From Rhodobacteraceae bacterium bin131 (GTDB lineage Bacteria; Pseudomonadota; Alphaproteobacteria; Rhodobacterales; Rhodobacteraceae), in assembly GCA_002239085.1 (NCBI GenBank), contig MPNP01000002.1:41379-105378 (forward strand): a stretch of 64,000 nucleotides of DNA, read 5' to 3'. Numbering within the stretch: position 1 is the stretch's first letter; each line of letters starts with the position of its first letter. The notes beneath the pieces were generated by a model. That model saw nothing but the letters and a program-made list of their open reading frames with translations. It did not search any database and had not been told where the DNA came from. Shown piece by piece: positions 1 to 64,000 of this stretch. Made by a program: the position numbers and the translations under genes.

Positions 1-1116
1 CAGCTTTTTTTGCCTGATCTTAAAAATGTCATTGGTCTCAAAAGAGAGGAGGGGGATGTGCTTGCCCGTGATGGCAACCGATACGATGCTCTTCTGTCTG
101 ATTATGAAACGGGAATGACCCAAGAAAGCTTGGATGCGTTATTTAGTCAATTACGACCACGTCTCATTGCCCTAAGGGATAAGATAATGGGGTGTGATAG
201 ATCTGGAACCACTTTTACCGGTAAGTTTCCCAAAGAAAAGCAACTCCAACTTGCACAATTGTTGGCACAAAAATTTGGGTATGATTTAAACAACGGTCGG
301 ATTGATTTGGTCGTCCATCCATTCTGCTGTGGGAGTGGAAAGGATGTCAGAATTACAACTCGGATTGATGAAAATGATCCGCTTAATTGCCTCTATTCAA
401 CGATTCATGAATCGGGACATGGTAGCTATGAGCAAAATGTAAGAGATGAATACAATCTCACTGCAATAGGCGGGGGAACCTCGTTTGGAGTGCATGAGAG
501 TCAGTCGCGAATTTGTGAAAATCAACTTGCTCGTAGCAAATACTTTACTCAATGGCTATTCAAGGAATTCAATAATACTTTTGGGGAAATTGGCTCTTTC
601 ACCGAGTGGGACTTCTATCGTTATATTAACCAAGTCAAGAAAGGGTTTATCCGTACTGAATCAGACGAAATCCAGTACAATCTCCATATCATCCTTCGCT
701 ATGAACTTGAGCGCGACCTTGTTTCCGGCTCTTTGGAAGTCAATGACTTGGAAGACGCTTGGAATCAAAAGTTCAAAATAAATTTTGGTTATGAGGTTCC
801 ACAGCCAAAATTGGGAGTTTTACAAGATGTTCATTGGTCGTATGGATTGATTGGTTATTTTCCAACCTACACGCTTGGGAACGTTTATGCCGGTTGCTTG
901 TATGAAGCACTTCAAAACAAATATCCTAAGTTAAATCACTATCTTACGAAAGGTGATCCTTCGCTTGCCACCCGATGGTTAAAGAAACATGTTCAGCAAT
1001 ATGGCGGATTAAAGGAACCCAAGGAAACGATTCAAGACGCTACTGGTAAAGAAATTAGCCCAGAACCTTTACTCCGGTACCTTGAGGAAAAATTCACTGA
1101 ACTCTATGAACTATGA
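1..1116 (+). CDS. M32-family metallocarboxypeptidase (carboxypeptidase Taq), 5'-truncated by window edge
   Basis: Frame is open to base 1; HESGH (HEXXH) motif and M32-like C-terminal region. Confidence 0.9.
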   Translation, partial: QLFLPDLKNVIGLKREEGDVLARDGNRYDALLSDYETGMTQESLDALFSQLRPRLIALRDKIMGCDRSGTTFTGKFPKEKQLQLAQLLAQKFGYDLNNGRIDLVVHPFCCGSGKDVRITTRIDENDPLNCLYSTIHESGHGSYEQNVRDEYNLTAIGGGTSFGVHESQSRICENQLARSKYFTQWLFKEFNNTFGEIGSFTEWDFYRYINQVKKGFIRTESDEIQYNLHIILRYELERDLVSGSLEVNDLEDAWNQKFKINFGYEVPQPKLGVLQDVHWSYGLIGYFPTYTLGNVYAGCLYEALQNKYPKLNHYLTKGDPSLATRWLKKHVQQYGGLKEPKETIQDATGKEISPEPLLRYLEEKFTELYEL

Positions 1117-1127
1117 ATAGATTTTGA

Positions 1128-1925
1128 TTATTTTTGTTTGTCCCAAATGGGTGCACGCTTTTCAAGAAAGGCATTGATCCCTTCAATTGTGTTTTGATTT
1201 TCAAGATTGGTTACCATCACATCCCCTGCAAATTGGTAAGCGTTCTCAAGGGTCATATTGGCCTGCTCATAAAATGCCTCTTTCCCTATTTTGACGACTT
1301 CAGTTAACTTTGAAGCAATTGTCAAAGCCATTTCTTTGACGTTTTCAGCAAGTTCATTATCGGGGACAACTTTATTCACGAGTCCAATATTGTGAGCCGT
1401 TTGGGAGTCAATAATTTTCCCCGTGCAAAGGAGTTCAAAAGCAACTTTTCTTGGAACATTACGTGTTAAAGCAACCATCGGGGTTGAACAGAATAAACCA
1501 ATATTGACACCATTCACTCCGAACTTGGCGCCGTGTCCAGCGATCGCGAGGTCACATGATGCAACGAGTTGACAACCAGCAGCAACAGCAACGCCTTGAA
1601 CTTGGGCAATGACAGGCTGCGGAATTTGCTTAAGTTTAATCATAAGCGAAGAGCACAGTTCAAAAAGTTGCTTTAAATCATTTTTCCTAGACTCTTGATT
1701 ACAATCTTGAGTGGATAATTCTGCTAAATTGTGACCTGCACAGTAAGCCCGACCATTGGCCTTTATTACGACACACCGAACGTCAGGGTTCTGTTCAATC
1801 TCACCCAAATACGATAAAAGAGTATTCATCATTTGTTCTGATAGAACATTGAGTTGTTCAGGTGAGTTTAATGTCAGGTAGGCGATATTATCTTCAACAT
1901 TTGTAAGAACAAGCTCGTTCACCAT
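1128..1925 (-). CDS. Enoyl-CoA hydratase/isomerase family protein
   Basis: Crotonase fold sequence, e.g. AYCAGHNLAEL, GVAVAAGCQLVASCDLAIA. Confidence 0.9.
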   Translation of the reverse strand: MVNELVLTNVEDNIAYLTLNSPEQLNVLSEQMMNTLLSYLGEIEQNPDVRCVVIKANGRAYCAGHNLAELSTQDCNQESRKNDLKQLFELCSSLMIKLKQIPQPVIAQVQGVAVAAGCQLVASCDLAIAGHGAKFGVNGVNIGLFCSTPMVALTRNVPRKVAFELLCTGKIIDSQTAHNIGLVNKVVPDNELAENVKEMALTIASKLTEVVKIGKEAFYEQANMTLENAYQFAGDVMVTNLENQNTIEGINAFLEKRAPIWDKQK

Positions 1926-2381
1926 TTGACTCTCCAGAAGTTAAAATTTCAAATTACGTATGAGGATATGATGTTACCCAAAATGACAACGAAGCAATTA
2001 ATTAAGTTAATCAACGATGAATTTCCTCAATCAGCAGGTTTAGTATCAAATATAGAACTTGAAAAGGAATTTCTAAAGTTGGAAATGCCTACTGATAACC
2101 GACATTTGAGACCCGGCGGGTCTGTGTCAGGTCCGACTATGTTTTCCTTAGCTGACCTCGCCATGTATTATCTCGTTTTACTTTATGTGGGTCCAAAGAC
2201 TCATGCCGTCACGACAAATTGTTCAATTGATTTTATGCGTAAACCGGTCCCTGGTAAACTTATTGCTAAGGCTCAACTGTTGAAACTTGGAAGACGACTT
2301 GCTGTAGGGGATGTTTTGATTTATAGCCAAGGACTAATTGAACCGGTAACGCATGCGACATTAACCTATTCATTACCCTGA
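1926..2381 (+). CDS. PaaI-like hotdog thioesterase; true start probably 1968/1971 rather than the TTG at 1926
   Basis: GGSVSGPTMFSLADLAMYYLVL hotdog motif; ORF start abuts the divergent gene start with zero spacing. Confidence 0.75.
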   Translation: MTLQKLKFQITYEDMMLPKMTTKQLIKLINDEFPQSAGLVSNIELEKEFLKLEMPTDNRHLRPGGSVSGPTMFSLADLAMYYLVLLYVGPKTHAVTTNCSIDFMRKPVPGKLIAKAQLLKLGRRLAVGDVLIYSQGLIEPVTHATLTYSLP

Positions 2382-2718
2382 CCCAACACCTTGTTGGTCA
2401 ATGAATACAAACAAAAAACATTGCTATCAAAGAAAAACAAATAGAATTCGCCGTTGATTATGTCTTTATCGCGATATCATTTTTGATAGTCATTAATTTC
2501 ACTTTTATGAAGAATCACAAAAATAGTCAATTGATGGTGGCAGAAAGCCAGTAATTTAAAATTAGGTTTAAAAAATATAAAATGTCGGCTTGAAAGTATC
2601 AGGTCAAAGCCCATCTTTAATGGCTGTTTTAGAGGGGAAATAAAGGTTGGCATCGGTTTTGATGAAACCTATATAACGCCTAATAGTTAATTTGCTTTAA
2701 ACAAGGAAAGAGTTTCTG

Positions 2719-3189
2719 ATGTCAACGTATACTGCACGACCAGCAGATATTGAAAAAAAATGGATATTGATTGATGCTGAAGGACTAGTGTTAGGGCGTT
2801 TAGCATCGTTCATTGCAACGCGTCTTCGGGGTAAGCATCTTGCGCGTTTTACTCCCCATATGGATATGGGCGATCATGTCATTGTGATAAATGCTGATAA
2901 GATTAAATTTACAGGAAATAAACTTAAAGATAAAACTTATTACTGGCACACAGGTTATCCCGGGGGTATCAAAAGCCGAACTGCATCACAGATTCTGGAA
3001 GGAAAACATCCTGAGCGAGTGGTCGCTAAAGCCGTTCAAAGAATGCTTCCGTCCAACCGACTGTCCCGAAAATTATTAACACACCTTAAAGTATATACTG
3101 GAACTGAACACCCGCATGAGGCCCAGCAACCCACTTTAATTGACTTGGGTGCCATCAATAAAAAAAATAAACGGAGTAGAATTTCATGA
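2719..3189 (+). CDS. rplM: 50S ribosomal protein L13
   Basis: L13 sequence ([26 protein letters not shown]); followed by rpsI. Confidence 0.98.
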
Positions 3190-3674
3190 GTGAAGCAGAG
3201 GCCTTGTCTGAAACAGGCGAAGAATTAAATGAGACCGCTTCCCCCGAAGTTAATGAAGAAATCAAAGTTGAACCTGTTCGAGATTCATTAGGTCGTTCCT
3301 ATGCAACTGGTAAGCGTAAAGATGCCATCGCACGAGTATGGATTAAGCCAGGAAAGGGCAAGGTTATCGTCAATAAAATTGATTATCAAAAATATTTTAC
3401 CCGCCCAGTCTTACAGATGATCATCCAGCAGCCCTTTAAACTCGTTAGTGTTGAGGAGCAATTTGATGTGATGGCGACCGTTAAAGGCGGTGGCCTTTCT
3501 GGACAGGCAGGGGCCTTAAAACATGGTATATCCAAAGCCCTTCAACTCTATGAACCAGCCTACCGGCCGGCTTTGAAATCAGCTGGATTTTTAACACGAG
3601 ATTCACGTGTTGTTGAACGGAAAAAATACGGAAAAAGAAAAGCGAGAAAGAGCTTCCAGTTTTCAAAACGCTAA
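3186..3674 (+). CDS. rpsI: 30S ribosomal protein S9
   Basis: C-terminal [17 protein letters not shown]; overlaps rplM stop. Confidence 0.98.
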
Positions 3675-3943
3675 AACATCTACCGAACAAATTAGCCTTA
3701 TGAGCCGAAAAAAATTAAAGTGCTCAACTCTTTGCGACATGAATGTTTTACAGAATGTTGCATAATCTGATATTCAAAGTAGAGTAAAAAATACTTTCTT
3801 GAGCCCAACCTATGTTTGATGAGCGGATTATTTCTGCAAGTTAAATTGTCTTTGGGTTGTCACTTAACTGCTCGGTAGTTTTTATCAAACCGAATGACAT
3901 ACTGGGTCTTCTAGTACCGTGGTCAAAGTAAAAAAATAATGAA

Positions 3944-4765
3944 ATGCCAATAGGAATATTTGATTCTGGACTCGGTGGACTTACTATCTACGATGCGATT
4001 GACCGTCGATTGCCACATACTGAATTGATATATTGGGGCGATAATAAACGTGCCCCTTATGGGACAAAAACATCCGAAGAGATATATCAATTCACTTCAA
4101 GAAGTATTTGCGAATTATGGCAAAGGGGTTGTCAACTTGTCGTCCTTGCTTGCAACACAGCTTCGGCGGTTACCCTTAAACGACTTCAAGAGGAATTTGT
4201 CCCTCCAAATAGAAGGGTGCTAGGGGTTTTTGTTCCCACAATTGAATCAATTACGGAAAGAACTTGGGGGGATAACTCTCCTCCCAAAGAGGTTTCGGTA
4301 CAACGCTTGGCATTATTTGCTACTCCTGCTACAGTTGCTTCAAGGGCTTTTCAACGCGAACTTTCATTTCGAGCCATTGGAGTTGATGTTGAATCGCAAG
4401 CGTGTGCTGGATTAGTTGATGCGATAGAAGATGGTGACTTGAAACTTGCTGCGACGTTGGCAAAACGACATGTCAAGTCTTTGCTTGGTCGAATGTCAAC
4501 CCCCGATGTCGCTGTGTTAGGTTGTACACACTATCCAATCGTATTTAAAGCGTTTCAAGAGGCACTAGGACCGGAGGTAAGAGTAATAAGTCAACCGGCA
4601 CTTGTGGCTGATAGTCTTATAGATTACCTTAATCGTCATGATTGGATTCATTTAGGTAACAAAAATAATTCGTTTTTTACCACTGCTGACCCCGTAGCAG
4701 TTTCAAGTAAGGCAAAATTGTTTTTGCAAAAACCATTGGAATTCCAAACGGCAGATTGGATGTAG
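3944..4765 (+). CDS. murI: Glutamate racemase
   Basis: GIFDSGLGGLTIYDAI, LACNTASA, LGCTHYP motifs. Confidence 0.95.
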   Translation: MPIGIFDSGLGGLTIYDAIDRRLPHTELIYWGDNKRAPYGTKTSEEIYQFTSRSICELWQRGCQLVVLACNTASAVTLKRLQEEFVPPNRRVLGVFVPTIESITERTWGDNSPPKEVSVQRLALFATPATVASRAFQRELSFRAIGVDVESQACAGLVDAIEDGDLKLAATLAKRHVKSLLGRMSTPDVAVLGCTHYPIVFKAFQEALGPEVRVISQPALVADSLIDYLNRHDWIHLGNKNNSFFTTADPVAVSSKAKLFLQKPLEFQTADWM

Positions 4766-4769
4766 AATC

Positions 4770-5798
4770 ATGATGACTAAAAAAATAGCTGTTATTGGAG
4801 CGAGTGGCTATACAGGTGCAGAATTAATTCGTGTTGGAATTGGTCATCCCTTTTTGAACATTAAGCATCTCATAGCCAACAGTAACGCTGGGAAGACTAT
4901 AGAAGAAGTTTTTCCTGGTTTTCAGAGTTTTAATTTGCCTCGACTGGAAAGCATTAATTCCTTTGACCCAAGTTCTGTCGACCTCATATTTTGTGCACTT
5001 CCCCATACAACAAGCCAAAAATTGATTAAAAAGATATTTGGCACGACAAAAATTGTTGATCTTTCGGCTGATTTTCGTTTACAAAACCCAAGCGATTATG
5101 AGAAATGGTATGGAAACAGGCACCTCGCTCCTGAAGTTCAAGCCAAAGCAACCTACGGATTAACGGAATTTTATCGCCAGGAAATTCAATCATCAATGCT
5201 TGTCGCTTGTACAGGGTGTAATGCTGCTTCTGGACTCTTTCCACTCTTGCCCTTGATTGAAGCCGATATTATTGACCCTGAAAACATTATTCTTGATTTA
5301 AAAGTCGGTGTTTCTGGTGCTGGTAGGGTTGCAAAGCAAAGTAATATATTTGCTGAACTCTCCGAGGGTTGCCAACCTTACAATCCAGTTTGGCATAGGC
5401 ATCTTGCGGAATTTGACCAAGAACTAAATAAACATTCTAAGGCGAATGTAAAAGTTACATTTACCCCACACCTGCTTCCCTTAAATCGTGGTATTTTGAC
5501 AACGATTTATGCTGAAGGTGATCCTGATAAAGTGCACAAAACTTTGTCACTTAGATATCAAGACGAACCATTTATCCATGTTTTACCTATGGAAACTATT
5601 GTTTCAACACGGCATGTCAGGGGTTCAAACCTTGTAAAAATCGCTGTATTTCCAGACCGCAAAGGGAATCGATGTAAAATTTTTTCAACCTTGGATAACT
5701 TAGTCAAGGGTTCATCAGGCCAAGCAATTCAAAATGCTAATTTAATGCTTGGATTGGATGAGAAAGTAGGGCTTGACCTCGTTCCTATATTCCCCTGA
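4770..5798 (+). CDS. argC: N-acetyl-gamma-glutamyl-phosphate reductase
   Basis: GASGYTGAELIR, VACTGCNAASGLFPLLPL motifs. Confidence 0.96.
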   Translation: MMTKKIAVIGASGYTGAELIRVGIGHPFLNIKHLIANSNAGKTIEEVFPGFQSFNLPRLESINSFDPSSVDLIFCALPHTTSQKLIKKIFGTTKIVDLSADFRLQNPSDYEKWYGNRHLAPEVQAKATYGLTEFYRQEIQSSMLVACTGCNAASGLFPLLPLIEADIIDPENIILDLKVGVSGAGRVAKQSNIFAELSEGCQPYNPVWHRHLAEFDQELNKHSKANVKVTFTPHLLPLNRGILTTIYAEGDPDKVHKTLSLRYQDEPFIHVLPMETIVSTRHVRGSNLVKIAVFPDRKGNRCKIFSTLDNLVKGSSGQAIQNANLMLGLDEKVGLDLVPIFP

Positions 5799-5801
5799 CA
5801 G

Positions 5802-6242
5802 ATGCCAAGTTATCAAAAAAAAAGGCGCATACAGCTTATTGGCATTGCCGCCATATTGGTAATTTTCGCATCTGTTTTAATTGGTTATGGCTTCAGAGAA
5901 GGAATTTCTTTTTTCCGAACTCCTTCAGAAATCATAATGAATAATCCGGATCCACGAGAAGTTTTCAGAGTGGGTGGTTTAGTTGCGGAAGATTCAATTG
6001 AAAGTGTTGGTTCAATGGTTACCTTTCGAATCAAAGATGCCGATAGTTCTATCTCCGTACAATATACAGGAATATTGCCCGATCTATTTGCCGAAAATCA
6101 AGGTGCAATTGCATTGGGAACTTTTGATGGGGAAACCTTCCAAGCCACTGAGGTATTAGCACGGCATGACGAAAAGTATATTCCCAAGGAAGTCGTTGAT
6201 GCCTTAAAAGAAAAGGGTATTTATCAACCAGTTAATGAATAG
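5802..6242 (+). CDS. ccmE: Cytochrome c maturation protein CcmE
   Basis: Sequence and position before ccmF; C-terminal LARHDEKYIPKEV haem-binding motif. Confidence 0.95.
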   Translation: MPSYQKKRRIQLIGIAAILVIFASVLIGYGFREGISFFRTPSEIIMNNPDPREVFRVGGLVAEDSIESVGSMVTFRIKDADSSISVQYTGILPDLFAENQGAIALGTFDGETFQATEVLARHDEKYIPKEVVDALKEKGIYQPVNE

Positions 6243-6314
6243 ATGAATGAGCGGATAGGGCCAAAGTTGTGACCTTCCATTCCATTTTAACAAGCCAGTG
6301 ATATTCTTTATACC

Positions 6315-8282
6315 ATGTTAACAGAGTTAGGACATTTAGCCCTTATCATCGCCTTACTTGTTGCCATGATACAGGTTCTCGGCTTATTCGTGGGATACGC
6401 CAAGAATTGGTTGAATCTACTCGCGGCAGGTCCCTTTCTGTCTACAGTCCAATTTGGTCTGATCGCGTTTTCTTTTTTGGTCTTGACCATCGGTTTCTTA
6501 AGCTCTGACTTCTCGATATCTTTAGTCACTTTTAATTCACATACACTCAAACCAATCCTTTATAAAATATCTGGAGTATGGGGTAATCATGAAGGGTCAA
6601 TGCTGTTGTGGGTACTCGTTCTTAGCTTATTTGGCTATTTAGTTGCGTCATTCGGTACTCAATTACCTATTCGATTCAAGGCTTTAGTGCTAGCGATACA
6701 AAGTCTTATAGCGTTTAGTTTTTTATCTTTTATTCTTTTAACTTCCAATCCATTCAACCGTCTTGAAGCGGTTCCTTTTAATGGCCAAGATCTTAATCCT
6801 ATCCTTCAAGATCCTGGTTTGGCCTTTCATCCACCGATGCTTTACCTAGGATATGTCGGTCTCTCAATTACATTTAGTTTTGCTATTGCAGGATTAATTT
6901 ATGGTAACATTGGTTCTGCTTGGGCGCGTTGGTCAAGGCCATGGACACTTGTTTCTTGGATTTTCCTGACTTTGGGAATTGCGTTAGGATCATGGTGGGC
7001 ATACTATGAGCTTGGTTGGGGAGGTTGGTGGTTTTGGGACCCCGTTGAAAACGCCTCGTTTATGCCTTGGTTGATTACGACTGCTCTCTTACATTCTACT
7101 CTAGTTCTTGAAAAGCGTGACTGCTTTTCTCGGTGGGTGATTTTTCTAGCAATTTTAGCGTTTTCATTTTCGTTGATCGGTACTTTTCTTGTGCGGTCAG
7201 GTATTATCACTTCTGTGCATGCTTTCGCTAGTGACCCAACGCGGGGTATTTATATCCTAATTATACTATTATTGTTTAGCGGGGGTGGGTTCTTAGTCTA
7301 CTATTTTATGGGCCAACGGGCTGACCGAAGTAACCTGTTTGAAATAATAAGTAAAGAGATGGCCTTACTTGCCAATAACTTATTACTTACTACTGCAACA
7401 TTGGTTGTTCTAATTGGTACCTTTTGGCCTTTAATTGTAGAAGTGCTTTTTAATGAAACGATATCGGTAGGCCCTCCTTATTTTGACCTTGCTTTCACTC
7501 CCTTTTTTATTGTGTTAAGTTTGTTTGTACCGCTCGGAATCTTTCTAAACTGGAAGAAGGGAAGCTTAAAAAAAGTATCTCAACAGCTCAATTTTCCAAT
7601 TATTTTCGCGCTGTTGATGGGATTAATAGTTTTCATTTGGCAAGATGGTTCGGGACTCATCGCTCCAATTGGTCTCGCTCTTTCAACCTGGTTAATAATT
7701 GGATCCTTGTGGGAAATTGGAATGAGAGTTGGACTAAGTAAGCATGAATATTCTGTTTCACTAAGATGGCTACTTAGATTGCCTATGTCAGAATTCGGGA
7801 AAACCTCAGGACATATTGGACTCGGGTTTTTAATCTTAGGTGTTGCCGCGGTCACAGCGTGGGAGCAAGAAGACATTAGATTGGTTGAACTCGGTGGGAC
7901 GTATAAAGTTGGGGCATACGAATTTAAGCTGAATGGGATTTCGGAAGTTGAGGGACAGAACTATCTCGCTCTTCAGGCCGATATAGGGGCATTTCGCGGT
8001 ACAAGAAAAATCACTGATCTCACTCCACAAAAGCGTTTTTACCCAGTTGCGAGAACAACGACTACTGAAGCCGCAATTGATAGTGGAATATTTCGTGATT
8101 TGTATGTAGTATTAGGTGACCAAAATAATGACAATCGCTGGGTACTAAGAACCTACATCAAGCCCATGGTAAACTGGATTTGGATCGGTGCTATCTTTAT
8201 GGCTCTTGGTGGTTTATTAAGTTTAATTGGCATTAGGTCTCGTAAAATGTCGACTTCATCAATTGGAACTGTTAACCAATAA
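6315..8282 (+). CDS. ccmF: Haem lyase CcmF
   Basis: WGNHEGSMLLW and GWGGWWFWDPVENASFMPWL (WWD) motifs, multi-TM. Confidence 0.97.
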   Translation: MLTELGHLALIIALLVAMIQVLGLFVGYAKNWLNLLAAGPFLSTVQFGLIAFSFLVLTIGFLSSDFSISLVTFNSHTLKPILYKISGVWGNHEGSMLLWVLVLSLFGYLVASFGTQLPIRFKALVLAIQSLIAFSFLSFILLTSNPFNRLEAVPFNGQDLNPILQDPGLAFHPPMLYLGYVGLSITFSFAIAGLIYGNIGSAWARWSRPWTLVSWIFLTLGIALGSWWAYYELGWGGWWFWDPVENASFMPWLITTALLHSTLVLEKRDCFSRWVIFLAILAFSFSLIGTFLVRSGIITSVHAFASDPTRGIYILIILLLFSGGGFLVYYFMGQRADRSNLFEIISKEMALLANNLLLTTATLVVLIGTFWPLIVEVLFNETISVGPPYFDLAFTPFFIVLSLFVPLGIFLNWKKGSLKKVSQQLNFPIIFALLMGLIVFIWQDGSGLIAPIGLALSTWLIIGSLWEIGMRVGLSKHEYSVSLRWLLRLPMSEFGKTSGHIGLGFLILGVAAVTAWEQEDIRLVELGGTYKVGAYEFKLNGISEVEGQNYLALQADIGAFRGTRKITDLTPQKRFYPVARTTTTEAAIDSGIFRDLYVVLGDQNNDNRWVLRTYIKPMVNWIWIGAIFMALGGLLSLIGIRSRKMSTSSIGTVNQ

Positions 8283-8369
8283 ATTTTGCGTAAATTCGTA
8301 TTTTTTTAGACTTGGTCATGAATATCTGAGTTTTTCATGCAATTTAAATTTCCAAGGTAAATAGCACTC

Positions 8370-8843
8370 GTGTTTTTCAGGTTGACCTGTATTGTATTTG
8401 CCCTTTGCATTGCTCCCTTAATGGTATGGGGTGTTGAACCTTCTGAAAAATTGCAAGATCCGCAATTAGAAGAAAGAGCCCGAGAAATTTCCCAAAATAT
8501 TCGTTGTCTCGTTTGTCAGAATGAAAGTATTGACGAGTCCAATGCCGATTTGGCTGGAGATATGCGTATTTTGATCAGAGAAAAAATTGTTGAAGGATTA
8601 AGTGATAAGGAGATCTATGAGTTTATTGTACAACGATATGGTGAGTTTGCTTTATTTAAGCCTTCAATGACTATAAAAAATTTATTCTTATACCTTTCGG
8701 GACCGATTTTATTGATCTTATTTTTCTGGGTTGCTTTTAAACAAGTCAAAGCCCGAAAGGGCAATCAATCCGAATTTGCCAATAATCTTCATGATTATGA
8801 GCGTGAGGAATTGCAAAAAATTGTAAACAAGAAAACACATTAA
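8370..8843 (+). CDS. ccmH: Cytochrome c maturation protein CcmH (N-terminal type), GTG start
   Basis: NIRCLVCQNESIDESNADLAGDMR (CXXC) motif. Confidence 0.93.
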   Translation: MFFRLTCIVFALCIAPLMVWGVEPSEKLQDPQLEERAREISQNIRCLVCQNESIDESNADLAGDMRILIREKIVEGLSDKEIYEFIVQRYGEFALFKPSMTIKNLFLYLSGPILLILFFWVAFKQVKARKGNQSEFANNLHDYEREELQKIVNKKTH

Positions 8844-8910
8844 TTATGTATTTCTTTGTTTAGCTAACCCCTTCATACTTAACAGGTCAGAATAACAACA
8901 GGAATTAATT

Positions 8911-9687
8911 ATGAACTACGAAACACTAAAGCATTCAATTGAAGATGAGGTTGTCATAATCAGACTAAATCGACCCGAGTCAAGGAATGCCATTAATAGA
9001 AAAATGCGAATTGAACTTACCCATGCATTTAGGGAAAGTAAAAAATTGGGTAAAGTTCTCGTCCTCACGGGTGAAGGGAGGGCTTTTTGCTCAGGGCAGG
9101 ATATCGGCGATGGTAAAAGTCTAGCCAATGTTGACTTGGAGGAAACATTACGGGAGGAATATTATCCTCTTTTCAAAGCTATTACAGATATGGAAATACC
9201 CTCAATTGCCGCAGTAAATGGCTCGGCAGCCGGAGCAGGTGCCAATCTCGCTTTAATGATGGATATCGTTATTGCGTCAGAAAATGCTTATTTTTTACAA
9301 GCCTTTTCTCGAATTGGTTTGCTTCCAGACGCAGGTGGGACTTGGGTTCTACCGAGAACTATAGGACTAGCCAAAACAATGGGTGCAGCACTGTTTGCCG
9401 AAAGAATTTCAGCATCAGATGCTAGTAATATGGGTATGATTTGGGAAGCAGTTCCAAATAATAATTTTGACGCAATTTGGCGAGCTCGGGCCCAACAATT
9501 GGTCGCTGGCCCGAATTTAGCGTTTCAAAAACTTAAGGAAGCTCTAAAAGAGTCTTACGGTAATGATCTTGAAAGACAATTTGAGGTTGAAGCGAAGCTT
9601 CAGGGAATACTTGGACGGTCAAGGGATTTTCGCGAAGGTATATTAGCATTTGAACAAAAAAGGCTCCCCAAATTTGAAGGTCGTTAA
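8911..9687 (+). CDS. Enoyl-CoA hydratase (PaaG-like)
   Basis: Crotonase motifs GRAFCSGQDI, GSAAGAGANLALMMDIVIAS. Confidence 0.9.
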   Translation: MNYETLKHSIEDEVVIIRLNRPESRNAINRKMRIELTHAFRESKKLGKVLVLTGEGRAFCSGQDIGDGKSLANVDLEETLREEYYPLFKAITDMEIPSIAAVNGSAAGAGANLALMMDIVIASENAYFLQAFSRIGLLPDAGGTWVLPRTIGLAKTMGAALFAERISASDASNMGMIWEAVPNNNFDAIWRARAQQLVAGPNLAFQKLKEALKESYGNDLERQFEVEAKLQGILGRSRDFREGILAFEQKRLPKFEGR

Positions 9688-9719
9688 ATTCATGTACAGC
9701 CATTACAGCTATATTTTCT

Positions 9720-9742
9720 GCTCACAAAAATGTGGGCTTTCT
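9720..9742 (+). terminator. Probable intrinsic terminator after the enoyl-CoA hydratase; also the first element of the duplicated unit
   Basis: GCTCACA-AAAA-TGTGGGC stem followed by TTTCT; homologous hairpin at 11952-11974 in the second unit. Confidence 0.55.
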
Positions 9743-10016
9743 CGCTTCTTTAGAATTAATTATTGCAAACGCTTTTCCATGGCTATTCATCCGCTTGCGT
9801 TTCTCATTTTAAGTCACTGAGATTAGCTCATAAATTAGTCAGACTAGTCGCCAAATTCATACCAAATTGAAGACCTCGGCGGTTGTGTATCTTCATTGGC
9901 AACATACAGACATAACTATTCATCACTTCAATGACCGGCGCAAATAATTTTGACACTGACATTAGTAGGAGTTAGCATGGCAACCAATTATTTGATAATA
10001 GGAAAGAGAAAGTTAA

Positions 10017-11102
10017 ATGATGATTACAAATAGATTTCAATCCTTGATTAATGGGTCGTTAACGCCTGTTCTAGTTGTTACTGGTCTTCTTCTGTCAGCA
10101 TGTGGGGGGGGGGGTAATACAACGAACACTGCACCAACGAATATTGCAGTCGTTAACGAAATAACCGAAAAAACAACACAAGCTACAAAAGCTGCTGCTG
10201 TAGCAGAACCTATATATGGTAGCGTCGTACAAATAGCGGGAGAGTCTCCAACTTCTAGCGCTGAAGTAACTCGCTCTGCAACTGGAGAATACCTAATTAA
10301 ATTGCCATCTACAATTAGTACTGGCATTTCTATAAATTCAAGTGAAGATTTGTATTATACTGGTGCGACTGGCAGGATACTTAATAATAAGATAATTAAC
10401 TCTAGTGCACTATATAAAGAAAATGGTGAAGAAGCGACTCTTGTAGGATTTTATGAAGGTGATTTTGATTCTCTTGGAAATTGGGTCGCTGGCGGTTACT
10501 GGTTACATGGTGCTAATTTATCAAGCGAGCAACCTTCATTTGAAGCAGGGGCTTTTATAGATGGTCCAGAAATTAGTGGTGATCCTGTTCTGCCAACTGG
10601 AGGCTCGGCTAATTATAGTGGAAGCTCAGCTGGATTATATTCAGCTATAATAGGATCAGAATCAGCGACTGTACAAGCTGGGACAAAAGTTCTTGGTGAG
10701 TATGGGGGGACGTTTGAGTCCACTGCAAATTTTCGCAGTGGAGGTGGAACTTTATCAGGAGTGGTTACTGTTACAGACAGCGAAGAATATATAATTTATA
10801 ATAATTCTATAGATATTAATCGCAATGGATTAGTTGGGATTAAACTCAGTTGGGACAATGTAACCTTTACTTCTAACGGTCAGGCAACTGGTGATGTAAC
10901 TGTTTCATTACCAGCTTCATTTTCCCAATTAACTTTGATTGAAAACAGCGGGAAAACTGGAAATAGATTTTCTAAGGAAACAGTTTCTGACAGCAACCTC
11001 AATCCGCGATTGTTAGTAGGCACTCACGGCGCTCATGTAAGGTCTGATGGAGGCACCGAAGCAGCAATGATAGGAGTGCATATCGGTTCTACCGGTAACT
11101 GA
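10017..11102 (+). CDS. Secreted lipoprotein A, tentatively TbpB/factor-H-binding-protein-like beta-barrel surface lipoprotein; in frame through an 11-G tract
   Basis: Signal peptide plus lipobox LLLSAC; CGGGG linker; GYWLHG...GAFIDG...LPTGGSANYSGSSAGLY pattern resembles TbpB-like domains. Confidence 0.75.
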   Translation: MMITNRFQSLINGSLTPVLVVTGLLLSACGGGGNTTNTAPTNIAVVNEITEKTTQATKAAAVAEPIYGSVVQIAGESPTSSAEVTRSATGEYLIKLPSTISTGISINSSEDLYYTGATGRILNNKIINSSALYKENGEEATLVGFYEGDFDSLGNWVAGGYWLHGANLSSEQPSFEAGAFIDGPEISGDPVLPTGGSANYSGSSAGLYSAIIGSESATVQAGTKVLGEYGGTFESTANFRSGGGTLSGVVTVTDSEEYIIYNNSIDINRNGLVGIKLSWDNVTFTSNGQATGDVTVSLPASFSQLTLIENSGKTGNRFSKETVSDSNLNPRLLVGTHGAHVRSDGGTEAAMIGVHIGSTGN

Positions 11103-11136
11103 GTATTAAATTAATTATTCTAGCTTTGACTTTTCG

Positions 11137-11155
11137 GATGGGGTCACTCCCCATC
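11137..11155 (+). terminator. Conserved hairpin downstream of lipoprotein A
   Basis: GATGGGG-TCACT-CCCCATC perfect 7-bp stem, identical at 13394-13412; no clear U-tract. Confidence 0.4.
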
Positions 11156-11194
11156 TCATAATCACAGTTCTTACTCAGGATTTTAGTTATTTAC

Positions 11195-11539
11195 TTAAAG
11201 ACCTCCAAAACTCATAAGCTTAAATAAGATCTCAATTGATGCAGATTTACATGAGGATAATATACTTGTTTCACCATAATAAAACCCTTCGAGGTCATCT
11301 TTGGAGTCAATAACGACTTGAGCTCTGACCTGATCTTTGTGTGCTCCAATGGCCGTTTCCCCTACCACGCCACAACCCCGCTTAGGCTTGTCCTTGTTAT
11401 GCGTGGAGCACTCTTTACCACCTACAGAGTTTTCATTAACTACGGCCAAGCTATCAAAAAGGGCTAGGTTGTCCAGAATATTGTTGTAGTCCTCCCGAAT
11501 ACAATGCACTAGTGTGATGTCCAATTCATGCCGTTTCAT
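11195..11539 (-). pseudogene. Degenerate IS1595 (ISXO2-like) transposase fragment
   Basis: NENSVGGKE...NKDKPKRGCGVVGETAIGAHKDQVRAQVV resembles the ISXO2-like DDE core (DE.Y.GGKE ... GRG.VGKT.V.GA.DR...QVRA.VV). Confidence 0.6.
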
Positions 11540-11553
11540 ACTGAAGACACTTT

Positions 11554-11605
11554 GTGTTGTTTTCCACTTTTATTCCGATATCGGCATAAAAGTGGAAAAC
11601 AACAC
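11554..11605. repeat. Perfect 20-bp inverted repeat with 12-nt spacer
   Basis: GTGTTGTTTTCCACTTTTAT - TCCGATATCGGC - ATAAAAGTGGAAAACAACAC. Confidence 0.9.
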
Positions 11606-12256
11606 TACTATCCGACCTCGCTATAATGACGCTAAGTGAGTTCGCTACCCATGAAAATCCAGACCATGTCTTCTGACTTTTGGAGATCCTGAAGGAGTTA
11701 CAAGACCGTGACTTTTACCTGTTGGAGATTGACCCAGACAATTATTTACCATGTAATTGGCAGGTTAACCTCAAAAAATTCTGTCCTCAGATCCTGTAAT
11801 TACAAGGGAATCACGTCAAAAATCAAAATGAAGTTCTGCTATTAATTTCGGAAGCCAAAATTTTTTTGTTCAGGAAAGGTTTATTTCTGACCCCAGCTTT
11901 ATTTGTACGATGACGTTAAAAACATGTACAGCCATTCTAGCTATATTTTCAGCTCACATAATTGCGGGCTTTTTATCGTCTCGAGTACTAATTGATTACC
12001 AACGCTTTTCCATTGCTATTCATCCGCTTGTGCACCCATTTTTGGATATCTGAGTTTATCTCAAAATTAGTCAGTTCAGCCACTTAATTTAAACCAAATT
12101 AGAAGAGACCTAGGCGGTCGTGTATCTTAAATTGTACCATACAGTCATAACAATTAATCACTTCAATTCTCAGCGAAAATAATATTGACTCCGCTAATAG
12201 AATGAGCTAAAATGGAAACCAAGAGTTGTTAAGAGGAAATAAAAGGAGATAGTAAA

Positions 12257-13359
12257 GTGATGGTTGCAAATAGATTCCACACCTCGCACAATGGATCGCT
12301 AACACCCTTTTTATTTGTTGCTACCGGTCTTCTTCTGTCGGCATGTGGGGGGGGGGGTCAAGTAATGGAAATAATCCAGCGAACAATGCACCAACAAACG
12401 TTGCAGTTGTTACCGAAATTTCTGAACAAACAACTCAAGCTTCAAAAGCAGCCGCTCTAGCAGAACCTATATATGGTAGCGTCGTACAGATAGCGGGAGA
12501 ATCTCCAACTTCTAGCGCCGAAGTAACTCGCTCTTCAACTGGAGAATACCTAATCAAATTGCCATCTACAATTAGTACTGGCATTTCCATAAATTCAACT
12601 CAAGATTATTTAATTTCTGGTCCGACATACAGGCTTCTTAATGATGTGATAGTCAACTCTAGTGGACTTTATAAAGAAAATGGTGAAGAAGCGACTCTTG
12701 TAGGATTTTATGAAGGTGATTTTGATTCTCTTGGAAATTGGGTCGCTGGCGGTTACTGGATACATGCTACTAATTTATCAAGTGATCAACCTCCATTTGA
12801 AGTTGGGGCTTTTATAGATGGACCAGAAATTAGTGGTGACCCTGTACTACCAACAGGCGGTTCGGCTGATTATAGGGGAAGCGCCGCTGGATTATATTCG
12901 GCTACTATAGGTTCAGATTTAACGAATGCACAAGAAGGGACAAACGTTCTTGGTGAGTATTCGGGTACCTTTGAGTCCACTGCAAATTTTCGTAGTGGAG
13001 GTGGAACTTTATCAGGAGTGGTTACTGTTACAGTCAGTGAAGAAACTTATATTTATAATAATTCTATAGACATTAATCGCAATGGATTAGTTGGGATTAA
13101 ACTCAGTTGGGACAATGTAACCTTTACTTCTAACGGTCAGGCAACTGGTGATGTAACTGTTTCATTACCAGCTTCATTTTCCCCATTAACTTTGATTGAA
13201 AACAGCGGGAAAACTGGAAATAGATTTTCTAAGGAAACAGTTTCTGACAGCAACCTCAATCCGCGATTGTTAGTAGGCACTCACGGCGCTCATGTAAGGT
13301 CTGATGGAGGCACCGAAGCAGCAATGATAGGAGTGCATATCGGTTCTACCGGTAACTGA
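12257..13359 (+). pseudogene. Secreted lipoprotein B, paralogue of 10017-11102; out of frame at an 11-G tract (phase OFF, pseudogene or sequencing error)
   Basis: ORF 12257-12460 carries signal peptide and lipobox then leaves frame after the G-tract; ORF 12343-13359 carries the rest. 12 or 9 G would give ...LLLSACGGGGSSNGNNPANNAPTN... Confidence 0.8.
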
Positions 13360-13393
13360 GTATTAAATTAATTATTCTAGCTTTGACTTTTCG

Positions 13394-13412
13394 GATGGGG
13401 TCACTCCCCATC
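13394..13412 (+). terminator. Conserved hairpin downstream of lipoprotein B
   Basis: Same sequence as 11137-11155. Confidence 0.4.
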
Positions 13413-13821
13413 ACCATCCAACTGTCGCTTCAATACCCTCCAAAACGCATTTTTTACGCACCCGCTCAACCGTTGAGGTGCTCACACCAACAATATCAGC
13501 TATATACTTGTCATAGTATCGGCCAATAGGACGGTTCGCGTTGGCTAATAACAGAATCTGAGCCCGGTCGCGTGATTGAGCCGAACCCTTGCAACTCTTA
13601 ACACGGTCTTGTAAAGACTGATTTTCATCCTCTGTCAGATATACTATGTAAATTTTTCTTCCTGTAGTATCCATCATGATTATCCTCTTTGAAAACTCCC
13701 CTGAGTCAGCTCCAACCATACCACCGGATAGGCATGCACAATTGACCTGATTATCAAGGAAGAAATTCTGCTCTAAATTAGTCGTTGTTGATTGTTGAAA
13801 GAATGTCAGTAAATCATGCAA
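13413..13821 (-). pseudogene. IS630-family transposase N-terminal fragment
   Basis: SRDRAQILLLANANRPIGRYYDKYIADIVGVSTSTVERVRKKCVLEGIEATVGW helix-turn-helix; stops where lipoprotein downstream sequence begins. Confidence 0.65.
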
Positions 13822-14800
13822 AAAAAATCACATCACTTCAAGGTGTTGAGATACCAGAATTTAATCTCTCTTAAAATGACGACATTGAATTCATTTAGCA
13901 AAACTCACTCTTAATGCTTTGATTATACACTCAATAGTCGTTACTGTACACAACATTTAACTCGGATGGCTGAGATAAATGTCAAAAACTAGAGAAGGTA
14001 AAAAATACACTTCTTTCCTGACAATGTGCCGCGGTTATCTGATTTCCAAAACCGATTGATTCCGTTTATATCCGACGCAACAATCTTATACTTGGCCGTT
14101 CTTTACAAGTCCAATCAATGTTGACTCCATAACCCTTGTATGAACCCAAATCACTTACTTCCTCTTCTATCACTGGAACGCTCCAGATATGATACAAAAT
14201 TGTGTTTTCGCAACAATTTACAAATAACGTGTCTTCTTGATGGGAGAGCCATAATAACAAAACCAATTCAAACCCCTATGATACTATGACCAGAACACTG
14301 CAAAAATCATCCCTTCGTCGTATTGTTGAATAACCTAAAAATCTACGCAACTCGGCAAAACACTTTGGGAAAAGAATATTTCAACGCAGTTGCTGACCAC
14401 TGTATCCCAATCTGTATCGGGGATGATTGTTAGATTATTCCTGTTTTTTATAACTGATAATCAGGAATCATCTTGCCATGTTTCTCGTTCATCATTAGCG
14501 AGAGTCGGTCAGAACACACCCGATTGTTGACAGACAATATCTATTATGCCCGAGTGCTCAACAAACGGCAAGTGGTCGTATAGGTTGGTTGGATAAGTGT
14601 CAAGAGAATTGGCAGGTTGATTTCACAAAATTCTGTCCTCAGATCCTGTAATTACAAGAGTATCACGTCTTAAATAAAAATGAAGTTCTGTAATTAATTT
14701 CGGCAGCAAATATCTGATTTCTTGGAAATTTTAATCTTAAGGAAAGGTTTATCAATTATCACAGTTATATTTACACGATGATTTTAATCTGGAAGCACTC

Positions 14801-16180
14801 CTAATTGGATTGATGTACATAATAAAGAACTCGAGCCCAACTCCTGATTCCCTTGTGAAATGAATCAATATCGTACTTTTCATTAGGCGAGTGAATATTA
14901 TCGTTTTCTTTTGAAAAACCAGTCAGTAATGAATTCATACCAAGAATGTCTTGGAAAAAACCAGCAATCGGGATTGATGCACCACATCCAGCAAATACAC
15001 AGTTTGTACTAAATTCTTCGGACAATGACTTTTTGACAGTCGCAAACATTGGATGGGTAAGAGGCATTTCGCATGCTTTCGCTGCTCCATGGTCAATAAA
15101 CTGTATTTGGCAATCCTTAGGAAGATGACTTATTACGAATTCTTTGATGTTCTTGATTATTTTTTCGGGATCTTGGTTTCCAACTAATCGGCAGCTGATC
15201 TTGGCACTTGCCTTGGAAGGAATAACTGTTTTAAAACCATCGCCACTGTAACCGCCTTTAATTCCATTCACATCAAGGGTCGGACGTGACCATAACTGCT
15301 CCAAAGGGGATTTAGTTTTCTCTCCGGCAGGGTGCAATAAGCCAACCTCTCCAAGGAAATCTGACGAATCAAATTGAAGATTATCCCATTCAACTTTACG
15401 TTCAGGTGTGAGTTCGGAAACCCCTTCATAAAAATCTGGAATAGTTATTGTGCCATTTTGATCATGGAGATTGGCAATGATCTTACCCAAAATATTAAGC
15501 GGATTAACCGCCAAACCTCCGTACAGGCCTGAATGCAGATCTTTATTTGGAGCAGTTATTTCGAATTCCATCGCAACTAAACCACGCAGCTGTGTGATTA
15601 TTGCAGGAACTTTTGAAGCAAAAAGACCTGTATCACAGATCAGGGCAAGTTCTGCCTTGAGCTCATCTTTGTTTGACTTCAAGAAGGGTATCAGAGAGGG
15701 CGAAGCTGACTCCTCCTCACCTTCAATAAGAATTGATATTCCTTGGGGTAGTTGGCCAGTTTGTTTCTTCCAGTACCGGCAAGCTTCAATAAATGTCATT
15801 AATTGACCTTTGTCATCTGAAGAACCTCTTGCTTGGATAACTCCCTTGCTATCGTTTGGTAATATCGTTGGTTCAAAAGGGTGATGATTCCATGCTTCAA
15901 CAGGGTCAACTGGTTGGACATCATAATGACCATAAAATAATAATTGTGGCTTCTCCGAACTACTGTGAGCGACAACCATTGGGTGCCCCTGTGTTTTTCT
16001 AACTGACGCGGAAAAACCAATTGTGTTTAGTTCTTTGACAAGCCATTCGGCTGCCTTCAAACAATCGGGTGAATATTGGGGATTAGTCGAAATTGAAGGA
16101 ATTCTTAAGAGTTCCATCAATCGATTAATTGATTGATCTAATTCTGTATCAATTGTGGAAAGTAACTTATTGAGTTCCAT
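14801..16180 (-). CDS. M20-family peptidase (dipeptidase-like)
   Basis: LLFYGHYDVQPVDP, GSSDDKGQLM, EGEEESASPSL motifs. Confidence 0.93.
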   Translation of the reverse strand: MELNKLLSTIDTELDQSINRLMELLRIPSISTNPQYSPDCLKAAEWLVKELNTIGFSASVRKTQGHPMVVAHSSSEKPQLLFYGHYDVQPVDPVEAWNHHPFEPTILPNDSKGVIQARGSSDDKGQLMTFIEACRYWKKQTGQLPQGISILIEGEEESASPSLIPFLKSNKDELKAELALICDTGLFASKVPAIITQLRGLVAMEFEITAPNKDLHSGLYGGLAVNPLNILGKIIANLHDQNGTITIPDFYEGVSELTPERKVEWDNLQFDSSDFLGEVGLLHPAGEKTKSPLEQLWSRPTLDVNGIKGGYSGDGFKTVIPSKASAKISCRLVGNQDPEKIIKNIKEFVISHLPKDCQIQFIDHGAAKACEMPLTHPMFATVKKSLSEEFSTNCVFAGCGASIPIAGFFQDILGMNSLLTGFSKENDNIHSPNEKYDIDSFHKGIRSWARVLYYVHQSN

Positions 16181-16220
16181 GGTTTACCTAAAATTTGTTT
16201 TGAATTAGCTACTGTTGAAT

Positions 16221-17381
16221 TTAGGAAGTTTTACGGGAAATCCATCCTCCTCCCAATATTCGTGATTCTTCGGGGTGGTAAAATACGCAAGCCTGTCCCG
16301 GAGCAACAGCTCTTTCGGGTTTGACGAGTTTAACGTACGCTTTTTTTCCAGAGCGTGGATATACATATGCCGGAATGATTAGACCTGTTGACCTGACCCG
16401 TACTTTGATATCCCAATACTCCCTTGAATCAAATTCTTCAGATCCAATCCAGTTAATATTGTTAATTGTAAATGATTGAGTACCCAAGGCTGAACGCGGA
16501 CCAACGATCACTTTGTTTTTGCTTGGGTCCAACTTCACAACATAGAGAGGTTCGGGTGAATGATCGATTCCTAACCTTCGCCGTTGCCCAATGGTAAAGT
16601 GCGCTATTCCTTCATGATGAGCTAGGACATTATCCTCTAAATCAACAATTTCACCTGGTTTCAGTGCGTCAGGATTATGTTTCTTAACAAGTTCTGAATA
16701 ATTTCCACTGGGTACAAAGCATATATCTTGGCTATCAGGTTTATCCGCTATTGAGAGTCCAAATTGTTTTGCTAGGTTTCGTGTTTGCTCTTTGGATTCA
16801 ATCTCTCCTAATGGAAATCGAAGAAATTCAAGTTGATCCCGGGTTGTTGTAAATAAAAAATATGATTGGTCTTTATCGCGGTCGGTGGCTCGATGAAGCT
16901 CGGGTCCTTTAACCCCTTCAACCCGCCGAATGTAATGTCCTGTAGCGAGGCAATCAGCATCAAGTTTTTTGGCTGTTTGTAAGAGCTCTTTGAACTTAAC
17001 TCGTTCGTTGCAACGAATGCAAGGGATGGGTGTATAGCCGTTGGTATAACTTTCAACAAACTCGTTAATAACCTGTTGTTTAAAAAAGTTTTCATAATCC
17101 AAAACGTAATGCGGGAAATCCATTTCATTGGCGATTCTTTTGGCATCATGAATATCGCGTCCAGCACAACAGGCACTTTTTCGAGCGACTGAAGCTCCAT
17201 GGTCATAAAGTTGCATTGTTAACCCAATGACTTCATATCCTTGAGCCTTTAACATGGCTGCCGTCACAGAACTATCCACACCACCTGACATAGCAACAAC
17301 AACCCTAGTCTGGCTTGGTAATTTATTGAAGCCGAGGAGGTTGGCTTTTATTTGTGATGTGTGTTGCAAGGTACTACTCAC
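16221..17381 (-). CDS. mnmA: tRNA-specific 2-thiouridylase
   Basis: [43 protein letters not shown] motifs. Confidence 0.97.
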
Positions 17382-17570
17382 TATAATAAATTCATTCTGT
17401 ATAAAAGTAATTTGGGAATGCTACTGATATTTCCAATACCAATTCTTTGAATAAAGGCATAATAAAAATCGTTACACTCAAAGCGATTTTAAAATTTAAA
17501 CTGCGACAATTTTAAATTTGGTGAATCTTTACATTCAATTCGCCATCTAAACCATGAGGTCAGAACGTTT

Positions 17571-19829
17571 ATGGATGATTTGTTTTCAGCTAATCTGAGC
17601 GATGATTTAAATGCCAAAGCACTCATTGATGCGTTAACGGCTGAGCTCGTTGAGGCAAACAAAGCATACCATGAATTAGATAACCCGATCATTCCTGACG
17701 ATGAATTTGACCGTAAGCTTGCCCAACTACGTCGATTGGAAGTACTTTATCCCCAATTCAAAAAAGTTATAAGCCCGACTGACACTGTTGGAGGTCAACC
17801 GTCAAAAGGTTTTCAAAAGGTTAAACATGCCGAGGCGATGCTATCACTCGACAATGCCTTTGAAAGTGAAGATATATTAGATTTTGAAGAAAGGATACGC
17901 CGCGTTTTAAACCTCAATAAAAGTGTCCAACTTAAATATGTTGCCGAACCAAAAATTGACGGATTGGCCATTTCGTTAACCTATAAAAAAGGGATACTCG
18001 TTCAGGCGGCTACACGAGGTGGTGGTGTTGAAGGTGAGGATGTTACAGAGAATGTTTACAAAATAGACAGCATTCCCAAAAATCTGGTTGATTTTCCTAT
18101 TGACTTTATTGAGGTCAGGGGAGAAGTATTCATGAACCGTAATGACTTTGATGAGTTAAATTATGAGCTGCAAAAACTGATCGATTTTGCCATAAAAAAA
18201 GAGATCAATCCTATAAAATTATATATAAATCCGCGTAATGCAGCAGCTGGAACGCTAAGACAAAAAACTGTGGAAACAGAAAAAAAGACTAAAGCAAGAA
18301 AAAAGAAAAATGAAAAGACTAAAGCAAGTTATTGGGTAAAAAAACAGTGGGCAAATAAACAGTTGGAAACACTAAAGGGGAGGCTATCATTTTTCTGCCA
18401 CGGCTGGGGAGCCGTATCTAATCCCTTTGCCGAAAGTCAATGGGTCGCTTTAAACTTGCTTAATAAATTTGGAATTCCGGTGGTAAAAGAGCGACAATTA
18501 TGTCAGAGCGTTGATGACATCTTTGATTATTATGAAAAAATCATTAAACAGCGTCCTTATTTTAGCTATGAAATTGATGGGATTGCAGTCAAACTCGATG
18601 ACTTAAATCTGCATTCGCGGTTGGGCTCTAGTTCAACTTCTCCGCGATGGGCAATAGCATATAAATTGCCTCCTGAAAAAGTCTGGACTGTTTTAAAGGA
18701 TATTGATATCCAGGTCGGTCGGACTGGGACTTTATCCCCAGTTGGAAAATTAAAGCCGGTCTACGTTGGTGGTGTATATGTTTCAAATGTTACCCTGCAT
18801 AATGAAGATTACATAACAGGGATAAGCTCTGATTCACAATCGATTCGAAAAGGAAAAGATATTCGCGTTGGTGATACAGTTGAAATTTATCGAAGCGGTG
18901 ACGTAATTCCAAAAGTATCAGATGTTGATTTGTCCAAGCGGCCCGAAGATTCAGTTCCATTCAAGTTTCCCAGCACTTGCCCGGTGTGTGGCAATAAAGC
19001 AATCAGACTGGAAGGAGACTCGGTTACACGCTGTGTCGGTGAATTTGATTGTAGGGCTCAAGTTCTTGGTAGAATTCAATACTTTGTATCAAGCGAGGGG
19101 CTAAATTTTGATGGGCTCGGAGCAAACCTCATTGAGCAATTCTATGATCGAAGATTTCCAACTTCTAACCGGCGCTGGATTGAAAATCCTGGAGATATTT
19201 TCAAACTAAAAAGTGAGCTTGAAAAAGCTGGGATTGATCTTATTCAAGAAAAAGGATGGGAAGAAAAATCAGTCCAAGGTCTATTTGCTGAAATTGAAAA
19301 GAAAAGAGAAGTTCAATTAGACCGTCTGCTTACGGCTTTAGGAATTCGCTATCTTGGAGTTCAAACTGCTCAGCGTCTTGCCCAGCATTTTCAAAGTTGG
19401 AATAATTTTGCTAACACCTTTCTTTCCGATACTCAAGAGGAAACGACAATTGTCAATGACTTATGCAGTATTGATGGCTTTGGCGAAGTGATGGTTACTT
19501 CAATTATTCAAACATTTAACAATCCCACCTTTAAAAAATGGCTTGATAATCTCATACCCGAACTTCTGGTGCAAGATGTAGAAGGTGTTCAAAAAACTGA
19601 TTCAGTTCTATCAGGATTAGGAATTGTATTTTCAGGCAAATTGGAACAAATGACTCGATCGGAAGCAAAGATTAAAGCTGAAGCACTGGGAGCTCGTATC
19701 TACAATTCGGTTAGCAAAAATGTGGATTTAGTGGTTGCCGGACCCGGTAGTAGAAAAAAAACTAAAGACGCTGAAGCCCTTAAAATTAAAATCATTTCTG
19801 AAGACATTTGGCTAAAAATGATCAGCTAA
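17571..19829 (+). CDS. ligA: NAD-dependent DNA ligase with an atypical Lys-rich insertion
   Basis: KIDGLAISL active site, NPRNAAAGTLRQ, Zn-finger Cys, BRCT C-terminus. Confidence 0.97.
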   Translation: MDDLFSANLSDDLNAKALIDALTAELVEANKAYHELDNPIIPDDEFDRKLAQLRRLEVLYPQFKKVISPTDTVGGQPSKGFQKVKHAEAMLSLDNAFESEDILDFEERIRRVLNLNKSVQLKYVAEPKIDGLAISLTYKKGILVQAATRGGGVEGEDVTENVYKIDSIPKNLVDFPIDFIEVRGEVFMNRNDFDELNYELQKLIDFAIKKEINPIKLYINPRNAAAGTLRQKTVETEKKTKARKKKNEKTKASYWVKKQWANKQLETLKGRLSFFCHGWGAVSNPFAESQWVALNLLNKFGIPVVKERQLCQSVDDIFDYYEKIIKQRPYFSYEIDGIAVKLDDLNLHSRLGSSSTSPRWAIAYKLPPEKVWTVLKDIDIQVGRTGTLSPVGKLKPVYVGGVYVSNVTLHNEDYITGISSDSQSIRKGKDIRVGDTVEIYRSGDVIPKVSDVDLSKRPEDSVPFKFPSTCPVCGNKAIRLEGDSVTRCVGEFDCRAQVLGRIQYFVSSEGLNFDGLGANLIEQFYDRRFPTSNRRWIENPGDIFKLKSELEKAGIDLIQEKGWEEKSVQGLFAEIEKKREVQLDRLLTALGIRYLGVQTAQRLAQHFQSWNNFANTFLSDTQEETTIVNDLCSIDGFGEVMVTSIIQTFNNPTFKKWLDNLIPELLVQDVEGVQKTDSVLSGLGIVFSGKLEQMTRSEAKIKAEALGARIYNSVSKNVDLVVAGPGSRKKTKDAEALKIKIISEDIWLKMIS

Positions 19830-20324
19830 CTTTCGGAAAAATTTCCCGAACCAAAAGAACGATGCTTTCAGCGTAAGGAAATGAAGGTCTTGCCTTTGGA
19901 ATAATTGTTATTCGGACCAATTGAGCGGTTACTAATATCACCGCTAGACCAAATAATTCTTTGCAATTGTGACGGCGATTGGTTGCTCAAGTTTGACCCG
20001 CAAAAACTGGCACAGGAATATACTGAAGACAATGCGCAATGGGATGTTTTTGTATTCATTATCGCCAATTTACTTTTCTATGCTAGTCAAATGAAGAGGA
20101 TAGAGTACTCTGCTAAAACCTTAAGGTGTATAAATATCCTTTCGATTACACAGAATAATTTAGCCTTAATTTACACTTTTTGGAGAGAAAAATGTTGAAG
20201 ATGGGTTAACGGGAATTACTGGAAAACGATACCTCAATCAAAAGTTACTCACTTTGTATCTGTAAAACGGACAGGAGAGGTTTGCCCTGTATTTGCTAGC
20301 TGAATCTAGGGAAATGAAGTCGGA

Positions 20325-20786
20325 TTAGTTTGTTTGCTTTGTGAGTTTAAAGGCATCTAAAGTTGCATCCAAAGCCAACATGATAGATGCATGGCGATTT
20401 TTATAGTCTTTAGCCGGCCTTAAAATATCTAAATCTTCAAAAGGCTTGTCAGGAGGTGATGAGCCGTGCTTGAGCATTTCGTGGAGTTGGTCTCGTGCTT
20501 TCTTAACTGTAGAATAATTTGCCCCAATGATATTTTTTCCTACCAATGCCGCCGCTGCCTGCCCCAATGCACACGCTTTAACATCTTGAGCAAATTCATA
20601 AATTGTTCCCTGACTTACGCGAAGTTGAACAGTGATGTTGGAGCCACACAGCGGAGACCGAGCCTTGGCAGTTGCATCATACTCCTCAAGTTGACCTTGC
20701 AGAGGTATATTTGAAGCCAATTCCAAAATCTTTTGGGAATAGAGCTTTATCACCGTATCATCAATATCCATGCTCTCAAGATCCAA
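20325..20786 (-). CDS. NifU/SufU-like iron-sulfur cluster assembly scaffold
   Basis: SPLCGSNITVQLRV, DVKACALGQAAAALVGKNI. Confidence 0.85.
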   Translation of the reverse strand: MDLESMDIDDTVIKLYSQKILELASNIPLQGQLEEYDATAKARSPLCGSNITVQLRVSQGTIYEFAQDVKACALGQAAAALVGKNIIGANYSTVKKARDQLHEMLKHGSSPPDKPFEDLDILRPAKDYKNRHASIMLALDATLDAFKLTKQTN

Positions 20787-20886
20787 TTTAAGCGAAATAA
20801 TGACTTTATTGCTACATAGGTAATTCAGGCTAACCTTGTAGATATGTAATTATTCCCGGTGTTCATCAAGTAAAGACCAACTTGAA

Positions 20887-21765
20887 TTAATTTTGACAAT
20901 TTGATTGGTTTAAACCCAAGCTTTCTCGGATAGACACATTTGTCCACCCCTTACCCCAAAGAGTTCGTAATGACATAGCATTATGGCGTTTCGCAAGCCG
21001 TTTGCCTTTACTATCGCATATGATTTTATGATGATTCCAAATAGGAATTCGTAGCCCGAATAGTTCTTGGAGTAATCGATGAATTGGCGCAACCGAAAAA
21101 ATGTCAGCTCCACGGGTGATATGTGAAATACGCATGTAGTCATCATCAATTACTACAGCTAAATGATAAGAAACCCCTAAGTCACCACGGGCAATGACAA
21201 AGTCTCCGTGATAATCAATCAATGCTTCAGGTTCAAGGGAGTAGGTGCCTGGAAACTGATCGCCAATATCCTGAAATTCAAGCTTAGGAAATCTTGAAAC
21301 ACCGCCAAACAAATCAATTACCTTACCCATATTTATTCGTATTGCTTCATTTGATCCCATTTCACTCATCTTACGATCTCGACAAGTACCTTGGTAAATT
21401 TGAGGGAGTGTAGCTTTGGTATTTTGATTATGAGGTGCTTCTATAGCCAATTGGATATCTTTTCGTGAACATTTGCATGGGTAACAAATTCCAAGATTAA
21501 TCAATTTTTGAAGAGATTGTTTATAAGCTCCAGTTCGCATTGATTGATAGACAACAGGTTCAACCCACTCAAGACCAAGCTGATGCAGATCATCAAAAAT
21601 GGCAGAAGTAAATTCTTTTCGTGAACGGATAAAATCTAGATCCTCAATGCGGAGACAAAATTCCCCTCCATAATCAAGACTTCTTTCCCAAGCAAGTAAA
21701 GCCGAGTATGCATGACCTAAGTGAAGATAACCTGTGGGAGAGGGGGCAAATCTTTCCCGGTGCAT
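20887..21765 (-). CDS. gluQ: Glutamyl-Q tRNA(Asp) synthetase
   Basis: RFAPSPTGYLHLGHAYSALLAW (HIGH-like); Cys pair CYPCKCSRKD; short GluRS-like length. Confidence 0.93.
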   Translation of the reverse strand: MHRERFAPSPTGYLHLGHAYSALLAWERSLDYGGEFCLRIEDLDFIRSRKEFTSAIFDDLHQLGLEWVEPVVYQSMRTGAYKQSLQKLINLGICYPCKCSRKDIQLAIEAPHNQNTKATLPQIYQGTCRDRKMSEMGSNEAIRINMGKVIDLFGGVSRFPKLEFQDIGDQFPGTYSLEPEALIDYHGDFVIARGDLGVSYHLAVVIDDDYMRISHITRGADIFSVAPIHRLLQELFGLRIPIWNHHKIICDSKGKRLAKRHNAMSLRTLWGKGWTNVSIRESLGLNQSNCQN

Positions 21766-21801
21766 GATGCCAATAAAAGTTAATTTGCGAGTCTAAAATC
21801 T

Positions 21802-24564
21802 TTAATGAGTATCTGGTGGGTTTTCAGATTCTTCTTGAGATTCATGATTGTCTGGTGCTTCTGGTTCATTCTCTATCATTGTGGAATCTACTTTGGCGAC
21901 TGAAACTATTTTTGAGTCTTCAGGCAATCGCATGATTTTGACTCCACCTGCAGTTCGAGAACGATAAGATATATTTTCTGTCCCGCATCGAATCACCTGT
22001 CCTTGGTCAGTAACCAAAATGATTTGATCTTCTGGAGTGACTTTAATAAACGCAACACAACCACTCACCTTATTTGCTTTCACACCAAAACCTCCGCGGT
22101 TGACTTTTTGCGGAAACTCATGACAAGAGGTGAGTTTGCCTGATCCATCCTGGGTAATCACTAATATCGTTTCTTCCGTTTCTGAAAGTTTATCTGAAAT
22201 AGACTCTACGGGCAATGCGCTAAACAATGGAAGTGAAAAAGCGTCTTCACTCGGTGCTTCATTTTCGCTTGGATCGTTTCGTTTGCTTTTGAGAAAAGCC
22301 AGCCTCTCTTCATGTGTCATGTCAATTGACCTAACTGGGACCATACCGATTAGTGCATCATTTCTTTTACACCGAATGCCTCGAACCCCAAGAGAGCTAC
22401 GACTCTTCACTTCTCGAAGCAATCGCGCCGGAAAACGAATGGCTTGTCCATTTCTTGTAGCTAAAATTAAATCATGGTCATTTGTTGTGAGGCAAGTTTC
22501 AACTAATTGCTCTCCTTTTTCAATGTTGAAAGCAATCTTACCATTTGATTGAATATTTTTAAATTCCTGTAGACTTGATTTGCGTACATTTCCATTTGAA
22601 TAAGCAAAGACAATATAGTTTTGAGGATCATTAAAATCATTTTCGGGCACCAAAATGGAATTGGCAATTGATACTCCTTGGTCAACTTTAAGTATATTAA
22701 CGAGAGGTTTCCCTTTTGTTTTTCTTCCACCTAATGGAAGTCGCCATGTTTTTATCTTGTAAGCTTTACCATTGGTAGCAAAGCAAAGAAGCTCGTCATG
22801 AGTATTGGCAACAAACAGTGTCTTAACGAGATCTTCGTCCTTGGTGTTGATTCCGGCTAGCCCTTTGCCGCCGCGTAGTTGGTGACGGTATTCATCAAGA
22901 GGAGTCCGTTTAATATAGCCCTCATTTGTAATAATCACGACCATATCCTCTCGTGGAATTAAATCTTCGTCAACAAGTTCATCGTCGAAATCCTCAATTA
23001 GGGTTCTTCGAGGAGATGGAAATTGGTCTTTGATTTCTTTGAGTTCCTCAGTGATGATTTGTCTGACTCGTTCGCCCGAACGTAAAATTGCAAGAAAATC
23101 TTTAATTTTGGCTGCTAGTTCTTGTAGCTCATTAGTATTATCTTGAACCCCCATAGCCGTGAGTCGTTGCAGGCGTAAATCAAGAATTGCTCGCGCTTGA
23201 GTTTCCGATAGTCGATAGGTGTTATCGGGATTAATTTTATTGAGCGGGTCATCAATTAATCGGATATAATAAGCAATTTCAGATGCATTCCAGTCTCGAC
23301 CCATTAAGGACTCACGAGCATCACTCGGATGCTCTGAACTTCGAATAATGTTGACGACTTCATCAAGATTCGTAATGGCCACGGCTAAACCACAAAGAAG
23401 GTGACTCCGGTCGCGTGCTCGTTTGAGATTACAAGCTGTCCTTCTCGTGATGATTTCCTCACGAAATTCGATGAAAGCTCGTAATATTGCGGGCAGACTC
23501 ATGAGTTCGGGTCGGCCTCTATCTAGTACGACAATATTACTCGAAATAGATGTTTGCAGTTCGGTGTGTCGCCAAAGGTGATTGAGCACGATTTCGGGGA
23601 TACTGTCGCGTTTGACTTCAATGACAATCCGGACGCCTAGACGATTTGATTCGTCTTGAATACTTGATATGCCCGTGACTTGTTTCTGTCTGACCACATC
23701 GGCAACTTGTTCAACAAGTTTGGCTTTATTAACTTGGTATGGCATTTCATCAATGACAATTCGAGATCGATCATTGCCGTGTTCTTCAATATGAGTTTTG
23801 GCTCGAACTACAATGCGTCCTTTCCCTGTAAGATGGGTACTCATGACACCATTGCGTCCCATAATGATGCCACCTGTCGGAAAGTCGGGGCCAGGAATTA
23901 ACTCCAATAGCTTTTCATCCGATGTATCAGGGTTGGCAATCAGTTCAAGGGTTGCATCAATAATCTCACCCAGGTTATAACATGGGATGTAGCTTGCCAT
24001 TCCAACGGCAATCCCGCTGCCCCCATTTACGAGTATGTTTGGAAACCGGGCTGGTAGAACAACGGGTTCTTGATCTTTCCCATCATAGTTTTCTTGAAAA
24101 TCAACAGTATCTCGTTCAATATCAGAAAGAAGATGAAGAGCGATTTGTTCCATTCGGATTTCTGTATAACGCATTGCTGCGGCGTTATCCCCATCCATTG
24201 AACCAAAGTTTCCCTGCCCATCTAGGAGAGGAACGGACATTGAGAAATCTTGCGTCATGCGGACTAAGGCATCGTAGATTGAGGCATCACCGTGCGGGTG
24301 ATATTTTCCCATGACGTCCCCAACTGGACGTGCTGATTTGCGATAGGGTTTATCATGGGTATTGTTTGATTCATGCATGGCATAGAGGATACGCCTATGC
24401 ACTGGCTTTAGCCCATCTCGTAAATCTGGCAATGCTCGCGAGATAATGACACTCATCGCATAGTCAAGATACGAAGATCCGAGTTCGTCTGTTATAGAAA
24501 CGGTATTGATACCGTCTCCAGACTCATCATTAAAGTCGCTTTCGGGTGGATTAGTTTCTGCCAA
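21802..24564 (-). CDS. gyrA: DNA gyrase subunit A
   Basis: SSYLDYAMSVIISRALPDLRDGLKPVHRRILYAM, YHPHGDASIYDALVRM. Confidence 0.98.
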   Translation of the reverse strand: MAETNPPESDFNDESGDGINTVSITDELGSSYLDYAMSVIISRALPDLRDGLKPVHRRILYAMHESNNTHDKPYRKSARPVGDVMGKYHPHGDASIYDALVRMTQDFSMSVPLLDGQGNFGSMDGDNAAAMRYTEIRMEQIALHLLSDIERDTVDFQENYDGKDQEPVVLPARFPNILVNGGSGIAVGMASYIPCYNLGEIIDATLELIANPDTSDEKLLELIPGPDFPTGGIIMGRNGVMSTHLTGKGRIVVRAKTHIEEHGNDRSRIVIDEMPYQVNKAKLVEQVADVVRQKQVTGISSIQDESNRLGVRIVIEVKRDSIPEIVLNHLWRHTELQTSISSNIVVLDRGRPELMSLPAILRAFIEFREEIITRRTACNLKRARDRSHLLCGLAVAITNLDEVVNIIRSSEHPSDARESLMGRDWNASEIAYYIRLIDDPLNKINPDNTYRLSETQARAILDLRLQRLTAMGVQDNTNELQELAAKIKDFLAILRSGERVRQIITEELKEIKDQFPSPRRTLIEDFDDELVDEDLIPREDMVVIITNEGYIKRTPLDEYRHQLRGGKGLAGINTKDEDLVKTLFVANTHDELLCFATNGKAYKIKTWRLPLGGRKTKGKPLVNILKVDQGVSIANSILVPENDFNDPQNYIVFAYSNGNVRKSSLQEFKNIQSNGKIAFNIEKGEQLVETCLTTNDHDLILATRNGQAIRFPARLLREVKSRSSLGVRGIRCKRNDALIGMVPVRSIDMTHEERLAFLKSKRNDPSENEAPSEDAFSLPLFSALPVESISDKLSETEETILVITQDGSGKLTSCHEFPQKVNRGGFGVKANKVSGCVAFIKVTPEDQIILVTDQGQVIRCGTENISYRSRTAGGVKIMRLPEDSKIVSVAKVDSTMIENEPEAPDNHESQEESENPPDTH

Positions 24565-24783
24565 TTAGGAATTTCCTCAATTATATTCTGAATGTTGTTG
24601 TATTTTCTTGGCCTACAACCAAGAATTTATTGTGCCATCAGTAGTGGTAGATACCAGCTCATTGTAGGGTAAATATTTATATCACTTGGTAATGAGTCAC
24701 CTGACTGTTGATATAATATTTTGGGCTGAATATTGTAGACTTACTGCATTACAGCATCGGCCAATGGTAAAGTAAAAAGCAAA

Positions 24784-25281
24784 CTAAAAGGGGATTTCTT
24801 CATCATCCCCATCATCCACTTGACTACTCTGGGCAGGACTATTGGCTAAATTCGTGGTTTGTCCGTATTGTCTGCTTTGATTATAATTTGAAGGTTGGCT
24901 TGAACCTGCAGTCTGTGGTGAGGTGTTAGTACTTAGTTTAGCAAAAGAACCGTGGTATGGCCTGACTGACACCTCTGTCCAAAATTTATCTTCTCCGGTT
25001 GACTGGTCAATTGTTTTGCGAGTTTCCATACGACCTTCAATATATACCAAATCGCCTTGCCGAACTTCATTTTCAATTTGAGTGATAAATGGTTTCACGT
25101 AAATTCCTACCCGATTAAACTGAGCTGTTTCACGTTCTTCTCCAGTTGTTCTATCGGTCCATTTTTCAGAGGTTTTTACTTGGAGATTACACACTTGACC
25201 TCCAGAAGGAAAGTCGCGTGTTTCGGGTGGCTTTTCGACTTGAGCAATTAAAATAACTCGGTTGACAGTATTATTTAGCAT
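24784..25281 (-). CDS. ssb: Single-stranded DNA-binding protein
   Basis: OB-fold sequence and acidic C-terminal tip DDGDDEEIPF. Confidence 0.97.
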   Translation of the reverse strand: MLNNTVNRVILIAQVEKPPETRDFPSGGQVCNLQVKTSEKWTDRTTGEERETAQFNRVGIYVKPFITQIENEVRQGDLVYIEGRMETRKTIDQSTGEDKFWTEVSVRPYHGSFAKLSTNTSPQTAGSSQPSNYNQSRQYGQTTNLANSPAQSSQVDDGDDEEIPF

Positions 25282-26859
25282 GAATTCGTATGTCCCTTTA
25301 AAAGTAAAAACTTAACACTCTTTGCGGCTACCACAAAACGCACTTGTTCATTTATAAAATGTACACTGATAGATTAAGTTTAATTTGATAAAATCCAACT
25401 AGCAATTGCCATTTTATTCGTTGTTACCCTTTTGCGCGAATAAATTACTATAATAGTTTTTTAACTGGATTGGGAATATTTAATTTCCGATTTGCTTTTA
25501 CTGATAAATTAACAGTTATTAACATTTTTTTACTCCTCTATTGGCACTTTAATTTCACCTCTTTTCTTTCCAAATGGCAACAATTATCCCGTAGCTATAT
25601 AAACTCATTCATCAATCAACTCCCTTAAAACAAGCTTGTTTATTCTTCTCTTCAAGTAGCCATTAGAATGGAACTGTGTCAGAGTCGACCGAAGAACCAA
25701 ACACCCACGGATCTGAAGCCGAAGGAGCTTGTTTCTTCCTCTCTCAAAATCGCCACTCTGACTCTGGATTGCCAATAATTTCAGAACACAATGGTTGATA
25801 TGCTTAACCAAGAGTGCAATCCAGAAGAAGAAAGAGACCAAAAACGAATTCATTAATACCCTGTATTAGAATGTAACACACGTTATCAAAAGAATGGAAA
25901 AGAGCGTCAGGCTCTTGCTGCTACGACAAGGAAAAGCCAACTAGATTTGGAATCGAAGTTACCTGAAAAGAACACCCCGTGGGCACAATCATACTCAAGT
26001 AATCTAAGAACCTTTTTTCATTGCCAGAACGGCCATTACTTCTGCATGAAATTCTTACTCTTTTTTTACAAGGACATCAATGAGATACTGTTACAATTGT
26101 CACCAATTTGGTCTGTAGAATTTGGCCGTCAGCATAAGCACAAGAATGGCATCAACACAGTCTCAATGACATCGTATTGATGATGAACGGTTTCTGGGAA
26201 AGGGAGGTAAGAGGAATATCGGCATGGCCTAGCTTATGATTTTCCAGCAGCTGATTATGCTAATAAGCGGGCCATTCAATCATGAACCAAATCAGAAAAT
26301 AAACGAAAGGTGACTAAGGTTCTGTGACTGAAGAGTGCAAACAATCTACCCTAACAACTAGTCATCCTCAAATTTGTCATTGCCGGAGAAAAAATTCTAA
26401 ACCATCAAGTTCAACAGCATAATCAAGCCAAATATCAAGCCATTAATCACTCTTATAAAGGAGTAAAACGCTCGGAAGGTTGCAAGGGATTGTTTGTCGA
26501 CCAAACCAACAGGAATGAAAAAAGCCACCTCAAGGTAAAATTTCTAATCCAAGAGAAATTGATAACTTAAAATGAAGGGATTTTTGACCACAAATTCGAT
26601 AGGTTAATTTAGATATACTGTTATTTTTGTATAGAAATGCTTAATTTAGCAAAAAGTTTTTTATTTTGAAGAGCACATTTTTTCTCCCTAAATAGACTAT
26701 ATTGTTTGTCTATGTTCATTGCAGATTATAAAAACTAAATTCTTCACTGCGATAACTTACAAGACACTTAATTATTAAAAAATATCTTACAGGGTTTATA
26801 GTGTATTGTCTTTGAAGGAGTACCTGCTCCCATTAACGGCATTTACAAGGATAGAGAAA

Positions 26860-27075
26860 ATGAACAGAAAATTTCAATATACTGGTGCAGGGCTGAGTTT
26901 TCCCGGTATGCTAACTATATTGTTTATAGGTTTAAAGTTAACCAACTATATTACTTGGTCCTGGTTCTGGGTTCTTTCTCCTATGTGGATCCCACTTTCC
27001 CTTTTTCTTATAATTTTTCTCGGATTTTTTGGCTTTATCTTTATCATAGACAAGCTGAATGATTTAAGAAGATAG
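26860..27075 (+). CDS. Small two-TM protein, possibly related to phage-associated 'transmembrane Fragile-X-F' proteins
   Basis: ATG with AAGGA upstream; FPGMLTILFIGLKLTNYITWSWFWVLSPMWIPL; the ORF start at 26806 is probably upstream of the true start. Confidence 0.6.
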   Translation: MNRKFQYTGAGLSFPGMLTILFIGLKLTNYITWSWFWVLSPMWIPLSLFLIIFLGFFGFIFIIDKLNDLRR

Positions 27076-27353
27076 ACCTAGAAAAGGAACTGAATACTGC
27101 CTTGGAAAAGCCGTTAAATTACACCCTACCGACATCCTATATCAGGGAATTCTAGCAAACTGCAAACGTTACTGTTGAGAGGAAGCAAATAACGGCCGGT
27201 ATTGATATTCAGGAACACAACTAGGCATAGAGTAAGTTTTTAATGCGCAAAAGAAGATTGACGTTAAATGATGGAATTAACCAACTTCAATGGGAATCCC
27301 CGATTTGTAGAATTATTCCTCCAAACATCATTTTCTTGCTTTTTACAAAATAA

Positions 27354-27381
27354 TTGACAATTTTGTGATTGTACTCATAAT
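27354..27381 (+). promoter_or_regulatory. Sigma70-like promoter for the candidate sRNA
   Basis: TTGACA (27354-27359), 16-nt spacer, CATAAT (27376-27381). Confidence 0.55.
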
Positions 27382-27387
27382 GCTTTA

Positions 27388-27471
27388 ATCCCTAGAATAA
27401 GTTCAAACTACTACCTCCTCCCTATAGTAGTGATTGAACTTGGTGACCCAGTTAAATGGGTCACCTTTTTT
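27388..27471 (+). ncRNA. Candidate anti-SD hairpin sRNA of the Cuckoo/CcsR type
   Basis: AAGTTCAA-ACTACTA-[CCTCCTCCCTA]-TAGTAGT-GA-TTGAACTT hairpin (27399-27442) followed by an intrinsic terminator; promoter upstream; 5' end estimated. Confidence 0.7.
27442..27471 (+). terminator. Intrinsic terminator of the candidate sRNA
   Basis: GGTGACCCA-GTTAAA-TGGGTCACC perfect 9-bp stem followed by T6. Confidence 0.9.
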
Positions 27472-28286
27472 CAAATCTTTTCCTGTTATCACTAAAAATT
27501 AGTACTTGTCGTAGTCTTTGTAGTGCCATTGACAATTGTTAGAAAAACGAGATGAAGAAGTTCAGTGGGCTCTTAAGGCTAAAAGGTTGGAGGAATTTTT
27601 ATTCAGTATTGCCATAATATTATTATCCATGAGGTGTGTGATACTTTAACAAAGAAAAGCTAGCTTAAAATTTCTATTCTAACGATTTACCAAAATAAGA
27701 CAAGTTAGAGGATAATCTTGAGCAATCAATCCTAACCTGAATTCAAATCTGGGTTCCCAGACAAATCAAATAACAAAGAATACTCCTCTTTCGATTTATT
27801 TGACTTCCACAATTCTGTTGTCTGATAATTCTGGTCTTTATCAAGGGGTTAGAGGGTTTGACTTCCCTAGCTAATTCAGCGGTGCGGTTGTTTTTGTGTC
27901 AATTCTACTCCTATTTGATTAGCAAACTATATTATCCACACACAAAAATTAAATTTCCAACAGAACACAGTTGTGAAGAAACCCAAAGATAAATACTTAA
28001 CTAAGTTGATGGTAAATTCTACTTATAAGTGGTATCGGTTCATTGAGTGGAATGTAGCAAAGTCCCTCAAACAGTAACTCAATCAATTAGAAAAATTGGA
28101 AATAATAAGGGTTAGGAAAAACTTGATAATATTTAAACATCATTGTTGCTATTTTGACCCATTAGATCTCTATATTAATTTTAAAAAATGAATCGCAATT
28201 TAACCATTCACCACTTATTTCAATCAATTCACTAGATTGTATTATCTAACCGACCACCACCTTAATGACAAGAAAATGGAACCGAA

Positions 28287-31127
28287 ATGACCGTAATTAA
28301 TGAAATCATAATAAAAGGTGCCCGTGAACATAATTTACAAAATGTAGACCTTATTCTTCCACGCAATGAGCTCATTGTGTTCACCGGTATGAGCGGCTCG
28401 GGTAAATCGTCGCTAGCAATGGATACGATCTATGCGGAAGGACAGCGGCGCTACGTAGAAAGCCTATCAGCATATGCTAGGCAATTCTTAAACATAATGG
28501 ATAAACCCGAACTTGATTCAATCAGTGGATTATCGCCGGCTATCTCTATTGAACAAAAAAGATCCTCTCGTAACCCCCGCTCAACAGTCGGAACGATAAC
28601 CGAAATTAATGACTACCTTCGACTTCTGTTTGCACGAGTTGGGACACCGTATTCGCCAGCTACTGGGTTGGCAATTTCAGCACAACAAATTTCAGATATG
28701 GTTGATCAATTACTTCAAATTGAAGAAGGAACTCGATTTACAATTTTGTCGCCCTTGATTCGGGACCGCAGAGGAACCTTTCACCTTGAATTAATGGAAC
28801 TTAAGAAAAAAGGATTTTTACGAGTTAAAATAGATGGTATCTCGGTTACTCTAGATGACATCCCGGCGCTGAATAAAAACAAGCGTCATACAATCCATTT
28901 GGTTGTAGACCGCTTGGTTGCCAAACCTGACTACAGCGAACGCTATGCCCAATCACTACGGACGGCTTTAGATCATGGTTCCGGTACGGTTCATATTGAG
29001 TTTCCAGAATCTGAGAAACGTGAAGAAATTACTTTTTCTGAAAATTTTTCATGTCCTGTATCAGGTTTTTCTCTTCCAAAAATTGAACCGCGATTATTTT
29101 CATTTAATACACCAGTAGGAGCTTGTCCTGATTGTGATGGAATCGGATATAGACAAGGGTATTCTCCTGAATTGATAATTGAATCTCCGAGGGAGTCAAT
29201 TTTAGATATCTTAAATAAACTGAAATTTTATTCTTTGTTTGATTTTAGTCAGTTGAAATCTGAAGTCGAGATTCTTTGTTTGACTTTTGATATCAGCATG
29301 AAAACAAAAATTATTAATTCACCAAAAATGTTTCGAGATTTATTTTTTTACGGTGGACAAATAAATTATGAAAGTCGTAAAACAGCGGTTCCCTTTGACG
29401 ACAATTTCAATTTTATTGGAGTGATTCCCTTCCTTGAGTTTATAAACAACCAATTCTCTTCCTTAAGACCCAGATCATATTTTGATCGATTTATTACCGA
29501 ATTAATTTGCGAAGCATGCCAAGGAAAACGATTAAGCCCCGAAGCCTTGTCAGTCAAAGTTGGCGGAATCAATATCGCAGATTTATCCGACCGTTCAATT
29601 AAGGAGGCATTAGATTGGGCCAAGCACGTTTCAAGTGAATTTAATAAGGAACAATTGCAAATCGGCCAACCCATATTGAATGAAATACAAGAACGTCTCC
29701 AGTTTTTGAATAATGTTGGTTTGGATTATCTGACGCTATCGCGAACTGCCGGAACTTTATCAGGGGGTGAAAGTCAGCGCATCAGACTTGCAAGTCAAAT
29801 TGGTTCAGGGCTGACAGGGGTTCTTTATGTTTTAGACGAGCCCTCCATCGGGTTACACCAAAGAGATAACAAGCGCCTCTTATCAACGATTGCCAACCTG
29901 CGCGATAAAGGAAATACAGTCATTGTGGTTGAACACGATGAAGAAACAATTCGAGCCGCAGACCATATTGTGGATATTGGACCCAAAGCAGGAATTCACG
30001 GCGGTCAAGTTGTTGCTCAAGGTTCAGTTAACAATATCATCGCTTGTGAAAACTCAATTACGGGAGAGTATCTGAGTGGCAAAAAAGAAATCCCTTTACC
30101 AAGCAAGAGACGCAAGGTCAATAAGGCAAACGCGAGGATTAGAATCAAAGGAGCAAGGGCAAACAATCTAAAGTCAGTTGATGTTCAGATACCTCTTGGG
30201 TGCATGATTTGTGTGACAGGAGTATCAGGTAGTGGCAAATCATCACTCGTGTTTGAAAGCCTTTACTCTAGCTTCAAAGGCAACGATATGAATCTAGAAC
30301 AGATATCTGGATTTAACCATATCAATAACATCATACATATTGACCAGCGACCGATAGGCAAAACTCCCCGCTCCAATCCACTCACCTACACCGGAACTTT
30401 TGATCCCGTGCGCAAGCTTTTTGCAGAAACGCCAATGGCTCGTGCTCGTGGTTATAAGCCGGGAAGGTTCTCATTTAATGTGAAAGGTGGACGATGTGAG
30501 GCCTGTTCAGGTGACGGGGTCAAGAAAATCTCCATGCATTTTCTATCAGATGTTTTTGTTATGTGCGAAAGTTGCCAAGGCAAACGGTATAACCGTGAAA
30601 CACTTGAAGTGAAATACTTGGATAAATCGATTGCAGACGTTCTCGACATGACCATTGAAGAGGCCTATCATTTTTTTACTAATGTTCCAATTGTCAGGAG
30701 AAAACTTGAAACCCTTGTTAAAGCTGGCTTAGGCTATTTAAAAACTGGTCATCAAGCCCCCTTATTATCAGGTGGTGAAGCACAAAGGGTTAAATTGGCA
30801 ACCGAGTTGTCGCGCACAAATTACCTTGGAACAATGCTTTATCTGCTTGATGAACCGACAACGGGACTCCATTTTGAAGATATAAAAAACTTACTTCAGA
30901 TCCTGAATGAACTCGTAGACCAAAAAAATACTGTCTTGGTGATTGAGCATAACTTAGACGTCATCAAGACTGCTGATTGGATTATTGATATGGGGCCAGA
31001 GGGAGGAGCAGGAGGTGGTGAAGTCATTGCACAGGGCTCACCTGAGCAAGTGGCAATGATTCCTCAAAGCTTCACTGGAAAATTCTTAGCGGAGATTCTG
31101 CAAAACAGAATTAATAAAGCCGCTTAA
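28287..31127 (+). CDS. uvrA: Excinuclease ABC subunit A
   Basis: GMSGSGKSSLAMDTIYAEGQRRYVESLSAYARQF, two ABC domains, Zn fingers. Confidence 0.98.
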   Translation: MTVINEIIIKGAREHNLQNVDLILPRNELIVFTGMSGSGKSSLAMDTIYAEGQRRYVESLSAYARQFLNIMDKPELDSISGLSPAISIEQKRSSRNPRSTVGTITEINDYLRLLFARVGTPYSPATGLAISAQQISDMVDQLLQIEEGTRFTILSPLIRDRRGTFHLELMELKKKGFLRVKIDGISVTLDDIPALNKNKRHTIHLVVDRLVAKPDYSERYAQSLRTALDHGSGTVHIEFPESEKREEITFSENFSCPVSGFSLPKIEPRLFSFNTPVGACPDCDGIGYRQGYSPELIIESPRESILDILNKLKFYSLFDFSQLKSEVEILCLTFDISMKTKIINSPKMFRDLFFYGGQINYESRKTAVPFDDNFNFIGVIPFLEFINNQFSSLRPRSYFDRFITELICEACQGKRLSPEALSVKVGGINIADLSDRSIKEALDWAKHVSSEFNKEQLQIGQPILNEIQERLQFLNNVGLDYLTLSRTAGTLSGGESQRIRLASQIGSGLTGVLYVLDEPSIGLHQRDNKRLLSTIANLRDKGNTVIVVEHDEETIRAADHIVDIGPKAGIHGGQVVAQGSVNNIIACENSITGEYLSGKKEIPLPSKRRKVNKANARIRIKGARANNLKSVDVQIPLGCMICVTGVSGSGKSSLVFESLYSSFKGNDMNLEQISGFNHINNIIHIDQRPIGKTPRSNPLTYTGTFDPVRKLFAETPMARARGYKPGRFSFNVKGGRCEACSGDGVKKISMHFLSDVFVMCESCQGKRYNRETLEVKYLDKSIADVLDMTIEEAYHFFTNVPIVRRKLETLVKAGLGYLKTGHQAPLLSGGEAQRVKLATELSRTNYLGTMLYLLDEPTTGLHFEDIKNLLQILNELVDQKNTVLVIEHNLDVIKTADWIIDMGPEGGAGGGEVIAQGSPEQVAMIPQSFTGKFLAEILQNRINKAA

Positions 31128-32005
31128 TCAGACGAATTTAAAAAGCGTAACATGACAGCAGAAAAATCCTTTTCAGCGAGTCCAGAGTCAGAAAGTAATT
31201 GATAATATTCAGTAGCTTTGGCGGCCAAAACTGCATCTAACTTGACCGAATGTGCAGCACTTTGGGCTAGTTTGAGGTCTTTGAGCATTAATTGAATGGC
31301 AAATCCTGGTTCATAATCATTATCGGCCGGTGAGCTAGGACCAATTCCAGGTACCGGGCAGTAAACATTATTGGTCCAACTAAATCCAGATGATTGCGAA
31401 ATGACTTCATGCAAAATATTTAAATCAAGCCCTAAATTTGAGGCTAATCCATACGCTTCACAAGTGGCAATCATTGTTGCACCCACTATCATATTATTAC
31501 AAATTTTGGCAATCTGGCCCGACCCAACAGCACCACAGTGGACGACCTTGGAACCCATGATTTCAAATAATGGCTTGGTCGCATTAAACGTGTCTAACGC
31601 ACCACCGACCATAAAAGTAAGAGTTCCATTTGTGGCACCAATACTCCCCCCTGAAACTGGCGCATCCAGGAAATTGATCTGATGCGTTTGTGCTTGTTGA
31701 GCAACGTCTTGGGCAACAGAATATTCAACCGTTGAACAATCAACAATGGTTTTCTGTGATTCCATTAGAGTTATGATATCGGCGGATACCTCCCTGACAC
31801 TTTCCCCGCTAGGGAGCATAGTAAACACAATGTCTCTGTCCCGGATTACTTCGTCAAGTGATGTACACCGCCTAACACTTTCGGGGGGTTGAGCCGCAAT
31901 ATCATAGCCATAAACCTCATGTCCTGTCTGAGCCAGATTGGAGGCCATAGGTGCTCCCATATTTCCAAGTCCAATGAATCCTATTTTCATTCTCTTCACT
32001 CCCAT
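31124..32005 (-). CDS. mmsB: 3-hydroxyisobutyrate dehydrogenase
   Basis: IGFIGLGNMGAPMASNL, FLDAPVSGGSIGATNGTLTFMVGG; valine-degradation neighbours. Confidence 0.92.
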   Translation of the reverse strand: MGVKRMKIGFIGLGNMGAPMASNLAQTGHEVYGYDIAAQPPESVRRCTSLDEVIRDRDIVFTMLPSGESVREVSADIITLMESQKTIVDCSTVEYSVAQDVAQQAQTHQINFLDAPVSGGSIGATNGTLTFMVGGALDTFNATKPLFEIMGSKVVHCGAVGSGQIAKICNNMIVGATMIATCEAYGLASNLGLDLNILHEVISQSSGFSWTNNVYCPVPGIGPSSPADNDYEPGFAIQLMLKDLKLAQSAAHSVKLDAVLAAKATEYYQLLSDSGLAEKDFSAVMLRFLNSSD

Positions 32006-33030
32006 ACTAAACTGTGCTTACCTAAGGGCGCCAACATTAATGTAACATCCGCATCTGGAACCTCTGAAATGGATTTATGTTTCCACGATGGTTGATAATC
32101 CTTGTCAATTACTTGAGCTCTGATTCCTTCAATAAAATCTCCATATTGAGCGGCTCGATAAGTGAAGCGAAATTCCCTATCCAGTGCCTCTTGAATATTC
32201 GTTACTTGGCGTTGCATTTGCATCAACTTAAATACACAGGCCATTGAGAGAGGGGAATTTTTTTTCATTCTATTGGAGATTTCTTGGTGCCAGGGTGAAC
32301 TCTCTTGCCTAATTATCGTTTCGATTTCTTTAACCGGTTGCCCAAAGAGCTGGTTTATATCCGACTTTAATTCATCAGTTAGTGTGGCATCTGGAGGAGG
32401 GCTATTATATTGATGAATTTGATTGATATCGCCGGTTTTACTTAACCTTTCTTTCAATTCATTCCACCGAGAACTTGAAACAAAAAAGTCGGCAAAATTA
32501 CAATGGATCGCATCCCCTGGGCTTAATCGTTTTGCTGTGAGTGCCAAAAACTCTCCTAGATACCCATCATTACGAGATAAAATGTAGGAACCGCCGACAT
32601 CAGGCACGAGTCCAATCGTGCATTCGGGCATAGCAATTTGGCTTGTCTCATCAACAATCCGATGAGAACCGTGACATCCTAAGCCAACACCACCTCCCAT
32701 TGTGTAGCCATTCAGGAAGCTAACAATCGGCTTTGTCGATTGACTGACCTTGGCATTAAGACGGTATTCCATGCGCCAGAAATCATGCCCATAGCTATAA
32801 TCCTCTTTAAGTCCAGACTGGTACATCTGAGATAGATCACCGCCTGCGCAAAATGCCCGGTTACCTATCGCATCAATCATGATTAAGGCCACACTCGTAT
32901 CAACGAGCCATTCATCAATAGCTTTTTCAATCTGGTAACACATGTTAAAGGTGATAGCGTTAAGGGCATGAGGTCGATTGAGGGTAATTCGACCAACATG
33001 ATTCTCTTTTCGAATGTCGATTTCAGCCAT
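31996..33030 (-). CDS. 3-hydroxyisobutyryl-CoA hydrolase
   Basis: Crotonase sequence with FCAGGDL, GGGVGLGCHGSHRIV; context. Confidence 0.88.
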   Translation of the reverse strand: MAEIDIRKENHVGRITLNRPHALNAITFNMCYQIEKAIDEWLVDTSVALIMIDAIGNRAFCAGGDLSQMYQSGLKEDYSYGHDFWRMEYRLNAKVSQSTKPIVSFLNGYTMGGGVGLGCHGSHRIVDETSQIAMPECTIGLVPDVGGSYILSRNDGYLGEFLALTAKRLSPGDAIHCNFADFFVSSSRWNELKERLSKTGDINQIHQYNSPPPDATLTDELKSDINQLFGQPVKEIETIIRQESSPWHQEISNRMKKNSPLSMACVFKLMQMQRQVTNIQEALDREFRFTYRAAQYGDFIEGIRAQVIDKDYQPSWKHKSISEVPDADVTLMLAPLGKHSLVWE

Positions 33031-34181
33031 TATTGATATTCGCGCATGGTTTCACGAAAAATGATCGTCCTCATGATTTCATTGGTTCCTTCCAAAATCT
33101 GATGGACTCGTAAATCACGCACTATTTTTTCAATCCCATAGTCGCTTAAATAGCCGTAGCCTCCATGAAGTTGCAAACAAGTATTTGCGACGTTCCAGCA
33201 TGTATCCGTAACATATTGCTTTGCCATAGCACAGTACTTTGTCGCCGAGGAATTTTTTTGATCATAATTCCACGCAGCAAAACGGAGTAATTGGCGAGAC
33301 GTTTCGAGAGCTGTCTTCATATCAGCAATTTGAAACTGGAGCGCCTGAAATTGATCAAGCGTTTTTCCAAATGCCTTTCGAGTACCAATATAGGCCACGG
33401 ATTGATCAAAAGTTTTTTGGGCTCCACCTAAGGAACATGCGGCAATATTTAGCCGACCCGTGTCAAGCCCCATCATAGCATATTTGAAGCCTTTTCCGAT
33501 TTCTCCTAATAGATTAAGTTGTGGAACGATGCATTCCTCAAACCTAAGCTCACTTGTCGGTTGAGACCGCCATCCCATTTTATTTTCATTGGCGCCGAAA
33601 GATAGTCCCTGTGAGTTGGCATCAACAATTATCGCAGAAATACCTTTGGCTTTTTCGCTGCCAGTTCGACACATCACGATGTAAGCATCAGAGTAATTGC
33701 CACCCGAAATAAATGACTTTGTTCCGTCAAGAACCCAATGACCATTATTTATTTTGGCTTTTGATTTTAATGCAGAGGCATCTGAACCAGAACCAGGCTC
33801 TGTAAGGCAATAGGAAACAAGGCACTCTAATTGATTGACTTTGGGCAGATATTTGTTTTTCAACTCATCATTACCAAAGTTGTCAATCATCCAAGAACCC
33901 ATGTTATGGATTGACAAAAAAGCAGCAACGGAAGGACAGGACCGAGCTAATGCCTCATAGACCAAGATAGAATCAGTTCGATTTAAGCCGGTTCCACCAA
34001 ATTGCTCAGAAGAGCAGATACCGCCAAAACCAAGACCTTGCATCTCTTTCCACAAGGATTTTGGTATTGTTCCTTCTTCCTCCCACTTTCGGGCAAAAGG
34101 AGCGATTTGGGATTCGCCAAACTCTTGCGCAACCGAGTAGATTGCTTTTTGCTCATCGGTAATTTCAAAATCCATAGCCAA
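33030..34181 (-). CDS. Acyl-CoA dehydrogenase (probably isobutyryl-CoA dehydrogenase)
   Basis: CLTEPGSGSDASALKSKA, LHGGYGYLSDYGIEKIVRDLR; context. Confidence 0.9.
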   Translation of the reverse strand: MAMDFEITDEQKAIYSVAQEFGESQIAPFARKWEEEGTIPKSLWKEMQGLGFGGICSSEQFGGTGLNRTDSILVYEALARSCPSVAAFLSIHNMGSWMIDNFGNDELKNKYLPKVNQLECLVSYCLTEPGSGSDASALKSKAKINNGHWVLDGTKSFISGGNYSDAYIVMCRTGSEKAKGISAIIVDANSQGLSFGANENKMGWRSQPTSELRFEECIVPQLNLLGEIGKGFKYAMMGLDTGRLNIAACSLGGAQKTFDQSVAYIGTRKAFGKTLDQFQALQFQIADMKTALETSRQLLRFAAWNYDQKNSSATKYCAMAKQYVTDTCWNVANTCLQLHGGYGYLSDYGIEKIVRDLRVHQILEGTNEIMRTIIFRETMREYQ

Positions 34182-34202
34182 ACACCTGAATCTTAGACAG
34201 GA

Positions 34203-35702
34203 TTAACCAATTGATGGAAAATTTAGGATTGCTCCCTCCTTAATGCCACTGGGCCAACGTGAAGTGACAGTTTTGGTTTTCGTATAAAATCTAAACGCAT
34301 CGGGGCCATGTTGGTTGAGGTCGCCAAAAGCCGATTTTTTCCAACCACCAAAAGTATGATATGCTAATGGTACTGGAATAGGGACATTAATTCCAACCAT
34401 ACCGACATTGATTTGATGAGCAAAGTCCCGCGCTGTATCACCATCCCGAGTAAATATTGAAGTTCCGTTACCATACGGATTGTTCATAACTAAATCTAGG
34501 GCCTCTTGGTAACTCTCTGTTCTAACCGTTGACAGAACAGGACCAAAGATTTCTTCCTTATAGATGTCCATTTCCGGTTTTACCATATCAAACAGATGAG
34601 CACCAACAAAGAAGCCGTTTTCATAGCCTTGCATACGAAAATCACGATTGTCAACTTTAAGCATTGCCCCTTGTTTGACACCCGAATCAATTAGATTTAA
34701 TACTCGCTCTCTTGCTTCTTTGGTAATTAAGGGACCAAAATCCATGTTCTCACCAGCTGTATAGGGACCAACTTGAAGGGTTTCCACTTTAGGAATAAGT
34801 TTTTCAATTAATAAATCGGCTGTTTTTTCACCAACTGGGACAGCAACCGAAATTGCCATACAGCGTTCTCCTGCGGCTCCATACCCTGATCCCACGAGTG
34901 CGTCAACAGCTTGATCAAGGTCAGCATCTGGCATGATAATCATGTGATTCTTGGCACCGCCAAAACACTGTACTCTCTTTCCATTTCGACACCCTTCGGT
35001 GTAGATATACTGAGCAATAGGAGTTGAGCCGACAAAGCCAATAGCCGTAATATCAGGATGATTGAGTATGGCATCAACGGCGATTTTATCTCCGTTGACG
35101 ACCTGAAGTATTCCCTTTGGTAGGCCCGCCTCAACCATGAGTTCAGCGAGCATCAATGGGACTGATGGGTCACGCTCTGAAGGTTTTAATATAAACGCAT
35201 TGCCACAAGCAATTGCTGGTGCAAATTTCCACATCGGGATCATTGCAGGAAAGTTAAATGGGGTGATTCCTGCAACTACTCCAAGGGGTTGTCGCATTGA
35301 ATACATATCAATACCCGTTCCCGCACTATCTGTAAACTCCCCTTTAAGGAAATGAGGTGCCCCAATACAAAATTCAACGACTTCTAAACCTCGTTGAATA
35401 TCACCGCGCGCGTCAGGAATAGTTTTACCATGCTCCTTGGAAAGGCATTTAGCCAACCTTTCCATATCTCGGTTAAGCAACCGGACGAATTCCATCATAA
35501 CTCGACCACGTTTTTGTGGTGAGGTTACAGCCCATTTCAGCTGAGCTTTTTTTGCCCCTTGAACGGCATTATCTAATTCGGTTTCGTTCGCATACGGAAG
35601 TTTGGCAATTACATCTCCAGTTGCCGGGTTAAACACATCACCAAAATTATTGGATTGCCCTTTAATCCTTTTGCCATTGATAAAGTGGTAAAGTTCCTCC
35701 AT
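34203..35702 (-). CDS. mmsA: Methylmalonate-semialdehyde dehydrogenase (CoA-acylating)
   Basis: ALDH sequence with GAAGERCMAISV; valine cluster. Confidence 0.94.
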   Translation of the reverse strand: MEELYHFINGKRIKGQSNNFGDVFNPATGDVIAKLPYANETELDNAVQGAKKAQLKWAVTSPQKRGRVMMEFVRLLNRDMERLAKCLSKEHGKTIPDARGDIQRGLEVVEFCIGAPHFLKGEFTDSAGTGIDMYSMRQPLGVVAGITPFNFPAMIPMWKFAPAIACGNAFILKPSERDPSVPLMLAELMVEAGLPKGILQVVNGDKIAVDAILNHPDITAIGFVGSTPIAQYIYTEGCRNGKRVQCFGGAKNHMIIMPDADLDQAVDALVGSGYGAAGERCMAISVAVPVGEKTADLLIEKLIPKVETLQVGPYTAGENMDFGPLITKEARERVLNLIDSGVKQGAMLKVDNRDFRMQGYENGFFVGAHLFDMVKPEMDIYKEEIFGPVLSTVRTESYQEALDLVMNNPYGNGTSIFTRDGDTARDFAHQINVGMVGINVPIPVPLAYHTFGGWKKSAFGDLNQHGPDAFRFYTKTKTVTSRWPSGIKEGAILNFPSIG

Positions 35703-35924
35703 GATCGATTCCTTTCAAATTCAGATTTATTCGGATTGTCAAATTAATTGAGATATGTTAAAGTTACCTAGGGATTTAAGAAGTCAAAATTCAAAATTAA
35801 TGTGGCAACAGTATTTAAGTCCAATATGTATTTTATACCTTCCACTAATTCTACACATTAATTTACAATCGTCGTGCGACATTGTTCGGGAAAATTTTGA
35901 CTGAAAATTTGAAAGGGTAGATTT

Positions 35925-36356
35925 ATGTTAGTCAATCAAATTTTAGCTACAAAAGGTAAGGGAGGTATTATCTCTATCGGCCCCGATGAGAAGGTGACGG
36001 TTGCTACACAACTATTGGCTTCGAATCGCGTAGGTGCCCTCGTTGTTTTGAATGACAAGAGTCAATTGGTCGGGATAATTTCAGAACGTGATATTGTCAG
36101 AACTATAGGCCAACTCGGGTCCAAAACTCTGTCAATGTATGTCAAAGACATTATGAGCACTAAAGTAGTGACCTGCCAAGGTGAAGAAACTGCTGATGAC
36201 ATACTAAACAAAATGACCCAGGGCCGATTCCGTCATCTCCCGGTCACTCATGATGGACGTCTTACGGCTATGATTTCAATAGGGGATGTGGTCAAGGCAA
36301 GACTTGAGGAGCTTGATAAGGAAAAGCAAGCTCTTGAAGATTATATCGGTCATTAG
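35925..36356 (+). CDS. CBS-domain protein
   Basis: Two CBS repeats (VGIISERDIVR..., LTAMISIGDVVKAR). Confidence 0.88.
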   Translation: MLVNQILATKGKGGIISIGPDEKVTVATQLLASNRVGALVVLNDKSQLVGIISERDIVRTIGQLGSKTLSMYVKDIMSTKVVTCQGEETADDILNKMTQGRFRHLPVTHDGRLTAMISIGDVVKARLEELDKEKQALEDYIGH

Positions 36357-36384
36357 TTTCGCTAAAATCAAATAGGAATCAACC

Positions 36385-36894
36385 ATGCGGGTAGGGCTTT
36401 ATGCAGGTACTTTTGATCCAGTGACTTATGGTCATCTTGATATATTCAGACGTTCTGCTACTTTGGTTGACCGGCTTGTGATTGGAGTTGCAATTAATAC
36501 TGAGAAACAGCCACTTTTTGATTTGCACGAACGGGTTGACTTGATCAGCCATGAGCTTGAAAGTATGAACCCAAAACTGGCGATAAGCACAATCGTTTAC
36601 CCGTTTGAAAATCTTTTAGTTGATTGCGCTAAAGAAGTTGAGGCCTCTATCATAATTAGAGGGCTTCGAGCGGTATCTGATTTTGAATTTGAATTTCAAA
36701 TGGTTGGAATGAACCGCGTTTTAAACAACAGCATTGAAACCGTATTTCTTATGGCGGATGCTCGAAATCAAGCTATTTCTTCTAAGCTTGTCAAAGAAAT
36801 AGCCCGTCTTGATGGTGATGTGTCGCAATTTGTTTCCAAAAACGTACAGATTGAATTGAATCGAAAATTCAATCAGGATCGTACTTCCAACTGA
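36385..36894 (+). CDS. coaD: Phosphopantetheine adenylyltransferase
   Basis: GLYAGTFDPVTYGHLDIFRR, IIRGLRAVSDFEFEFQM. Confidence 0.97.
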   Translation: MRVGLYAGTFDPVTYGHLDIFRRSATLVDRLVIGVAINTEKQPLFDLHERVDLISHELESMNPKLAISTIVYPFENLLVDCAKEVEASIIIRGLRAVSDFEFEFQMVGMNRVLNNSIETVFLMADARNQAISSKLVKEIARLDGDVSQFVSKNVQIELNRKFNQDRTSN

Positions 36895-37307
36895 ATTATG
36901 TCGCCATTAGTGGTCGAACAGAACGATTTATCTGTTCAATCTTTAATCTGCTTCTCACTGCAAATTCACCATTCATGTGAGTTAATTTGATGAGGTAATA
37001 AAGTGTCTTGGCTAGAAATTATGATTTAGGCCATACTTCAGGAAAATCGCCGGTAAACTAAACGTGAGTTTAATTTTCGAAAAAAAATAATATTTTATTT
37101 ACCGGCCTGAATTCATACCCAAATTTAAGCATCAAAGTTGTTCATATTCACATTTTCGTAAATCTTGTTAATTCTATCAACCAAGTAGTGGCGGTCAACT
37201 TATTGTGCTTTTGTCTGGGTATATCGACTTAGGTCATCCAACATCTGATGTCAGGGATTGTAGCAAACGATCTACATTCCATACCTTAATTTAACCAAGG
37301 GGAAAAA

Positions 37308-37874
37308 ATGATCAAAAAGATATTAACAATTGCTGTTGCCCTTCTTGTGGGAGGGTATAGTGCTCAAGCAGAAAAGGAAAGAGATGTGCTAATACTTGAA
37401 ATTGCTGGTGAAAATTCAGGCACAGTAAAAATTGAATTATTTAATGATATCGCTCCTTTACACGTCGAAAGAATTAAAGAATTAACTCAGACAGGAGCTT
37501 ATAATAATATTGCATTTCACCGCGTAATTGATGGTTTTATGGCTCAAACAGGTGATGTTCAATACGGCGACGTTTCAGGCGATAACCTTGACCGAGCTGG
37601 AATGGGTGGGTCAGACCTGCCGGATCTTAAAGCTGAATTTTCGGCATTGCCTTTTCGCCGAGGAACAGTCGGAATGGCTCGTTCCCAGAATCCAGACTCG
37701 GGGAATTCACAATTCTTCATTATGTTTGAAGACGGTTCATTTCTTAATGGTCAGTATACGGTTTTTGGCCGCGTAATTTCTGGTCAAGAAGTGGTTGACT
37801 CAATTAAGTTGGGAGATGGACAGAATGGTTCTGTAACTAATCCTGATTATATTAAAACGGCTACAATTGAATAA
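37308..37874 (+). CDS. Exported cyclophilin-type peptidyl-prolyl isomerase
   Basis: Signal peptide; FHRVIDGFMAQTGD, NSQFFIMFEDG. Confidence 0.94.
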   Translation: MIKKILTIAVALLVGGYSAQAEKERDVLILEIAGENSGTVKIELFNDIAPLHVERIKELTQTGAYNNIAFHRVIDGFMAQTGDVQYGDVSGDNLDRAGMGGSDLPDLKAEFSALPFRRGTVGMARSQNPDSGNSQFFIMFEDGSFLNGQYTVFGRVISGQEVVDSIKLGDGQNGSVTNPDYIKTATIE

Positions 37875-37917
37875 TACAACCTTACAATAAAGCCGATGTT
37901 TTGGAAGGACTAACTCC

Positions 37918-38931
37918 ATGAACAGATTACTAATAAATTGCCCTTTGCCTATTTGGATTGTTTTAGCAATCTGTTTAATGAGCATCAAAAATGTGTATGC
38001 CCAGGTGGAAGATTTTCAATCAGAATGGCTTAATACAGATTTTGAAACACGAACGGTTGATTTAGAAGAAATTTTTTCTGGTGGAGTTCCAAAGGACGGT
38101 ATTTTGGCTATTCTGGAGCCGGAATTCATTCCGATTGATGAAGCCGATTTGTTACCGAATGAAGGGGTGATGACCCTTGAATTGGATGGACAAATCCCAC
38201 GAACTTATCCAATTAGATACTTATTGTGGCATGAAATTGTGAACGATACCATTGCCGACACCCCTGTTGCTGTGACTTTCTGTCCTTTGTGTAATTCGGG
38301 AGTTTTTTTTGACCGCCGACTGCAAGGCGAAACTCTGACCTTTGGGGTAAGTGGAAAATTGCGGAACTCGGACATGATTATGTACGACCATAATTCCGAA
38401 AGTTGGTGGCAACAAGCAACAGGTGAAGCCATTGTCGGCCTTTATTCGGGAAGTGAACTGATTTCTTTACCCGGCTGGACTGAAAGCTGGAAGGAATTTA
38501 TGGAACGAAATGAGGGTCAGGGAGGGCTGGTTATGGCCGAGCCACAGTTTAATCGACGATATGGTCAAAATCCTTATGTCGGTTATGAATTGAGTGCTAT
38601 GCCCTTTCTTTATCAAGGTGAATTCTCATTACCAAACATCATGCCTCTCGCCCGTGTTGTCAGGGTTGGAAACCAAGCTTGGCCACTGGAAAGAATTATA
38701 CTAGAGGGTGGTTTGGTCCAAGAGTTTGGATTGACTATTACTTGGACAAGCGGTCAAGTTTCGGCATTAGACACTCAGTCAGTTGGTGAAGGTATTAATG
38801 TTGGGTCAATTCGAGTCAGGGATACGAATACAGGCAAAGATGTTCCCCACGATTTAATGTTCGCGTTTGTTTTTGGTGCTTTCTTTCCAGAGGGGCAACT
38901 AATGTTTATGCCTCAAAGTGAGCAAAGTTGA
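37918..38931 (+). CDS. DUF3179-family exported protein
   Basis: PVAVTFCPLCNSGVFFDR, SDMIMYDHNSESWWQQATGEAI. Confidence 0.85.
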   Translation: MNRLLINCPLPIWIVLAICLMSIKNVYAQVEDFQSEWLNTDFETRTVDLEEIFSGGVPKDGILAILEPEFIPIDEADLLPNEGVMTLELDGQIPRTYPIRYLLWHEIVNDTIADTPVAVTFCPLCNSGVFFDRRLQGETLTFGVSGKLRNSDMIMYDHNSESWWQQATGEAIVGLYSGSELISLPGWTESWKEFMERNEGQGGLVMAEPQFNRRYGQNPYVGYELSAMPFLYQGEFSLPNIMPLARVVRVGNQAWPLERIILEGGLVQEFGLTITWTSGQVSALDTQSVGEGINVGSIRVRDTNTGKDVPHDLMFAFVFGAFFPEGQLMFMPQSEQS

Positions 38932-39134
38932 TGAAAATTTATTCAATACCGGCGAGTAACTCAAAATTCAATATGAATCGCTTGAAATTGACTTAAGAGG
39001 AGCGCTTTATATCAAGCAATATTCGGTATTCAAAAGCAGGTGGAATGAATTATTAAAGCTGGATTTACTCAGATAAATTTTCAATCTCAGCTGGGCAAAT
39101 TGGTCTCAACTTCTTAAACAAAAAACAAAGATTT

Positions 39135-40373
39135 TCATTGTTGAAAATATATAAGGGCATGTCGCTTTCGCCCGAAAGAAATTTTAATTGGATTACCAAG
39201 CGATTGTGTCAGAAGTTTCTGTATATCGGTTTCAACGCAGTTATTGATTCGAATACCTTGTCCTAATATATGCCGCTTAGCTTCTTTACCTGATGTCGCA
39301 AAACCAAGGTCAACAAGAGCCTTAGTTAAGGGAAAGCTCAAAGAGGTAATCACCAGTTTTGGTAGTTCTGAACCTGCCATTCCTTTTTCAAATACATTGG
39401 CCGATGTTTCTTGAGCATTGAGCGCTGCCTCACGGCCATGAGTCAATGATGTAATCTCATTGGCAAGAATGATTTTTGCTTCATTTAGTTCAGCCCCTTG
39501 AAGACAACTCAATCGATTGCACTCATCAAGCGGAAGCTCAGTATATAGTTTAAGAAAGCGGCTTACATCAGCATCATCAGTATTGCGCCAATATTGCCAA
39601 AAATCATAAGAGGTGTAGAGATTAGCATTCAACCATACGGCACCACCAGCGGTTTTACCCATCTTTTTTCCCTCTGATGTAGTTAAAAGAGGTGAGGTAA
39701 GTGCAAATACTTTTCGGTTGATAACTCGACGTGTTAAATCAACACCATTCAATATATTACCCCATTGGTCTGACCCGCCCATCTGCAGCACGCAATGGTA
39801 TCTCCGCGAAAGTTCAAGGAAATCATAAGCCTGAAGAATCATATAGTTAAATTCTAAAAATGACAGAGATTGTTCACGGTCCAGCCTTGTTTTCACTGAC
39901 TCAAATGCGAGCATTCGATTGACAGAAAAATGCTTCCCAATATCTCTTAAAAACTCAATATAGTTTATGTTATCAAGCCATTCAGCATTATTGACCTGGA
40001 GTGCGCCAGTTGGCTTTGAGTTAAAATCAATAAAGCGTTCAAAGACTTGTTTTATTCCTGTAATATTGGCTTCAATCTGATTCATATCTAAAAGAGGGCG
40101 CTCACTGGCACGAAATGAAGGGTCGCCAACTTTAGTCGTTCCTCCACCCATTAATACTATCGGTTTATGACCAGTCTTTTGGAGCCAGCGTAGCATCATA
40201 ATTTGGATCAAGCTACCAGCATGAAGAGATTGTGCAGTTGCATCAAAACCAATATATGCTGGAACAACCTGGGTTCTTAAGTTATGATCCAAGTCCTCTA
40301 AATCACTGCAGCTGTGAAAGAAACCTCTTTCTACCATAGTGCGAAGAAAGTCTGATTTGGGTAAAAAAGTCAT
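39135..40373 (-). CDS. tyrS: Tyrosyl-tRNA synthetase
   Basis: [31 protein letters not shown]4 C-terminus. Confidence 0.97.
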
Positions 40374-40434
40374 GGACTAAAATAAATATGTTGTAGTTAG
40401 TCAATAATTAGTACGGATTTAATTGATTTGTAGA

Positions 40435-41547
40435 ATGATAGACAAGTGTTTTCGACCTAAATGGGTTCTCGGTTGTATGTCAGGAACATCAATGGATGGG
40501 ATTGACGTTGCCGAGGTAAAAACTGACGGAGTATCAATTCTTGAATTTGGACAGACACAAAGCCAATCGTTTACATCCGAAGAACAAAAAATATTAATTC
40601 AAGCAAGAGGTAAGTGGCCGGGTGAAGAAGGAGTTGCTAAGGCGGCTCAGATTATTGAAGATGCCCATATTAAGTTATGTAATAATTTTGCTCGGATTGA
40701 GTTAATTGGGTTTCACGGTCAAACCCTTGTACATGACCCTTTGAACAAACGGACACATCAAGCAGGAGATGCGGCTAAAATTGCCGACTGCGTAAATCGA
40801 CCCGTTGTGAGTAATTTTCGTGAAGGTGATCTAAAAAATAGCGGGCAGGGAGCTCCACTTGCCCCTTTTTTTCACCATGCCCTTTGCCAATATTTGGAAA
40901 TTAAGGAAATCACAGCAATAATCAATATTGGTGGTATTGCAAACTTAACTCTCGTCAATCCAATTATCAAAAAGCCAGAGTTAAATGGAGTTATCAACGC
41001 CTTTGATATTGGCCCTGGCAATTACCTTATGGATAAGTGTTGCCAAAAAGAACGCAATGTTGCGTTTGACAGAAATGGAGACTGGGCACGAAAAGGGAAC
41101 GTTAAAAGGGCGATTGTTAATCGCTTCATAACATCAGATTTTCTTCAAAAATTAAACTCAAAATCAGCTGATCTAAGTGACTTTAATGACCTACTTGACG
41201 CCGTTAATTCTTTAACATTTTATGATAAACTTGCGACACTTTTAGAGTGCACTGCCGTGGCATTAAATTTGGCTTTGCACTCGCTTCCAATGATTCCCAA
41301 ACGGGTGGGTATTGGAGGGGGTGGTGCAGCGAATGGATTCCTGGTTGAGAGAATTCAAAAACTATATCAACACAATGTTGAAACGGTTAATCATTGGGGA
41401 GTAGACCCGCAGTACGTGGAAGCACAAGCTTTTGCCTTTCTAGCCGTCCGAAGTTGGAGAGGTTTACCAATCACAAGTCCCGCAACAACGAATTGCTTGT
41501 CTCCTTCGTACGGTGGCATAATTTTTGAGCCCAATCATAACACTTGA
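40435..41547 (+). CDS. anmK: Anhydro-N-acetylmuramic acid kinase
   Basis: GCMSGTSMDGIDVA, GFHGQT, NIGGIANLT; ATG at 40435 preferred over TTG at 40423. Confidence 0.94.
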   Translation: MIDKCFRPKWVLGCMSGTSMDGIDVAEVKTDGVSILEFGQTQSQSFTSEEQKILIQARGKWPGEEGVAKAAQIIEDAHIKLCNNFARIELIGFHGQTLVHDPLNKRTHQAGDAAKIADCVNRPVVSNFREGDLKNSGQGAPLAPFFHHALCQYLEIKEITAIINIGGIANLTLVNPIIKKPELNGVINAFDIGPGNYLMDKCCQKERNVAFDRNGDWARKGNVKRAIVNRFITSDFLQKLNSKSADLSDFNDLLDAVNSLTFYDKLATLLECTAVALNLALHSLPMIPKRVGIGGGGAANGFLVERIQKLYQHNVETVNHWGVDPQYVEAQAFAFLAVRSWRGLPITSPATTNCLSPSYGGIIFEPNHNT

Positions 41548-41953
41548 TTTTGATAACATCAAGAACATCCATTACTCCTCATCGCTTGATGATAGAAAAG
41601 ATAATTTTGTAGGAAGATATATGGTAAAGCACTTCGGCATCCTCAAGCAGATTCCCTCAGGCTCCTTAGATTCTTAAGATTCCCCAAAATGGTCCTTTTT
41701 TAATTCACCACTTTTAGTATACTTTTTATCCGTATAAAACTTTGACACCCCTAAAATTTTGTGATCATAGAATCACATACACAACACAGGATGGAAAAGA
41801 ACATGACTGACACAACAACCGTATTCCAGCATGTAATCCATTTCTTCTCCCGAGACAATTCTCCCACTAGGGCATGGTGCCGGGTTGAAAGGGGAGTTTC
41901 AACAATGCCGAAGGCCGCCTGTAGGCTCTGTTAAATGACTTGGGAGGATAAAT

Positions 41954-42024
41954 TGTTATGTAAAGTAGTATGCACTTTAAACACTGATGAGAAGAGGGCT
42001 CAGAGTTTTGAACTTTACATAACA
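41954..42024. repeat. 13-bp perfect inverted repeat enclosing a 45-bp interior
   Basis: TGTTATGTAAAGT (41954-41966) and ACTTTACATAACA (42012-42024). Confidence 0.85.
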
Positions 42025-42273
42025 GGGAGTTTTTGAACCGAAGCTGGAGCACGAGACTTTGCGGTTCGACGCAGGGTGTTAGGGACCACCCGCAATCGCA
42101 GGGTGAACGCACTTAATATCGTGGGAATGATGGTACGGTTTGCTCCCGAGGCACCTGCTCCTGACACATAAAATACCAGTCCGCCGTAAGATCCTTGTTC
42201 AGCCGATGAGGCTATACTAATCTGTCACTGATAATACCTGAGTAGTTTCAAATTTGAAAATAATTTATCGCAG

Positions 42274-43563
<1,290 letters not shown>

Positions 43564-43622
43564 CTAAAATAAATTAGTAATAATTAATATTCGGTTAGAT
43601 CCCTGTAATCTCTGTTATGAAT

Positions 43623-44048
43623 CTAATCATTATTCAGAGCAACACCGTACAACTCCATTCGGTGTCCACAAAGTCTATATCCTAATCGTTTGGCAATTTT
43701 CTTTTGCAGACGTTCAATATCATCATCAACAAATTCAATGACGTCCCCTGTATCGACATCAATGAGATGGTCGTGATGATCGCGGTTTGCCACCTCATAC
43801 CGTGCGATCCCATCACCAAATTCTAGTTTTTCAATAAAATCAAGTTTAACTAACAAATTGAGTGTACGGTAAACGGTTGCTATCGAAATATTTTTATCAA
43901 TCGTGTTTGCCATTTCATAAAGTTCTTGAGTGCTTGGGTGGTCCTTTGCCATTTCCAATACCGAAACAATAGTTCGTCTTTGCTCGGTCAAGCGAATACC
44001 TTCTTTTTCGCACTGCGCAAGGATTGATTTTGATGAAGTTTTATTCAA
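43623..44048 (-). CDS. Fur-family transcriptional regulator
   Basis: IRLTEQRRTIVSVLEMAKDHPSTQELY, ISIATVYRTLNLL, DHHDHLIDVDTGDVIEF; Fur/Mur/Irr subclass not resolved. Confidence 0.9.
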   Translation of the reverse strand: MNKTSSKSILAQCEKEGIRLTEQRRTIVSVLEMAKDHPSTQELYEMANTIDKNISIATVYRTLNLLVKLDFIEKLEFGDGIARYEVANRDHHDHLIDVDTGDVIEFVDDDIERLQKKIAKRLGYRLCGHRMELYGVALNND

Positions 44049-44936
44049 AAATTTAATCTCCAGAATTCATAACCTTAAGGCCAAGTTGACAGGCTTTACT
44101 TACACTAATTTATCAAGACATCAGTTTTAAGAAGTTACCAAATTGAGAATAAATTGTAAAGACCACCTCGCGTCATTCTTTAGATCACTTTGAATTTCAG
44201 ACAATATTTTCCGAACATTTTTTCTCCGAACGATTTAATTTTGAAAGACCCTATCACCTTGATTGACGCTCAATATGGCTATTATTTAGAAGAAAAATCA
44301 ACAAATTAATCTTGGATATTAGGACATTATTAGATTGAATACATTGAACTAAACAAGGTTTTTCTAGGGTACGATACCGATAATGCAATGAGGAGTGGCC
44401 TAATTGCATAGAGACGGTCCAGTTTCTTAGGATGGATGTTTAGATTTAAACTGAACGATTGTATGACCAAAAATAGTTTGAATTGGATTGGAAACAGGCG
44501 AAAACCAACATCCCAATTTTGATGATGACCTCCTGATTATAGCTGCGGTCCAACAATTATATGTCAGAAGTCAAGCGAAATCATTCGGAACACTCTAGTT
44601 TATCAATAATGGTTCAAAGGAGGAGCAATAAATTGGTCATATCTTCGTCTACCACAAAGGAAGCGGAAACCATTCACAAAACGATGGGTGTAAAGTTCGG
44701 AATTAAACTCTATGAATTGTTTGAGGATGAGAACTCATGCGGCTTGTATTAGACCAAAAACAGGACGCTCTAATATCCAGAGGGATGATTGTAGAGCGTT
44801 TTCATAGATCAATAATCACTGTAGTATTAGTGATTGAGGCCTTAAGTTGGCAATGAATTACGAATTTAGGGATTAGGGAATACAAACCAAATGATTTAAC
44901 TGACAAACCAGCAAACAGCCATTACCAGTCTAATCG

Positions 44937-46403
44937 CTATGTCCCGCAATGTGTTTTTGTAACGATTTCGTTGCTCCGTGGGGGTTTAGAAAATGCCGCA
45001 TATTTAATTTGCCTTTTATAAGGTTTTTTAAGTGCTTCGACTAGATTATTGAATCTAAAGTAGTCACCTTCCAGAGACTCCTGTATTGCCAATTCAATTT
45101 GATGATTACGCGGAATAATCCAAGGATTGCTGCGCTGCATGAGTTTCCTCCTATCCAAATCAGGCAAAGCTAAAGTATAAAGCCGATCCTTCCATTTATT
45201 TAACCAATGTAATAACGATTGAGGATTTTCTGCAATGGGCTCAAATGCTTTATAGGTGATTGCATCGAATTCTAACTCGGACAGAATTCTAAATGCTTTG
45301 GTAAAATCACACCCTGCCGATTGAAAAGCGGTGAGAAATTCTAAGATTAAATTGTGATCATTGGTATTGGGGGTTTTAATTCCAAGTTTGGCACCAAAAA
45401 TTTCAAGCCAATGGGTTTCATAGAGGTCTGAAATTTCAGAAAGAGCTTCGTTCGCTAATTTTTTGCTTACGTCAACGTTAGAATCAATAAGAGGGAGAAG
45501 AGTGGCGGCAAATTGTGTGAGGTTCCATTGCATGATCTTGGGTTGGTTAGAGAACGAGTAACGTCCATTAAAATCAATTGAGCTGAACACTTTTTCTGGA
45601 TGATACTTATCCAAGAAAGCACAAGGGCCGAAATCTATTGTTTCACATGATAATGAAGTGTTATCGGTGTTCATAACCCCATGAATAAATCCCACTCCCA
45701 GCCATTGAACCACCAGCTTGATTTGGCGCTCAACGATGCTTTCAAGAAGCGCTAAGTAGGGATTTCGGGCATACTTGATTTCTGGATAACAGCGATTGAT
45801 CAAATAATCGGCCAGTCTTTTGAGTGAGTTATAATCATTGCGAGCATAGAAATATTGAAAGGTTCCGACACGGATATGGCTCCTGGATACACGAACTAAA
45901 ATGGCTCCAGGTAATGGTCTTTCCCGGTAAACTATATCACCTGTAGTTAAGGTTAACAAGGACCGAGTTGAGGGAATTCCAAGGTGATGCATGGCCTCGG
46001 AAACAATATATTCACGCAACACAGGTCCTAACCAAGCTCGACCATCTCCTTGGCGTGAAAAAGGTGTCTTACCAGATCCTTTTAATTGAATGTCAAAGCG
46101 AACTCCTTCGGGAGTATCAATTTCACCGAGTAATATAGCTCGTCCATCCCCTAAACTGTGAACCCAATTACCAAACTGGTGGCCTGCATAAGCCATAGCA
46201 ATCGGCTTTGAATTTTCAGAAACTGAGTTGCCGGAAAAAATTTTAGTTGCGTCGGAAGTTTTGAAATAATCAAGATCAAAACCTAATTTTGTAGCTAATT
46301 TGGTATTAATCTTAATAATTTGTGGAGCCGATACAGGAGTCGGGTTAACTCTTGCAAAGCAAGGACTAGGTAATTCTGCATAACTATGCTTGAAAGCAAT
46401 CAT
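44937..46403 (-). CDS. selO: SelO/YdiU-family protein adenylyltransferase
   Basis: YAGHQFGNWVHSLGDGRAILLGE, LKGSGKTPFSRQGDGRA, GVMNTDN. Confidence 0.92.
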   Translation of the reverse strand: MIAFKHSYAELPSPCFARVNPTPVSAPQIIKINTKLATKLGFDLDYFKTSDATKIFSGNSVSENSKPIAMAYAGHQFGNWVHSLGDGRAILLGEIDTPEGVRFDIQLKGSGKTPFSRQGDGRAWLGPVLREYIVSEAMHHLGIPSTRSLLTLTTGDIVYRERPLPGAILVRVSRSHIRVGTFQYFYARNDYNSLKRLADYLINRCYPEIKYARNPYLALLESIVERQIKLVVQWLGVGFIHGVMNTDNTSLSCETIDFGPCAFLDKYHPEKVFSSIDFNGRYSFSNQPKIMQWNLTQFAATLLPLIDSNVDVSKKLANEALSEISDLYETHWLEIFGAKLGIKTPNTNDHNLILEFLTAFQSAGCDFTKAFRILSELEFDAITYKAFEPIAENPQSLLHWLNKWKDRLYTLALPDLDRRKLMQRSNPWIIPRNHQIELAIQESLEGDYFRFNNLVEALKKPYKRQIKYAAFSKPPRSNEIVTKTHCGT

Positions 46404-46433
46404 GATAATAGCAACCTAAAGTTATCGATTTGA

Positions 46434-47375
46434 CTATGGCAATTTACTAAGCCGTTCAATTAAAATTTCAAAAAATTGATCACTGTCAACGTCACCGATA
46501 AACATGGCATTGGCCACTCGGTCAGTAACGCCCCACCAATCTGCAACTGTCATTCCCCTAGTTAATTCTGATTGGGTCTCAATCTCAACGTTAATAAAGC
46601 GGCCAGAAAAAATCTCAGGGTAGAGCAGGTAGGCGATAACAGTCGGGTCATGCAAGGGTGCCCCATTTGAACCGTATTTTTCTTTGTCAAAACGCTCAAA
46701 GAAACTAGCCATATTGGCGACCTCCCGACCCATCTGATTACCAATTGAAGCTATTCTTAATATTCGTTCGTCCGTTAAAAGTACTTTATGGGTTACATCT
46801 AATGGTAGAACTGTAATTGGTACACCAGAGCGAAACACGATGTGGGCTGCTTCGGGATCAACAAAAATATTAAATTCGGCGGTCGGAGTTACATTGCCTA
46901 CTTCAAAATAGGCTCCACCCATCAGAACAATTTGCTGGATTCTGGCTGCAATATCGGGAGCTTTTGTCAATGCCTCGGCAATATTCGTGAGTGGGCCTAA
47001 AGGACAAAGTGTAATAGTATTAGAATTATGCTTACGAATCGTGTTGATTATGAAGTCAACTGCAGAGGTTGATTGAAGTTGGATGGTCGGTTCAAACAAC
47101 TTCATTCCATCAAGTCCAGTCTTACCATGAACATGCTCTGCTGTTATGAGTTTCCTTTTCAATGGCTCAGCATTACCTCTAAAAACGGGAACATTTGGAA
47201 AGCCAGCTGCTTCACAAATCATAAGGGCATTGCGTTCGGTCAATTCCAAGGGAACGTTACCGGCTACTGTGGTTATTCCTAGCACTTTTAATTCAGAGCT
47301 TGCGAGTGCGAGCATTATCGCGACCGCATCATCTTGGCCTGGGTCCGTATCAATTATTATTTGACGCATTATCAT
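46434..47375 (-). CDS. Nucleoside hydrolase
   Basis: IIDTDPGQDDAVAIMLAL, LCPLGPLTNIA, VLMGGAYFEVGN. Confidence 0.93.
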   Translation of the reverse strand: MIMRQIIIDTDPGQDDAVAIMLALASSELKVLGITTVAGNVPLELTERNALMICEAAGFPNVPVFRGNAEPLKRKLITAEHVHGKTGLDGMKLFEPTIQLQSTSAVDFIINTIRKHNSNTITLCPLGPLTNIAEALTKAPDIAARIQQIVLMGGAYFEVGNVTPTAEFNIFVDPEAAHIVFRSGVPITVLPLDVTHKVLLTDERILRIASIGNQMGREVANMASFFERFDKEKYGSNGAPLHDPTVIAYLLYPEIFSGRFINVEIETQSELTRGMTVADWWGVTDRVANAMFIGDVDSDQFFEILIERLSKLP

Positions 47376-48154
47376 TTATCTCTTTTACTCGTATTATTTA
47401 TAGAATGGGGGTCAGAACTACTATTGCTGTCCCAACTTTTAACTTTGGATTGAATATAATTTCGTAATGCCAATTCAGGATCAATTGCATGAGATGAAGC
47501 CAAGCGCGTTACTTCATAGAGTAAAGACCCAAATAGCTCCTCCATATCTTCATTTGTACGCTGCAATTTAATTTTCCTGATAATGTCCTGTAATTCAGAT
47601 TGTAAATTGAATACCTGGCCAGAGGATTTGGCGTCGCCAAGACCGGGATCATAATTATTAGCCTTGTTGGCAAGAGATAAAGCTGGCAACCCCCATGTTA
47701 ATCGCTGAAAAATGCTTGTTTGTGTCCCTTTGTGTTCTTGGTTCTTAGATTGTTCCCAGTTTATTCGCTGTTGTTGAGCTAATGCCACTTTTTCTCCATC
47801 GGCAAAAATATGGGGATGGCGCCGAATCATTTTTTCAGCGACCAGTTGAGCGATAGAGTTAAAACTAAAAGCACCCGTCTCGGAACCTATTTGGGCATAG
47901 AAAATTATTGCGAATAAGAGATCTCCCAATTCCTCTTCAATTTTCTGATTTTCCTTAGAGCGAACTGCATCAACGACTTCGTAAGCCTCTTCAAGAACAC
48001 TTGAAGTCAGCGAACTAAAATCTTGCTCCAGATCCCAAGGACAACCGTTTTCCTTGTCTCGCAGTTGTACCATAATGGTCAACAGTCGCTTAACGCCATC
48101 AACGTGACCAGTGCTGTTATTCGGGCGGTGTGCAAGTTCTGTTTCACAACTCAT
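47372..48154 (-). CDS. mazG: Nucleoside triphosphate pyrophosphohydrolase MazG
   Basis: CPWDLEQDFSSLTSSVLEEAYEVVDAV, EELGDLLFAIIFYA. Confidence 0.93.
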   Translation of the reverse strand: MSCETELAHRPNNSTGHVDGVKRLLTIMVQLRDKENGCPWDLEQDFSSLTSSVLEEAYEVVDAVRSKENQKIEEELGDLLFAIIFYAQIGSETGAFSFNSIAQLVAEKMIRRHPHIFADGEKVALAQQQRINWEQSKNQEHKGTQTSIFQRLTWGLPALSLANKANNYDPGLGDAKSSGQVFNLQSELQDIIRKIKLQRTNEDMEELFGSLLYEVTRLASSHAIDPELALRNYIQSKVKSWDSNSSSDPHSINNTSKRDK

Positions 48155-48399
48155 TCCCTACTACTCCTTGAATCTTGCTGTTGTTAATAGGTGTTGGATA
48201 GGACTTTGAAAACTGCATGGGCTTATCTGTTACACTAAAGATGAAAGATACTGATTACATTGCTCTGAATAATCCTGACATAATTTTCTATCATAACTTC
48301 ATATGGTGAAACTCCAAAAGATTTCATTGCGTATTCAATAGCGACTGATTTAAGCAAAATTGATTTGAAGTTCACAAAAAATATTATAAAAATCCCTGT

Positions 48400-48417
48400 G
48401 AATGAACGTGTTCATTC
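48400..48417. promoter_or_regulatory. Perfect palindrome upstream of TRAP operon, possible operator
   Basis: GAATGAAC-GT-GTTCATTC about 32 bp before the dctP ATG. Confidence 0.45.
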
Positions 48418-48449
48418 CGTAGATATTTCAATTTTTAGGAGGAATAAAA

Positions 48450-49451
48450 ATGCGATTAATAATTGCAACAATAGTCGCTTCATGCACTTTACTGTTCGCA
48501 TCCGCAGGATTTGCGGCATGTGATAGCGGTGAAATGGTCATGAAGTTTAGCCACGTAACCAATACAGACCGCCACCCTAAGGGTATCGCTGCTTCGCTAC
48601 TACAGGAACGAATCAACACCGAAATGAATGGTGTTGCGTGTATGGAAGTTTTTCCAAACTCAAGCCTCTATAATGATGACACTGTCTTAGAGGCAATGCT
48701 GAATGGGGATGTCCATTTTGCGGCCCCATCTTTGTCAAAATTTGAACAATTTACTAAGCAATTTAGAATTTTTGATCTGCCATTTATGTTTAAAAACATT
48801 GAAGCAGTTGATGCCTTCCAGCAATCTGATACGGGTCAAGCAATCAAAAACTCAATGCTCAGAAGAGGTATTCGAGGATTGGAATTCTGGCACAATGGCT
48901 TAAAACAATTTTCAGCCAATAAACCTTTGATGTTACCGTCAGATGCTTCGGGACTTAAATTTAGAGTTCAAAACTCCGATGTTCTCGTGGCCCAGATTGA
49001 AGCCTTGGGCGGGTCACCACAGCCGATGGCATTTAGCGAAGTATACGGAGCACTTCAAACGGGGACTGTGGATGGTCAGGAAAACACGTGGTCGAATATC
49101 TATGGGCAAAAATTCTTTGAAGTCCAAGATGGAATCACTGAAACCAATCATGGAATTATCGATTATCTGGTTGTTGTCTCTGTCGATTGGTGGGATGGTC
49201 TTGACTCTGATGTACGCGACCAGTTGGCGCAAATTCTACAAGAAGTAACGCAAACTCGAAACTCTGAAGCCTTTGCAGTGAATGAACAAGCACGCCAGGC
49301 AATTATTGATGCCGGTGGTGTTGTCCGTACCCTCTCAAATGAAGAAAGAAGCCAATGGGTTGATGCCATGAAGCCTGTTTGGTCACAATTTGAAGATCAA
49401 GTCGGAATAGAAAACATTGCTGCCGCCCAAGAAATCAACATGATGCATTAA
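48450..49451 (+). CDS. dctP: TRAP transporter substrate-binding protein (DctP)
   Basis: Signal peptide; MKFSHVTNTDRHPKG, GGSPQPMAFSEVYGALQTGTVDGQENTWSNI. Confidence 0.95.
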   Translation: MRLIIATIVASCTLLFASAGFAACDSGEMVMKFSHVTNTDRHPKGIAASLLQERINTEMNGVACMEVFPNSSLYNDDTVLEAMLNGDVHFAAPSLSKFEQFTKQFRIFDLPFMFKNIEAVDAFQQSDTGQAIKNSMLRRGIRGLEFWHNGLKQFSANKPLMLPSDASGLKFRVQNSDVLVAQIEALGGSPQPMAFSEVYGALQTGTVDGQENTWSNIYGQKFFEVQDGITETNHGIIDYLVVVSVDWWDGLDSDVRDQLAQILQEVTQTRNSEAFAVNEQARQAIIDAGGVVRTLSNEERSQWVDAMKPVWSQFEDQVGIENIAAAQEINMMH

Positions 49452-49479
49452 ATCTTTGGGCAATTGAGAATATTCTCAA

Positions 49480-50133
49480 TTGCCCGATTTATTGTTCAAA
49501 TCAAGTGTGTTAGACACTGTGATCGATCGAATTGAGCAAGTTGGTATTGCCATCATCCTCGCGTTGATGACTCTAATCACGTTTACTAACGTTGTTCTGC
49601 GCTATGTTTTTAATGACAGCCTAATCTGGGGTTTGGAGGTTACGTCCCACTTATTCGCCTGGCTTATTTTATTTGGAGTGAGCCACTGTTTCAAAATATC
49701 AGCACATCTTGGTGTTGATGTCCTAATCATGTGGGTGTCCCCGCAATTACGACGATTAATTGGGCTAATTGCAGCTGTTGTTTGCCTTGCTTATGCTTTT
49801 TTTCTGCTCAAGGGCGCATGGGATTACTGGGCTCCTTTTGTTGGTCTTTATGAAACAACTGGGCGCTGGATTCCGACCGGAATAGATTGGACCACCCGTG
49901 ATCGAGCGTGGTACGAAACCGTGCAAATCCCCATGTTTGACTTCCTTCGTTTTTTGGAACCTCTCATCAATCAAAATGAACCCTATGAAAAACTACCGCG
50001 GTTTATTCCCTACCTTATTTTACCCGTTGGCGTGACACTTTTATTTATTCGCTTAGTCCAGGTAACCGTAAGAATATGGCACGGTCACGCGGATAAGATG
50101 ATTGCTAGCCACGAACTTGAGGAAAACGAGTAG
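49480..50133 (+). CDS. dctQ: TRAP transporter small permease (DctQ), probable TTG start
   Basis: LRYVFNDSLIWGLEVTSHLFAWLILFG; position. Confidence 0.92.
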   Translation: MPDLLFKSSVLDTVIDRIEQVGIAIILALMTLITFTNVVLRYVFNDSLIWGLEVTSHLFAWLILFGVSHCFKISAHLGVDVLIMWVSPQLRRLIGLIAAVVCLAYAFFLLKGAWDYWAPFVGLYETTGRWIPTGIDWTTRDRAWYETVQIPMFDFLRFLEPLINQNEPYEKLPRFIPYLILPVGVTLLFIRLVQVTVRIWHGHADKMIASHELEENE

Positions 50134-50139
50134 TATCTA

Positions 50140-51516
50140 ATGTCTGTTGTCCTGCTGTTTCTGCTTGTTATTGGATTATTAATCATCGGTGTTCCAATTG
50201 CAATTTCGATTGGCTTGTCTTCAATATTGTATTTGTTGGTGTTATCCGACACCTCAATGGCTTCTATCGCCCAATCAATTTATCAAGCGATGGCTTCACA
50301 TTATACTTTGCTAGCAATTCCCTTTTTTATCTTAGCGTCTACGTTTATGACCACCGGCGGAACTGCTCGCAGAATTATCCGCTTTTCGATCGCTATTGTC
50401 GGGCACTTTCCAGGTGGACTCGCCATAGCAGGTGTTTTTGCCTGTATGTTATTTGCTGCTTTGTCCGGATCTTCACCAGCCACTGTTGTTGCTATTGGAT
50501 CAATTGTGATTGCTGGGATGCGCGAGGTAGGGTATTCAAAAGAGTTTTCGGCAGGAATCATATGCAACGCTGGTACACTTGGAATACTCATTCCCCCATC
50601 AATTGTAATGGTCGTGTATTGTTCGGCAACTGACGTTTCTGTGGGTCGTATGTTCCTCGCCGGGGTAATTCCAGGATTAATCGCTGGGGGCATGCTCATG
50701 ATATCCATTTATATATTGGCCATTTATAAGAATCTCCCTCGCGGACAATGGTTGGGGTGGAAGGAGGTATTCGTTTCGGCTCGAGATGCCGGCTGGGGAT
50801 TAATTTTGATTGTGATTATTCTTGGCGGAATTTACGGAGGCGTATTCACACCCACGGAAGCTGCTGCTGTTGCTGCAGTTTATGCATTCTTTATTGCCAA
50901 CTTTATTTATCGCGATATTGGTCCACTCGTACAACCTCGTGATGGGTCAAGCCTTGCTCTCTCAACACAACTCAAATCAGTTTTCACAGTATTTTTTCAC
51001 CATGACAACATTGACACACTCTATCAAGCCGGGAAACTGACTGTAACTTTGCTTTTTATTATTGCCAACGCACTGATTCTCAAGCACGTGCTTACGGAAC
51101 AGCAAGTTCCTCAACAAATTGCTGAAGCAATTTTAGACAGTGGCTTTGGTCCAGTGGTTTTTTTAATCCTCGTTAACCTGATCTTATTGATTGGTGGACA
51201 ATTTATGGAGCCATCGGGACTTATAGTTATTGTGGCTCCGTTAGTCTTCCCCATTGCCATTGAACTTGGAATTAATCCACTTCATTTGGGAATTATTATG
51301 GTCGTTAATATGGAGATCGGTATGGTAACTCCGCCAGTGGGACTAAACCTTTTTGTAACTTCTGGAGTCGCCAACATGTCAGTTTTTGACGTGATTAGAG
51401 CCGCATTTCCGTTTCTTGGAATTCTCTTTATTTTCCTGATCATTGTCACCTACGTTCCAAGCATATCAACTTTTTTACCAACCCTTCTTATGGGCGAAGA
51501 GATTGTGACTCGCTAA
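50140..51516 (+). CDS. dctM: TRAP transporter large permease (DctM)
   Basis: LAIPFFILASTFMTTGG, AALSGSSPATVVAIGSI, NMEIGMVTPPVGLNLFV. Confidence 0.96.
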   Translation: MSVVLLFLLVIGLLIIGVPIAISIGLSSILYLLVLSDTSMASIAQSIYQAMASHYTLLAIPFFILASTFMTTGGTARRIIRFSIAIVGHFPGGLAIAGVFACMLFAALSGSSPATVVAIGSIVIAGMREVGYSKEFSAGIICNAGTLGILIPPSIVMVVYCSATDVSVGRMFLAGVIPGLIAGGMLMISIYILAIYKNLPRGQWLGWKEVFVSARDAGWGLILIVIILGGIYGGVFTPTEAAAVAAVYAFFIANFIYRDIGPLVQPRDGSSLALSTQLKSVFTVFFHHDNIDTLYQAGKLTVTLLFIIANALILKHVLTEQQVPQQIAEAILDSGFGPVVFLILVNLILLIGGQFMEPSGLIVIVAPLVFPIAIELGINPLHLGIIMVVNMEIGMVTPPVGLNLFVTSGVANMSVFDVIRAAFPFLGILFIFLIIVTYVPSISTFLPTLLMGEEIVTR

Positions 51517-51630
51517 AGTTAAAATTGCGTGGTTGGTCTGACCAGTAGTAGTGACTTAATATTTGATGGACATACCGCTTTTTTTTGAAGAATAAGCATT
51601 GAAGCACTCTCGTTAGCCAAAGAAATTGTA

Positions 51631-52560
51631 TCATTCAAAATCGTGAGATGTGAGTGAAGCAATGATACGACCTGTGGCCTCTTGCGGATTATCGAAATTA
51701 TAAGAGTTCCACTCAATAAATTTATTCCGAAACCAAGTTCTTTGGCGTTTAGCATATTGTCGGGTCGCAATTATAACTCGTTCCTTAGCCTGATTTAAGG
51801 TGCTCATGCCCTCAATGAATTGCGTAAATTCAATGGCTCCAATGGCTTTTGAGGCGGGTCGATTTGACTGGATCATTGAATGATTTCTCCGACATTCCTC
51901 AACCACTCCCAAGGCAATTATCTTATCGAGTCTTGCTTTTATACGAGCCTCAGTCACCGGTTTGCTGACATTGAGCAATATGGTCTTAAATTGAGCTACG
52001 TTGACCAAAGGAGAAGTTCGCTTCTTTTGCCATTCCGACAATCCTTTACCAGTTGACTTATAGACCTCCCAAGCTCTTTGAATTCGACGGGGGTTCTTGC
52101 GGTCCAGCAAGGCATACGTATCAGGGTCTTTCTCACGCAATTCATCAAGCATGATATCTTGTTTTCCAGTCACATAAAAGTGAAGGCTATGTTGGCGAAT
52201 TTCGGGTGAGATGGCTGGAATTTTAGACAGTCCCATGGTTAATGCGGTGAAATAAAGTCCAGTTCCTCCTACAATCAGCAATGGTTTTTGCGGGTACTTT
52301 TCTATCACTGACTTAACATCGTTAAGCCAATCACCGACCGAGTAATCTAATTGACATGAAATATGTCCATAAAGCAAATGGGGAATTCTGGCATGATCTC
52401 CAGGGGTAGGGCGCGAGGTTAATAATTCCCAACAGGAATACACTTGTAGGGCATCAGCATTAACAATGATTCCATCAAATAAAGTGGCCAACTCTAACGC
52501 AAGATAAGACTTACCAGAGCCAGTTGGACCGGAAATAAGTATGCATTGATCACCGCTCAA
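51631..52560 (-). CDS. miaA: tRNA dimethylallyltransferase
   Basis: LISGPTGSGKSYLALELA, NADALQVY, GGTGLYFTAL. Confidence 0.95.
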   Translation of the reverse strand: MSGDQCILISGPTGSGKSYLALELATLFDGIIVNADALQVYSCWELLTSRPTPGDHARIPHLLYGHISCQLDYSVGDWLNDVKSVIEKYPQKPLLIVGGTGLYFTALTMGLSKIPAISPEIRQHSLHFYVTGKQDIMLDELREKDPDTYALLDRKNPRRIQRAWEVYKSTGKGLSEWQKKRTSPLVNVAQFKTILLNVSKPVTEARIKARLDKIIALGVVEECRRNHSMIQSNRPASKAIGAIEFTQFIEGMSTLNQAKERVIIATRQYAKRQRTWFRNKFIEWNSYNFDNPQEATGRIIASLTSHDFE

Positions 52561-52689
52561 TTGTTCAATTTAATCCTCCATATAAGATATACATCCGCAA
52601 TAAGTTGATATTGAGGCAATTTAGATTTAGATTAAGAAGAGTTGTCGTTAACTTAATCCAACGCATCGTTTTTAATCAAGGAGTATTAT

Positions 52690-53403
52690 TTGCCCCAAAC
52701 ACTATACAAAAGAGTTCTTTTAAAACTTTCTGGTGAAGCTTTAATGGGACCACTCCAATTTGGTATTCACTACGAAACACTTACACGTATAGCAAATGAA
52801 ATTAAAGCCGTGCATAATCTCGGTGTTGAAACATGCCTTGTCTTGGGCGGTGGAAATTTCTTTCGTGGCAATATTGTTTCGCAGCAAGGCATACCGCGAA
52901 CGACTGCCGACCACATGGGGATGCTCGGAACGGTCATGAATGCCTTGGCAATGCAGGCAAAACTTGAATCAGTCGGTGTTGATACACGAGTTTTGTCAGC
53001 GATTAGATTAGATGAAATGTGTGAACCTTATATTATGCGAAGGGCCTTGCGGCACTTAGATAAGAAACGTGTGTGTATTTTTACTGCGGGTACAGGAAAT
53101 TGCTATGTGACAACTGATACTGCGGCAGCCTTACGAGCAAGTGAGCTTGAATGTGAGATCGTATTCAAAGGAACCAAAGTTGATGGTGTTTACGATAAAA
53201 ATCCAGAAGATGATCTATCGGCGCAAAAGTATGATACGATATCATTTGATGAAGTGATTAAAAAAGACCTAAAGATTATGGACACTTCAGCCCTTGCTAT
53301 GGCAAGAGACAAAAACATACCCATCGTTGTATTTTCAGTTTTCAAGGAAGGTGCCATGGAAAAAATTCTTCTTGGGGATGGCGATTGTACAATTATCAAT
53401 TGA
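52690..53403 (+). CDS. pyrH: UMP kinase
   Basis: RVLLKLSGEALMG, LVLGGGNFFRG; TTG start. Confidence 0.97.
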   Translation: MPQTLYKRVLLKLSGEALMGPLQFGIHYETLTRIANEIKAVHNLGVETCLVLGGGNFFRGNIVSQQGIPRTTADHMGMLGTVMNALAMQAKLESVGVDTRVLSAIRLDEMCEPYIMRRALRHLDKKRVCIFTAGTGNCYVTTDTAAALRASELECEIVFKGTKVDGVYDKNPEDDLSAQKYDTISFDEVIKKDLKIMDTSALAMARDKNIPIVVFSVFKEGAMEKILLGDGDCTIIN

Positions 53404-53440
53404 TTTGAATAGCTGAGAAGCAGTAGAAGAAGGAGTATCG

Positions 53441-54001
53441 ATGGAGGATTTTGAACTAGATATCAACGAATATGAAAGGCGCATGAATGGTGCAATTAGT
53501 TCACTTCGGCAAGAGTTTGCTGGGTTACGAACAGGGCGTGCCTCAGCCTCAATGGTCGATTCGATCACGGTGGAGGCATATGGAAGCCAAATGCCGCTTA
53601 ATCAATGTGGGTCAGTCAATGTTCCTGAACCCCGCATGTTAACAATCACAGTCTGGGACAAAACAATTTTGAATGATGTCGTTAGAGCTATTCAAGACTC
53701 TGGATTAGGCATTAATCCTGTTGTAGAGGGGACCGTACTTCGGTTACCTATTCCCGAACTCAACGAGGAACGTCGGACGGAACTGTCCAAAGTTGCCGCA
53801 ACGTACGCTGAGAATACCCGTGTAGCCCTGCGTAACATACGCCGTGATGGTATGGATGAGTTGAAGAAAGCTAAAAACGATGGGTTGAGTGAAGATGAAT
53901 TCAAACTTTGGTCGGATGAGATTCAGGAACTGACCGATAAGTTTGTTAACAATGTTGACTCTGTCTTGGAGCGAAAAAAATCCGAAATAATGGCCGTCTG
54001 A
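53441..54001 (+). CDS. frr: Ribosome recycling factor
   Basis: [42 protein letters not shown]. Confidence 0.97.
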
Positions 54002-54014
54002 GAATGAATGATTC

Positions 54015-54761
54015 ATGAAAACTAACGTTGCTTTATCACCATCGGTAACCAAAAATATGCCCACACATGTAGGTTTGGTCATGGATGGCAATGGGCGTTG
54101 GGCCAAGCAACGTGGATTATCACGGATTGAGGGACACCAGCGTGGTGCAGAACGTTTACGAGATATTGTCAAGATCTGTCCTGAACTTGGAGTGCAATTT
54201 CTTACGGCATTTGCTTTTTCGACAGAGAATTGGAAACGAGGTGACGAAGAAGTTAATGGGCTCGTTGATTTATTCCGCAAATATATTGGCTCTGAATCGA
54301 GAGAACTCGTTGAGAAGGGAATTAAAATTAAATTTATTGGCAACCGCACAGCATTTGATCAGTCACTCGTTGATCAAATGTGTCAGCTTGAGTTGGCGTC
54401 CCATAGCAACGATAAACTTGTTCTTACAATTGCCATCAATTATGGTGGCAGAGACGAAATAGTAAAAATGGCTCAAGCGGTTGCCACCCAAGCTTTGGCA
54501 GGTCATTTAAACGTAGAGCAAATTGATGAATCGGTCCTGAATAAGCATTCATTTACCCATTACATGCCTGACCCCGAACTGATTATTCGCACTTCAGGAG
54601 AAACGAGAATTTCAAATTTTTTATTGTGGCAAGTAGCCTATTCAGAAATCGTATTTGATGATGTTTTATGGCCCGAGTTTACGCCTGAGCGATTCAAGGA
54701 ACACGTGGTTAATTTTGAGCACAAGATTAGACGGTTTGGTTCAATTACAATGAAAGTATGA
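54015..54761 (+). CDS. uppS: Undecaprenyl diphosphate synthase
   Basis: HVGLVMDGNGRWAKQRGL, ELIIRTSGETRISNFLLWQ. Confidence 0.97.
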   Translation: MKTNVALSPSVTKNMPTHVGLVMDGNGRWAKQRGLSRIEGHQRGAERLRDIVKICPELGVQFLTAFAFSTENWKRGDEEVNGLVDLFRKYIGSESRELVEKGIKIKFIGNRTAFDQSLVDQMCQLELASHSNDKLVLTIAINYGGRDEIVKMAQAVATQALAGHLNVEQIDESVLNKHSFTHYMPDPELIIRTSGETRISNFLLWQVAYSEIVFDDVLWPEFTPERFKEHVVNFEHKIRRFGSITMKV

Positions 54762-55564
54762 TCGCAAAGTTCCAAGATCTCACTCCTCGATTAGCCTCAT
54801 CTTTGTTTCTTGTTGGTATCGGGAGCTTTGCTTTATGGGCAGGGCAAATAAGTTTTGTTATCTTTATCGGCTTTGTTGTTGGTTTGATGTATTACGAGTT
54901 AAGTACTTTTCCGACAACATATCAGAGACCAAATAAGCAAAAGTACACTCATCCCATTGTTGGTGCTCTCGGCTTTTTTCTTGTACTAGGAAGTTGTCTT
55001 CAACTATTGAGTGACCCACAGCAAAGCTTTTTTTACCTTTTACTCGCATTCATTGTATCTATCAGTCTATTGATAGTCGGCGTTAGATCATTGAGTTCAG
55101 CTTGTCTATTTTTGGCAATGATATATTCAAGCCTAGGTTTGGCCCTGCTTTATCAAGTCAATGTTTCATGGGTCATCGTCGTCATTATTGCCGTCATTGG
55201 AACCGATGTCGGAGGTTATTTTGCCGGAAAGCTCATAGGCGGCCCTAAATTCATTCCTAAGATTAGTCCGAATAAAACTTGGGCAGGAGTTATAGGTGGT
55301 TGGTTATTGGCCATTATTTTAGGCATTATATTGGCAATGTACTTCACAAATCTAAATGTGGCATTGACAAAACTAGCCGGAATACTTTTCTTTGTTTCTG
55401 TCGCGTCACAGATCGGCGATTTGAGTTTTAGTTGGCTCAAACGTCAAGCCGGGCTCAGCAATAGTTCTAATCTTCTTCCGGGACATGGTGGATTTATGGA
55501 TAGGTTTGATGGCCTGACCGGTGCTGGTTTATTTGTCCTTATTTTGCAGTATTGGGAATTTTGA
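54758..55564 (+). CDS. cdsA: Phosphatidate cytidylyltransferase
   Basis: SPNKTWAGVIGG, LLPGHGGFMDRFDGLTGA. Confidence 0.95.
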   Translation: MIAKFQDLTPRLASSLFLVGIGSFALWAGQISFVIFIGFVVGLMYYELSTFPTTYQRPNKQKYTHPIVGALGFFLVLGSCLQLLSDPQQSFFYLLLAFIVSISLLIVGVRSLSSACLFLAMIYSSLGLALLYQVNVSWVIVVIIAVIGTDVGGYFAGKLIGGPKFIPKISPNKTWAGVIGGWLLAIILGIILAMYFTNLNVALTKLAGILFFVSVASQIGDLSFSWLKRQAGLSNSSNLLPGHGGFMDRFDGLTGAGLFVLILQYWEF

Positions 55565-55589
55565 GAGCCATACAGTTAGATTGTTGCAT

Positions 55590-56930
55590 ATGGAATATTT
55601 TATCAGCCTATTTAATTCTCTGCAAACTCTCATTGCATTCTTTTTTGCGATAGGGATTGTTATATTTGTTCATGAATTTGGGCATTACTTAGCAGCGCGG
55701 TTATGCGGTTTGCATGTCGAGGCGTTTTCGGTCGGATTTGGACCATCAATACTGAATTTTATTGATAAACGTGGAACGAAGTGGCGATTCTCACTCATTT
55801 TACTTGGCGGTTATGTATTGATACCAGGGGTCGGGGATGAACACATCAATTCCTCAAAAACCGATCGTCATGCAGACGAAGCCCTAGATGAAACAGCTCC
55901 TCATGGTACAAGTCCAAATGATGTGTCGATCACCAGTAAAATTATTGCTGTTGCAGGCGGTCCATTAGCTAATTTTATCTTGGCTATAGTTCTTTTTACA
56001 GGGATGATCACACATCAAGGTTTTATCAAAGAACCAATCACCATTCAGTCGGTTAAACCACTTCCAGAATCATTTCAAAATGAACTCTTACCTAATGACG
56101 AGATTCAAGCGATTAATGGCGTTTCAATTGCATCATTAAGCGACCTTTATCAGTATGGAATTGCTGCGGATGTCAACACTTTACAAATCTACACGGTGAG
56201 AAGAGACAACCAAGTTTATGATGTTCTAGGTCCATATCCTTTCCCCCCGTTAATTGATAACATAAACCTACGCTCGCCAGCTGATATAGCCGGATTAAAG
56301 TCAGGTGATGTCATTCTGTCGGTCAATGGAGAATCAATTCAAAAGGCAACCGATTTAGGTCCCATCATTGCGGAATCAAATGGAAATACCATGCCTTTTG
56401 TTATTTGGCGTAATGGCGAAATACTTAATGTATCGTTGGCAGCGAAATTACAGGATATTCCTAATGCGAACGGCGAATTTGAGAAGCGAATGATTATTGG
56501 AGTGTCAATGGGGTTATCGCTTGAACTCGCCACGTATTTACCAGGGCCAATTGACGCAATTGGGATTGGACTTTCGCAAACATACTCAATTATTATGGGG
56601 AGTATTCAGGGTTTAACCAAAGTTGTTACCGCCGAAATCAGCTCGTGCAATCTCCAAGGACCTATTGGCATCGCCCAAATGACCGGCTCAGCGGCTCAGC
56701 AGGGTTGGGACTCATTTATTTTTCTTATTGCTGTTTTGTCCGCAGCAATTGGATTTATTAATCTTTTACCCATACCTATTTTAGATGGAGGACATTTGGT
56801 CTTTTATGGTTACACCAAGTTGACTGGTCAAGAAATAAATCAGACCATCAAGAAGAGTGCATTAATCATTGGGATAGCAATTATCAGTAGTATTTTTGTA
56901 TTTACAATTTATAATGATTTGACCTGCTAA
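55590..56930 (+). CDS. rseP: Site-2 protease RseP; start reassigned to ATG 55590
   Basis: VHEFGHYLAARLCG, PDZ region, NLLPIPILDGGHL. Confidence 0.95.
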   Translation: MEYFISLFNSLQTLIAFFFAIGIVIFVHEFGHYLAARLCGLHVEAFSVGFGPSILNFIDKRGTKWRFSLILLGGYVLIPGVGDEHINSSKTDRHADEALDETAPHGTSPNDVSITSKIIAVAGGPLANFILAIVLFTGMITHQGFIKEPITIQSVKPLPESFQNELLPNDEIQAINGVSIASLSDLYQYGIAADVNTLQIYTVRRDNQVYDVLGPYPFPPLIDNINLRSPADIAGLKSGDVILSVNGESIQKATDLGPIIAESNGNTMPFVIWRNGEILNVSLAAKLQDIPNANGEFEKRMIIGVSMGLSLELATYLPGPIDAIGIGLSQTYSIIMGSIQGLTKVVTAEISSCNLQGPIGIAQMTGSAAQQGWDSFIFLIAVLSAAIGFINLLPIPILDGGHLVFYGYTKLTGQEINQTIKKSALIIGIAIISSIFVFTIYNDLTC

Positions 56931-57059
56931 GAGTGAACAAAATTAGATTAATCTTGCATAGATTTTGTACCATAACAAGGTTTGTTATATAATTTTTTTG
57001 ATGAATCGGGGAACTAAACATAATGAGTTCGTTGATGATAATTATAGTGGAGATGTAGA

Positions 57060-59390
57060 TTGGCTAAATTCATTTGGTTAAAGAAAGCCTTTTTTAGCGT
57101 ATTAACTTTTCTGTTTTTCTCAGCATCCCTTTATGCTCAAACCTTTCAATATGATCGGATTGAAGTCATAGGGAACCTTCTGATTGACACTGAAAGCGTT
57201 ATCGAAATTGCAAATTTGCCGAGTTCAGGCTCGGTTAGTGCAAGTGCGATTAATCAAGCCTTTCGTGCTTTGTCCGACCGCGGTGTTTTTGAAGAAATTT
57301 CGATTGTTCCTCGTGATAGTGCTCTTGAAATCACCGTGCGGGAATACCCAACAATTAATCAAATTGCTTTTGAAGGAAATAAACGAATCAATGATGAAGA
57401 GCTCGCCACCTTGATTTTATCAAAACCTCGTCAAGTTTACTTACCCTCAAGAGCCAAAGAGGACGCGGGAACTATCTCTCTGGTCTATTATGCACGCGGT
57501 CGGTTTGCTACAGACGTTACGCCATTTATTATCCGTCGTTCAAACAATCGTGTTGATTTGGTGTTTGAAATTGTTGAAGGCTCAGTCGTTGAAATTGAAC
57601 GATTGAGTTTTATCGGCAATTCAGCATTTACTGACCGACGCTTGCGACGAGTACTCAGTTCCAAGCAAGCCTCGACTTTGCGTACTATTGTAAAAAATGA
57701 TACCTACTTTGCCGAGCGTCTTGAACTGGATAAGTCTCTATTGAATGATTTTTATCTAGCCAATGGGTATGTTGATTTTGAGATAGAATCTGTCTCCACA
57801 GAACTGACCCGTGAGAGAGATGCGTTCCTAATTACATTTAAAATCAGTGAAGGTCAGCAATTTAACTATGGCAATATTACCGCGTCAAGTGCATTTGAGG
57901 AAATTGACCCCACACTTTTCTTAGAACAATCCAAACTTAGCGAAGGGCAAATATTTTCGCCACTAACTCTCAGCGATTCGGTTGAACGATTACAGTTTTA
58001 TGCTTCTGAGCAGGGATTGAATTTCATCCGGGTGACACCCGAGACCAAGAAAAATCAAGACAATAGTATTGATGTTAACTTCAAGATTGAACGAGGTGAG
58101 AGGATTATTGTCGACCGCATTGATATAGAAGGTAATGTAACAACATTGGACCGTGTTATTCGCCGAGAGTTCAGAATTGTAGAGGGAGATCCCTTACAAC
58201 CTGCTGAAATCTCTCGAGCAGCAGCGCGGATACGAGCATTAGGGTTATTTTCTGACGTTCAAGTGGAAGCACGTGAAGTTTCTTCCACACAAGTTGCTTA
58301 TACTGTCAATGTTGACGAAGCTCTGACCGGGAGTCTTGCATTTGGTCTTGGTTATTCACCAGAGACAAAATTGTCAGGTAATGTCAGTTTAACTGAACGT
58401 AATTTTCTTGGTCGCGGACAAACCCTAGGATTATCCTTTGAATTAGGGTCAGGTAGTCAAGACACCAATGTTTCGTTTTACGAACCCAGACTTTTTGATC
58501 AGAATATCAGCTATGAAGGAATCTTTGGCTGGAGCAGTAGTGCTACTGATTCGGATGTTGTTAATGTGGATGAGTTTACTCTCTATAATGCTCTAGGTTT
58601 CCCTTTAGAACGCTACAGTAGACTGACTCTCAATGTTGGGTTTTCAAGACTTTCACCCTCTACTTACAGTGGAATTTCAAAAATCCTCTTAGAGGACTTG
58701 GGTAAGGATGCCATTAAGATCAACCGCCGTATCAGTTTTGGATATGCGTATTCATTCAACCGTATTGGAGCCGGTTACGATAGAGGTAGTGGATTTTCTG
58801 GTCGGTTTAGTCAGATTATATATTTTGGTAACAATTCACACAATACATTGCGAACCAGAGGAGAACTGAACGCGCGATATACTCCCCTCGGGTCGGAAGT
58901 GGTTTATATGGCAACACTTGAAGGGGGTATCGTTCGAAGTAGGAGTCCGGCAACACGGTTATCTGACCGCTTCCAGTCGAATACAAGTATCTTGCGAGGT
59001 TTTGCTCCAGGAGGGATCGGTCCACGATCTATTAATAATGAATCTTTAGGAGGTAATTACTTTGCAGCAATGCGGCTAGAGAGTCAGTTTCCACTTGGTT
59101 TTGGGGGTGATGCTGGAATAAAAGGGGGAGTTTTTCTTGATACCGGGTCGGTTTGGGGGTTAGACCAAAAAGTTGATTTTAAGAGAGAAAATACCTTATG
59201 TCTTGATCTCATTAAAGATGGTGACAGCTGCCTTGTTGATGACTCATTTAAGTTACGCTCAAGTATTGGCGCTTCTCTCTTCTTTAATAGCCCGTTTGGT
59301 CCTTTAAGGTTAAACCTATCTCGCCCACTTTTAATATATAAAGGGGATCAAAAACTAAACTTTGAGTTCACTCTTTCCTCTTCATTTTAA
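57060..59390 (+). CDS. bamA: Outer membrane assembly factor BamA, TTG start
   Basis: Multiple POTRA domains and surface-antigen barrel (FLRGFAPGGIGPR-like ILRGFAPGGIGPRS). Confidence 0.96.
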   Translation: MAKFIWLKKAFFSVLTFLFFSASLYAQTFQYDRIEVIGNLLIDTESVIEIANLPSSGSVSASAINQAFRALSDRGVFEEISIVPRDSALEITVREYPTINQIAFEGNKRINDEELATLILSKPRQVYLPSRAKEDAGTISLVYYARGRFATDVTPFIIRRSNNRVDLVFEIVEGSVVEIERLSFIGNSAFTDRRLRRVLSSKQASTLRTIVKNDTYFAERLELDKSLLNDFYLANGYVDFEIESVSTELTRERDAFLITFKISEGQQFNYGNITASSAFEEIDPTLFLEQSKLSEGQIFSPLTLSDSVERLQFYASEQGLNFIRVTPETKKNQDNSIDVNFKIERGERIIVDRIDIEGNVTTLDRVIRREFRIVEGDPLQPAEISRAAARIRALGLFSDVQVEAREVSSTQVAYTVNVDEALTGSLAFGLGYSPETKLSGNVSLTERNFLGRGQTLGLSFELGSGSQDTNVSFYEPRLFDQNISYEGIFGWSSSATDSDVVNVDEFTLYNALGFPLERYSRLTLNVGFSRLSPSTYSGISKILLEDLGKDAIKINRRISFGYAYSFNRIGAGYDRGSGFSGRFSQIIYFGNNSHNTLRTRGELNARYTPLGSEVVYMATLEGGIVRSRSPATRLSDRFQSNTSILRGFAPGGIGPRSINNESLGGNYFAAMRLESQFPLGFGGDAGIKGGVFLDTGSVWGLDQKVDFKRENTLCLDLIKDGDSCLVDDSFKLRSSIGASLFFNSPFGPLRLNLSRPLLIYKGDQKLNFEFTLSSSF

Positions 59391-60011
59391 ATGATTCAAT
59401 TGATCCAACGTGTTTTCCTAGGATGTGTACTCGGACTTGGACTTAGTTCATTTCCAATTTATTCCCAAACGCAAAATTCGGACAGAAACTTATATCTCCC
59501 GGTTTTGCCATCAGTTGTTGTTATCAACACTGATCTGATCTATACAAACTCCAATTACGGTCAAAGAGTATCAAGACAGGCAGCTCGAGTCCTAAGCGAT
59601 CTTAAAATTGAGAATGAAGTAAAATCGGCACAACTTGCACAAGAGGAAGAACAGTTAGTGAATATGAAGCAAGAGCCGGATTTCAAAGAACTCGCAAAAA
59701 AATTTGATGATAAAGCGGCTCGTGTAAGGCTTGAGCAAGACCAAAAAGAGTTTTTAATCAACTCATGGAATGCCACTGAACAGGCAGTCTTTAATCAAAT
59801 TCTCTTCCAGTTCATGAATCAATTAACCCAAATAATGGACTTCCAATTGGTTCTCACTCACGACAGTGTTTTTTGGCATTCTGAATTATTAGATATATCC
59901 GATATTCTTGTTTCATTTATGAATGAACAAATTGGTGATGGAACTGAACTTGAAAGCTATGCCGACCCATGGGAAATAGCTGATATTGAAAAAACTTCTA
60001 TTGCACAATAA
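59391..60011 (+). CDS. OmpH/Skp-like periplasmic chaperone
   Basis: Signal peptide, charged coiled coil, position after bamA. Confidence 0.75.
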   Translation: MIQLIQRVFLGCVLGLGLSSFPIYSQTQNSDRNLYLPVLPSVVVINTDLIYTNSNYGQRVSRQAARVLSDLKIENEVKSAQLAQEEEQLVNMKQEPDFKELAKKFDDKAARVRLEQDQKEFLINSWNATEQAVFNQILFQFMNQLTQIMDFQLVLTHDSVFWHSELLDISDILVSFMNEQIGDGTELESYADPWEIADIEKTSIAQ

Positions 60012-60040
60012 TCATGATTTTTATCTAACCAAGGAACACA

Positions 60041-60511
60041 ATGAACGAAATAAATTCTGCAACCTTTGTCGATATTGACTTGCTAAAAATCAAGCGAATG
60101 ATTCCGCATCGATTTCCTCTACTCCTTATCGATAAAGTGACCCGCGTTGAGAAATGGAAAGGTGGAATTGGCCACAAATCTGTTACGAACAACGAACCTC
60201 AGTTTCAGGGACATTTTCCAGATAACCCCATCATGCCTGGAGTTTATGTTCTTGAATCAATGGCTCAGACCGCGGCAATCATTGTCAGTCATACATTAGA
60301 CATGATTGACCGCAAACTAGGGATTTACTTAGTCGCCATTGATAATGCTAAATTTCGTAAAATGGTAGCTCCAGGCGATAATTTAGAATTGCATATGAAA
60401 GTGGTTCGCCAGCGGCGCTTTGTTTGGAAATTTGAAGGTGAAGCAAAAGTTTCTGACCGGATCGTGGCTGAAGCTTCCATCACAGCCATGTGGGAATTAC
60501 TTGATGAATGA
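60041..60511 (+). CDS. fabZ: 3-hydroxyacyl-ACP dehydratase FabZ
   Basis: IPHRFPLLLIDKV, FQGHFPDNPIMPGVYVLESMAQ. Confidence 0.97.
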   Translation: MNEINSATFVDIDLLKIKRMIPHRFPLLLIDKVTRVEKWKGGIGHKSVTNNEPQFQGHFPDNPIMPGVYVLESMAQTAAIIVSHTLDMIDRKLGIYLVAIDNAKFRKMVAPGDNLELHMKVVRQRRFVWKFEGEAKVSDRIVAEASITAMWELLDE

Positions 60512-61328
60512 GCCACTAATGCCTTCTCTTGATGCTTCGATTCATCCAACAGCAGTTGTTTCACCCCATGCAACAATCAGTCCAGGATGTATTGTTGAGG
60601 CACATGCCTTTATCGGTGATGAGGTCACTTTAGAAGAGCGCGTGCACGTTAAGCCATTTGCAACTGTCACGGGTTTAACGTGCATTGGTGCCGATACCGT
60701 GATCTATCAGTATGCGTGTGTTGGTGAGGTTCCCCAAGATTTAAAATATCAGGGAGAAAAAACACAACTCGTTGTTGGCAAGCGAAATAAAATCCGCGAG
60801 GGTGCGACCTTAAACACTGGTACTGCACACGGAGGAGGGCTTACCAAGGTAGGTGATGATTGTTTATTAATGACAGGTTCCCATGTTGGGCATGATGTGA
60901 TGGTTGGGAATAATGTAATTCTTGCCAATCAAGTCGCTCTTGGGGGACATTGTATCATTGAGGATGATGTAAGAATCAGTGGTTTAAGCGGGGTTCACCA
61001 GTTTGTTCGAATTGGCAAAGGAGCCTTTATTGCGGCGGTGACACTCGTTCGAAAAGATGTCATTCCTTATGGCTTTGTTGATAATCCGATGGGAGACCTT
61101 GTCCAAATAAATCTTCCTGGCTTGCGAAGAAGTGACATTTCGGCAACAAAAATTGTTGAATTAAAAAAAGCATTTGAATTTTTGTGTGATCACGAATCGT
61201 TTACGGGGGCAATCAAAGAGCTTGGCAAACAAGACTATACTGAGGATTCATTGGTTCCCGATATCATTCGTTTTTGTCAGGAAAAAAGTAAAAGAGAATA
61301 TCTAAAACCTACCTCAAAGCCAAAATGA
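60504..61328 (+). CDS. lpxA: UDP-N-acetylglucosamine acyltransferase LpxA; start reassigned to ATG 60504
   Basis: Hexapeptide repeats, NKIREGATLNTGT, GLSGVHQFVRIG. Confidence 0.96.
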   Translation: MNEPLMPSLDASIHPTAVVSPHATISPGCIVEAHAFIGDEVTLEERVHVKPFATVTGLTCIGADTVIYQYACVGEVPQDLKYQGEKTQLVVGKRNKIREGATLNTGTAHGGGLTKVGDDCLLMTGSHVGHDVMVGNNVILANQVALGGHCIIEDDVRISGLSGVHQFVRIGKGAFIAAVTLVRKDVIPYGFVDNPMGDLVQINLPGLRRSDISATKIVELKKAFEFLCDHESFTGAIKELGKQDYTEDSLVPDIIRFCQEKSKREYLKPTSKPK

Positions 61329-62161
61329 AACAATCTTGCCAATCTTCCTTTGTCATGATCGGAGGCTCTGGTCCTCTTCCAGAAATAATTTTCAAGCAAC
61401 TGCAAGATCAAGATTGGTCAATTAAAATTTTGTCTTTACCAGGTTCTCGCCATGAACATCTTGACCCTAGCTGCAGACAAATCAATCTCCATAATTTTTT
61501 AAGCGAACTTCAGCGATGCCGGCTTGAAGGTGCTCAAAACATAGTTCTTGTCGGAGGGGTTAATCGGCTTGATATTAATAATGAATATGCGGCCATGGAC
61601 AACCACGGGTCAGAGATTGCGGGGGGAGACGATAAAGTACTCAGAGGTTTCCTCAATAAAATTGAACAGTTGGGCTTTAAGATCAGGGGAATTAATGAGT
61701 TTCTTGTTGATTTCATAACCCATGAGGGTTTCCTCACGGTTGCTCAACCCAGCGCGCTTGATGAGATTGATGCTTTAAGAGCTGAAGAAATCATGGCTGC
61801 CCTTGGTCAAGTTGATGTTGGTCAAGCAACAATTGTTAGAAACCAAATATGTTGGGGTCTTGAAACTGGGTTAGGGACAGATTGGATGCTCAAATCACTT
61901 CTTGAAGAATTTGTGAACAGTCAATCAACGGTTGTGCCAAGTGGATTGCTATACAAAGGCTCCAAAGCAAACCAAGACTTACGAGTTGATCTGCCGACAA
62001 TTGGCTTAACGACTATTGAACTTGTTCATCAGTTAGGATTGGCGGGAATTGTTATCGAGTCAAATCTAACAATCATACTTGATAGGCCTAGGGTCATTCA
62101 ATTTGCTAATGAAAAGGGGCTTTTCCTTTGGTCAAAAGTAAAACAAGAAGTCAAAACCTAA
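61325..62161 (+). CDS. lpxI: UDP-2,3-diacylglucosamine pyrophosphatase LpxI
   Basis: GGSGPLPEII, between lpxA and lpxB; GGDDKVLRGF. Confidence 0.92.
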   Translation: MKQSCQSSFVMIGGSGPLPEIIFKQLQDQDWSIKILSLPGSRHEHLDPSCRQINLHNFLSELQRCRLEGAQNIVLVGGVNRLDINNEYAAMDNHGSEIAGGDDKVLRGFLNKIEQLGFKIRGINEFLVDFITHEGFLTVAQPSALDEIDALRAEEIMAALGQVDVGQATIVRNQICWGLETGLGTDWMLKSLLEEFVNSQSTVVPSGLLYKGSKANQDLRVDLPTIGLTTIELVHQLGLAGIVIESNLTIILDRPRVIQFANEKGLFLWSKVKQEVKT

Positions 62162-63348
62162 AGCGCGTATTTATCCTAGCCGGAGAGCCATCAGGAGATC
62201 GGCTTGCCGCTGATTTAATGGCGGGCTTAAAACTGTATTTTCCGACGATTGAAATCCACGGTGTCGGTGGTCCGTTAATGGTCAAGGAGGGGCTTAAAGT
62301 AGTGTACCCTTACGATGAATTAGCGATCATGGGGCTTTTTGAAGTTCTCAAGCATTATCGGCACCTTGTTCGGTTAAAGAACTCAATTGCCCATACCATA
62401 ATCAGAGAAAACTATGATCTCGTCATTACTGTTGACAGCCAAGATTTTTCTATTCGTCTCGCAAAAGAATTAAAGGTTCATAAATTTTCACAACCCATTA
62501 TCCATTATGTTCTACCCACTGTTTGGGCTTGGCGCGCAAACCGGATCACCAAGGTAAAGCAATTTTATGACCATATCCTCTACCTATTTCCCTTTGAAAA
62601 AGAAATTCTTGATCAGAATGCGATATCGGGAAGTTTTGTTGGGCATCCAATAACCCGGCTTTGTCAAATCACTCCCAAAGACTATAACACGGTGATTAAA
62701 TCTATGGGAATTGACCTTGACCAAGACATCCTTTTGATTTTACCCGGCTCAAGAAAAAGCGAATTCAAACGCTCCGTTCCAGTTTTTTCGGCGACTGTAA
62801 ATAAGGTACTGAATGCGCACCCTCGCTTTCAACCTGTTGTTGTCTTGGCTCCCAATATTGTTGAATATTCGAATCAGTTTACCGAGCAATGGTCATCTAG
62901 CATTAAGTTTTTTGACCCTCGGTTAATCTCATCCAGACAGTTTGATCAGTACAAAATGGCTCTGTTTTGCACTAGTAAAATCGCTCTAGCAATGTCCGGT
63001 AGCGTTTCTCTTGAACTTGCCGCAAGTCAAACGCCAATGGTCATTGGATATGATTTTGATAATTGGTTTACACGTCAGATTATAAAACGTATGCTTCTGA
63101 TTAACACGGTGACACTTGTAAACCTCGTTTCACACTCACATTCAGTTCCTGAGTGCTTGGGAACAGATTTTAATTCTACACAACTGAGTGAAGAACTTAA
63201 AAAGTTGATTGAAAGCCAGACATGCTATCAAAAGCAGCTTGATTCCTTTAAAATAGTCATGGAGAAGCTCGCTTTCCCTATGAGTGATATAAACTATCCA
63301 GCGGCCGAAGCTATATATCAACATTGTGTCAATCAAGATAGCGGTTGA
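62128..63348 (+). CDS. lpxB: Lipid-A-disaccharide synthase
   Basis: FILAGEPSGDRLAADLMAGL, VLPTVWAWRANRI, LPGSRKSE. Confidence 0.95.
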   Translation: MVKSKTRSQNLKRVFILAGEPSGDRLAADLMAGLKLYFPTIEIHGVGGPLMVKEGLKVVYPYDELAIMGLFEVLKHYRHLVRLKNSIAHTIIRENYDLVITVDSQDFSIRLAKELKVHKFSQPIIHYVLPTVWAWRANRITKVKQFYDHILYLFPFEKEILDQNAISGSFVGHPITRLCQITPKDYNTVIKSMGIDLDQDILLILPGSRKSEFKRSVPVFSATVNKVLNAHPRFQPVVVLAPNIVEYSNQFTEQWSSSIKFFDPRLISSRQFDQYKMALFCTSKIALAMSGSVSLELAASQTPMVIGYDFDNWFTRQIIKRMLLINTVTLVNLVSHSHSVPECLGTDFNSTQLSEELKKLIESQTCYQKQLDSFKIVMEKLAFPMSDINYPAAEAIYQHCVNQDSG

Positions 63349-63618
63349 TGGGCGCCTACAGTTCAACATTGCGAAAGCAAATCTTCAATTTTTCCTTGAT
63401 ATGGAATCAGTTGGTCGGCAATTAAGTGAACGCGGATAAGACTCAACATTAAGATTTTGTTGTTAAAGTGTCTATGATAGATAACTGTGATTTAAAGTTT
63501 GATCACAGTGTATTATTCCAGAGAGTGATTGGCTTGGTACTATTGCACATAACAGGTTTTTACCGGATATGAGTTCGTACTTTTTGGTCAAATAATCTGC
63601 AACAAAATTAATGGATTA

Positions 63619-64000
63619 AATGTTAGATAAACCACAATCCAACGAAAAGATTCGGCACGTCACCTTAGATGACCGCTATGATCTTGCGAAAAAAACTGTT
63701 CTTTTGAATGGAACACAAGCATTAATTCGAATGCTCCTTAATCAAAAGGCACGAGACATAAAGGCGGGGCTCAATACAGCTGGTTACGTTACCGGTTACA
63801 GGGGTTCGCCGCTTGGTGGAGTGGACATGCACATCTCTCGCGAACTCCACCGATTGTCCGCGGCTGATATTGTCTTTCATCCGGGATTGAATGAGGATAT
63901 TGCCGCGACAGCAATATGGGGAACACAGCAGGCAGAGTTGCACGGTGAAGGTAAATTTGATGGTGTGTTTGGGCTATGGTATGGAAAGGGACCTGGTGTA
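63619..64000 (+). CDS. Indolepyruvate ferredoxin oxidoreductase, N-terminal part (3'-truncated by window edge)
   Basis: Read directly: MLDKPQSNEKIRHVTLDDRYDLAKKTVLLNGTQALIRMLLNQKARDIKAGLNTAGYVTGYRGSPLGGVD...HPGLNEDIAATAIWGTQQ; not in ORF track because it runs off the end. Confidence 0.9.

Follow-up and report, generated by a model that had tools for sequence, protein, structure and literature searches.

The DNA stretch analysed here (the window, 64,000 nucleotides) belongs to a draft genome, G000, of 3.74 Mb in 416 contigs, with 98.4% completeness and 5.7% contamination. On its forward strand lies the gene of lipoprotein B, which is divided between two reading frames. A Shine-Dalgarno-like AGGAGA (12244-12249), read from the sequence and aligned to the upstream region of the sister gene A, precedes two possible starts, GTG at 12257 and ATG at 12260, and both lead to the same TAG codon at 12458-12460. 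This start frame (12257-12460, 67 aa) encodes a signal peptide that by inspection ends in the lipobox cysteine (MVANRFHTSHNGSLTPFLFVATGLLLSAC), followed by a short out-of-frame tail. Directly behind the cysteine codon (TGT, 12344-12346) of the lipobox LLLSAC is a run of exactly 11 G (12347-12357), the proposed switch. The +2 frame stays open for the remainder of the protein (12343-13359), which amounts to 338 aa as a mechanical ORF and ~335 aa of mature protein. Just behind the tract, the sequence reads SSNGNNPANNAPTN in the downstream frame and QVMEIIQRTMHQQ in the start frame; the former is a typical lipoprotein linker and makes sense from the first codon onward. Both halves of the ORF are intact and the frame is set by the G11 tract. 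The initial annotation had reported the lipobox with its 11 G, the closure after 67 aa and the open +2 frame without internal stops, and all three were confirmed at these positions.

The tandem sister gene, lipoprotein A (10017-11102, forward strand, 361 aa), is intact and ON. Both proteins are lipoproteins as judged by the signal peptide, and the downstream part of B, previously estimated to be at least ~80% identical to A, was measured at 84-87%. A also carries a G11 tract behind its lipobox (10104-10114), which had been overlooked, and it is in frame despite having the same length as that of B, so tract length by itself does not separate the two genes. Immediately behind the tract A and B differ by a net 14 nt, which means that their ON tract lengths differ by one modulo three. 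In principle this 14-nt indel beside the tract, and not tract length, could account for the different frames of A and B. From the shared motif APTN onward the genes align without gaps over 972 nt, the signal-peptide part contains a single gap of 3 nt, and the flanks contain gaps of 1, 3, 6 and 11 nt. The tract junction is the sole frame-breaking difference between A and B in the coding region.

The downstream frame of B bears the marks of a coding sequence. Over the diverged 675 nt, corresponding to the 5' two thirds, A and B show 24, 19 and 42 differences at codon positions 1, 2 and 3, with a Ks of 0.25 and a Ka/Ks of 0.42. The two other frames of B are stop-rich and the downstream coding frame has no stops. 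Taken together, the gap-free alignment, the Ka/Ks ratio and the third-position bias indicate that B is constrained as coding sequence and has not decayed, and the earlier argument against an old pseudogene is thereby upheld. A young pseudogene, in which a duplicate was lost by one frameshift and stayed clean through its youth or through gene conversion from A, is a separate matter. Conversion does occur at this locus, since Ks falls to 0.014 in the 3' third; the final ~300 nt of coding sequence and the untranslated tail of 53 nt, which closes with an inverted repeat at 13394-13412, are nearly identical in the two genes (13069-13412 in B, 2 differences from A). This near-identity points to recent gene conversion or homogenisation, and it weakens the conservation argument for those ~300 coding nt only. 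An intact A could also make B redundant. Against this, the diverged 5' two thirds carry neither a stop nor a frameshift next to flanks with several indels, and the break lies exactly at the type of homopolymer that interrupts many other genes in this genome. We regard recent loss of B as quite unlikely.

A third copy of the lipoprotein C-terminus, 65% identical, is found at a contig end (L240, G000:C289:8-280), where the N-terminus and any tract are missing. Similar sequence was also noted by eye at window positions 11755-11960, 5' of B, and 14600-14800, past an HTH-like ORF 3' of B, and is probably the remnant of a further duplication of the region.

Runs of G of this length are in excess both locally and across the genome. 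The window contains 8 overlapping matches to at least 8 G, which make up 2 tracts, against 0.9 matches expected, and 0 of 100 shuffles reached 8. G000 as a whole has 45 tracts of at least 10 G compared to ~2 expected, and only 3 tracts of at least 10 A compared to ~134 expected, both expectations being derived from the window's own statistics (first-order for G). The claim that a G11 run is improbable by chance thus stands, but the DNA, which had been called AT-rich, has only a moderate AT excess (window GC of 40%). Tract lengths peak at 10 G (20 of 45) and 11 G (17 of 45). A tract of 25 G on contig C189 was treated cautiously.

The frame state was scored in the 29 genes for which the coding strand, the upstream part and the downstream frame were settled; L075 was left out. 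An ON call for L042/L057 was rejected because the signal peptide lies in another frame. Eleven of the 29 genes are ON and 18 are OFF, and the ON share (38%) is indistinguishable from random framing with one third ON (p = 0.69). This share bears on the possibility of a sequencing or assembly error, by which the true B tract would be in frame and the gene simply ON in most cells. The assembly is a draft in 416 contigs, errors are frequent in homopolymers, and tracts of this sort make even PCR slip (PMC3786947). With about one in three genes ON, however, errors would need to affect most of the tracts; moreover, A is in frame at the same tract length, and an off-by-one length in B would still leave the tract and its likely hypermutability. 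An error as the cause of the broken frame in B is accordingly an improbable though not negligible explanation.

Many of the tracts in G000 lie in genes for DNA modification or for surface structures, the kinds of function in which contingency loci are typically found. Restriction-modification (RM) genes with tracts include type I M and S, type III Mod, type IIG-like and type ISP genes, and further tracts occur in two EcoRI-type methyltransferases, one MTase-HNH protein and SspA. Tracts are also present in glycosyltransferases (one GT10-like), an FkbM-like enzyme, an autotransporter-like family and lipoproteins, among them two besides A and B with G10 within the signal peptide. Two 92%-identical copies, either paralogues or strain-like copies, differ in tract length (G10 in L038, G13 in L066). 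L066 is OFF and has an additional A insertion outside the tract that also shifts the frame, and it was consequently set aside as proof of a tract-caused frameshift. Copies in some other families have one common length (G10/G10, G11/G11).

Long homopolymers can slip in transcription, and constitutive low-level decoding, by RNA polymerase slippage or ribosomal frameshifting, would yield some full-length B at any tract length with no heritable switch. The conserved downstream frame of B is compatible with this. By itself, however, decoding leaves unexplained both the clustering of tracts in surface and RM genes and the length difference between L038 and L066, and as the full account of the tract it has very little probability. 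Decoding at poly-G could coexist with phase variation.

Some of the other tract-bearing genes deserve description in their own right. The SspA cysteine desulfurase is split by a G10 tract and is OFF (L241, G000:C254, 5624-6794, tract at 6037), and genes for SspB, SspC, SspD and SspF follow 3' of it, making the locus a candidate phase-variable DNA phosphorothioation system. Six autotransporter-like genes (L041, L045, L048, L060, L073 and L051), two ON and four OFF, have C10-C12 tracts that separate a conserved N-terminal segment (M..LFQLRAKAS.KQR) from the hydrophobic signal. MutS of G000 is intact. The mutL gene (L264, G000:C285:16833-17399) runs off a contig end, and a search of the rest of the G000 assembly for a MutL C-terminal domain found none. 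On this evidence, a mismatch-repair defect that raises slippage is no more than a possibility.

Kinship tables place eight genomes in the same genus as G000, each with 2 to 28 tracts of at least 10 G. Some poly-G tracts of G004 were rejected as assembly artefacts because they adjoin N runs. Tracts were also compared across relatives, as had been proposed. The genus-mate G005 shows the same design in two lipoproteins, which have poly-G just past the lipobox and are both OFF. Distant relatives of lipoprotein A, found in G004 and in other members of the family, share the lipobox cysteine at the same position and have no long homopolymer behind it. Orthologous type ISP genes of G000 and G003 (L050, L106) have a tract at the corresponding site and are both OFF. 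Two homologous genes, L094 of G003 (G10, ON) and L101 of G007 (C13, OFF), have tracts of a different base at the same site, which suggests that tracts have arisen there more than once. In G002, a family of secreted proteins (L197, L200, L201 and L208) carries poly-C where the signal peptide begins (e.g. MKRLLIT-PPP), and the frames differ between members. A ccmF tree puts G000 next to Rhodobacteraceae-type families at the end of a long branch, with 55% as the best identity to a named genome, and the source is probably an uncultured alphaproteobacterium related to Rhodobacterales.

The protein family of A and B is less well defined than their tracts. A scan of named public genomes with A found no relatives, and A matched no Pfam domain, including TbpB_B_D (PF01298), no PDB entry by sequence (solved TbpB, HpuA and FHbp structures included), and neither HpuA nor TbpB at significant sequence similarity. 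Three distant relatives of A match PF01298 weakly, at 13.9-15.2 bits, below the cut-off of 26. A single-sequence AlphaFold model (pLDDT 31) was unusable. The precedent of HpuA invoked in the initial annotation holds as a comparison of mechanism, and HpuA/TbpB membership is not claimed for A and B. HpuA is a substrate of Slam (PMC7857515), and G000 encodes a Slam-family translocator (PF04575, G000:C281:1430-2293, 66.5 bits, cut-off 22). No Slam or TonB-receptor partner was found among the neighbours tested in the window, which are ccmF, ccmH, an enoyl-CoA hydratase, an M20 peptidase and a DNA ligase. Two lipoprotein genes flank a Slam gene in G005; together with the Slam homologue in G000, this makes surface display of A and B plausible.

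The reading that best fits these observations, to which we assign a probability of about 0.82, is that B belongs to the simple-sequence contingency genes and was sequenced while in its OFF phase. The intact and constrained frame, the genome-wide tract pattern, the ON share near one third and the same design in a sister species all favour what had been put forward from the window alone, a candidate phase-variable lipoprotein in the OFF state. Slipped-strand mispairing during replication would reversibly add Gs to the tract next to the lipidated cysteine or take them away. One of the three phases would join the ~335-aa mature domain to the signal peptide in a single frame, so that the lipoprotein is made; the other two would give only the ~30-residue signal peptide and a short nonsense tail. 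A would switch independently of B through its own G11, and the pair could then take up four expression states, with two related proteins that diverge in the middle and have a homogenised C-terminus in common. The selective benefit may be escape from phages, predators or host recognition. Considered with the ~45 G-runs of G000, many of them in surface or DNA-modification genes, B looks like one switch of a large random on/off system, and G000 would hold dozens of such poly-G/poly-C contingency loci.

Comparable systems are known from other bacteria. Poly-G tracts mediate phase switching of hpuA and hmbR in Neisseria, where, as in B, the tract lies inside the ORF of an outer-membrane lipoprotein or receptor and expression is frame-dependent (PMC3786947). 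Unlike hpuA and hmbR, the genes described here are alphaproteobacterial, had no TonB-receptor partner found next to them and no significant HpuA/TbpB match, and form two tandem copies with independent tracts directly behind the lipobox cysteine. In Campylobacter, tracts of at least 8 G mediate phase switching, and the phasome defined with PhasomeIt resembles that of G000 in its genome-wide poly-G/C tracts (peak at 9-10, compared to 10-11 in G000) and in an ON share near neutral drift in a draft-genome set (PMC6321876). G000 differs in its larger genome, its dozen interrupted RM genes, its unrelated class and its many coding-strand poly-C tracts, which make up 5% of ORF tracts in Campylobacter (PMC6321876). 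Homopolymer frameshifts also turn genes off in Bordetella pertussis (PMC1891110) and in Listeria inlA (PMC2831843), the latter, as in B, with the break close to the 5' end, in a gene for a surface protein. Those genes are different ones, and inlA uses poly-A, whereas poly-A tracts are depleted in G000. Phase-variable RM systems and phasevarions (PMC4889913, PMC9577141) are matched by the tracts in type I, III, IIG-like, ISP and EcoRI-type methyltransferase genes; this likeness concerns those other loci of G000 and not lipoprotein B.

The mechanism class is thus known, and B is a new member of it. Slippage-driven phase variation has been described mostly in small-genome, host-adapted pathogens, and large on/off systems come mainly from Campylobacter and Neisseria. 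The unusual aspects here are the lineage, the scale and the candidate phase-variable SspA. No report of slippage phase variation for this order was found in the open-access literature searched, and neither Alphaproteobacteria nor marine occurs as a word in a recent review of phase variation (PMC11868660). We consider it somewhat more likely than not that this alphaproteobacterium, probably related to Rhodobacterales, has one of the larger poly-G/C phasomes known. It would comprise ~30 or more genes, among them roughly twelve for DNA methyltransferases or restriction enzymes of types I, II, III and ISP, and an Ssp system whose sspA is switched by G10. The main value of B would then be as an entry point to an unusually large alphaproteobacterial phasome. 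If this is true, a bacterium outside the recognised vertebrate pathogens would randomise its defence, epigenome and surface at the same time. Dozens of poly-G/C tracts in a genome of this lineage, with a lipoprotein pair and a phosphorothioation gene that is a candidate for phase variation among the genes concerned, suggest that bacteria use stochastic bet-hedging more widely as a protection from phages or other enemies.
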